Assembly: GCA_018002295.1 (NCBI GenBank)
Contig: JAGNGI010000014.1
Coordinates: 1 to 40,336, forward strand
Source: Fidelibacterota bacterium
Lineage (GTDB): Bacteria; Fidelibacterota; UBA2242
Length of the DNA stretch: 40,336 nt
Direction of reading: 5' to 3'
The notes under the pieces were generated by a model. That model was not told where the DNA came from and did no database searches. It was given only the letters and a program-made list of their open reading frames with translations. The translations under genes were made by a program, and so were the position numbers. Shown piece by piece: positions 1 through 40,336 of this stretch. Position 1 is the first letter of the stretch. Each line of letters opens with the position of its first letter.

Positions 1-362
1 CAAATGATGCCCATGCTTTGAAAGAATTGGGTTATGACCTTACTTTGATTAGGGAGAAGTTTGTTGGTGTTAGAGGAAAAGGACAAGCAAGGATTGATTT
101 GTATAATGATGATATGAAAAACAGTTTAAAAGAAATGTTTAGAATTCTAAAGCCTCAGAAATACGCAGTTATAGTAATTGGGAATGCAACATATATGGGA
201 CAGGAAATTAAAACTGTTGAATTTACAGTAAATTATGCAGAAAAAATTGGGTTCAAATTAGTTAAGAATTTAGATCAAATAATCTTTGGGTTTTATAATA
301 TAATGCAAAAATTTTTAAGGAGGTTATGCCATGACTTTAGTGCAGCAACAGATTTTTCCTAA
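1..362 (+). CDS. DNA methyltransferase, C-terminal fragment (5' end outside window)
   Basis: The reading frame is open to the left edge of the window (first complete codon at 3), so this is the tail of a longer gene. The visible part matches the C-terminal third of N4-cytosine/N6-adenine site-specific DNA methylases: a helix with MFRILKPQKYAVIVIGNATY followed by IGFKLVKNLDQIIFGFYNIM, the usual final strands of the Rossmann-like fold. The SAM-binding and catalytic motifs, if present, lie outside. After FGFYNIMQ the frame continues with an atypical KFLRRLCHDF tail and runs 32 bases into the next gene. The family normally ends within a few residues of this point, so a one-base indel in the A/T run near 305-316 is possible. 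The family call is fairly safe; the exact 3' end is not. Confidence 0.72.
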   Translation, partial: NDAHALKELGYDLTLIREKFVGVRGKGQARIDLYNDDMKNSLKEMFRILKPQKYAVIVIGNATYMGQEIKTVEFTVNYAEKIGFKLVKNLDQIIFGFYNIMQKFLRRLCHDFSAATDFS

Positions 363-1812
363 TGAAGAAGTTAAAACTATAAAGCATAAAAATAGAAAAA
401 ATCACAACCAGTATTTTACTCCAGAAATTGTAGTTGAAAAAGCATTAGCATTTGTTCAGGTAACCAATGTTATTAACATGATTGACCCAGCAGTGGGAGA
501 TGGAGTATTTCTTAAGACAGCGTCTAAGAAGTGGAACAATGCTAAATTATTCGGGATAGATATTGATAGTTCAGTAATTCAAAATCTTGAAAGGACAAAA
601 CTTCCAAATTCTTTCTACTTTACTGCCAATAGTTTATTGGAGGAAACATGGGAAGTCTCTGATATAAAGAAGATTGTTTCAAATGGTGGTTTTGATCTTG
701 TGGTGGGTAATCCTCCATTTAGTAGCTGGTTCCAGAGAATAAAGGAGTCAAGCGTTCTAAAAAATTATAGGTTGGCACATAGAAATGGCAAATTAATGAT
801 AGGTCAAGCAGTAGAAGTTCTTTTTCTCGAATTATTTATTAGATTAGCTAAAAACAAAGGACATGTCATAATTGTTCTGCCAGACGGAATATTATCCAAT
901 CCACAATATAGATACGTTAGAGAATTTATACTCAAAGAGACGCTGGTTAAAAATATCATAAGTCTTCCAAGAAATATTTTTAGAGATACCTCAGCTAAGA
1001 CAAGTATTTTGATTTTAGAGAAAAATAGAAAGAACTGCCTAAACCATTTAGCACATCTTTATGATTTTCAAAAAACAGGAATTATTAATAATGTAATAGA
1101 AGTTAAGTCAGATGATTTGGTTAATAGGATGGATTATTACTATTACAATAATTTGAAATGCAGCAATTTGAATGAGTTGAGGAATATTGGAGTCAAATTC
1201 ATAGCTCTTAAGAACTTTATAGTTTATTGCAAGACTGGAAAAACTCTTTATGGAAGAGAAAAGAAATTTTCTGATAAAGGCTTAAGATTTCTTCATGCCA
1301 CAAATATCACCGAAATTGGGATTAGCTATAAAAGGGATGAAAAGTTTATTAACCCTTCAAGTAAGATGAATTTCCCAAATGCTTATGCAAAGGTTGGGGA
1401 TATTTTATTTGTGAGAGTTGGTGTTGGTTGTGCTGGCAGAGTGGCAATCGTTGATGCCAAAGAAGATGAAGGAATAGCAACCGATTACATTCACATTTTT
1501 AGGGTTAAAGAAATCAATCCTTATTTTCTTGTTGTCTATCTCAAAACAAAATTTGGCAAAGATTTCATAAATATCTTAAAGCATGGAGTTGGAACAGTGA
1601 GCATAAACAAGACAGATCTTTTGTCTTTACCGGTTCCCATTCTCTCCGAAGGTTTCCAGCAGAAAATTGAGCAAAAATACAGGATTATTCTATCTCAATA
1701 TAGAAGAGACGGCGAGTGTAGGAAACTTAAAGAGCGGCTGACTATTCTTGTCCATGAATTGGAAAAGGAGTTAACATTATATAAAAGTGAGGAGCACTAT
1801 GTGGAAATGTGA
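331..1812 (+). CDS. N6-adenine DNA methyltransferase with C-terminal target-recognition domain
   Basis: Predicted gamma-class N6-adenine methyltransferase. The sequence shows NQYFTP at residues 26-31 (motif X region), the SAM-binding motif I DPAVGDGVFL at about 52-61 and the catalytic motif IV NPPF at 127-130. From about residue 290 to the end (LKNFIVYCKTGKTLYGR, VGDILFVRVGVGCAGRVAIV, LSLPVPILSEGFQQKIEQKY) it resembles a type I specificity-subunit recognition domain followed by a helical spacer. Modification and recognition are therefore in one chain, as in type IIG/IIL-like or self-specified methyltransferases. No helicase or nuclease domain is fused. The start at 331 has AAGGAGG 10-16 bases upstream. 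The gene overlaps both neighbours, so translation is probably coupled. The methyltransferase call is strong; the recognition-domain call is by pattern only. Confidence 0.88.
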   Translation: MTLVQQQIFPNEEVKTIKHKNRKNHNQYFTPEIVVEKALAFVQVTNVINMIDPAVGDGVFLKTASKKWNNAKLFGIDIDSSVIQNLERTKLPNSFYFTANSLLEETWEVSDIKKIVSNGGFDLVVGNPPFSSWFQRIKESSVLKNYRLAHRNGKLMIGQAVEVLFLELFIRLAKNKGHVIIVLPDGILSNPQYRYVREFILKETLVKNIISLPRNIFRDTSAKTSILILEKNRKNCLNHLAHLYDFQKTGIINNVIEVKSDDLVNRMDYYYYNNLKCSNLNELRNIGVKFIALKNFIVYCKTGKTLYGREKKFSDKGLRFLHATNITEIGISYKRDEKFINPSSKMNFPNAYAKVGDILFVRVGVGCAGRVAIVDAKEDEGIATDYIHIFRVKEINPYFLVVYLKTKFGKDFINILKHGVGTVSINKTDLLSLPVPILSEGFQQKIEQKYRIILSQYRRDGECRKLKERLTILVHELEKELTLYKSEEHYVEM

Positions 1813-2005
1813 ATTGTGTAAAAAAGAATTTGATGACGAGACTATTGCTATCGAAGTAAGATTTGGTTATGTTGACAGCGAAGAATTAGCAAAGGATGGA
1901 GAACAGTACACGGCTTTTAACACAGAAAACGCATGGGCTCCATTATGTGATGCTTGCGCCATTGCATATATAAAAGGAGAAAAAATCAATGAACCAAAAA
2001 TCTAA
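1799..2005 (+). CDS. small zinc-ribbon protein within the R-M operon
   Basis: A 68-residue protein with two Cys pairs: CELC near the N-terminus and CDAC at about residue 50. They form a likely CxxC...CxxC zinc ribbon. The stretch between them is acidic (VDSEELAKDGEQ). ATG at 1799 is preferred over the in-frame GTG at 1787 because GAGGAG sits just upstream of it. It overlaps the methyltransferase end by 14 bases and the next gene by 17, so it belongs to the same operon. I do not recognise a named family. It could be a DNA- or protein-binding accessory, or a small controller-like protein, but it has no helix-turn-helix that I can see. Confidence 0.7.
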   Translation: MWKCELCKKEFDDETIAIEVRFGYVDSEELAKDGEQYTAFNTENAWAPLCDACAIAYIKGEKINEPKI

Positions 2006-2525
2006 GGCAATTCTAAAATCATTTACCCAGGAGTGCAAAAATTACCTTGATTCTTTGCAAATTCCTGTAATAGTTGGTAAACACAAACTTGAACTTTCTT
2101 CCAGAACTCTATCTGATGTTATTGAAAAACATACAATTGACTATATGATAGATTATTTTGGTAAAGACAAAGTTCAATTCAAAAATTGGCGTGGCTATGA
2201 TGTCATTATAGTTCTTCTTGAAGAAACAATTTATGTAAATATAAAAACGCAAGAGTATAATAAAATTCTTGATGCGACCTGGCTTTTCAGTGCATCCGTG
2301 GTCGAGTATCTACAGAGAGAAGGTATTCTCGAGCATCTCTATTGCACAAAGTTTGAATACAGTAAAGAAAGCCGAGACTATCTTGAGATTGTAACCGGGA
2401 AGGTAGCTGGCCCATTATCAAATGTAGATTTAATTTACTATACCAAAGGGAGTAAAGAACCTTGCAGATTACGAACAGAATTTAACGGAACTCATTGTCA
2501 CTTATTAAATGAATATTATGAATAA
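1989..2525 (+). CDS. putative restriction endonuclease-like protein (PD-(D/E)xK-type variant)
   Basis: 178 residues, with AAGGAG before the ATG. A helical segment (LSDVIEKHTIDYMIDYFG) is followed by RGYDVIIVLLEETIYVNIKT, which has the layout of a PD-(D/E)xK nuclease core: Asp71, then about 13 residues later a hydrophobic strand ending in N-I-K86-T. The residue normally Glu/Asp in the second part is Asn84, so this is a variant site at best. Position directly behind a methyltransferase and in front of a clear nuclease supports a restriction role. No database family is recognised with confidence. Alternatives are a type II restriction enzyme of a poorly sampled family or a non-catalytic partner. 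Confidence 0.55.
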   Translation: MNQKSKAILKSFTQECKNYLDSLQIPVIVGKHKLELSSRTLSDVIEKHTIDYMIDYFGKDKVQFKNWRGYDVIIVLLEETIYVNIKTQEYNKILDATWLFSASVVEYLQREGILEHLYCTKFEYSKESRDYLEIVTGKVAGPLSNVDLIYYTKGSKEPCRLRTEFNGTHCHLLNEYYE

Positions 2526-2990
2526 GATGATATATACAGTGAGTTCTAATCAGGTTGGAATCATATTGAGCCTTTTATGATTGAAGCCTTAAATCAAATA
2601 GGACTAACTGCAAACAGACCCGAAACAAAAGAGGGAAAGAAAAAAGCTGTCGGCTATCCGGATATATTCCTAAAAGATCGAAACGGAAGGCCAAATTACT
2701 TAGAGTGCAAAACTTATAACGAAAGAAATTATCAGATGACTCAAAGATCATTTTATTTCTCACCGGCAGAAAGATCAACCGATTTTAAGGTTATCTATAA
2801 TGCACGGCATTTAGTCGTCAGTTTTAAAATTGAAAGAGCCGAACGTGAAGGCAAAAGGGCATTCCTTCCTGTACATTGGAAAATTTTTAGTATTGATAAT
2901 TTAATAGGGCAAATTAAACACGAGTTTAATTCATCTAATAAGCAAATGTATAAAGACGAAAATTTGCTGGCTGAAGGTGGATTAGAATAA
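2509..2990 (+). pseudogene. PD-(D/E)xK restriction endonuclease, probably frameshifted
   Basis: From ATG 2577 the frame encodes 137 residues with an unmistakable PD-(D/E)xK core: VGYPDIFL (Asp29) and YLECKTYN (Glu43, Lys45). This resembles small type II restriction endonucleases. The same frame upstream of 2577 reads SGWNHIEPF, which looks like conserved family sequence, back to a TAA at 2547-2549. A neighbouring frame starting at ATG 2509 (or 2518, 2527) runs MNKMIYTVSSNQ and would join that segment if one base were added near 2551-2557. The most economical reading is a single gene starting near 2509 or 2518, overlapping the upstream gene, with a one-base deletion. It is either a real inactivation or a sequence error. 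If intact, it would be a protein of about 160 residues. Confidence 0.68.
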
Positions 2991-3187
2991 CGATTGATAA
3001 AAGTTACTTAACGTAGAACTTTATAGTTATGACTCATAAATTTTTCTTCTGCTAATTATATTTTTGTTATATATTATTTTTGTGATTGGTAATTTTATAT
3101 AAAATTGTAACTACAAGAACTTTAAATGGTATTTTTGATTCAGTAATTCAGTAAAAGTAAAATTATTCATTAGTAAAGGAATTTAAA

Positions 3188-3994
3188 ATGAGGGTAATAA
3201 TTCACAATAATTATGAGAAACTGAGTGATTGGGTAGCCCGATATGTTGCGGCTAAAATTATTCATGCCAATCAGACTAGCGCTAAACCTTTTGTTCTCGG
3301 TTTACCAACTGGTTCCTCACCAATCGGTACTTACCAGGCGCTGGTAAGATTGTATAAAGAAGGTAAAGTATCATTTAAAAATGTCATTACTTTTAATATG
3401 GATGAGTATGTAGGACTTTCGGAAGATGACCCGGAAAGTTATCATTATTTTATGCGGCATTATTTATTTGATCACATTGATATTCCGCCTGAAAATATTA
3501 ATATACTGGATGGGAATGCCAAAGATCTTGAAAAAGAATGTGAAGAATACGAAGCCAAAATCAAAAGAGTCGGCGGCATTGATTTTTTTCTGGGAGGAAT
3601 CGGGGTGAATGGACATATTGCTTTCAACGAACCGGGTTCTTCAATTTCTTCACGGACTCGAATAAAGACGCTGTCCTATGATACGATTGTTGCTAATTCG
3701 CGCTTTTTCGGTGGTGACCTTAGCCGAGTACCTAAGACGGCTTTAACCGTGGGTGTCGGAACGGTGCTGGACGCCCGAGAAGTAATGGTGATAGCCTCTG
3801 GATACACCAAAGCGCGAGCCTTGCAGAAAGTCATCGAAGAAGGTGTCAACCATATGTGGACGGTTTCGATGTTGCAGTTGCATCCGCACGGCACCATTGT
3901 TTGTGATGATGAAGCCACGCTCGAATTGAAAGTCGGCACTGTGGAATATTTCAAAGATATCGAGGATGAAGCTATCAATAACCTGCCGGTTTAG
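3188..3994 (+). CDS. nagB: glucosamine-6-phosphate deaminase
   Basis: Converts glucosamine-6-phosphate to fructose-6-phosphate and ammonia in amino-sugar catabolism. The 268-residue length and full collinearity with E. coli NagB make this certain: [11 protein letters not shown] phosphate loop (35-45), FNMDEYVGL with catalytic Asp72, GHIAFNEP with His143 and Glu148, SSRTRIKTL, and [14 protein letters not shown]. Numbering is the same as in E. coli. One residue stands out: position 141 is Asn ([11 protein letters not shown], codon AAT 3608-3610) where the family has Asp, a member of the Asp-His-Glu catalytic triad. AAAGGA lies 7 bases before the ATG. A DUF4954 gene follows after 15 bases, so the two are probably co-transcribed. 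Confidence 0.95.
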
Positions 3995-4009
3995 TAGGAA
4001 AGTTAGGCA

Positions 4010-5980
4010 ATGGAAAATCGCCAATTAACTCAAGCAGAAATTAACCTTCTCGAAAAACAAGGCTGTCGGGCGGAAAACTGGGAAATAATCACAGTTAAGC
4101 CCGATTTTAATCCTGCCAATATCCATAATGTTACATTCGCCGGAGCAGTAGAAATAGGTAATTGCTGTGGTGTTCAGGAAGTCAAACCGGGCTGTCTGAA
4201 AAATTGTGGCATTTATGATAGCTATATCCGCAATTGTACGATTGCCGATAATGTCTATATCGCTAACGTAAAAAATTTAATCAGTTATACAATCGAGAAG
4301 GATGTCATAATTGAAAACGTTGGTGATCTGATTGTCACTGGCGAAACGACTTTCGGCAACGGTACCGAGCTGGAAATTCTCAATGAGGGTGGCGGGCGCA
4401 TTTTACCCATTTATGATCGTTTGACTGCCCAAATAGCCTATATGATCGTCATTTACAAGCACGATCCGGCTTTGCAGAAGGCACTGAAAAAGTTGGTAAG
4501 CGATTATGTCGCTAAACGCAAAGCGAACCGTGGTGTAATTTCTCAAGGAGTCAGAATTTACAACAGTAATATCATCCGCAACGTGCAAATAGGGGAAAAA
4601 GCTACCGTTTCAGGAGCATTACTACTCGAAGACGGAACCATTGCCGGTTCTGAGGTGGATCCGGTTTACATTGGAGAAGGTGTAATCGCTAAACATTTTA
4701 TAATACAAAGCGGCGTGCGAGTGGACAGTTCTGCAGTGCTTGACAAATGTTTTGTTGGTCAGGGAACGCGTCTTGGTAAGCAATTTTCAGCTGAGAATTC
4801 GGCTTTTTTTGCTAATTGCGAATGTTTTCACGGCGAAGCCGTCAGCGTTTTTGCCGGGCCCTATACTGTTACTCATCATAAATCTAATTTTTTAATTGCT
4901 GGGATGTTCAGTTTTTTCAATGCAGGAAGCGGTACAAACCAGAGTAATCATATGTATAAGCTAGGGCCATTACATCAGGGGGTTCTCGATCGCGGCTCAA
5001 AAACTGGATCGTACAGTTATTTAGTCTGGCCAGCTCGTATTGGGATATTTTCAGTCGTTATTGGGAAACACTTTGCACATTTAGATACCTCCGAACTTCC
5101 TTTTTCATACCTTATAGAAAGTGAAGACAAAAGTATTCTAAAACCGGCGATGAATTTATTCACTTCCGGCACGCGACGTGATATTATAAAATGGCCGGCT
5201 CGCGATCGGCGGAAAGATACCGACCGGTTGGATCTAATCAATTTTGATTTTTTTAGCCCATATATTGTTGAAAAGGCTCTTCGCGCTATTGAAATACTCC
5301 ATCGTCTTGATGAATCTTCACAGCCGGATCAAGAATTCGTTAAATATCAAGGTGCGTATATTCGAAAGTCAGTCTTAAAAGGGGCTATCCAAAATTATGA
5401 GTTGATTCCGAAAATCTTCTATGGCAATTTGATTATGCAGAAAATTGGTTCGATCGATAATTTAACCTGGGATAAAGTGAAAAATATTTTTACTGGTGAA
5501 GCGGATAAATCGGCAGAAAATTGGGAAGATCTTAGCGGTATGTTTGCTACCAGCACGGAAATAAGTAAGATCAATTTCGCACTGCGGGAGAATCGCCTTA
5601 ATTCAATTGTTGATTTGGAATGTGCTTTAAGAGATGTTCATCAAAATTATGAAGAAAATACCTGGCAATTCTGTCTCAATTTGCTTTTTAAACGTTTTGC
5701 GACTAACGCCTTGACTTCCGAACAGGTTTGCCAATTGCTAGATGAATGGCAGGCAAGTGTCGTTCGCTTTAATAATCTGGTTCTCAAAGATGCTGAAAAG
5801 GAATTTGCTCAATGCAGTCGAGTCGGGTATGGAATTGATGGTGATGCGATTATCCGTGATCAGGACTTTGAAGCCGTGCGAGGGACTTTTGCAGAAAATA
5901 AATTCGTGGTAGAACTTAAAAAGGAATCTGAAGAAGCCGTAAAAAAAGCCGAGCGTATTTGCGCGGCTCTCCGAAAATAA
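4010..5980 (+). CDS. DUF4954 family left-handed beta-helix protein
   Basis: 656 residues, clearly related to the DUF4954 proteins of Bacteroidetes and spirochaetes, which start like MENRQLTQAEINLLEKQGCR. Residues about 30-330 carry hexapeptide-like repeats (IGNCCGV, IRNCTIADNVYIANV, VYIGEGVIAKHFII) typical of a left-handed beta-helix. Then come the conserved FAGPYTVTHHKSNFLIAGMF and SNHMYKLGPLHQG segments. The last 250 residues are helical. The family resembles sugar nucleotidyl- and acyltransferases in fold, but no activity is established that I know of. The His pair in VTHHKS and the conserved basic residues suggest a phosphorylated or nucleotide-linked sugar ligand. Location immediately behind nagB hints at amino-sugar metabolism; that is inference only. 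Confidence 0.88.
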   Translation: MENRQLTQAEINLLEKQGCRAENWEIITVKPDFNPANIHNVTFAGAVEIGNCCGVQEVKPGCLKNCGIYDSYIRNCTIADNVYIANVKNLISYTIEKDVIIENVGDLIVTGETTFGNGTELEILNEGGGRILPIYDRLTAQIAYMIVIYKHDPALQKALKKLVSDYVAKRKANRGVISQGVRIYNSNIIRNVQIGEKATVSGALLLEDGTIAGSEVDPVYIGEGVIAKHFIIQSGVRVDSSAVLDKCFVGQGTRLGKQFSAENSAFFANCECFHGEAVSVFAGPYTVTHHKSNFLIAGMFSFFNAGSGTNQSNHMYKLGPLHQGVLDRGSKTGSYSYLVWPARIGIFSVVIGKHFAHLDTSELPFSYLIESEDKSILKPAMNLFTSGTRRDIIKWPARDRRKDTDRLDLINFDFFSPYIVEKALRAIEILHRLDESSQPDQEFVKYQGAYIRKSVLKGAIQNYELIPKIFYGNLIMQKIGSIDNLTWDKVKNIFTGEADKSAENWEDLSGMFATSTEISKINFALRENRLNSIVDLECALRDVHQNYEENTWQFCLNLLFKRFATNALTSEQVCQLLDEWQASVVRFNNLVLKDAEKEFAQCSRVGYGIDGDAIIRDQDFEAVRGTFAENKFVVELKKESEEAVKKAERICAALRK

Positions 5981-6016
5981 AAAAGCCTCAAAAACATTAA
6001 ACTCACTAATAACATA

Positions 6017-6036
6017 CCCACGAATTAATTCATGGG
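6017..6036. terminator. possible bidirectional terminator between convergent genes
   Basis: CCCACGAATTAATTCATGGG is an inverted repeat with one mismatched pair, placed in the 65-base space between the ends of the DUF4954 gene (plus) and pruA (minus). It is flanked by A/T-rich sequence on both sides. Its position fits a shared terminator, but the T-runs are short, so confidence is modest. Confidence 0.45.
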
Positions 6037-6045
6037 CTTATTAAT

Positions 6046-7677
6046 TTATTCTTCGATCATATACGGATAGTGAAAATCTTTTGGCGGAACGAAAAGTTCC
6101 TTCGTCGCGCGTGGTGAAACCCAACGCAAAAGGTTAATCATACTACCGGCTTTATCATTCGTACCGGAAGCACGTCCGCCACCGAATGGTTGTTGACCGA
6201 CGACTGCACCGGTTGGTTTATCATTGATATAAAAATTACCGGCGGCGTGGAGTAGAAATTTGTCCGCGAGCTGGATAGCCTGCCGATCACGAGCGAAAAT
6301 AGCGCCGGTCAGGGCGTACGGCGAAGTCATATTACAGAGATTGAGAGTTTCTTCGTATTTATTATCGTCATAGACAAAAACGGTCATAACCGGGCCGAAT
6401 ATTTCTTCTTCAAGAGTTTTGAAATGCGGATCGGTCGTTATTATAATAGTTGGCTCGACGAAATAGCCATTAGTAGCGTTGCCTTTTCCGCCAGCGATAA
6501 TTTCCGCATCGCGGGAATTTTTAGCGTAATTGATATACGATAAAATATTATCGAAAGCGGTTTTGTCAATTACAGCATTGATAAAATTGCGGAAATCGCG
6601 CACGTCGCCGATTTTAATCGTGCTAAGAGAAGCGAGTATTTTTTCTTTTAATGATGGCCAGAGTGATTGCGGGATGTAAGCGCGGGAAACCGCCGAACAT
6701 TTTTGACCTTGGTATTCGAAAGCGCCGCGAATAAGTGCAGTATTTAACTCATCCAGATCGGCACTGACGTGAGCAAAGATGAAATCCTTACCGCCGGTTT
6801 CCCCGACGATGCGTGGATAACCACGGTAATTGGCAATATTTTCACCAATAGTTTTCCACATACTTTGAAAAACGGCCGTCGAGCCGGTGAAATGCACACC
6901 TGCCAGTAGCGAATTGGAAAGAACATTCGGTCCTACATTGCGACCGGTTCCAGGGATAAAGTTAATTACACCGTCCGGCAGTCCGGCTTCTTGTAATAAT
7001 TTCATAAAATAATAAGCGGAGAGCACTGCGGTGCTGGCTGGTTTCCAGAGAACGGTATTGCCCATTATAGCTGGAGCAGTCGGCAAATTACCGGCGATGG
7101 AAGTAAAATTGAACGGCGTTACGGCAAAAACAAAACCTTCCAGGGGACGCTGTTCCAATCGGTTCCATTGACCAGGTGATGATAACGGCTGTTGCTCATA
7201 AATTTGTTCCATAAATTTGACATTAAAATTGAGGAAATCGATTAACTCGCATGCCGAATCAATTTCAGCCTGGTAAACATTTTTACTTTGATTGAGCATT
7301 GTCGCCGCATTGAGCGTTATTCGCCAAGGACCGGATAGCAATGCCGCGGCTTTTTTGAAAATTGCGGCGCGTTCGTGCCAGGGCATAACTGACCAAAATT
7401 CCCAGGCTTTTTGAGAAGCCTCGACTGCCAGGCTAACTTCTTTGGCAGTTGCCTGATGATAGACAGCCAGAATATGTTGATGATTGTGAGGCATAATGCA
7501 TTTCGCGGTTTGTCCGGTGCGGATTTCCTTGCCGCCGATAATTAACGGGATTTCAATCTGTTCGCCGGCTATTTTATTTAAAGCAATTTTTAAAGCCTGG
7601 CGCTCCGAACTGCCGTGCAAATAGGAAAATTGCAGTTCATTAACGGGTTGGGGTAAAGTAAACTTGGCGTTACTCAT
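6046..7677 (-). CDS. pruA: L-glutamate gamma-semialdehyde (1-pyrroline-5-carboxylate) dehydrogenase
   Basis: Oxidises glutamate semialdehyde to glutamate with NAD+, the second step of proline breakdown. The 543-residue protein matches stand-alone PruA/Put2-type enzymes. It has the P5C-dehydrogenase hallmark GFVFAVTPFNFTSIAGNL (181-198), the NAD-binding FTGST (263-267), catalytic Glu293 in VGETGGKDF and the nucleophile Cys327 in YQGQKCSAVSRAY. The C-terminal QQPFGGGRASGTNDKAG is also typical. GAGAGGAGAG precedes the ATG. No proline dehydrogenase (putA) gene is adjacent, so the proline-oxidising partner must be elsewhere or the substrate may come from ornithine. Confidence 0.95.
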   Translation of the reverse strand: MSNAKFTLPQPVNELQFSYLHGSSERQALKIALNKIAGEQIEIPLIIGGKEIRTGQTAKCIMPHNHQHILAVYHQATAKEVSLAVEASQKAWEFWSVMPWHERAAIFKKAAALLSGPWRITLNAATMLNQSKNVYQAEIDSACELIDFLNFNVKFMEQIYEQQPLSSPGQWNRLEQRPLEGFVFAVTPFNFTSIAGNLPTAPAIMGNTVLWKPASTAVLSAYYFMKLLQEAGLPDGVINFIPGTGRNVGPNVLSNSLLAGVHFTGSTAVFQSMWKTIGENIANYRGYPRIVGETGGKDFIFAHVSADLDELNTALIRGAFEYQGQKCSAVSRAYIPQSLWPSLKEKILASLSTIKIGDVRDFRNFINAVIDKTAFDNILSYINYAKNSRDAEIIAGGKGNATNGYFVEPTIIITTDPHFKTLEEEIFGPVMTVFVYDDNKYEETLNLCNMTSPYALTGAIFARDRQAIQLADKFLLHAAGNFYINDKPTGAVVGQQPFGGGRASGTNDKAGSMINLLRWVSPRATKELFVPPKDFHYPYMIEE

Positions 7678-7715
7678 TGATAGCTCTCCTCTCTGGCGTT
7701 GAACTTGGGATACAA

Positions 7716-7732
7716 TGTTAAAATGCTTAACA
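7716..7732. promoter_or_regulatory. inverted repeat upstream of pruA
   Basis: TGTTAAAATGCTTAACA is a 6-5-6 inverted repeat 38 bases before the pruA start, where an operator would be expected. It is short and A/T-rich, so it may be chance. Confidence 0.25.
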
Positions 7733-8089
7733 CTGACTTAAATTAATAAACTATTTTCTGAATTGGTAGGATTAAACGTTGTTAAGTAGTAAAAATTTAT
7801 ATTTTAGTGGAATTTTGGAAATATGAAGTTGTTTATGACGACGAATACAGTATTAATCGCCATTGTTTGGCTTTATAATACATATTTTTCATAGTGATTT
7901 TTGCGAAAATTATGAGGTTGAATATTTAAAGTTGAATTAAGATTTAAGCTGTACCGATTGATTTTCGAAAGTGGAAATTGTCAGCAATTTAAATATTATG
8001 AAAAATGTTCTAAATAGTCCATAAACTGCCGATATTTTTTAATTTTGGCATACTCACACGGATGTTTGATTTTATGGACGGAGTTTTCA
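7733..8089. other. intergenic stretch without recognisable gene
   Basis: About 360 A/T-rich bases between pruA and the alcohol dehydrogenase, both on the minus strand. I find no open frame with a convincing ribosome site, no RNA gene and no repeat here. It probably holds the pruA promoter and the dehydrogenase 3' end signal, but no good match can be singled out. Confidence 0.4.
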
Positions 8090-9118
8090 TTAGCTAATTT
8101 GGAGAACTTTGGCGCCGCGAACATGACGCTGTTTTAAATCCAGCAGGGCTTGATTGGCCTTTTCAAACGGATAAATTTCGACTTCCGGTTTGATCGGAAT
8201 TTCCGCGGCTAATTCTAAAAATTCGGCTACATCCCGCCGAGTGACATTGGCAACGGATTTAATTTCCTTCTCCAGCCAGAGATGTTCGGGATAATCAATC
8301 GTTGTCAGAATGGATTTATCGCTATTTTCTTTACGGATAGCGTTGATAACCAGACGACCGCCCGGTATGAGATTTTTCAAGGCGGCGACGATGGGCGTCC
8401 AGACCGGCGTCGTATCGATAATCGCATCCAGCAATTCTGGTGCAGGTTCATTCGTGTCGCCTGCCCAGACGGCGCCGAGTTCACGCGCGAATGCCTGTTC
8501 ATTCTCACTGCGGGCGAAGACATATACCGACGTTTGCGGAAAACGATGACGCACCATTTTCAGGACTAAGTGGGCCGAGGCGCCGAATCCGGTTAAGCCT
8601 AATTTCTGTCCATTGTATAAATTAGTCAGACGCAAAGAACGATAGCCAATCGCGCCGGCACAGAGAAGTGGGGCGGCTTCGGCGTCGGTGAAAATTTCAG
8701 GAATTGGATAAGCGAAATTTTCGTCAACCGTCATATATTCCGCGTAACCGCCGTTGGCGTCCCGTCCGGTAGCGCGAAACTGCGGGCAGAGGTTTTCCTG
8801 ATCTGAGAGGCAGTAAGAGCATTTTCCGCAGGCGGAAAAAATCCAGGCGATGCCGACGCGAGTTCCGATAGCAAAGCGGCGGGCGTCGGGACCATTTTCT
8901 ATTATTTGACCGATTACCTGATGTCCCGGTATCATCGGAAATGACGATGGCGGTGTGCGTCCTTCGATCTCATCCAGTTCAGTATGACAAACGCCGCAGA
9001 CAATGACTTTAATCAGGATTTCATTGGAAGTCGGACGCGGTTGTTCAACATCAGCGATAGTAAGAGGCGTCTCAGTCTTTTTTAAATCTTTAATTTCCGA
9101 GATAAAATAAGCTTTCAA
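8090..9118 (-). CDS. zinc-dependent alcohol dehydrogenase family protein
   Basis: Medium-chain dehydrogenase/reductase of 342 residues. The catalytic zinc ligands are visible as Cys44 (CGVCHTEL) and His66 (PGHQVIG, where most relatives have GHE). The four structural zinc cysteines are 97, 100, 103 and 111 (ACGKCSYCLSDQENLC). The cofactor-binding turn is GLTGFGASAH. It belongs to the AdhA-like group annotated as zinc-type alcohol dehydrogenase; the substrate cannot be read from sequence. The start codon is TTG at 9118, supported by AGAAGG a few bases upstream. The upstream frame that runs into it (stop TGA overlapping this TTG) is only the tail of a decayed transposase. Confidence 0.87.
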   Translation of the reverse strand: MKAYFISEIKDLKKTETPLTIADVEQPRPTSNEILIKVIVCGVCHTELDEIEGRTPPSSFPMIPGHQVIGQIIENGPDARRFAIGTRVGIAWIFSACGKCSYCLSDQENLCPQFRATGRDANGGYAEYMTVDENFAYPIPEIFTDAEAAPLLCAGAIGYRSLRLTNLYNGQKLGLTGFGASAHLVLKMVRHRFPQTSVYVFARSENEQAFARELGAVWAGDTNEPAPELLDAIIDTTPVWTPIVAALKNLIPGGRLVINAIRKENSDKSILTTIDYPEHLWLEKEIKSVANVTRRDVAEFLELAAEIPIKPEVEIYPFEKANQALLDLKQRHVRGAKVLQIS

Positions 9119-9718
9119 TTGACACCTTCTATTTCAATACGAATTTTGTCGGATCTAGGGACATGGTATCCACTTTTGGTGATAATGTTCAGATAATGAT
9201 CAGTGATGATAGGTGAGAAGATGCCGATGGTTTCAGGATTAATATTTGGCGGATTATATTCATTTAGTATTCCGATTGGTGTTTTCATATACTTATAGCG
9301 AAACTTACGCTGGTAGTTGAAATAAATGCAATATTTAAATGCTTTATTAAGCATTTCGCGTAGGTTGCGATAATCCTCTATAGTTCGAAGGACTCACTAT
9401 ACCATATCATAGGATTCATCCTCTATCAAGCGATGGGCGGCTTCGACATCACTGTTGGTCACAGGTAAGGTTGCCGACAACGGGTTGCCAGAATACGTTG
9501 TTCCTCCTGAACATTGATCTTAAAGGAGCTCCGATGTGGACGCCGACTGTGATCTACCAGACCCGATGTCCCATCGCTTTGATAACGCTTTAGCCATTTG
9601 CGAACTGTTTTTCTGGTGATACCAAATTATTATCCAGCGCGTAATGAACTAACTTAAAGCGAATATCATAGCAATTTTTCATTTCCTTGTAGGCTTCATA
9701 ATAGTTAATTTCAATCAT
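9115..9718 (-). pseudogene. decayed IS481-like transposase (integrase-type), core deleted
   Basis: Read on the minus strand, ATG 9718 has AAGGAG upstream and opens MIEINYYEAYKEMKNCYDIR. A frameshift near 9620 leads to FGITRKTVRKWLKRYQSDG and SGLVDHSRRPHRS, the helix-turn-helix and linker typical of IS481-type transposases. After about 9455 another frame reads PVTNSDVEAAHRLIEDESYD, which carries the DVE that should hold the last catalytic Glu. It is interrupted by two stops, then resumes as YRNLREMLNKAFKYCIYFNY and ends with ITKSGYHVP. About 200 codons remain of an expected 300 or more, and the central catalytic region is missing. The 79-codon frame at 9115-9354 is just its last piece. Confidence 0.8.
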
Positions 9719-9842
9719 CAGGGCTTTCTCCTTGTTTTAACCAGGTATTTTACAACTGCTAAAATACCAGATATTATTATAAGTCCTTCAAAAAACTGTT
9801 CTGCGTTAATCCTATTTATTTCTAAAAGGTGGATACCATGTC
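9160..9842 (-). mobile_element. IS481-like insertion sequence remnant with both terminal inverted repeats
   Basis: The decayed transposase is bracketed by terminal repeats. GACATGGTATCCACTTTT lies at 9160-9177 and its complement, GACATGGTATCCACCTTTT on the minus strand, at 9842-9824. They differ by one inserted base. The element is about 683 bp, shorter than an intact member because of the internal deletion, and is oriented right to left. The right terminal repeat falls inside the last codons of the transposase frame. A second copy of the 5' end of the same element is found at 14076-14138. Confidence 0.75.
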
Positions 9843-9849
9843 TTGATAC
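9787..9849 (-). repeat. 63-bp inverted repeat, copy A (5' end of the IS481-like element)
   Basis: This segment, read on the minus strand, matches 14076-14138 on the plus strand with only two substitutions in 63 bases. It contains the terminal repeat GACATGGTATCCACCTTTT and the untranslated leader of the transposase. The two copies face away from each other and bracket the SBBP gene and the IS982 element. Confidence 0.9.
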
Positions 9850-9974
9850 TTTACATAACAATTTTTCCAAAAAGTTCTTGATTTTTGCTATAATTTCATT
9901 TACAATTTAATATAGTTGGTTTTTGGAAACTTATAGTGAAGTGTTTGTTCTCAAATCTGAAAGGAGTTAAGGAA

Positions 9975-10019
9975 ATGTCATCCCTGAATTTATTTCGAGA
10001 TTGTTTTGAGAAACTGTGA
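9975..10019 (+). CDS. possible 14-codon leader peptide
   Basis: AAGGAG at 9961-9966 is followed 8 bases later by ATG and a 14-codon frame (MSSLNLFRDCFEKL) ending in TGA at 10017. It sits between the IS remnant and the SBBP gene. It may be a leader peptide or a chance or decayed start; nothing else supports it. The remaining sequence from 9843 to 10138 shows a TATAAT at 9889-9894 and no other recognisable feature. Confidence 0.2.
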   Translation: MSSLNLFRDCFEKL

Positions 10020-10085
10020 AGCAAAAGAATCGAGATTAACTGTCAGAGGACGCCATTGAATAAACAAAATGTGGAAGCTTAGATC

Positions 10086-10114
10086 TATGACTCTGTCTTT
10101 TTTCCACATATAAT
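10086..10114 (+). promoter_or_regulatory. candidate promoter for the SBBP-repeat gene
   Basis: A perfect TATAAT at 10109-10114 lies 24 bases before the ATG, with a weak -35-like ATGACT 16 bases upstream. The resulting leader would be short and begin just before AAAGGAGG. The -35 match is poor. Confidence 0.35.
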
Positions 10115-10138
10115 AGTTAAGAGCCAAAGGAGGTTATC

Positions 10139-12667
10139 ATGCGTAAAAAAATTATTGCACTGGTAGTCGGGCTTTGTGGTCTGGGATTTGCTGAAGAAAT
10201 ACCCGATGAGGTGGTGAGAGCCTGGATGGATGAAAATCGTGGTTTTGAGCAAAACCTCGGTCAGGTTGGTGATTTTGAAGGGAGTCCGGTAAACAATATC
10301 CTGTTTACGGCAAGAGATAATGGACTGGGCATCTTCATTACGGATCAGGGCGTAGGTTATGTTATTTACAAATCCGAAAAAATCCCTGAAGATGAAATCT
10401 CAGAATTGCCCCATTCCAAATCCCAAAGCGCCCGGCTTCACTCTGCCCGGATTGACCTTGAACTGGTAAATTCAAGGATTGAGACCGCAAATGTCGTGTA
10501 CGAGGATGAGCTGCCAGGATACACGAATTATTATCTTCCCCAATGTCCTCAGGGTGCTTTGTTTGTTAAGACCTACCAAAAGGTAAGAATAAAAGAGGTT
10601 TATCCTGGGATTGACTGGGTCTGGAGATATGAAGAAGGGAGACTTCATCATGAGTTTGAGGCTTCCGAGGATGCGGATATAAGCAAAATAAAATTCCGGG
10701 TGAAGTACGCGGATTTGGAGGTAAAAGATAATAAAAAGCTTATCCTTTCAACACCCATTGGAAAGATCGAGGATGGAAATGTAATTGGTTATGAAGGGAA
10801 GAATACGGTTGAAGTTCTCTACGAAATAGCAGCAGATGGACTAATTGGTTTTGATGTAAAGTCTTGGTCAAGGAAAGAGCGACTTATAATAGACCCACCC
10901 TTATCCCTTTTATGGGGCACCTACTATGGTGGAAATTATGGTGACGTTAGCAATTCCATTACGACCGATGGTTCAGGGAATATCTTTGTAACCGGTAGGA
11001 CTGGTTCAACAGATTTCCCGACCCAGAATCCTGGTGGTAGTACCTACTATCAGGGGACATATGCAGGAGGAAGTTGTGATGCCTTTATCTTGAAGTTTAC
11101 CAATACCGGGGTTAGAGAATGGGCGACCTATTACGGCGGAAATGATTGGGACGAAGGCTTTTCCATTACGACCGATGGTTCAGCGAATATCTTGGTAACC
11201 GGTGTGACTTGGTCAACCGATTTCCCTACCCAGAATCCTGGTGGTAATGCCTATTATCAGGGGTCAAATGCCGGACATTTGGAAGCCTTTATCTTGAAGT
11301 TTACCAATACTGGTGTCAGAACGTGGGCGACCTATTACGGCGGCAATAGTACGGACTATGGCTATTCCATTACGACCGATGGTTCAGCGAATATCTTGGT
11401 AACCGGTGTGACTTGGTCAACCGATTTCCCTACCCAGAATCCTGGTGGTGGTGCCTACTATCAAGAGACAAATGAAGGAGGATATGATGCCTTTATCTTG
11501 AAGTTTACCAATACTGGTATAAGAGAGTGGGCGACCTACTATGGCGGAAATGGTAGTGACTTTGGCTATTCCATTACGACCGATGGTTCAGGAAATACCT
11601 TTGTAACCGGTTATACTGAGTCAACCGATTTCCCGACTCAGGACCCTGGTGGTGGTGCCTATTATCAGGGGACACATGCCGGAAGTTATGATGCCTTTAT
11701 CTTGAAGTTTACCAATACCGGTGTTAGACAATGGGCAACCTATTATGGCGGAACTGGTTATGACTGGGGCAATTCCATTACGACCGATGGTTCCGGGAAT
11801 ATCTTGGTAACCGGTTATACTTATTCAACCGATTTTCCGACCCAGGACGCTGGTGGTGGTGCCTATTATCAGGGGACATTAGCAGGAGGTGGGGACGATG
11901 CCTTTATCTTGAAGTTTACCAATACCGGTGTTAGAGAATGGGCAACCTATTATGGCGGAAGTGAGGATGCTGACAATGGATATTCCATTACGACCGATGG
12001 TTCAGGGAATATCTTTGTAACTGGTGATACTTGGTCAAACGATTTCCCAACCCAGAATCCGGGTGGTGCTGCCTATTATCAGGGGACATTAGCAGGAGGT
12101 TTTGATGCTTTTATCTTGAAGTTTACCAATACCGGTGTTAGACAATGGGCAACCTATTATGGCGGAACTGATGCTGACTATGGATATTCCATTACGACCG
12201 ATGGTTCAGGTAATATCTTTGTAACCGGTTATACTGAGTCAACCAATTTCCCAACCCAAAATCCTGGTGGTGGTGCCTATTATCAGGGGACACATGCCGG
12301 AGGTAATAATGATGCCTTTATCCTGAAGTTTGAAGCATTTGGGGTGGGTATTGAAGAAGAAACTGAATTTCCAAAAGAATTTGCTCTTTATCAGAACTAT
12401 CCCAATCCATTTAATCCAGTAACGAATATTCATTATGGGATTCCAAATAAGAGCCATGTTAATATTAAGATATATGATCTACTTGGGAGGGAAGTCAGGA
12501 CGCTTGTTGATAAAGAACAAGAAGCCAGTTACTATAATATTATTTGGGATTCAAAAGACAATTTTGGCAATAATGTTTCAAGCGGGATGTATTTATATAA
12601 AATTGTTGCATATTCAGATGGTAGAGGAGTCTTCGTAAAAACGAGAAAATTGCTTCTTTTACGATGA
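10139..12667 (+). CDS. secreted SBBP-repeat beta-propeller protein with C-terminal sorting domain
   Basis: 842 residues in four parts. (1) An N-terminal signal peptide ([20 protein letters not shown]). (2) A domain of about 230 residues that begins with [10 protein letters not shown] and ends with [17 protein letters not shown], the module that commonly precedes SBBP repeats. (3) Seven tandem repeats of 68-69 residues (consensus ATYYGG...[14 protein letters not shown]...[11 protein letters not shown]...[13 protein letters not shown]), which should fold as a beta-propeller. (4) A C-terminal FlgD-like/Por-type domain ([38 protein letters not shown]) that directs export or surface attachment. 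AAAGGAGG precedes the ATG. The protein is most likely on the cell surface or released; no enzymatic function is apparent. The gene lies between IS elements, so it may be an acquired cargo gene. Confidence 0.93.
10913..12331 (+). repeat. seven tandem ~205-bp repeats inside the SBBP gene
   Basis: Repeat units begin near 10913, 11119, 11323, 11527, 11731, 11938 and 12145. They are strongly alike in DNA as well as protein: TCCATTACGACCGATGGTTC recurs in nearly every unit, and units 2 and 3 are identical over about 85 bases. Such nucleotide identity points to recent duplication or gene conversion between units. Confidence 0.9.
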
Positions 12668-12838
12668 GTATTGAATAAAAAATGCTAACTATAGTCTGGA
12701 AGTAACGAGGCGGACTGTTCGATGAACTTAGATATAACCCGTTGTGTGAAATAAAAACCTAAAAAATAAGATGTGCATTAGCTTAAAAATCCTTAAATTA
12801 TTGTATTGTATTTCAATAATAAACAAAGAGATAAACTA

Positions 12839-13761
12839 ATGCACAATCTTAAATTAACCTTCGATCGCATCAAACCAATTGTCAAGGAATCACTTGCTAA
12901 TTTCATCGATTCTAATGAAAATATCAATAAAATTGGTGCGAAACCTAAATTCAGTGATGTTGACCTTATCGCATTATCGCTGGTCGCGGAAAGCCTTTCC
13001 ATCAATAGTGAGAATCTCCTGTTTGCTAAACTGCGATCTGAATATCAAGAGGACTTTCCATTGCTGATCGACCGTTCCCAATTTAATCGGCGCCGGAAAC
13101 ATCTCGCTAAATTCATTAATATTGTTCGAGAAACCCTAGTTCAAAAACTATTACCGGCTGAAGACACCTTTATCCTCGATTCAATGCCAGTTGAAATCTG
13201 CAAATTCACTCGTGCAAAGCGGATTAAAATCTGCAAAGAATCTATTGAAACAGCACCAGAATACGGCTATTGCGCGGCTCAAAATACCCATTATTTCGGG
13301 TATAAATTCCATGGGGTTTGTAGTCTTAATGGGGTCATAACCAGTTTTGATCTCTCCAAAGCCAACCATGCCGATATTCAATATCTCAGAGATGTTGAAC
13401 CTTATTATGCTAATTGTCTGATGTTAGGGGATAAAGCCTATCTCGATTCTGAATATCAACTGGAATTATTCGAGACGACCTGCCTGCCATCAGGCGGGGA
13501 GGTATTCAATTAAATACGCCTATGCGCTCCAATCAGAAGAATTATCGAAGACAACCGGCATTGTTTCGAAAAGTTCGTAAACGGATTGAAACCTTGTTTT
13601 CTCAGTTGGTAGATCAATTCGTGATTCGTGTAAATTATGCCAAAACCTTTGTCGGCTTGGCTACCAGGATTTTGTCGAAAGTGACCGCCTTCACTTTGCT
13701 ACAGTTCCTGAATTCTATCAATAATAAACCCCTAAATCATATTAAATATGCCCTCGCTTAA
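12839..13761 (+). pseudogene. IS982-family transposase, interrupted by a frameshifting hairpin insertion
   Basis: The N-terminal part (to the stop at 13511-13513) includes the family segments ILDSMPVEICKFTRAKR, EYGYCAAQNTHYFGYKFHG and MLGDKAYLDSEYQLELFET, covering the first catalytic acidic residues. The rest continues in another frame as QLNTPMRSNQKNY, RKVRKRIETLFSQLVDQF and YAKTFVGLATRILSKV, with the last catalytic Glu in RIETLFSQ. The two frames are separated by a short GC-rich hairpin at 13478-13503 that looks inserted. ATG 12839 is taken as start because AAAGAG lies just before it; an in-frame TTG at 12806 is possible. Restored, the protein would be about 300 residues. Confidence 0.85.
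13478..13503. repeat. GC-rich imperfect palindrome inserted in the transposase
   Basis: This 26-base segment contains GCCTGCCATCAGGCGGGG and folds into a hairpin: four outer pairs, one mismatch, then six pairs (one G-T) around a loop of about four bases. It is far richer in G+C than its surroundings and sits exactly where the IS982 reading frame breaks. An insert of 20 or 23 bases fits the observed frame change. It resembles mini palindromic repeats seen dispersed in some bacterial genomes. Confidence 0.6.
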
Positions 13762-13902
13762 TTCCACACAACCGGTTATTTATACATTGTCAATATAGAG
13801 ACCCAAAAAATAAAGTTCATAGATGGAGAATCAGCTGTTAATCCCGTATGGAATCCTTTATTACCATACTAATTAACTCGCTAGAGAAAGGAGGTTAGTA
13901 AA

Positions 13903-13920
13903 ATGTTTGATACATCTTAA
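13903..13920 (+). other. strong ribosome site followed by a 5-codon frame
   Basis: AAAGGAGG at 13887-13894 is ideally spaced before ATG 13903, but the frame is only MFDTS and then TAA. It is most simply the remnant of a gene start whose body was lost in the surrounding rearrangements. A minimal leader peptide is less likely. Confidence 0.35.
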
Positions 13921-14039
13921 AATAAGAGAAAAATCATAAGGTGTTTTCATAACAAAACATAACAATTCTTTTATTTGAAAATACCTTAGAAAAAAAATGA
14001 AGAAAAGAGCTAATAGTTACATAGCATGACATCGTTTAC

Positions 14040-14068
14040 ATTCACCCCATGGGGTGAATCGGTTTTTT
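14040..14068 (+). terminator. rho-independent terminator-like palindrome
   Basis: ATTCACCCCATGGGGTGAAT is a perfect 20-base palindrome, followed by CGG and six T. The stem of 7-8 pairs plus T-run fits an intrinsic terminator reading rightward. No intact gene precedes it nearby, so it may have belonged to the gene lost around 13903. An operator is a second possibility. Confidence 0.55.
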
Positions 14069-14075
14069 ATGTAAA

Positions 14076-14138
14076 GTATTAAGACATGGTATCCACCTTT
14101 TAGAAATAAATAGGATTAACGCAGAGCAGTTTTTTGAA
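14076..14138 (+). repeat. 63-bp inverted repeat, copy B (solo 5' end of the IS481-like element)
   Basis: Matches 9787-9849 in inverted orientation with two differences. It begins just outside the terminal repeat GACATGGTATCCACCTTTT (14083-14101) and stops after TTTTTTGAA, where similarity ends abruptly. No transposase sequence follows. It is a truncated second copy of the element, pointing right. Confidence 0.9.
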
Positions 14139-14342
14139 TCAATTAATAAAATAACGAATTCACTACCTAAAATCGTTTAGTTTTTTATTAAACATAGAAT
14201 TATATAATAAGCGGACCTCAATGTCAATTTTTCTTTTTGCGTGATAAATATGCTTTGGTTAAATTTGCATTCGTTTTTTGACGATAATGAATTGGAATAA
14301 TTATTATCAACTTTTGGACCATTATTTTAAGTTGATATATCC
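14139..14342. promoter_or_regulatory. A/T-rich spacer with candidate tRNA-Val promoter at 14278-14307
   Basis: TTGACG at 14278-14283 and TATTAT at 14302-14307 are 18 bases apart and would start transcription about 30 bases before the tRNA gene. The rest of this spacer shows no gene or repeat. Confidence 0.45.
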
Positions 14343-14419
14343 GGGCGATTAGCTCAGGTGGCTAGAGTACCTGCTTGACATGCAGGGGGTCACTGGTTCA
14401 AGTCCAGTATCGCCCACCA
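14343..14419 (+). tRNA. tRNA-Val (anticodon GAC)
   Basis: A full cloverleaf of 77 bases. The acceptor stem is GGGCGAT/ATCGCCC, the D-arm contains AGCTCAGGTGGCTAGAGT, and the anticodon stem CCTGC/GCAGG encloses the loop TTGACAT with anticodon GAC, reading GUC/GUU valine codons. The T-arm is ACTGGTTCAAGTCCAGT. CCA is encoded at 14417-14419. It is followed by a damaged copy of its own 3' end. Confidence 0.95.
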
Positions 14420-14488
14420 AAGTGAGTTTTTTTACAATCGAATTCAGGTTAGATGGTTAATGGTATCTATCCTGATAAAAACCGGGGA

Positions 14489-14540
14489 CACTGGTTCTTT
14501 ATTAGGAACCCCGATGGGTCGGAAAAGTCCAGTATCGCCC
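14489..14540 (+). repeat. interrupted duplicate of the tRNA-Val 3' end
   Basis: CACTGGTTC at 14489-14497 equals tRNA bases 14391-14399, and AAGTCCAGTATCGCCC at 14525-14540 equals 14400-14415. In the gene these two pieces are contiguous; here 27 bases separate them. The copy ends at the last acceptor-stem base, without CCA. This is what a tRNA-targeted integration leaves behind (an attachment-site copy, later disrupted), or a partial tRNA duplication. It lies in the leader of thrS, where the segment CGGGG...CCCCG (about 14483-14512) can also form a hairpin. Confidence 0.75.
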
Positions 14541-14602
14541 TAGTACAATTGAAAAATTAAATATAGTCATTATGACTCTGAAGCGCGAAAAGGAAGCAAA
14601 TT

Positions 14603-16546
14603 TTGGAATCAAATCGAAAGATTACGATACATTTACCCGACAATTCAACTATGGAAGTGTCGGCGGGTGTATCAGCCGGGCAAATCGCTAAAGAAATCAG
14701 TCCCGGTCTTTTTCAGAACGCTCTCGCCGCTAAAGTCAATGACCACTTGGTTGATCTTTCGACTATTATTTCGGAAGATGCTCGACTTGAGATTCTGACC
14801 TATAATTCTCCCGAATCACAAGAAATATTACTGCACAGTACCTCGCACGTTATGGCGCAGGCGGTTAAGCAATTATATCCACAGGCAAAAGTTACCATTG
14901 GCCCGGCGATCGAGAATCGTTTTTACTATGATTTTGATATCGAGCCGCCTTTAACGGATGGCGATTTGCCAGCAATCGAAGCCCGGATGAATGAAATCAT
15001 TGCGGCAGATTTGCCAATTATAAGACGTGAGGTTTCCCGCGAGGAAGCGATTGAATTATTTTCCAAGATGGGTGAGACTTATAAAGTTGAGATCATTCGT
15101 GAGATTGAACCGGATGTGCCATTGTCAATTTATACACAAGGCGATTTTACCGATCTTTGCCGTGGTCCTCACATTCCTTCGACCGGTAAAATCAAAGCTT
15201 TTAAATTATTGAATGTTGCTGGCGCATATTGGCGCGGTGATTCGCGCAATAAAATGCTAACGCGTATTTATGGTACTTCTTTTGCCACTCAAAAGGAACT
15301 TAAGAAGTACTTGAATTTTATCGAGGAAGCCAAGCGGCGCGATCATCGCAAACTCGGCAAGAGTCTCGAACTTTTCGAAATCAACGAACAGGTTGGCCCC
15401 GGACTGGTGCTTTGGTATCCGCGTGGTGCGTTGCTTTTGCAAAATATCAAAGATTACTGGATTAAAGAACATTTAAAACGCGGCTACGATCTAGTACAAA
15501 CGCCCCATATCGGGAAAGCCCAGCTTTGGGAAACGAGTGGGCACCTCGACTTCTATCGTGAATCTATGTTCGATGGGATGACAGTCGAAGGCGAGACTTA
15601 CTATATCAAGCCAATGAATTGTCCGTTCCATATGCAGATTTATAAATCGAAAACGCGTAGTTATCGCGACCTGCCGATTCGTTATGCCGAACTGGGGACG
15701 GTTTATCGCTATGAATTATCTGGCGTGTTACACGGATTAATGCGCGTACGGGGCTTTACTCAAGATGATGCCCATATTATTTGCACGCCGGAGCAACTCA
15801 ATGACGAAATCCAGAGTTTGGTGCTCTTCTCATTTGAATTCGTTCGCTCGTTTGGCTTTAAAGAAATGGATGTATATGTCGCTACCCGCCCGAAAGAAAA
15901 ATATGTCGGTTCGCCTGAAAATTGGGCGGAAGCCACCGAGGCTTTGAAAGCGGCACTAAGTAAATTCGATATTGAATATCACATAGACGAAGGTGGCGGC
16001 GCTTTTTACGGTCCCAAAATTGACATTAAAATCCGTGACGCTTTGAATCGTTCCTGGCAATGTACGACTATTCAATTCGATTTTAACGAGCCGGAACGTT
16101 TCAATATGGATTATATCGCCAGTGACGGTAATAAACGTCGGCCTTATATGATTCACCGTGCGATTATGGGTTCGCTGGAAAGATTTGCTGGCGTTTTGAT
16201 TGAACATACCGTCGGAGATTTTCCGCTATGGATCGCGCCGGTTCAGGCAGTTGTCATTCCGGTGACAAATAATCAGGATCAAATCGCAACAGAATTTTAT
16301 AAATTATTAATTGACAATGGAATTCGAGCTGAAATCAATTTGCAAAATGATACCATTGGTGCTAAAATACGTGATGCTGAGCTGATGAAAATACCATTTA
16401 TGTTTATAATTGGAGAAAGAGAAGCCACTGGACGACAGATTTCGATTAGACGTCGAAAAATCGGCGATACCGGCGTAATGAGCTGGGAAGAAGCCATTGA
16501 TTTAATTGTTAAAGAAATCCAATTAAAGAAGGAGAACAAGTCATAG
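14603..16546 (+). CDS. thrS: threonyl-tRNA synthetase
   Basis: Attaches threonine to tRNA-Thr. 647 residues with all standard parts: TGS domain (5-65), editing domain with HSTSH (His78, His82) and DLCRGPH, the class II core with motif 2 RVRGFTQDDAHI and motif 3 RPYMIHRAIMGSLERF, the zinc ligands in MNCPFHM, HGLMR and MIHRA, and the anticodon-binding domain from about 545. The start is TTG at 14603 with AAGGA 8 bases upstream; the first in-frame ATG would delete part of the TGS domain. The gene heads the classical thrS-infC-rpmI-rplT-pheS-pheT cluster. Its leader contains a tRNA-Val-derived fragment but no recognisable T-box. Confidence 0.96.
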   Translation: MESNRKITIHLPDNSTMEVSAGVSAGQIAKEISPGLFQNALAAKVNDHLVDLSTIISEDARLEILTYNSPESQEILLHSTSHVMAQAVKQLYPQAKVTIGPAIENRFYYDFDIEPPLTDGDLPAIEARMNEIIAADLPIIRREVSREEAIELFSKMGETYKVEIIREIEPDVPLSIYTQGDFTDLCRGPHIPSTGKIKAFKLLNVAGAYWRGDSRNKMLTRIYGTSFATQKELKKYLNFIEEAKRRDHRKLGKSLELFEINEQVGPGLVLWYPRGALLLQNIKDYWIKEHLKRGYDLVQTPHIGKAQLWETSGHLDFYRESMFDGMTVEGETYYIKPMNCPFHMQIYKSKTRSYRDLPIRYAELGTVYRYELSGVLHGLMRVRGFTQDDAHIICTPEQLNDEIQSLVLFSFEFVRSFGFKEMDVYVATRPKEKYVGSPENWAEATEALKAALSKFDIEYHIDEGGGAFYGPKIDIKIRDALNRSWQCTTIQFDFNEPERFNMDYIASDGNKRRPYMIHRAIMGSLERFAGVLIEHTVGDFPLWIAPVQAVVIPVTNNQDQIATEFYKLLIDNGIRAEINLQNDTIGAKIRDAELMKIPFMFIIGEREATGRQISIRRRKIGDTGVMSWEEAIDLIVKEIQLKKENKS

Positions 16547-17049
16547 AGAAAGAAGTACGGGTAAACGAACAAATTCGAAGCCAAACTGTCCGTCTAATAG
16601 ACTTTGATGGGAAACAGATTGGCATTGTCAGTAATAAAGAAGCTCTACGAATATCCGAAGATCGTGGGCTTGATTTGGTGGAAGTATCACCGAACACTAA
16701 TCCACCCGTCTGTAAGATAATGGATTTTGGTAAATATCGTTATCAACAACAAATGAAAGAGCGTGAGAGTAAGAAAAAACAGCATGTTGTTAAGATTAAG
16801 GAAGTTCGTTTCCGACCGCATATCGGGGAACATGATTTTGAAATGAAAATCAACGCCGCCCGACGATTCCTCGGCGAAGGTTACAAAGTCAAGATCACTC
16901 TAATGTTCCGCGGTCGCGAGATGGCTCATCAGGAAACCGGAAAAGAACTGGTGCAAAAAATTATCGAGAAACTAGCTGACGTCGGAACACCTGAAAAAAA
17001 TCCTGTCCAAGAAGGGCGAACCATCGTTACTTACTTCACGGCTAAATAG
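16543..17049 (+). CDS. infC: translation initiation factor IF-3, apparent ATA start codon
   Basis: IF-3 binds the 30S subunit and checks start-codon choice. The protein (168 residues) reads [19 protein letters not shown] at the N-terminus, then [20 protein letters not shown] and the C-domain [20 protein letters not shown], all typical. No ATG, GTG or TTG opens this frame upstream of residue 45. The only sensible start is ATA at 16543, which overlaps the thrS stop and has AAGGAG 8 bases before it. Unusual ATT/ATC/ATA starts are established for infC and let IF-3 repress its own translation. The first conventional codon (TTG 16675) would remove the N-domain. Confidence 0.93.
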
Positions 17050-17060
17050 GAGAAAAAAAT

Positions 17061-17255
17061 ATGCCTAAAATGAAAACCAGAAGATCAGCGGCTAAACGTT
17101 TTACCTTGACCGGAAGTGGAAAAGTTAAACGTAACAAAGCCTATCATTCTCATATTTTGACTAAAAAATCCAGCAAACGCAAACGCAATTTAAGACAATC
17201 TGAAATTCTTAAAAGCGCTGACGTTAAACGCGTTAAAAAGATGCTTGGAGTATAG
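17061..17255 (+). CDS. rpmI: 50S ribosomal protein L35
   Basis: 64 residues, very basic, with the family opening [20 protein letters not shown] and the central [20 protein letters not shown]. Length and place between infC and rplT are canonical. AGGAG precedes the start, 11 bases after the infC stop. Confidence 0.97.
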
Positions 17256-17265
17256 GAGTAAAATT

Positions 17266-17613
17266 ATGCCAAGAGCAAATAGTTCCGTTCCCCATCATAG
17301 AAAACATCGTAAAATTGTCGGGATGGCTAAAGGCTACCGTGGCGCACGCAGTAAAAATTACGTTAGTGCCAAAGATGCCGTCGAAAAAGCCTTACAATAT
17401 GCCTATCGCGATCGTCGCAATAAAAAACGCGATTTTCGCTCCCTCTGGATTGCGCGTATTAATGCCGCCGCTAATCAACATGACATTTCCTATAATAAAT
17501 TTATCGCCGGTCTGAAGAAGGCTGGGATTACTCTCGACCGTAAAGCTTTGGCCGAAATTGCCATGCACGACGCCGATGGATTTGCGATGTTGGTAGCGCT
17601 GGTAAAAGGCTGA
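17266..17613 (+). CDS. rplT: 50S ribosomal protein L20
   Basis: 115 residues: MPRANSSVPHHRKHRKIVGM, AYRDRRNKKRDFRSLWIARI and NKFIAGLKKAGITLDRKALA are the standard L20 blocks. L20 is needed for early 50S assembly and in several bacteria represses its own operon; no leader hairpin for that is evident here. ATG 17266 is chosen over an upstream in-frame start at 17245 because TAGGAG lies directly before it and the protein then starts as in other bacteria. Confidence 0.97.
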   Translation: MPRANSSVPHHRKHRKIVGMAKGYRGARSKNYVSAKDAVEKALQYAYRDRRNKKRDFRSLWIARINAAANQHDISYNKFIAGLKKAGITLDRKALAEIAMHDADGFAMLVALVKG

Positions 17614-17617
17614 GAGT

Positions 17618-18634
17618 ATGGACATCCTGAATCGGGCTGATGAGGTTCGGGGGCAACTGCAAAAAGATCTTCAGCAGGTCAGCGCCGATCCTCAAGCGGT
17701 TGAAAATCTCAGAATTAAATATTTAGGTAAAAAAGGTCTGATAACGGCGCTTTTTACCGATTTCAATTCGATTACCGCCGAGCAAAAACGCCAGGTTGGT
17801 AAAATCCTCAATATTTTGAAGAAAGAGGCTGAAGCTCAGATTCAGGCTTTAAATGAACGACTGAAGGAGCAGGTCGCTCAGGACGAATATTTCGATTATA
17901 GTTTACCGGGTCTAGCGCCTGCCGTTGGCCATTTACACCCGATTACCCAAACACTCAACCAGGTCATTTCTATTTTTCGAGAAGTCGGTTTTAGTGTCGA
18001 ATTTGGGCCGGAAGTCGAAACCGATTATTATAATTTCCAAGCTTTAAACTTTGCGGAAAATCATCCAGCGCGCGATATGCAAGACACCTTCTTTATTGAC
18101 GAGAAAAGACTGCTGAGAACCCATACTTCACCGGTTCAAATTCGCGTAATGTTAAAGCAAAAACCACCGATCCGGATTTTAGCCCCGGGAAGAGTATATC
18201 GGAATGAAGCCATCAATCCGCGCAGTCATTGTGTTTTTCACCAAGTTGAAGGACTATACGTTGATGAAAATGTAACCTTTAGCGAATTGAAAACAACACT
18301 CGAAATGTTTGCAAAACGCTTTTTCGGTAGCGAGGTAAAAACTCGTTTCCGTCCCAGTTTTTTCCCATTCACTGAACCAAGTGCCGAAATGGATGTGTCC
18401 TGTTTCATTTGTTCCGGTAAAGGTTGCCGACTCTGTAAAAATACTGGCTGGTTGGAAATTCTCGGTTGCGGTATGGTAGATCCAAACGTTTTTGTCAATG
18501 TCGGCATTGATCCGGAGAAATATACCGGTTATGCTTTCGGTATGGGAATCGACCGAACGGCCTTGTTAAAATACGGCATAAATGACATTCGCCTTTATTT
18601 TGAAGGTGACATGCGCTTTCTGGAACAGTTTTAA
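17618..18634 (+). CDS. pheS: phenylalanyl-tRNA synthetase alpha subunit
   Basis: Catalytic subunit of the (alpha-beta)2 enzyme. 338 residues: N-terminal coiled-coil arm for tRNA (1-85, with [12 protein letters not shown]), then the class II core with [32 protein letters not shown], motif 2 [10 protein letters not shown]...PGRVYRNE and motif 3 [20 protein letters not shown] cysteine cluster [17 protein letters not shown], common in bacterial PheS, is present. It starts 4 bases after rplT. Confidence 0.96.
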
Positions 18635-18638
18635 CCTT

Positions 18639-21026
18639 ATGATAGTCAATACAAACTGGCTAAAAAAATACACCGATTTTCCCTTCAGCCCGGCAGAATT
18701 AGCGGAACGTCTAACTGCCATCGGCTTGGAAGCTAATTTAATCGAGGATAAAAGCACCGGTTTAGAAAATATCATCGTCGCTGAAATATTAGCCGTTCGA
18801 CCGCATCCTAACGCCGATCGCCTGACAATTTGCACCGTTTCAACTGGAGCAAAACAATTCGAAGTAGTCTGCGGCGCGCCTAACGTCAAACAAGGGCAAA
18901 AAGTCCCGCTGGCATTGGTGGAAACCACATTACCGAATGGTATGACGCTTAAACCAACTAAAATCAGAGGTGTAGTCTCCGAAGGTATGCTTTGTGCGGA
19001 AGATGAACTGGGGCTTTCCAACGATCATAGTGGGATTATGATCCTGGAACAAGATGCGGCGGTTGGTAGTCGCCTTTCTGATTATTTGGCGACTGATGGA
19101 AAGAGTCTGGAAATTGACCTGACTCCCAATCGCCCTGATTGCGCATCGCATATAGGGGTCGCTCGTGAAATCGCATTGATGACCGGCAATGAATTACGCA
19201 AGCCAGCCATAAATCTCAAAGAAATCCAGCAACCAACTAGCGATTCCATCGAAATCGAAATCGCCGATCCAATTGGTTGCCCGCGCTATGCCGCCCGCCT
19301 AATTCGTGGTGTAAAAATCGGTCCCTCACCGGACTGGTTGGTTAAAAGTTTAGAAAGTATTGGACAGCGTTCCATTAATAATGTGGTAGATGCCGCCAAT
19401 TATGTCTTAATGGAAACCGGACACCCGCTCCATACTTTCGATTATGCCCATCTCAAAGGGCCGAAAATCGTTGTGCGTCGGGCTAAACCGGGTGAAAAAG
19501 TCGTTACGCTTGATGGAGTTGAACGCGAACTTTCGGGCGATGTTCTCTTAATTTGCGATAGCGAAAAGCCGGTGGCAATTGCCGGGATTATGGGTTTGGC
19601 GAATAGCGAGATCAATGATGATACTTGCGATGTCTTGCTGGAAAGTGCTTATTTCAATCCGGGCGTGATTCGAAAAGGAGCGCGTTTTCTGGGTATGCAA
19701 ACCGAAGCGTCTTATCGCTTTGAACGCGGCACCGATTATGAAGGTCTCCTCTATGCGCTGAACCGACTGGCGGCGCTAATTGTAGAAGTAGCGGGCGGTC
19801 AGATTTGCCGAGGTATCGTGGATAATTATCCCAATCCGATTAAAGCTCGCAGAGTTGTTTTGCGTTATGAACGTACTAATCGTTTGATAGGGATGAATTT
19901 TGAACCGGATTGGATCAAAAAAGTACTAACTGGATTAGGTTGCGAAATTATTAATAGCGATGAGAGTGAAATCACGGTTACTGTCCCGACCTGGCGGCCT
20001 GATCTCGAGCGAGAAGTTGACCTGATCGAGGAAATTGTCCGCATTTATGGAATGAGCAAAGTACTGTCGGCTAAATATATCCAGATTGTTCCGATGGAAA
20101 CTATCAACGAGCGTTACGATTTGATTGAAAAGTTGCGGTCTTTCGTAGCCGGTTGTGGCTATTCCGAATTGTATTGCAATTCTTTGGTTAGTGCCAGAGC
20201 GGCTGAATTTGGAGCTGAATCTGGTGATAAGCTAAAACTGCGTAATCCACTCGGTCAGGATATGGCTTATCTACGAACCTCATTATTACCTGGTATGATT
20301 GCGGCGGTTAAACATAATTTCAATCACTATCGCACCGATCTAAGACTTTTCGAACTGGGTTTTGTGCAAGCTTTCGCACCGCAAGCCGAGACTCTGGCTG
20401 AGGAATCACTTCATCTGGGAGTAATTTTAACGGGATATTTAGATGAGCCGAATTGGGCATATCCACGCCGCGCCAGTAATATTTTCTTTTTAAGAGGACT
20501 GGTAGAAGCCATTGCCAAACAATTTGGTCTTCAGCCTATCAATTTTCAAAAAGCCGCAAATCCTTATTTCAAGCATTTAATTCAAATCCTGGCTGGTGAG
20601 GCTAAATTGGGTTATTTGGGGGAATTAGCCCCCGGTTACCTTGATAAGGAATGGGACATTCAGTTACCGGTAAACAGTATGGAATTAAATGTGGAAGTCA
20701 TCCTGAAAAGTTTGAATTTGACTAAAACGTATCACGAACCGCCAGCTTTTCCGTTTACTGAACGCGATATTTCAATCATCGTAGATCGCACGATTCCCGT
20801 GGATAAAGTCATTGAAAATATTAGACAAAACGGTGGAAATTTACTCCGTGAAATCAGGTTCTATGATCTATACCTTGGAAAAAATATTGACAAAAAGGAA
20901 AAAAGTCTTACATTTAACCTGTTATTTCAAGCTAATGATCGAACCTTAACCGATGCCGAAGTTGATCAAATTATGGCAACTATTTATGCCAATTTATCAC
21001 GGGAATTGAATGCCCGTTTAAGATGA
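18639..21026 (+). CDS. pheT: phenylalanyl-tRNA synthetase beta subunit
   Basis: 795 residues, full length for bacterial PheT. Domains in order: N-terminal [15 protein letters not shown], tRNA-binding OB fold (about 40-150, [16 protein letters not shown]), B3/B4 editing region (about 210-370, [20 protein letters not shown]), B5 (about 400-475), the catalytic-like core, and the C-terminal ferredoxin-fold anticodon-binding domain (from about 700, [16 protein letters not shown]). ATG 18639, 4 bases after the pheS stop, gives the usual N-terminus; the ribosome site is weak, so translation is probably coupled to pheS. Confidence 0.96.
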
Positions 21027-21036
21027 GAAGAGCAAA

Positions 21037-21237
21037 ATGAACATCGTCAATTTGAATTTATTAGAAGAAAAAATCAAAAGTTTGTTGTTGCTCGTAACTC
21101 ATCTTAAAGAAGAAAATGAGAAATTGAAGTCGGAATTAAAAGAAGGAGCCTCTTCGGAAGTAATGTTAGACCTTAAAAAAAGACAGGAACTTAGAGCTAA
21201 AATCGAAGGTATGCTCGAACTTTTAAAAGATTATTAA
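21037..21237 (+). CDS. short coiled-coil protein, ZapB-like
   Basis: 66 residues, almost entirely one amphipathic coiled coil (LLEEKIKSLLLLVTHLKEEN, then a short break at GASS and a second helix to the end). Size, composition and position immediately before zapA match the small ZapB-like/DUF904-type cell-division proteins often found here. GAGAAGAG precedes the ATG. Family assignment rests on shape and neighbourhood, because coiled coils carry little specific signal. Confidence 0.65.
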   Translation: MNIVNLNLLEEKIKSLLLLVTHLKEENEKLKSELKEGASSEVMLDLKKRQELRAKIEGMLELLKDY

Positions 21238-21286
21238 TCCCTGTCCAACCGTAACGTTATTTGAAACAAAAATTGATTTAAAAAAG

Positions 21287-21592
21287 ATGGAAGAACCTAA
21301 CGTAAACATAGTCCGTGTAACTATCTATGGTCAGGAATACAGTGTAAAGTCCAGAGCCGATCGCGACTATATTATCAGCGTTGCCAACTATGTCAATGAG
21401 AAGATGGAGGAAGTCGAATCTACGCTCCGTACTATTCAACCCTCTATCCGTGTAGCTATTTTAGCCGCAATGAATATTACCGATGAATTATTTACCGCCA
21501 ATCAAGAAAAAGATAAAATAGTCAGTTCCGTCGAGGAGAAGGCAGGTTTCTTGATTGATATCATTGACGAGCAACTTAAAGAAGAAATTTAA
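21287..21592 (+). CDS. zapA: cell division protein ZapA
   Basis: 101 residues: VRVTIYGQEYSVKSRADRDY is the typical ZapA globular domain, followed by VANYVNEKMEEVE and a C-terminal dimerising helix. ZapA bundles FtsZ filaments at the division ring. The order pheT - coiled coil - zapA - rny is a common arrangement in many phyla. No strong ribosome binding site precedes the ATG. Confidence 0.9.
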   Translation: MEEPNVNIVRVTIYGQEYSVKSRADRDYIISVANYVNEKMEEVESTLRTIQPSIRVAILAAMNITDELFTANQEKDKIVSSVEEKAGFLIDIIDEQLKEEI

Positions 21593-21618
21593 TCCATCTT
21601 AAATAAATAAATCAGATT

Positions 21619-21677
21619 AACTCTACCATCCTTATTACGGTTGGAATTATCTAAAATTAACGGTAGAGTTCTAACCG
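21619..21677 (+). promoter_or_regulatory. possible H-type RNA pseudoknot in the rny leader
   Basis: AACTCTACC (21619-21627) pairs perfectly with GGTAGAGTT (21662-21670). CGGTTGG (21638-21644) inside that loop can pair with CTAACCG (21671-21677), directly after the first stem (seven pairs, one G-T). The two stems interlock as a pseudoknot, ending 7 bases before the TAAGGAG of rny. No known riboswitch class is recognised. It might regulate rny or act as a processing site. Confidence 0.4.
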
Positions 21678-21697
21678 ATTCTATAAGGAGAAGTGTA

Positions 21698-23245
21698 ATG
21701 ACCTGGACCTATATTATCTTCGCAATAGGCGGAGCAGTTGTTGGGACTGCCTTATCGCTTTACATATATACCCAAAAATTGAAAAGGGCACAGGCGACTG
21801 CGACGGAAATTATCGCCAACGCTCAAAAAGAAGCCGAAGAAATCAAACGGGAAGCTCGTCTCGAAGCCAAAGACGAAGCCATTCGTATCCGAAACCGCGC
21901 CGAAGAGGAAGCCCGCAACAAAATGAAGGATGTGCGCGAAGCCGAGAAAAAACTCGCCAAGCGTGAGTTTTACCTCGACCGAAAAACCGAATTATGTGAT
22001 AAAAAAACCGAAGAGCTCAATAAACGGGAGGAAGAATTAAAAAGACATAACGAAATTATCCTCCATAAAGAAGCCGAACTTCAGAATATTATTGAAGCTC
22101 AGAATGAACGACTGGAGCGTATTGCCGGTATGTCCCGCAAGGAAGCCGAAGAAATTCTAATGAACAATCTGCTTGATAAAGCTAAAGAAAGTGTCAATAA
22201 AAAAGCCAAGGAAATCCGCGAAAATGCCTTAGCCGAAGCCAATCGCGATGCTAAAAAAATTATCGTCTCGGCTATTCAACGCTCGGCGGCTGATCATACG
22301 GCCGAAACGACTGTTTCGGTAGTCAACCTGCCGAATGATAATATGAAGGGACGTATTATTGGACGCGAGGGACGCAATATCCGCCATTTCGAGTCATTGA
22401 CCGGAATTGAAATTATTATTGACGATACGCCGGAAGCCGTTGTCCTTTCCGGTTTTGATCCGATACGTCGCGAAGTTGCCCGCATTGCTCTGGAAAAATT
22501 AATTGCCGATGGGCGAATTCACCCGGCGCGCATCGAAGAAATGATTAATAAAGCGGAGAAGGAGGTTGATGAGGAAATTTTGCGCGCGGCGGAAGAGGCT
22601 ATTGATGAAGTTGGCATTTCTCAATTTCCGCCAGAATTGCTAAAAATGCTCGGCAAACTGAAATACCGCACCTCCTATGGTCAAAATGTTTTAAAACATT
22701 CCATTGAAGTCGCCTGGTTATCCGGCTTAATGGCGGCTGAATTGGGATTAAATGGTGAATTAGCCAAAAGAGCCGGTCTCTTGCATGATATCGGCAAAGC
22801 TATTGATCGAAATGTCACTGGTACCCACGCCTTGATCGGTGCGGATTTTGTCAAAAAATTCAGAGAAAATCCGATAGTAATTAATGCAATTGCCTCTCAT
22901 CATGAGGAAGTCGAAGCGACTCATCCGATTTCTGCCATTGTACAAGCCGCTGACCAGATTAGCGGTTCACGGCGCGGAGCACGTGGTGATACGCTGGAAA
23001 GTTATATTCAGCGTTTGGAAAAGCTGGAATCCATCGCGACTTCCTTTGCCGGGGTTACGAAGACTTACGCTATTCAAGCCGGACGCGAAGTACGTGTCAT
23101 CGTCGAAAATGGGGTGGTTAGCGATGCAGAAGCCGATAATTTGGCAGAAGAAATCGCCGCCAAAATCCAGCAGGAACTCAATTACCCCGGTCAGGTAAAA
23201 GTTGTTGTCGTTCGTGAACATCGTAGTGTGAGTTTTGCCAAATGA
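21698..23245 (+). CDS. rny: ribonuclease Y
   Basis: Membrane-anchored endoribonuclease that starts decay of many mRNAs. 515 residues: N-terminal membrane helix ([20 protein letters not shown]), a long charged coiled coil (about 25-200), a KH domain ([20 protein letters not shown], about 205-270) and the HD domain with [13 protein letters not shown] as metal site (about 330-430). ATG 21698 has TAAGGAG 7 bases upstream and gives the usual short N-terminus. It overlaps folD by 4 bases. Confidence 0.96.
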
Positions 23246-24123
23246 GTAATCCAAAATTGATTAACGGCGTTGAAATCGCCCAAAAAGTTAAAGACGATCT
23301 CAGACCGCGTATAAATCGTCTAAAACAGAAAGGAATCACGCCAGGCTTAGCGGTCGTATTAGTTGGCGATAACCTGGCTTCCCAGTCTTATGTCAATATG
23401 AAAGCCAAAGCCTTCGAGAGTATGCAACTTTTTTCTGAAACTACTCGTCTGCCGGGCGAAAGTTCGCAGGAGAAAATTCTGGACTTGGTAAATCAATTAA
23501 ACCACGATTCGCGATTCCACGGGATTCTGGTGCAATTACCGGTGCCAAAGCATCTGGACAGTAATGCCATTATTCAGGCTATTTCAGCCGATAAAGACGC
23601 CGATGGCATTCATCCCACCAATTTGGGGAAAATGGTTTTGGGGATTGAAGCGCCGTTGCCCTGCACGCCGCATGGAATTTTAATGCTTTTGAAATATTCC
23701 GATATAGACCCAGCCGGTAAACATGTAGTTATAACTGGTCGGAGTAACATCGTTGGCAAGCCGATTGCTAATTTATTGATGCAGAAACGGCCGCTCGGTA
23801 ATGCCACAGTTACGGTTTGTCATACGCACACCAGGAATCTGCCGGAAATTACGCGTCTGGCTGATATTTTGATTGCCGCGCTGGGCCAGCCGGAGTTTAT
23901 TGATCGTTCATTTGTAAAACCCGGAGTGGTGGTGATTGATGTCGGATCCAATCGGATTGAAGATGCATCATCACCAAAAGGCTATCGCTGGGTCGGCGAT
24001 GTCAAATTCAGTGAAGTAGCCGAAATTGCCTCCGCTATTACGCCGGTACCGGGCGGGGTCGGTCCGATGACGATTGCTATGCTGATTGCCAATACTGTTT
24101 TATTGGCAGAAAAGACGTCATAA
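23242..24123 (+). CDS. folD: methylenetetrahydrofolate dehydrogenase / cyclohydrolase
   Basis: Bifunctional enzyme interconverting 5,10-methylene- and 10-formyl-THF. 293 residues with the catalytic Tyr50 and Lys54 ([12 protein letters not shown]), [12 protein letters not shown], the NADP-binding [14 protein letters not shown], and [14 protein letters not shown] near the end. Its start overlaps the rny stop (ATGA), a sign of translational coupling. The rny-folD pairing is not a metabolic link and is likely just compact gene order. Confidence 0.96.
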
Positions 24124-24145
24124 AATTAATAACACAGGAGGGATG

Positions 24146-24601
24146 ATGAATATAATTACCACTCTGCGAGTTTCGGATTTGACACATGGGTTGACAGATG
24201 CTGAACTTGAGGCTTTAGCCGGTTTGTTTCGCTGTCGTCACATCAAACGAGACGAAATAATTTTCAGGGAAGGAGAACCCAGTGAAGAATTATATATTAT
24301 AGCAAAAGGGCGGGTGAGTGTTTTGATTTATTCGGTATCACTTCCCGGCAAATGCGAAAAAATTGCCACCCTGCGTGATAATGAAATTTTCGGAGAATTT
24401 GCGTTTATTGACGGCTCACCACGCTCAGCAACAGTAGCGGCTGAGGAAGATACTGATCTCATTTTTGTAGATAATGTCGTTTTATACCGGTATTTAAACG
24501 AAAATGAACATATAGGCTACTTAATTATGAGTAACATTGCTAAAATTCTTACCGGCAAATTACGTCAAACCGATCTCGAAATGCGGAACGCTATTCTTTA
24601 A
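24146..24601 (+). CDS. cyclic nucleotide-binding domain protein
   Basis: 151 residues consisting of one CRP-type beta-barrel: IIFREGEPSEELYIIAKGRV and the phosphate-binding cassette FGEFAFIDGSPRSATVAA, with the Glu and Arg expected to contact the cyclic nucleotide, then a C-terminal helix. There is no DNA-binding or enzymatic domain, so it may bind a cyclic nucleotide as a stand-alone sensor or act on a partner. ATG 24146 is preferred to ATG 24143 because AGGAGG at 24136-24141 is too close to the latter. Confidence 0.87.
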   Translation: MNIITTLRVSDLTHGLTDAELEALAGLFRCRHIKRDEIIFREGEPSEELYIIAKGRVSVLIYSVSLPGKCEKIATLRDNEIFGEFAFIDGSPRSATVAAEEDTDLIFVDNVVLYRYLNENEHIGYLIMSNIAKILTGKLRQTDLEMRNAIL

Positions 24602-24618
24602 ATCCGAAAGGGTCTTTT

Positions 24619-25221
24619 ATGGCTTCAGCTTCTGATTTTATCAATATTATTAAAACTCGCCGTACAATCCGCCAGTTTCGCCAGGAACAAGTTGATCAAG
24701 CCATTATTATCGAATGGGTGGATTGCGCCCGCTTAGCACCGTCCGCTCGCAATCTCCAACCACTTGAGTATTTTCTGATTACCGAGCCGAAATTAAGGGA
24801 GCGAGTTTTTCCACTTTTACGCTGGGCGAGTTACATTGCACCATTGGGTGATCCCAAAGAGGGACAACATCCGACCGGTTATTTGGTGGTTTTGATAAAT
24901 AAAGATTTAATGCAATCGCATTATGCTAAAGATGCTGGCGCGGCGATAGAAAATTTCATTCTGGCGGCTTGGGCAAATGGAGTTGGCACTTGCTGGCTTG
25001 TTTCAGTCGAACGCGAAAAATTGCGGGCTTTGCTCGCAATTCCCGAGCAATATGAAATTGACTCGGTGGTTGCCTTTGGCTATCCGGCTGAATCGCCTGT
25101 GATAGAAAATAGGAATGAAATTCGCTATTGGCTGGATGAGAAAAATACTCTCCATGTTCCCAAGAGACCATTAGCCAGTTTATTACACATAAACAGTTGG
25201 AATAAACACGAGGTGGAATGA
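24619..25221 (+). CDS. nitroreductase family protein
   Basis: 200 residues of the FMN-dependent NADH oxidase/nitroreductase fold: IIKTRRTIRQFR with the flavin-binding Arg-Arg, ARLAPSARNLQPLEYFLI, AGAAIENFILAAWANGVGTC and a C-terminal region with ALLAIPEQYEIDSVVAFGYP. Physiological substrate unknown. AAAGGG lies before the ATG; 17 bases separate it from the upstream gene and 3 from lgt, so all are probably one transcript. Confidence 0.9.
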   Translation: MASASDFINIIKTRRTIRQFRQEQVDQAIIIEWVDCARLAPSARNLQPLEYFLITEPKLRERVFPLLRWASYIAPLGDPKEGQHPTGYLVVLINKDLMQSHYAKDAGAAIENFILAAWANGVGTCWLVSVEREKLRALLAIPEQYEIDSVVAFGYPAESPVIENRNEIRYWLDEKNTLHVPKRPLASLLHINSWNKHEVE

Positions 25222-25224
25222 AAT

Positions 25225-25980
25225 ATGTATCCTGAACTTCTGCATATCGGTCCGGTGACTATTTATACTTATGGTCTAATGATGGCGATCGCTTTTATTG
25301 TTTGCTATTTGATATTTCGAGCCGAGACTAAAAAACTCGGCGATAATCCTGATTTCGCCAGTAATGTTGTATTTTGGGCGGCAATCGGTGGCATTGTCGG
25401 GGCTAAATTATTTTATCTACTGGAAAATATTCCGGATTTATTAGCTGATCCGAAAGGGATGATCTTTTCCGGTTCCGGGCTTGTATTTCACGGTGGATTG
25501 ATCGGTGGGACAATTGCCGTGATTCTGGTTTTACGCCGCTCGCAAAAAAGTATTGGCGTTTACGCTGACATCATTGGTCCATTGCTTTTAATCGGGCAGG
25601 GTATAGGGCGTATCGGCTGTTTTTTTGCCGGTTGTTGCCATGGTAAAGCCTGTGATTTACCCTGGGCAGTAACTTTTCCTAATGCTTCACCGCCGGCTAA
25701 TTATCCGGTGCATCCGACTCAGCTTTATGAGGCTTTCTTGAACTTTGCTTTTTATTTTATCTTGGTAAAAGTAATTCGCCCCAAAACAACCAAAGTCGGG
25801 CAAACTATGGCAATCTACTTGATGTTCGCCGGACTGGAACGCTTCCTGATTGAATTTGTCCGAGTCAATCCGCGCGTTTGGCGGAATCTCACCAGCGCCC
25901 AGTTTACTTCTATTGGATTATTCTGTGCCGGATTAATAATTCTCCTATTCTTTGCCAGAACTCCTAAGAAAAGTGTTTAA
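25225..25980 (+). CDS. lgt: prolipoprotein diacylglyceryl transferase
   Basis: Transfers diacylglycerol from phosphatidylglycerol to the lipobox Cys of prolipoproteins in the inner membrane. 251 residues with several membrane helices and the family signature GRIGCFFAGCCHGKACDLPW, with HPTQLYEAFLNF and MFAGLERFLIEFVR further on. This implies lipoprotein export. AGGTGG precedes the ATG. The stop codon lies within a 16-base palindrome. Confidence 0.95.
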   Translation: MYPELLHIGPVTIYTYGLMMAIAFIVCYLIFRAETKKLGDNPDFASNVVFWAAIGGIVGAKLFYLLENIPDLLADPKGMIFSGSGLVFHGGLIGGTIAVILVLRRSQKSIGVYADIIGPLLLIGQGIGRIGCFFAGCCHGKACDLPWAVTFPNASPPANYPVHPTQLYEAFLNFAFYFILVKVIRPKTTKVGQTMAIYLMFAGLERFLIEFVRVNPRVWRNLTSAQFTSIGLFCAGLIILLFFARTPKKSV

Positions 25981-26142
25981 AAGTACTTTTAAGTCCACTT
26001 TAATTCTCTTAAGTGCTTTTAAGAAATTAAAATACATCCGTAATATTCCGTCCCAAACATGCCTTCATGCCTTAAAACTTTTTTTCGACACCGATTTTCT
26101 TAATAGCGCTTAAAAGCACTTATCAGCACTTAACAACACTTG
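25977..26142. repeat. cluster of near-palindromic CTTAAAAGYACTT motifs between lgt and polA
   Basis: Three related sites: TTAAAAGTACTTTTAA (25977-25992, perfect palindrome), CTTAAGTGCTTTTAAG (26008-26023, the complement of CTTAAAAGCACTTAAG) and CTTAAAAGCACTTA (26109-26122). Two half-sites, GCACTTA at 26126 and ACACTT at 26137, follow at 10- and 11-base steps. The consensus CTTAAAAGYACTT could be a regulator or nucleoid-protein binding array, or part of the lgt terminator. The 226-base space 25981-26206 contains nothing else recognisable. Confidence 0.6.
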
Positions 26143-26206
26143 CTCAACTTTTCACTGAAATCGTTTGGCAAATTGCCAGTTAATGATTAAAATTTTCCAT
26201 ATTTTT

Positions 26207-28900
26207 ATGGAGAAGAAGGAAACATTATTTTTAATAGATGGGTCGGCTTTAGCGTACCGTTCTTACTTTGGGACCATTCGCAGCCGTTTGGCGACTTCCC
26301 GAGGGAAACCGACTGGCGCGGTATTCGCTTTCGTTAATTCATTGAAACGCATCCTCGAGGAAGTCAAACCCGATTATCTGGCTATAGTTTTCGATGCTCC
26401 GGAGAAGACGTTCCGCCATCAGATTTATACCGATTATAAAGCTACCCGCGAAGCGATGCCGGAAGACTTAGTGGCTCAATTGCCGGTTATGTTTGAAATC
26501 GTTAAGGCGATGAATATTCCGATGCTCACTGTACCTGGCTATGAAGCTGATGACGTGATTGGTACGCTTGCCAAAGCCGCCAAAAACAAAGGCTTGCAGG
26601 TTTTCGTGGTTACTGGTGATAAAGATTTTATGCAATTGGTGGATGATGATATTTTGGTCTATAAACCGGCTTCCGGACAGAAAGAGGTTGAGATTCTCGA
26701 TAAAAATGCGGTAGTCAGCAAATTAGGTGTTCAGCCCGACCAAATTACTGATTACCTCGGTCTGGTTGGCGATCCTTCCGACAATATTCCAGGGATTAAG
26801 GGCATTGGTCCTGCTAAGGCACAACCACTTTTGGCTAAATTTGGCTCCCTTGAAAAAGTGATCGAACAGGCTGAATCAATCGGCAACCCTCGCCTAACAG
26901 AAACGATAAAAAATGGGGCGGAGATTGCCCGGCTTTCTAAACAATTAGCCACGATTAAAACTGATGTTCCGCTAGATATTAATATTGAGTCGTTAAAAAT
27001 TAAACCGGTCAATCAGGCGGAACTGGAGCGTATTTATCGCGAACTTGAATTCTACTCGTTAATCGAAACAAAACCCGAAGTCTCAGAGGCCGTCAAACCG
27101 GATAAACATTACCAAACCATCCAGACTCAGGCGGAAGTGCGCGAGCTGGTAAAAAACTTACTTAACAAAGAATTATTATCGGTTGATCTGGAAACGACTT
27201 CAATTAATCCAATGATGGCTGAAATCGTCGGAGTTGCGCTTTGCTGGGAAGCCCACTCCGGGGTTTATTTGCCGATCAGACATCCGGCAATGGCTGACCA
27301 GCTTTTCGCTCAAACCGATAATTCAGCATGGTTAGCGGAGCTTAAGCCGCTTTTAGATAATGAGCAAATCGTTAAATGTGGGCAGAATCTGAAATACGAT
27401 ATGCTGATTTTGCGCCGCAACGGCATTGAATTGCGCGGCAAGATCTTCGATACTATGGTAGCCGCCTTCCTGATTCAACCCGATACTCGCTCTTACAAAC
27501 TCGATAAATTGAGTCAGTATTATTTGAATTATAAAATGCAGTCAATCGAAGAATTGATCGGAAACGGCAAAGATCAATTGAATATGGAGCAGGTTGATAT
27601 TGATAAAGTGACATTCTATGCCGTCGAAGACGCCGATGTTGTTTTACAACTGGTACCGATATTCGAAGAGAAGCTAAAGGCTGATCAACTCTGGCAAGTT
27701 TTTGAAGAGATCGAAATGCCTCTCGTTCCGGTTTTAATGCAACTGGAATTAAACGGCGTTTATCTAGATGTGAAAAGTTTGAAGGAAATGTCACGCAATC
27801 TGGAAGTCCAAATTGATGCCATTATGCGACGAATTTATGATCTGGCAGGTGTCGAGTTCAATATCAATTCTCCCAAACAACTCGGCGAAATCCTATTCGA
27901 AAAACTGAACCTACCTAAAATCCGCGGAAATTCGACCGATGTTAGCGTTCTGGAGAAATTAAAGCATAAACATCCTCTGCCGTCTGCCGTGCTTGAATAT
28001 CGCGGTTTAGTGAAATTAAAGAACACTTATTTAGATACTTTGCCACTTCTGGTTAACCAAAAAACTGGGCGGATCCATAGTTCATTCAATCAAACTATGG
28101 CGGCAACCGGACGTTTGAGTAGTAGCGACCCGAATTTCCAGAATATTCCGATTCGCACCGACGTTGGTCGCGAGATTCGTCGAGCGTTTATTCCTCAGCA
28201 AACCGGTTGGAAAATTTTATCAGCCGATTATTCTCAAATTGAACTACGGATAATGGCGCATTTATCCGGTGATGCCGAACTCAGACGCGCCTTTCAGGAA
28301 GGAGTAGATGTGCATGCCCGCACGGCAGCCCTGGTTTATGGCGTTCCCGAAAAAGATGTCTTGCCGGAAATGCGCAGAATAGCCAAAGTCGTTAACTTCG
28401 GCATTATGTACGGCGCTGGTCCATTTCGAATGTCAGAAGAGCTCGGGATTTCACGTTCCGATGCAAATCAGCTCATTGAACAATATTTCCGCACTTATCC
28501 CGGCATTAATGATTATATAATAAAAACAATCGCCGAAGCCCGGCAAAATACTTACGTAAAAACCTTAACCGGTCGGCGACGCTATGTTCCCGATATTAAT
28601 AGTGAAAATAAAAATGTGCGGGAAGCCGCTGAACGCGTGGCAATTAATATGCCGATTCAAGGCACAGCCGCCGATATGATCAAAATCGCGATGATTAGAA
28701 TTCAGCGTCAATTAACTAAAGAAAAATTCAAATCAATGATGATACTCCAGATTCACGATGAACTTTTATTTGAAGTTCATCCGGATGAATTGGAACGTCT
28801 TCGTCAAATAGTCACTACCGAAATGGAAAACGCTTTACCTCTGGATGTTCCGGTTAAGGTAGATATTGGAGTTGGTAATTCATGGTATGAGGCGCATTAA
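26207..28900 (+). CDS. polA: DNA polymerase I
   Basis: 897 residues with three domains. The 5'-3' exonuclease is at 1-290 (LFLIDGSALAYRSYF, VPGYEADDVIGTLA, GVPGDPSDN-like LVGDPSDNIPGIKGIG). The 3'-5' proofreading domain is at about 310-490, with its catalytic residues intact (VDLETTS, NLKYDML, YAVEDAD). The polymerase has motif A DYSQIELRIMAHLSGD, motif B RRIAKVVNFGIMYG and motif C QIHDELLFE. ATG 26207 gives the usual N-terminus; an in-frame start at 26165 would add 14 atypical residues. The last base of its stop is the first base of the next gene. Confidence 0.95.
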   Translation: MEKKETLFLIDGSALAYRSYFGTIRSRLATSRGKPTGAVFAFVNSLKRILEEVKPDYLAIVFDAPEKTFRHQIYTDYKATREAMPEDLVAQLPVMFEIVKAMNIPMLTVPGYEADDVIGTLAKAAKNKGLQVFVVTGDKDFMQLVDDDILVYKPASGQKEVEILDKNAVVSKLGVQPDQITDYLGLVGDPSDNIPGIKGIGPAKAQPLLAKFGSLEKVIEQAESIGNPRLTETIKNGAEIARLSKQLATIKTDVPLDINIESLKIKPVNQAELERIYRELEFYSLIETKPEVSEAVKPDKHYQTIQTQAEVRELVKNLLNKELLSVDLETTSINPMMAEIVGVALCWEAHSGVYLPIRHPAMADQLFAQTDNSAWLAELKPLLDNEQIVKCGQNLKYDMLILRRNGIELRGKIFDTMVAAFLIQPDTRSYKLDKLSQYYLNYKMQSIEELIGNGKDQLNMEQVDIDKVTFYAVEDADVVLQLVPIFEEKLKADQLWQVFEEIEMPLVPVLMQLELNGVYLDVKSLKEMSRNLEVQIDAIMRRIYDLAGVEFNINSPKQLGEILFEKLNLPKIRGNSTDVSVLEKLKHKHPLPSAVLEYRGLVKLKNTYLDTLPLLVNQKTGRIHSSFNQTMAATGRLSSSDPNFQNIPIRTDVGREIRRAFIPQQTGWKILSADYSQIELRIMAHLSGDAELRRAFQEGVDVHARTAALVYGVPEKDVLPEMRRIAKVVNFGIMYGAGPFRMSEELGISRSDANQLIEQYFRTYPGINDYIIKTIAEARQNTYVKTLTGRRRYVPDINSENKNVREAAERVAINMPIQGTAADMIKIAMIRIQRQLTKEKFKSMMILQIHDELLFEVHPDELERLRQIVTTEMENALPLDVPVKVDIGVGNSWYEAH

Positions 28901-29823
28901 TGGAAGCTTCTATTACGCTTAGAAATGTAAGCAAATTTTTCAAGAAGAAATATGTTCTGAGTAATCTGACTCTCGGCATCGAAAAAAATACATTTTTTGC
29001 TATAATTGGCAGGAATGGAGCAGGGAAGTCTATTCTTTTGAGAGTAATATCAACTTTTATGGCACCGGATGCGGGCGAAGTTTTTATCAACGGCGAAGAT
29101 ATTGCCAAATCCCCGCAAATGGCTAAAAATTGTATCGGTTATCTACCTGATCACGATATTCATAACCGCTGGATTACCGGCTGGGAAAATCTCAGAGCGC
29201 GGGCTGAACTACTGGAAATACCTCAGTCTCGTTTCAAAGAGATTTGTGAGCCTCTTATCAAAGACTTCAATTTACAGGAAGTGCTGGATGAATATCCGGT
29301 GACTTATTCACGCGGCGCTAAGCGCTGTCTTGACCTTGTTCTGGTTTTGCTCGGCGACCCGCAGATATTAATTTTAGACGAACCAACTTTAGGCTTGGAT
29401 TACCAGAACCGCACATCGTTATTTAAATACTTACTCTCCGTTAAAAACCACAAGACGATTATCGTCGCGTCAAATGAATTTATAGAAGTTCAAACTCTTG
29501 CTGAACGCTGGATTGTTCTGGACTATGGGAAAATTAGATTCGACGGTACTCTCGAAAAAATGTTAACCCGAATAGATGTGCCATTTTCCGGGGAAATTAT
29601 CTTGCGCAAAAAAGATGAGACTTTACTGGAAAAAATTAAGGAATCGGATAATTTTTCTAAAGTCTATAATCTGGATTTAACCATCCAGCTGACTTTTGAA
29701 AGACTCCAAGATTTCTATGCCGTACTGGCTACGATTCCCGCTGAAAATCTGGTCGGAGTAAATATCCAGTCTCTAAGTATCGCTGAATTTATTAACCGTT
29801 TATTATCTGATGAAGAGTTTTAG
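28900..29823 (+). CDS. ABC transporter ATP-binding protein (ABC-2 exporter type)
   Basis: 307 residues. Walker A GRNGAGKS at 37-44, Walker B ILILDEPTLGLD. The signature is the unusual YSRGAKRCLDLVL instead of LSGGQ, as in ABC-2 exporters that use YSxGxKQR. A C-terminal extension of about 90 residues follows, as in Nod/Nat-type subunits. It pairs with the permease that begins 2 bases after its stop. Substrate unknown. The one-base overlap with polA suggests co-transcription with an unrelated housekeeping gene. Confidence 0.9.
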   Translation: MEASITLRNVSKFFKKKYVLSNLTLGIEKNTFFAIIGRNGAGKSILLRVISTFMAPDAGEVFINGEDIAKSPQMAKNCIGYLPDHDIHNRWITGWENLRARAELLEIPQSRFKEICEPLIKDFNLQEVLDEYPVTYSRGAKRCLDLVLVLLGDPQILILDEPTLGLDYQNRTSLFKYLLSVKNHKTIIVASNEFIEVQTLAERWIVLDYGKIRFDGTLEKMLTRIDVPFSGEIILRKKDETLLEKIKESDNFSKVYNLDLTIQLTFERLQDFYAVLATIPAENLVGVNIQSLSIAEFINRLLSDEEF

Positions 29824-29825
29824 TA

Positions 29826-30572
29826 ATGATATTTAAGAAGATAATGTTAAAGAATGAGTTACGCCTTGATTTGCATAAAATTTTGCTGGGCTTATTTTTC
29901 AATATTATCGGTACTTGTTTAGTGTATTTTGCTCTGGTAACCAGTTTGGGGAAAATTCTGCCGCGAATTGATTACCTCGAGGTTGATAAATTTATATCGT
30001 CTGCGATCATAGGATTTACCAGCGGACTGATGGCGCTAGGATTAGCCAGTTCCTATGTGACGCACTATTTTCAGGACAGCCGCGGTGACCATGGGCGCCT
30101 TCCCGGAATGCCAATCTCACAAATTTATGGCAGTTTTCTGATTCGACTGTGGATAATTCTAATTCTTCATCTGCTTGTTACGACCTTAACCGTTCTGATA
30201 CTTTCGGGGTTTTTCCCCGGATTAGGCAGACTATTACTTTTCTGGATATTTGCAATATTACCGCTTGGTATATTTATCCAGTTAGGTATGTTGATTGGAT
30301 TAGCAGAAGATCGGCGTAATCAGTTTTACTGGATTTTTCTAATACTCGTGCCCCTATTTTTAATGTCCGGGATGATCATTCCAACCCATTTTCATACAGG
30401 ATTTATAAGTAAATTGCTGATGGCTTTGCCATCCACAGTATTAATCGAAGGCGGGCGATCCATTTTAACGCGTCAGCCATTTGAGTTCCTAAACATTTTA
30501 TATTTGATTGTGCTCAATATCTTACTTTTTATTGGTGGGATTTTCTTTTTCAAAAGGAAATTGCAAAATTGA
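29826..30572 (+). CDS. ABC-2 type transporter permease
   Basis: 248 residues with about six hydrophobic helices (for example ILLGLFFNIIGTCLVYFALV, LLLFWIFAILPLGIFIQLGM, FLNILYLIVLNILLFIGGIF), as expected for an ABC-2 permease. Directly downstream of the ATPase gene, which it should complement in an exporter of lipid, glycan or drug-like substrates. The specificity is not visible. Confidence 0.8.
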   Translation: MIFKKIMLKNELRLDLHKILLGLFFNIIGTCLVYFALVTSLGKILPRIDYLEVDKFISSAIIGFTSGLMALGLASSYVTHYFQDSRGDHGRLPGMPISQIYGSFLIRLWIILILHLLVTTLTVLILSGFFPGLGRLLLFWIFAILPLGIFIQLGMLIGLAEDRRNQFYWIFLILVPLFLMSGMIIPTHFHTGFISKLLMALPSTVLIEGGRSILTRQPFEFLNILYLIVLNILLFIGGIFFFKRKLQN

Positions 30573-31030
30573 GAGCCTATTTAGCTGGTGCGATTGAATA
30601 CGCCCCCGACCACGGGAAGGTCTGGCGGACAGAAATGGAAAAGTTTTTACAGGAAGAGTTCGGACATTCCTGTTATAATCCTTTGATTGAGGAACATAAA
30701 TATTTAACACCTGACGAATCGCGTAATTTCCGCGGATATAAACAAACTGATCCTTTGCGTTTTCAGCAAATTGTCCGGAAATTGATTCGAGGTGATTTGC
30801 GAGCATTGGAGACCAAAATAGATTATGTTATTTGCAATTGGGACAAATACGCCGTGAAGGGTGGAGGCACCTATGGCGAGGTAACCTATGCTTTTTACCA
30901 TAATATTCCGGTTTATTTAGCTTCAGAGTTTCCGATAATCGAAATCAGTGGCTGGATTATCGGCTGTGCCACTAAAATTTTCTCTTCGTTCAATGAATTA
31001 AAAGAATATTTAAAAATAACATATAAATAA
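30569..31030 (+). CDS. nucleoside 2-deoxyribosyltransferase-like protein
   Basis: 153 residues starting at TTG 30569, which overlaps the permease stop (TTGA) and has AAAGGAAA upstream. MRAYLAGAIEYAPDHGKVWR and the C-terminal GGGTYGEVTYAFYHNIPVYL are the ligand-binding ends of the nucleoside 2-deoxyribosyltransferase/DUF4406-like fold, and a middle Asp (KIDYVICNWD) fits the fold. It may cleave or transfer a deoxyribosyl group in nucleotide salvage, but related proteins include non-catalytic ones. Confidence 0.75.
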   Translation: MRAYLAGAIEYAPDHGKVWRTEMEKFLQEEFGHSCYNPLIEEHKYLTPDESRNFRGYKQTDPLRFQQIVRKLIRGDLRALETKIDYVICNWDKYAVKGGGTYGEVTYAFYHNIPVYLASEFPIIEISGWIIGCATKIFSSFNELKEYLKITYK

Positions 31031-31081
31031 AAATTAAAAAGATGAAAGCCATCTCGATAAAAAAATATGATTGGATAGAAT

Positions 31082-32203
31082 ATGCATTTTCCGCAAAACA
31101 CAACCATCGCAGAAGTAGACCTCAATAATCTTCGCTATAACTATCAAAATATAAAACAAAAAGTTGCACCTGCTCAAATTATGGCGGTTGTCAAAGCCAA
31201 TGCCTATGGTCATGGTGCGGTTCCTATCGCTCAATGTCTGCGAGATCAAGGTGTCCAATACTTTGCGGTAGCGCGTCTGTGCGAAGCAATGGAACTAATC
31301 CAATCGGGCATCGGCGGGGAAATTTTGATTTTCGGAACACTCTACGATGAAGAAGCATCCTTTGCGATCGCGCATAATATCCGAATAACCGTAACCCGTG
31401 CAGAAGATTTCGTAACCTATGACCGCTTGGCGGGCGCTTTGCAGAAAGTTGCGAAAGTGCACGTCAAAATTGATACTGGAATGGGACGAGTCGGATTACC
31501 GGCTATTCAGGCTTTTGATCTTATCAAAGCCTCTCGAAAATTGAAAAACATTGAAATAGAAGGTATTTGTACCCATTTTGCAACTGCTGATAGCCGTGAC
31601 AAAACCTTTGCGTATGAACAATTAGCCCGCTTTAATCAAATTATAAAGCAACTACGTCAAACTGGGATAACTTCCCCGCTCATTCATGCCGCCAATAGCG
31701 GCGCCATTCTGGATCTGCCGGAAACCTATTTTGATATGGTGCGGCCTGGAATTACGCTTTATGGTCATTATCCTTCGTTAGAAACCAGCGAATCTATCCC
31801 ACTCCGCCAGGTAATGTCTTTGAAGACTCGGGTTGCCCAGATTAGAGAAGTGCCAGGGGGAACCAGCATTAGCTACGGACGTCTTTATTTTACAAAGAAA
31901 GTAACTCGTATTGCCGTCCTGAATATCGGCTATGCCGATGGAATGCCCCGAGCCTTTTCCAATAAAGGACAGGTAATGATCAAAGGTCAGCTTTTTCCGA
32001 TAATAGGAGCCGTCACAATGGATCAATTGATGGTAGAAGTCGGCGACGCCGATGTCAAGCCTGGTGATGAAGTATTGATCTGGGGCAATTCACCCGATGG
32101 CATATTATCCGCTACTCAAGTAGCCGCGAAGGCTGGGATGCTGATCTATGAACTATGTTGTGCCGTTGCTCCGCGTATCCCGCGGGTTTATTTAAATGTC
32201 TGA
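31082..32203 (+). CDS. alr: alanine racemase
   Basis: PLP enzyme making D-alanine for peptidoglycan. 373 residues with the PLP lysine Lys38 in VVKANAYGHG, HAANSGAILDLP, the C-terminal-domain catalytic Tyr265 in ISYGRLYFTKK, and NIGYADGMPR. Length is standard. The ribosome site before ATG 31082 is weak (GGATAG). Its 3' end overlaps the convergent HAD gene by 16 bases. Confidence 0.95.
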   Translation: MHFPQNTTIAEVDLNNLRYNYQNIKQKVAPAQIMAVVKANAYGHGAVPIAQCLRDQGVQYFAVARLCEAMELIQSGIGGEILIFGTLYDEEASFAIAHNIRITVTRAEDFVTYDRLAGALQKVAKVHVKIDTGMGRVGLPAIQAFDLIKASRKLKNIEIEGICTHFATADSRDKTFAYEQLARFNQIIKQLRQTGITSPLIHAANSGAILDLPETYFDMVRPGITLYGHYPSLETSESIPLRQVMSLKTRVAQIREVPGGTSISYGRLYFTKKVTRIAVLNIGYADGMPRAFSNKGQVMIKGQLFPIIGAVTMDQLMVEVGDADVKPGDEVLIWGNSPDGILSATQVAAKAGMLIYELCCAVAPRIPRVYLNV

Positions 32204-32874
32204 ATCTCTTGCTTAAGAATTTTTAATAAATCAGAAAAATTGTCAATCATATAATCGGGATGATACTCTTGCAGTATTTCTATATCTCGATAACCATATT
32301 TAACGACAACAACCGGCGCCCCAATTGAATGAGCGGCAAGTATATCGTTTTCACTGTCGCCGACGATTAGAATTTGCGCGGCAGTCAGATTAAACTTTTG
32401 CATAACATAAAGCAATTGCCCCGGGTCGGGTTTACGTGAAGGTAGTAAATCGCCCCCGATTATTAGCTGGAAGTATTTCTCGATGTCCAATTGTCTTAAG
32501 ATTTGGACACAAAAGTCATGACTCTTATTGGAAACTACTACTAATGTATAATCCTGTAATTCGGCCAGGGTTTCGCGCACACCGGGAAATAGACGAGAGC
32601 GATCGGTTAAATGAGATGAATAAAAATCCTTATATTGGGCGACAATCTCAGCCAGATAGTTTGGATCAATCGGTTCACTAATTGAATTTTCGACTGCTCG
32701 TCTGACTAGGTCTTCGACTCCATCGCCCAAATACCTCAGGCACTGCTCATAAGTGATGGGTTTCAAGCCATAAATTTCCATTGTGGAGTTTACCGCGGCT
32801 AAAATATCAGCAGCAGTATCAACCAGAGTACCATCAAGATCAAAGATAATAGATTTAATCGAATGAATTTTCAT
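32188..32874 (-). CDS. HAD-family hydrolase, phosphoglycolate phosphatase-like
   Basis: 228 residues. HAD motif I SIIFDLDGTLVDTAADI, motif II VVVSNKSHDF, motif III lysine in PSRKPDPGQL and motif IV VGDSENDILAAHSIG are all present, with a helical cap between residues 18 and 80. This is the Gph/PGPase-like subgroup. The substrate may be 2-phosphoglycolate or a nucleotide by-product. The start at ATG 32874 gives the normal N-terminus; a longer frame to 32940 adds an unconserved extension. No good ribosome site is seen. Confidence 0.87.
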   Translation of the reverse strand: MKIHSIKSIIFDLDGTLVDTAADILAAVNSTMEIYGLKPITYEQCLRYLGDGVEDLVRRAVENSISEPIDPNYLAEIVAQYKDFYSSHLTDRSRLFPGVRETLAELQDYTLVVVSNKSHDFCVQILRQLDIEKYFQLIIGGDLLPSRKPDPGQLLYVMQKFNLTAAQILIVGDSENDILAAHSIGAPVVVVKYGYRDIEILQEYHPDYMIDNFSDLLKILKQEIQTFK

Positions 32875-32935
32875 AGTGGCAAATATAATTAGATAGCAGG
32901 CATTTCGACAAACCTTCCGTAGTATCAAAATTGGT

Positions 32936-32993
32936 CTCAATTTTAGAAAGTTAAACCTCTCCGAGGTGGGGAAATATTTTGAGCGAATAATTA
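32936..32993. repeat. extragenic repeat, copy 1
   Basis: Similar over about 55 bases to 40022-40076 (CTCAATTTT.AGAA.GTT.AACCTC, then a small hairpin, then ATATTTT and GAATAA), with a short gap. The hairpin here is ACCTCTCCGAGGT (32955-32967). Both copies lie just upstream of minus-strand genes. Confidence 0.65.
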
Positions 32994-33224
32994 CTACAAA
33001 ACTTCAAGCCCTACAGGCTAATTGAGAATGAATCATAGGTATTTCAGCGCTCACCGCATAGAAGTCGAAGTGTTGTAAAATAAAGGAATCGCAGAAAAGT
33101 AATCCTCGGAGAAAATGAAGAAGAAATTATCTGTTTCCCGAACGTTCATAATGAATTATTAAATTTGATTAATACCTGGAAGAATATCTCCAATAGTTCG
33201 ATATAGTCGTCTGATTAGGTTTTG
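32994..33224. other. intergenic region without recognisable gene
   Basis: The space between the HAD gene start and the tRNA. A small hairpin AGCCCTACAGGCT lies at 33007-33019. I see no open frame with a ribosome site and no RNA gene in it. It may contain the HAD gene promoter. Confidence 0.4.
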
Positions 33225-33297
33225 TGGGCCCCCCGAGATTTGAACTCGGAACCGACGGATTATGAGTCCGGTGCTCTAACCGTTGAGCTAGGGGCCC
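33225..33297 (-). tRNA. tRNA with anticodon CAT (tRNA-Ile2 likely, or tRNA-Met)
   Basis: A cloverleaf of 73 bases on the minus strand. The acceptor stem is GGGCCCC/GGGGCCC, the D-arm is AGCTCAACGGTTAGAGC, the anticodon stem-loop is CGGACTCATAATCCG with anticodon CAT, and the T-arm is CCGAGTTCAAATCTCGG. CCA is not encoded (ACAA follows). CAT is read as AUG, or as AUA after lysidine modification. The short D-loop and the GGCCCC-like acceptor resemble E. coli tRNA-Ile2 more than elongator Met, but sequence alone does not settle it. Confidence 0.88.
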
Positions 33298-33333
33298 TCG
33301 TTTATTAAAAAGCGTTCAGAAATTATCTCAAAT

Positions 33334-34128
33334 TCACTTTTTATCCAAGAAAAAATGCGCATAGTACCAGTTTGTCAATTCGATGAATTCCGCCACGCTT
33401 AGCGTTTCGGCGCGCCGTGATAAGTCAATTGGGCAGGCGGAAATATCAGTCGAAGCCGGTAAATCGAGCGAATTTCGTAAAATTTTTCGTCGGCGGTTGA
33501 AGGCTTTTCGGACCAGTTCATTGAACTGGCGGCGGAATTCCGGGCTATAATTATTCTCAATTGGGACGAGCTTTACCACACTGGAAGTTACTCGTGGAAT
33601 CGGGCGGAAGACCTGTGGTGAAACGTTGAACTCAATTTTCGGTCGGCAGTAGAATTTAGTCATAACGGAAAGAATTCCGTATTCTTTAGTTGCCGGTTGG
33701 GCACAAAGGCGGAGGGCAATTTCTTTTTGAACTAATAAGACAATCCGGTCGAGCCAGTCGGTTATTTCGAAAAGTCGAAAAAGCAACGGGCTGGTGATAT
33801 TATAAGGGATATTGCCGACCATTTTTATTTTTTGATTGCGGTTGAGAAGAGCGCTAAAGTCGAACTTCATGGCGTCGGCATAATAGAGGTGAAAATTTTC
33901 AAATTGCCCTAATTCTTGTTTTAAATAATTAACCAATTCCGGATCGAGTTCGATAGCGTGGATTTCAGCGTTTGATTCCAGCAGAAACCTGGTCAATGCG
34001 CCTTTGCCCGGGCCAATTTCGACGATAATATCATCTCTCTGAGGTTCGATGACGCGGACAATTTTGCGCAGAATATTGGGATCAATCAGAAAATTTTGCC
34101 CAAGTCTTTTTTTAGGATAGTGTTCCAT
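33334..34128 (-). CDS. rsmA: 16S rRNA dimethyladenosine transferase
   Basis: Methylates the two adjacent adenosines in helix 45 of 16S rRNA (KsgA). 264 residues from ATG 34128: KKRLGQNFLIDPN, SAM motif VEIGPGKGALTRFL, catalytic NIPY in GNIPYNITSPLLF, and the C-terminal RRKILRNSL. The start overlaps the tatD stop by one base (TGATG). The tatD-rsmA pairing is widespread. The tRNA(CAU) gene follows 36 bases downstream. Confidence 0.95.
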   Translation of the reverse strand: MEHYPKKRLGQNFLIDPNILRKIVRVIEPQRDDIIVEIGPGKGALTRFLLESNAEIHAIELDPELVNYLKQELGQFENFHLYYADAMKFDFSALLNRNQKIKMVGNIPYNITSPLLFRLFEITDWLDRIVLLVQKEIALRLCAQPATKEYGILSVMTKFYCRPKIEFNVSPQVFRPIPRVTSSVVKLVPIENNYSPEFRRQFNELVRKAFNRRRKILRNSLDLPASTDISACPIDLSRRAETLSVAEFIELTNWYYAHFFLDKK

Positions 34129-34886
34129 CACGGTAAATTAAAGAATTTCACCGCATTTCGGGTAGTGGCGGTCGCGATTTCTGCCAGCGTTTTATTTTTC
34201 AATTCGGCGATTTTCTCGGCAATCAGAGGAATATTAGCCGGTTCGTTGATTTCACCGCGTTTGCCGGCTGGCGCCAGAAACGGCGCATCGGTTTCGAGCA
34301 TTAGTTTGTCGAGAGGGACTGCCTGCACGGCGGCTTCGGTTTTTTTATTGCCGTAAGTGGCATTACCGGTGAAAGAAATATAAAACCCAAGGTCGGTCAT
34401 TTCCCGGGCAAAGTCGGCATTTCCAGAGAAGCAATGTAAAACGCCACGATAGTAACCTATTTCCATTAAAATCCGCTTCAAATCGGCATGAGCCTGGCGA
34501 TCATGTAGAATCAACGGCAGACCCAATTCGCGAGCAATAAGGACCTGAGCGCGAAAAACCTCTTGCTGAGTGGCTTTTGGAGAGTATTCGCGATAATAAT
34601 CGAGTCCGATTTCACCAACGGCTACGACTTTTTTTTGACGGAGTAGGTTTCTCAAAGTTTGGTGCCAGTCAACCGGTAAATTGTCTGAATCTTGCGGGTG
34701 AATACCGACTGCGGCAAAAACGCCATCGTATTTTATTGCCGATTCGATAACAATTTCAGAAGAAGTTAGGTCGGTAGCAATGTTGACAATGCGAGTGACT
34801 CCGGCATCGCGAGCGCGCTTAATAATTTCATCGAGTTTAACAATCAGATCAGGGTAGGTGAGATGCGCGTGTGTATCAACGAACAT
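34128..34886 (-). CDS. tatD: TatD family metal-dependent hydrolase / DNase
   Basis: 252 residues with the metal ligands of the family: DTHAHL (His6, His8), GEIGLDYYR (Glu), LHDRQAH, HCFSG and ETDAPFLAP. Acts on DNA 3' ends or as a general phosphodiesterase. It lies 4 bases after metG and overlaps rsmA, the same order as in many bacteria. Confidence 0.93.
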   Translation of the reverse strand: MFVDTHAHLTYPDLIVKLDEIIKRARDAGVTRIVNIATDLTSSEIVIESAIKYDGVFAAVGIHPQDSDNLPVDWHQTLRNLLRQKKVVAVGEIGLDYYREYSPKATQQEVFRAQVLIARELGLPLILHDRQAHADLKRILMEIGYYRGVLHCFSGNADFAREMTDLGFYISFTGNATYGNKKTEAAVQAVPLDKLMLETDAPFLAPAGKRGEINEPANIPLIAEKIAELKNKTLAEIATATTRNAVKFFNLP

Positions 34887-34890
34887 TAAA

Positions 34891-36780
34891 TCAGCTGATT
34901 TTTGCGCCCGGTTCGATCGGCTCGAGACTGCTGAGTAAAGTCAGTTTGCCGTCTTTTTTGGCGGCTAATAACATACCTTCGCTTTTTATACCGCGAATCG
35001 TTGCCGGTTGGAGATTAGTGACGACGACAATCGTTTTCCCGATAATTTGCTCCGGTGAATAATACTCGGCGATTCCAGCGATGATTTGACGTTTTTCCGT
35101 GCCGATGTCAATTGTCAATTTTAGTAATTTAGTGGCATCTGGCACTTTTTCGGCGGTCAGAACCTTAGCGGTGGTGAGTTTAATTTTGGCAAAATCATCA
35201 ATTGTGATTAATGGTTCAGCCGGTTGGGGTGGGGTGGAAGGCGGTTCGATCATCGGTTTGGCAATTTTATCAATGCGAGGGAAGAGAATTGGAAGCTCGC
35301 CGAGAGTCACACCGCTCTTGATTCGTCCCCATTCGAAAGGCGGTTTATTTTCGTCAACCGGTAGAGCGTTCAACAATTCCGCCATTTTTTGCGGCATAAT
35401 CGGTTCGAGTAGTGTCGCGGCGAGACGCAAGCCTTCCAGCGCGGTAAAAAGCACGGTTCCGGCGGCGGTTTTATCGCTTTTAATGAGGTGCCAGGGCTGG
35501 CGCACTTCCAGATATTTGTTTATAGATCGTATGTAATTTATGATTTCATCTAAGGCTTCGGTTATTTTCAATTCACTGAAGAGTTTATGAGTAATGTTAG
35601 GCAATTGCTCAGCGGTTTGTTGGATTTCGTTTTCGGCATTACTTAATTGCTCGGGCGCTGGAATTTGCAAAAAATTTTTATTGATTAAAGTAGTCACGCG
35701 ACTGATCAGATTACCGAAGTCATTAGCCAGTTCGGAATTGTAGCGCTTGATAAAGATTCCTTCGCTGAAATTGGCGTCCTGTCCGAGCACCATATCGCGC
35801 ATCAGGAAATAGCGCACCGGGTCAACACCATAAGCGTCAACCAGATCGAGCGGCTCGACAATATTTTTGAGTGATTTTGACATTTTGGTTTCGTCAATCA
35901 TCCACCAGCCGTGAGCGAAGATGGTTTTTGGCATCGGTAAATCCATTGCTTTCAAAATAGTTGGCCAGTAAACGCAATGAGTTGTAACGATGTCTTTACC
36001 AATCAAGTGTAAATCAGCCGGCCACCATTTTGCGAAACGTTGCCGGTCATTCGGATAGCCGATCGCCGTAATATAATTCAGCAAAGCATCGAACCAGACA
36101 TAGGTGACATAATCCTGATCGAACGGCAGTTCAATGCCCCAGCTTAGGCGGGATTTGGGGCGGGAGATACACAAATCGCCCAGCGGATTTTTCAAAAAAC
36201 CCAGCACTTCATTTTTGCGGCTCTCCGGTCGAATAAAATTCGGATGGTCTTGAATGTAACCGATTAGCCAGTCCTGGTATTTACTCATCCGGAAGAAATA
36301 ATTCTTTTCTTTGATAAAATCCGGCTCTTTCAAGTGCTGAGGACATTGGCCATTAACCAGTTCTTTCGGAGTATAAAATCGCTCACAGCCGACGCAGTAA
36401 TAACCGCCATATTCGTGCAGATAGATTTCACCCTTATTGAATAAATCTTGCAAAACCTGCTGAACGGCTTTGATATGAAATTGGTCAGTTGTGCGAATGA
36501 AAAAGTCGTATTTGATTCCTAATTTTTGCCAGGCTTCGCGGAAATAGACGACCATTCGGTCGCAGTGTTCCTGGGGAGAAATTCCAGCCGCGGCGGCGGC
36601 TTGTTGAACTTTCTGGCCGTGTTCATCCACACCGGTTAGGAAGAAAGTTTCGACACCGTTACTCCGCTGAAAACGCGCCAACACATCAGCGAGAATAGTC
36701 GTATAAGCGTGACCGATATGTGGCTTGTCGTTGACGTAATAGATGGGAGTCGTAACAAAGAAATGTTCTTGATTATTCAT
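34891..36780 (-). CDS. metG: methionyl-tRNA synthetase with C-terminal tRNA-binding domain
   Basis: 629 residues. HIGH motif at 21-24 (KPHIGHAYTT), connective-peptide zinc cysteines in YYCVGCERFYTPKELVNGQC, KMSKS in DETKMSKSLKN, an anticodon helix bundle, and from about residue 530 an EMAP/Arc1p-type OB fold (FAKIKLTTAKVL, IKSEGMLLAAKKDGKL) that aids tRNA binding and dimerisation. A proline-rich linker (EPPSTPPQPAEP) joins the two parts. Confidence 0.96.
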   Translation of the reverse strand: MNNQEHFFVTTPIYYVNDKPHIGHAYTTILADVLARFQRSNGVETFFLTGVDEHGQKVQQAAAAAGISPQEHCDRMVVYFREAWQKLGIKYDFFIRTTDQFHIKAVQQVLQDLFNKGEIYLHEYGGYYCVGCERFYTPKELVNGQCPQHLKEPDFIKEKNYFFRMSKYQDWLIGYIQDHPNFIRPESRKNEVLGFLKNPLGDLCISRPKSRLSWGIELPFDQDYVTYVWFDALLNYITAIGYPNDRQRFAKWWPADLHLIGKDIVTTHCVYWPTILKAMDLPMPKTIFAHGWWMIDETKMSKSLKNIVEPLDLVDAYGVDPVRYFLMRDMVLGQDANFSEGIFIKRYNSELANDFGNLISRVTTLINKNFLQIPAPEQLSNAENEIQQTAEQLPNITHKLFSELKITEALDEIINYIRSINKYLEVRQPWHLIKSDKTAAGTVLFTALEGLRLAATLLEPIMPQKMAELLNALPVDENKPPFEWGRIKSGVTLGELPILFPRIDKIAKPMIEPPSTPPQPAEPLITIDDFAKIKLTTAKVLTAEKVPDATKLLKLTIDIGTEKRQIIAGIAEYYSPEQIIGKTIVVVTNLQPATIRGIKSEGMLLAAKKDGKLTLLSSLEPIEPGAKIS

Positions 36781-36793
36781 AGTTTGGTGAAAA

Positions 36794-37615
36794 TTATTGG
36801 ACTGTAGTTATTTTTTGATTGAAATCGGTTAATGGAAAGTCTTCGGCAGTATTGTCGTCGTAGCGAATAGTGAGAGTTCGAGCAAAAATATCAATTTTTT
36901 CGAGAACGCCGGTTTTATCGGCGACTTTGACTCTGGTGCCATAAGTAGGATAATTTTTTAATACTTCTTCGTAAAAGTCATGTTCGTAGCGGTAACAGCA
37001 CTTCAATTTGCCGCAACAGCCGGAGATTTTGGCGGGATTCATTGGCAAATTTTGTTCCTTAGCGAATTGAGTACTGATTGGATCGAAATCATCAATGAAA
37101 CTGGCACAGCATAATCTCAAACCGCAGAGCCCGACTCCGTCAGTACGCTTCATTTCTTCGCGACTGCTAATCTGGCGCATTTCGATGCGAGTTTTAAATT
37201 CAGCCGCTAAGAGCTTTACTAATTCACGGAAATCGATTCGTTCATCTGCCGTGAAATTAAATACAATTTTACGCCGGTCAAGACGCACATCAACGTCAAT
37301 TAATTTCATTGGCAGATTTAATTCGCTAATTTTAGCGACGCAGAATTCCAGAGCCATTTTTTCTTGCAAGCGATTTTCGCTACTCTGCGATAGGTCTTGC
37401 GGGGTGGCTTTACGCAAGAGAGAGGGAATTTCACCCAATTCTTCCGGTAAATTTTTAGGTGAGCCCGATGATAGGGCACAACCGAGTTCTTCGCCCCGAT
37501 CGGCGGATACGACCATTTTGTCATTCGGCTGAACTGGAAAATCGAGCGGGTTCTGACATAACTGACGATTACCGCCTTTGAATTTTATTTTGATGAGTTT
37601 GTCGCTGGTATTCAT
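36794..37615 (-). CDS. ricT: PSP1-domain protein RicT (YaaT)
   Basis: 273 residues of the PSP1 family. Conserved cysteines occur in GLCGLRLCCASF and SGCCGKLKCCYRYE, which in RicT bind iron-sulfur clusters with its partners in the Ric complex of Firmicutes. LDRRKIVFNFTADERIDFRE is also typical. It lies between holB and metG, as in many genomes. The role here (RNA maturation or cell development) is unknown, since RicA and RicF are not in the window. Confidence 0.9.
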   Translation of the reverse strand: MNTSDKLIKIKFKGGNRQLCQNPLDFPVQPNDKMVVSADRGEELGCALSSGSPKNLPEELGEIPSLLRKATPQDLSQSSENRLQEKMALEFCVAKISELNLPMKLIDVDVRLDRRKIVFNFTADERIDFRELVKLLAAEFKTRIEMRQISSREEMKRTDGVGLCGLRLCCASFIDDFDPISTQFAKEQNLPMNPAKISGCCGKLKCCYRYEHDFYEEVLKNYPTYGTRVKVADKTGVLEKIDIFARTLTIRYDDNTAEDFPLTDFNQKITTVQ

Positions 37616-37617
37616 TG

Positions 37618-38748
37618 TTATTTAGAATTATTAAGTTGCTTTTTCAGTTTAAAGAACATCTCAATTAAGGCGAGGTTAATATAGACATTCTTATTAATGA
37701 AATCAATACAATTCTCGACGGAAACCTTCATATTTTGGGCGTCGAAATCCGGAAATTTTTTAACAAAATTAGTCAGTCTTTCGGCATAATCGAGATGGAT
37801 AATATCATCAATTGGCTGTCCCTGGCGAATCAATTCGGCATCGCGAATCCAGAAAATCAGGGATTGCATCAGTTGTGCGAATTTTTCCGGGTCTTGGCGA
37901 TAGATAGTCGCCATTTTTTGAATATGATTATATAAATTAGAAACTTTCCAGACGGCAATATCTTGAAAAATTGCCAGGGTCAATTCTTTAATATCTGATA
38001 AATCGTGTTCAATCAGTTGAGTAAGCTGGCTGACATTGCCGCCTGAGAGACGAATAGCCAACCGGATATTTTCAAGTGGATACCCTTTTTTTATGAGAAA
38101 TTCTTTCAGTTCAGCTTCTGGCAAAGGCGGGAAGTACAGCCACTGACAGCGTGATTGAACGGTCGGCAGGAGCTGATCGGGATAAGCGGTGGAGAGGATT
38201 ATAGTAGAATTGTCGGGTGGTTCTTCGAGGATTTTCAGGAAAGCGTTAGCGGCTTCATCATTCATTAAATGCGCATCAAAAATGACTACTACTTTCTGAC
38301 CGCCATTCTGAGGAGCGAGATAGATATGGCGTTTAATTTCACGGATAAAATTGATGGGAATGATGAGCGCCTTTTTGACTATAATTTTATCGTAAGGATT
38401 ACGACTTTTATTCTGAATAATTTGCCGGATTTCGTCCATTTCCCCCTCTTTAAACTTTTTGAAAGGCGAATCGCCTGGTTTAGAGTCTGGTGAACCCGGA
38501 ATCGGGAAAACCAGGGTTAGGTTAGGATGTTCGAGGGTTTTCATCTGTTTACAAGATTGACAGATACCACATGGTCGCTCACTTTTTGAAGAGCAGTTCA
38601 GCATTGCCGCAAATTCAAGGGCGAAGCCTTCTGTTCCGCTACCTTCCGGGCCATAGAATAGGTAGGTGTTTGCTACTCTGCCAGTGGCGACGATGTTGCG
38701 TAATAGATTTCGGTTTTCGGTCTGATTAATAAGGGGGAATAGTGTCAT
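37618..38748 (-). CDS. holB: DNA polymerase III delta-prime subunit
   Basis: 376 residues of the clamp-loader AAA+ fold. The Walker A position reads GPEGSGTE (33-40), lacking the Lys and Ser/Thr needed for ATP, as expected for delta-prime. Zinc-module cysteines are 52, 60, 63 and 66 (CSSKSERPCGICQSC). The SRC motif is in TVQSRCQWLYF. It overlaps the upstream envC-like gene by 4 bases and lies 2 bases from ricT. Confidence 0.93.
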   Translation of the reverse strand: MTLFPLINQTENRNLLRNIVATGRVANTYLFYGPEGSGTEGFALEFAAMLNCSSKSERPCGICQSCKQMKTLEHPNLTLVFPIPGSPDSKPGDSPFKKFKEGEMDEIRQIIQNKSRNPYDKIIVKKALIIPINFIREIKRHIYLAPQNGGQKVVVIFDAHLMNDEAANAFLKILEEPPDNSTIILSTAYPDQLLPTVQSRCQWLYFPPLPEAELKEFLIKKGYPLENIRLAIRLSGGNVSQLTQLIEHDLSDIKELTLAIFQDIAVWKVSNLYNHIQKMATIYRQDPEKFAQLMQSLIFWIRDAELIRQGQPIDDIIHLDYAERLTNFVKKFPDFDAQNMKVSVENCIDFINKNVYINLALIEMFFKLKKQLNNSK

Positions 38749-39959
38749 CTTTTATTCAGCCATTCTTCGGGATTGAGTTTTGTTTTGTTACGCCAGATTT
38801 CAAAATGCAACATTGGGCCGCTCAGTGAGCCGGACTGACCAACCTCGGCGATGACTGAATTGGCTGTAACATAATCATTTTCAGCGACGCGAATATTTTC
38901 GACATGGGAATAAACCGAATAAAAACCGGAGCCGTGATCAATGATGATTGTATTCCCGAAGCCGCGAATATAAGTAATAGTTGTAATAACTCCGTCCAGG
39001 ACGGAAACCACCGGCGTTCCGAGTTTTACTTTTATGTCAATACCGGGATTATCGGTGATTGTTTTTAGCGTAGGATGCTTTTGAATACCAAAGCGCGAGA
39101 CGATTTCACCTTTGGCTGGCCAGATTAATTCGCCCTGGCTGGCAAGAAATGGATTGCTTTCCGCAACTCCGGATAGAGCGCGCTGACGTTCGAGTTCTTT
39201 GTTACGTTTTTCGCGCTCCTTGTCCAGATTAGCAATCAATTTGGAAATTTCGGCGGCGTTTTTTTCTTTTTCTTTAATTTGGGCGGCGATATTTGATTTA
39301 TTCTGACGGGCTTTTGCGAGCTGGACATTATGGCGACGCTTTTGCTGTTGAAGATTAGCCATAAGGTCTTTTTTTTCATTGATGATTTTTTCTTTATTTC
39401 TTAGCTCTTGATTTAGTTGTTGTTTTTTTTGATTTATAGTATTGATATCTTTCCGAATAAGAGTACAAGTACGGCGGTCAATATCAGCCAGAATGCGCAG
39501 ATATTTATAACGATAAAAAGCCTGATTGATGGATTTAGCGGTTAAGATCAATTCCAGATCGTTGTATTTGCCGTTTTTATAAAGATAAACAAGGCGCTTA
39601 GCGAAATCGTTTTTAAGAGTATTTAAATCGGACTCCAATTGCTTAATTGAACGCTCTATTTGCTCGATTTCGCGCTCTTTTTGAATCTGTTCGCGATTAA
39701 GCTGGGCAATGAGTTTCTCGGTCAGGCTGATACTGCGTTCGGTTTCATCAATTTGAGTCAAAATTGATTTCTCTTTAGACTCGGCTTTTTTAAGATCACT
39801 TTTATAATTGCGGATTTCTTTACGGATTTTCTCCAGTTGCTCCGATTGATACTCAATCGTTTGATCCAGGTCTTTTTCCTGTGAGTTAACCTGAACCGGG
39901 CTAAGGAACAGTAAAACTATGATTATCAGAAAGTTTCTAATTAATAACATCATACTCAT
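38745..39959 (-). CDS. EnvC-like murein hydrolase activator (coiled coil plus degenerate LytM domain)
   Basis: 404 residues: a signal peptide (LIRNFLIIIVLLFLSPVQVN), a long coiled coil from about 30 to 255, and a C-terminal M23/LytM domain from about 275. In active M23 enzymes the zinc ligands are HxxxD and HxH. Here the first His is Asn304 (NPGID) and the HxH reads M383-L-H385, while Asp308 and His352 (YSH) remain. Loss of those residues suggests a non-catalytic activator of amidases like EnvC. No clear ribosome site is seen before the ATG; it heads the minus-strand operon. Confidence 0.88.
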   Translation of the reverse strand: MSMMLLIRNFLIIIVLLFLSPVQVNSQEKDLDQTIEYQSEQLEKIRKEIRNYKSDLKKAESKEKSILTQIDETERSISLTEKLIAQLNREQIQKEREIEQIERSIKQLESDLNTLKNDFAKRLVYLYKNGKYNDLELILTAKSINQAFYRYKYLRILADIDRRTCTLIRKDINTINQKKQQLNQELRNKEKIINEKKDLMANLQQQKRRHNVQLAKARQNKSNIAAQIKEKEKNAAEISKLIANLDKEREKRNKELERQRALSGVAESNPFLASQGELIWPAKGEIVSRFGIQKHPTLKTITDNPGIDIKVKLGTPVVSVLDGVITTITYIRGFGNTIIIDHGSGFYSVYSHVENIRVAENDYVTANSVIAEVGQSGSLSGPMLHFEIWRNKTKLNPEEWLNKR

Positions 39960-40021
39960 AATAAACGGATTAAAATAAGTAATGTCGAGTTGAATAGCAA
40001 GTCACTTGTTACAGGACATTC

Positions 40022-40076
40022 CTCAATTTTTAGAAGGTTTAACCTCTTCGAGTTAATATTTTTTAGTGAATAAATT
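40022..40076. repeat. extragenic repeat, copy 2
   Basis: Second copy of the sequence at 32936-32993, with the weaker hairpin AACCTCTTCGAGTT (40041-40054). It lies in the divergent space between the envC-like gene and the next plus-strand gene. Confidence 0.65.
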
Positions 40077-40161
40077 GTGATGGAGAAAAATTGTATTTTT
40101 GCTTTATTATCTTTGAACATCAATAATTAGGGGGCAAAGGATAGGAAATATTGGAGAAGTC

Positions 40162-40188
40162 TTGACTTATTGGAATTGTTTGTATAAA
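40162..40188 (+). promoter_or_regulatory. candidate promoter for the last gene
   Basis: TTGACT at 40162-40167 and TATAAA at 40183-40188, 15 bases apart (shorter than ideal), about 60 bases before the start codon. Confidence 0.35.
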
Positions 40189-40247
40189 TAAATTGTTTGT
40201 ATATTACCTCGATATTATTGGAAAATGAAGTAAAAGGAATAGATAAA

Positions 40248-40336
40248 ATGAATCATCCATTATGGGACCCAATATCCGTCAAAAATAAATCGGAAATGAG
40301 CGATATAATGCAAATTCTGGCTAAAGTGCCCATCTT
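40248..40336 (+). CDS. start of an unidentified gene (3' end outside window)
   Basis: ATG 40248 has AAAGGA about 10 bases upstream and opens MNHPLWDPISVKNKSEMSDI, with no stop before the window ends (29 codons seen). It is divergent from the envC-like gene. Too short to identify. Confidence 0.6.
   Translation, partial: MNHPLWDPISVKNKSEMSDIMQILAKVPI

What the first reader, a model, noticed from the sequence alone, without database searches (positions are those of the whole stretch)
9787..14138. Inverted 63-bp IS ends bracket the SBBP gene and IS982 element
Copy A (9787-9849) and copy B (14076-14138) differ by two bases and point outward, enclosing about 4.2 kb. The arrangement is like a composite transposon carrying a surface protein gene as cargo, or a product of IS-mediated inversion or recombination.
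Basis: partly seen in the sequence, partly recalled or inferred. Interest (0 to 1): 0.55.

Follow-up and report, generated by a model that had tools for sequence, protein, structure and literature searches.

The report
Jumping DNA that lands beside promoters
The two mirror-image repeats around a surface-protein gene are worn-out ends of a small jumping DNA element, not a two-ended vehicle carrying the gene, and copies of this element family sit again and again at a fixed short distance in front of gene start signals, which suggests that it aims for them.

Summary
The inverted repeat is real: 9787-9849 and 14076-14138 differ at 2 of 63 bases. Both are the same end of an IS481-like insertion sequence. 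Copy A ends a two-tipped, internally deleted 709-bp element (9147-9855); copy B (14070-14138) is a lone right end. The tips face the cargo, so 9856-14069 is host DNA between two relics. A composite transposon is not supported: B has no outer end, A has no target duplication, and the 4.2 kb is a patchwork (SBBP gene, separate IS982, gene fragments). In relative G004 the neighbours (ADH, tRNA-Val) lie 1.07 kb apart without SBBP gene or IS.

A's tip lies 22 nt before the SBBP promoter (TTGATT-17-TACAAT). This recurs: in 14 of 26 elements one tip, never both, has a -35 box or promoter pointing away 16-22 nt outside, mostly at 19; shuffles give 0.6-1.8 of 34 ends. A hold-out gave 3 of 6 ends. Promoter-upstream insertion is published for TnGBS, ISLre2 and ISKra4 (PMC3942029); my searches found none for IS481-like elements. 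Targeting is inferred from position, not shown by experiment.

The parts
9147..9855 (-). Internally deleted, non-coding IS481-like element with both tips (copy A is its right, transposase-start end). Remnants of the HTH start (about 9593-9736) and of the transposase C-terminus (about 9118-9393) on the minus strand
   Evidence: ends compared with a 1285-bp full-length copy in G004:C9 (L153) and with the same deletion derivative in G031:C40 (81% identity over 529 bp)
9787..9849 (-).
9878..9906 (+). Predicted sigma70-type promoter TTGATT-17-TACAAT of the SBBP gene; its -35 begins 22 nt outside the A tip
   Evidence: the surrounding leader 9860-9974 is 76% identical to IS-free DNA in G018:C20
10139..12667 (+). 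SBBP gene: 842-aa protein with DUF7948, SBBP beta-propeller repeats (7 stretches) and a type IX secretion sorting tail
12737..13778 (+). IS982-family element with its own ends (ACCCGTTGTGTG...CACACAACCGGT) and a transposase split into two reading frames (235 + 79 aa)
13779..14009 (+). Remnant of another locus: 3' end of one gene and the leader of the next, 72% identical to G012:C263
14016..14069 (+). 54-bp palindromic element (ATTCACCCCATGGGGTGAAT) abutting the B tip; 91% identical to G008:C164 and 93% over 40 nt to G011:C167
14070..14138 (+). Copy B: lone, truncated right end of the same IS481-like family; no left end and no promoter 16-22 nt outside its tip
14343..14419 (+). tRNA-Val (gac), conserved next to ThrS; about 115 bp upstream are also conserved with G004 (71%)

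Best explanation
A and B are relics of two insertions of one IS481-like family and do not form a transposon. A is an internally deleted, two-tipped copy that landed between the alcohol dehydrogenase gene and the SBBP gene, 22 nt upstream of the SBBP promoter's -35 box; B is the surviving right end of another copy. A lies there because this family prefers to insert about 19 nt (16-22) upstream of the -35 box of sigma70 promoters, with the IS on the upstream side, at about -55, where an UP element would lie. SHOWN: the identity of the ends, the missing outer end of B, the site without SBBP gene or IS in G004, and the positional peak of predicted promoters outside IS tips. INFERRED: that the peak reflects target choice during transposition (for example by the transposase recognising promoter-bound RNA polymerase or UP-element DNA) and that A inserted beside an already existing SBBP promoter.
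For: IS identity: NCBIfam IS481 is the best match of both halves of the G004 transposase (E 1.8e-17 and 9.5e-13). Positional signal (34 ends of 26 elements in 6 genomes): promoters of at least 9 of 12 at 16-22 nt outside the tip in 9 of 34 ends and TTGA[CAT] in 13 of 34; dinucleotide shuffles gave means of 0.58 and 1.82 and maxima of 3 and 8 in 1000. Intergenic background in the window and G004 stretches: 1.45% and 3.9%, hardly changed when matched for AT content and A/T runs; binomial p 1.1e-9 and 1.9e-10. Per element: 14 of 26 have one positive end, 0 have both; 8 left and 6 right ends. Hold-out from 800 kb of G004 (fetched; scanned in 57, 59): 6 ends, 3 positive at 19, 19 and 18 nt, p 0.0011. 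Combined 40 ends: TTGA in the 16-22 window 16 times, 8 of them at exactly 19; the best separate 7-nt window has 7; TTGA pointing towards the IS at the same distances, 3. IS982 control: promoters 0 of 12, TTGA 2 of 12. Distant IS481-like relatives: G042 and G050 have a promoter at 18 and 19 nt. Site.
Against: 12 of 26 elements show no such promoter by these rules, B among them. The SBBP promoter is only 9 of 12 and its offset, 22 nt, is at the edge of the peak. The distance range and the motif were chosen after looking at 25 tips; only the 6 hold-out ends are free of that, and of the 3 positive ones only one also meets the full promoter rule. Two positive G004 flanks (C12:215k and C6) look alike and may not be independent. 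Two other IS481-like relatives (G012, G029) gave no promoter at 16-22 nt. Of 9 two-ended elements the target-duplication scan flagged only C9 (inside a T run) and C13 (7 nt with one mismatch); L313 is suggestive by eye. Promoters are sequence predictions; no transcription start is known.
Confidence: 0.74

Rival explanations
1. Composite transposon: two inverted copies of the IS moved the SBBP gene as cargo to this site, and the outer part of B was lost later.
For: Inverted near-identical ends flank the gene; the SBBP body is rare in the phylum (4 of 245 genomes at E<=1e-30, own genome included); G004 lacks the block at this site.
Against: B has no outer end; A shows no target duplication at its own borders; the enclosed DNA includes a separately inserted IS982 and a gene fragment related to another locus; the whole unit was not found in 22 relatives; G004's gap holds two other small ORFs, so it is not a clean empty site.
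Confidence: 0.07
2. IS-mediated local rearrangement: B is a copy of A's end made by an aborted or one-ended event, inversion or recombination rather than an independent insertion.
For: A and B are each other's closest relatives: 96% over 75 bp against 78-86% for other right ends of the genome, sharing TGTAAAGTAT where other right ends of this genome mostly read (T/G)GTATAGTAT or similar.
Against: Both are right ends, so they cannot be two halves of one element; lone end fragments are common in this genome (C7, C9, C110, C119, C114), so a lone end needs no special event; the match stops 3 nt past the tip.
Confidence: 0.2
3. The promoter peak reflects survival, not targeting: insertions land anywhere and those that spare the promoter are kept.
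For: Insertions inside genes or core promoters would be harmful, and the IS are relics.
Against: Survival would tolerate any distance upstream, but the offsets peak at 18-21 nt and few promoters lie at 23-86 nt. IS982 ends, 8 of 12 of them from the same genome, show no promoter at this distance.
Confidence: 0.15
4. The family simply prefers A/T tracts, which happen to be common upstream of -35 boxes.
For: The 16 nt outside positive tips are A/T-rich.
Against: Background positions matched for AT content and A/T runs have the promoter in only 1.45% and TTGA in 4.0%, against 6 and 9 of 16 matched ends.
Confidence: 0.1

Closest known systems
TnGBS and ISLre2 (p-MULT 3) and ISKra4 group (p-MULT 4) elements (Guerillot et al. 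2014, PMC3942029: abstract, section 12 and passages read)
   Same: Insertion a short fixed distance upstream of the -35 of sigmaA promoters (15-17 bp for TnGBS); promoters on either side for ISKra4-group members whose two IRs are nearly alike, and here both IS ends are used too
   Different: Those transposases belong to the Mutator superfamily. Here the transposase is IS481-like and the commonest distance is 19 nt (16-22)
IS481 family (NCBIfam NF033577)
   Same: HTH start and IS481-like catalytic half; best match of both parts and of the intact relatives; about 1.3 kb
   Different: Scores are below the curated cut-off (63.8 and 48.3; relatives 149 and 146; cut-off 224). No promoter-upstream preference for IS481 turned up in my searches
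IS982 family (PMC7335449, passages read)
   Same: 12737-13778: transposase above the NCBIfam cut-off (144.8 against 130), AC ends, about 1 kb
   Different: Transposase broken by a frame change; ordinary, unrelated to the 63-bp repeat
Composite transposons
   Same: Inverted IS-derived ends around a gene
   Different: One outer end missing, no target duplication, cargo is a patchwork

Membership tests
Composite transposon | Two IS copies, each with its outer end, flanking the cargo | tested here: not met
   A has both tips (9147, 9855); B has only its inner tip (14070) and stops at 14138
Composite transposon | Target duplication at the outer borders | tested here: inconclusive
   B's outer border is lost; A's own borders show none
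Composite transposon | The same unit found at another site | tested here: not met
   The 9858-14075 segment was not found whole in 22 relatives or elsewhere in the own genome
IS481 family | Transposase matches the family model | tested here: inconclusive
   Best model for both halves and for the intact relatives, but below the curated cut-off; LZ_Tnp_IS481 above its cut-off in both relatives scanned
IS481 family | Terminal inverted repeats beginning TGT (recalled) | tested here: met
   Left TGTCTGATYT..GACATGGTATCCAC; right TGTAWAGTATCAAGACATGG in the window genome, but TGGAAAG in G004
IS481 family | Target duplication (4-15 bp, recalled) | tested here: inconclusive
   No clear one in 9 two-ended elements; C9 (T run) and C13 (7 nt, one mismatch) flagged; L313 flanks alike at 12 of 15 positions by eye
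Promoter-targeting p-MULT elements (TnGBS, ISLre2, ISKra4) | Promoter at a fixed short distance outside the IS end | tested here: met
   distance 16-22 nt, commonest 19, against 15-17 published for TnGBS
Promoter-targeting p-MULT elements (TnGBS, ISLre2, ISKra4) | Mutator-type transposase | tested here: not met
   No ISLre2, ISKra4 or IS256 model among NCBIfam hits at E<=0.1 for the transposase or its relatives
IS982 family (12737-13778) | Transposase model, AC ends, about 1 kb | tested here: met
   family features from PMC7335449

The most novel reading that the evidence does not exclude
An IS481-like transposase family of Neomarinimicrobiota has, independently of the Mutator-type TnGBS/ISLre2/ISKra4 elements, evolved a mechanism that directs insertion to about -55 of sigma70 promoters, probably by reading promoter-bound RNA polymerase (alpha C-terminal domain) or UP-element DNA, and places the IS where it spares the gene, as Ty3 does upstream of Pol III genes.
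Probability: 0.6. Interest if true: 0.72.

Novelty: new variant of a known kind. Interest (0 to 1): 0.58.

Why it matters
Promoter-directed insertion in bacteria is known to me only from Mutator-type transposases. If an unrelated, retroviral-integrase-like family does the same, two lineages have converged on one safe site, the likely common partner (RNA polymerase or UP element) can be tested directly, and relics of such elements become markers of real promoters in uncultured bacteria.

Tried and rejected
Composite transposon, and an IS that mobilised the SBBP gene: rejected as above. SBBP gene context in relatives: searching the full protein mostly returned sorting-tail matches, so the body alone was searched. 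Nine ADH orthologues in other relatives were read for shared neighbours; none had ThrS or the SBBP gene nearby in the stretch read. IS relatives on plasmids: none at E<=1e-15. Solved structures: no relative. Rfam: only the two tRNAs. The idea that the 12-of-12 leftward promoter at 14227-14199 once drove the ADH gene was left untested. Rows dropped before the counts (4 of 38): two ends with flanks homologous to another end, one end with a masked flank, and one doubtful end (8 mismatches). One hold-out match at 10 mismatches was dropped as chance-level (the reversed control gave 2 such matches in 800 kb).

Papers: PMC3942029 abstract, section 12 and passages; PMC9208149, PMC7335449 and PMC10433421 passages only; all others seen only as search listings. 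UP-element and IS481 textbook features are recalled; the Ty3 comparison is PMC3942029's own remark.

Full report
WHAT IS THERE. The inverted pair is confirmed: 2 differences in 63 bases, extending to 72 nt. The window is contig C48 of a 2.2-Mb, 120-contig genome; ThrS matches of 76% and 75% name the group Candidatus Neomarinimicrobiota. Searching the own genome with 9150-9861 gave a second partial copy at 86% and further partial ends in C7, C9, C59, C95, C110, C114 and C119. The same DNA search hit 6 of 61 genomes, and 5 of 245 in the phylum at E<=1e-9, the own genome included in both.

THE ELEMENT. A full-length copy in G004:C9 (263881-265165, 1285 bp, tips set) has a helix-turn-helix ORF of 99 aa and a 233-aa catalytic ORF separated by a stop. 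The best NCBIfam match of both is IS481, below the curated cut-off; intact relatives in G029 and G042 (45% identity over 228 aa for G029) score 149 and 146 against a cut-off of 224. I therefore say IS481-like. In the window, 9147-9855 keeps both tips but has lost the middle of the gene, and G031:C40 holds the same shortened form at 81% over 529 bp, so this derivative was itself mobile or was transferred. Copy A is its right end, the start side of the transposase. Copy B is a lone right end of 69 bp, truncated at 14138.

THE CARGO. 10139-12667 encodes an 842-aa protein with DUF7948, SBBP repeats and a type IX sorting tail. Its body is found in 4 of 245 phylum genomes at E<=1e-30, the own genome included. 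12737-13778 is an IS982 with its own ends and further, mostly shortened, copies in the own genome. 13779-14009 is 72% identical to the end of one gene and the leader of the next in G012:C263, and 14016-14069 is a palindromic element also found in G008 and G011. So the 4.2 kb is a patchwork.

THE SITE IN A RELATIVE. In G004:C17 the order aldehyde dehydrogenase, ADH, tRNA-Val, ThrS is kept, with 1066 bp between ADH and tRNA-Val that hold two small Cys/His-containing ORFs and neither SBBP gene nor IS. DNA identity with the window resumes at about 14226, just upstream of tRNA-Val. This is a site without the block, but not a clean empty site. The other nine ADH orthologues read lie elsewhere.

AN UNEXPECTED REGULARITY. 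Reading outward from IS tips, a TTGACA-like hexamer followed by a TATAAT-like one recurs at one distance. I fixed the rule (at least 9 of 12, spacer 16-18, -35 starting 16-22 nt outside the tip) and counted 34 ends of 26 elements after dropping 4 of 38 rows: 9 ends have such a promoter, 13 have TTGA[CAT], 14 have either. Shuffles: means 0.58 and 1.82, maxima 3 and 8 of 1000. Real intergenic positions: 1.45% and 3.9%, nearly the same after matching for AT content and A/T runs. Per element 14 of 26 have one positive end and none has two; left and right ends are used alike, 8 and 6. The window's A belongs to these: tip at 9855, -35 at 9878. Window B does not.

HOLD-OUT AND CONTROLS. In 800 kb of G004 not used before I found 6 further ends with at most 9 mismatches; 3 have TTGA at 19, 19 and 18 nt, p 0.0011; one of the three also meets the full promoter rule. 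Over all 40 ends the 16-22 window holds 16 TTGA, 8 of them at 19; the best separate window of equal width holds 7; TTGA pointing towards the IS at these distances, 3. IS982 ends as control: 0 of 12 promoters, 2 of 12 TTGA. Four more distant IS481-like elements, with the tip set 13 nt before the ACAT core (a rule set after looking): G050 at 19 nt and G042 at 18 nt are positive, G029 and G012 (one end seen) are not.

HOW IT PROBABLY WORKS. With -35 at about -36, 19 nt puts the IS junction near -55, the upstream edge of the region where the alpha C-terminal domain of RNA polymerase touches UP elements (recalled). Survival alone would allow any distance upstream. The simplest reading is that target choice involves the promoter, through bound polymerase or UP-element DNA. 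This is inference from relics; no transposition was observed.

WHAT IS KNOWN. Guerillot et al. 2014 (PMC3942029) report that TnGBS and ISLre2 (p-MULT 3) and part of the ISKra4 group insert upstream of sigmaA promoters, TnGBS at 15-17 bp, and propose contact with the polymerase initiation complex. Those are Mutator-type transposases; no such model hit ours at E<=0.1. Searches for the same behaviour in IS481-type elements found nothing; the library lacks most subscription papers. Hence: new variant of a known kind.

VERDICT. Observation confirmed; composite transposon not supported; ordinary IS relics at the locus, with a notable insertion preference behind the position of A.

Noticed in passing
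window 14227-14199 (minus strand): A 12-of-12 sigma70 promoter (TTGACA-17-TATAAT) points left into B, with no obvious gene directly downstream; it may once have served the ADH gene.
   Followed up: no
window 12737-13778; G000:C74 and C23 (L256, L257): IS982 copies elsewhere in the genome share an internal deletion of about 150 bp that the window copy lacks, and two C23 copies share a larger one: non-autonomous derivatives seem to have spread.
   Followed up: partly
window 13903-13920; L307 about 1400-1370 (minus): A tiny ORF (MFDTS / MLDTS) with a strong ribosome site is conserved between two gene remnants and in G012; it may be a leader peptide.
   Followed up: no
window 14016-14069; L309 1136-1187; L310 2709-2748: A 54-bp palindromic element is 91-93% conserved between genera in unrelated surroundings; function unknown.
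   Followed up: partly
window 9860-9974; L308 1156-1267 (minus): The leader of the SBBP gene is 76% identical to the leader of an unrelated gene in G018, as if promoter-leaders themselves were exchanged.
   Followed up: partly
G031:C40:1-741 (L149): The same shortened IS form occurs in another family of the phylum at 81% identity, which suggests transfer of the non-autonomous element.
   Followed up: partly
L158 about 7300-8000: G004 has two small Cys/His-containing ORFs between ADH and tRNA-Val, so the spot next to tRNA-Val varies between relatives.
   Followed up: no
L313 13806-14042: A 237-bp derivative in G004 has flanks alike at 12 of 15 positions by eye, a possible 15-bp target duplication.
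   Followed up: partly
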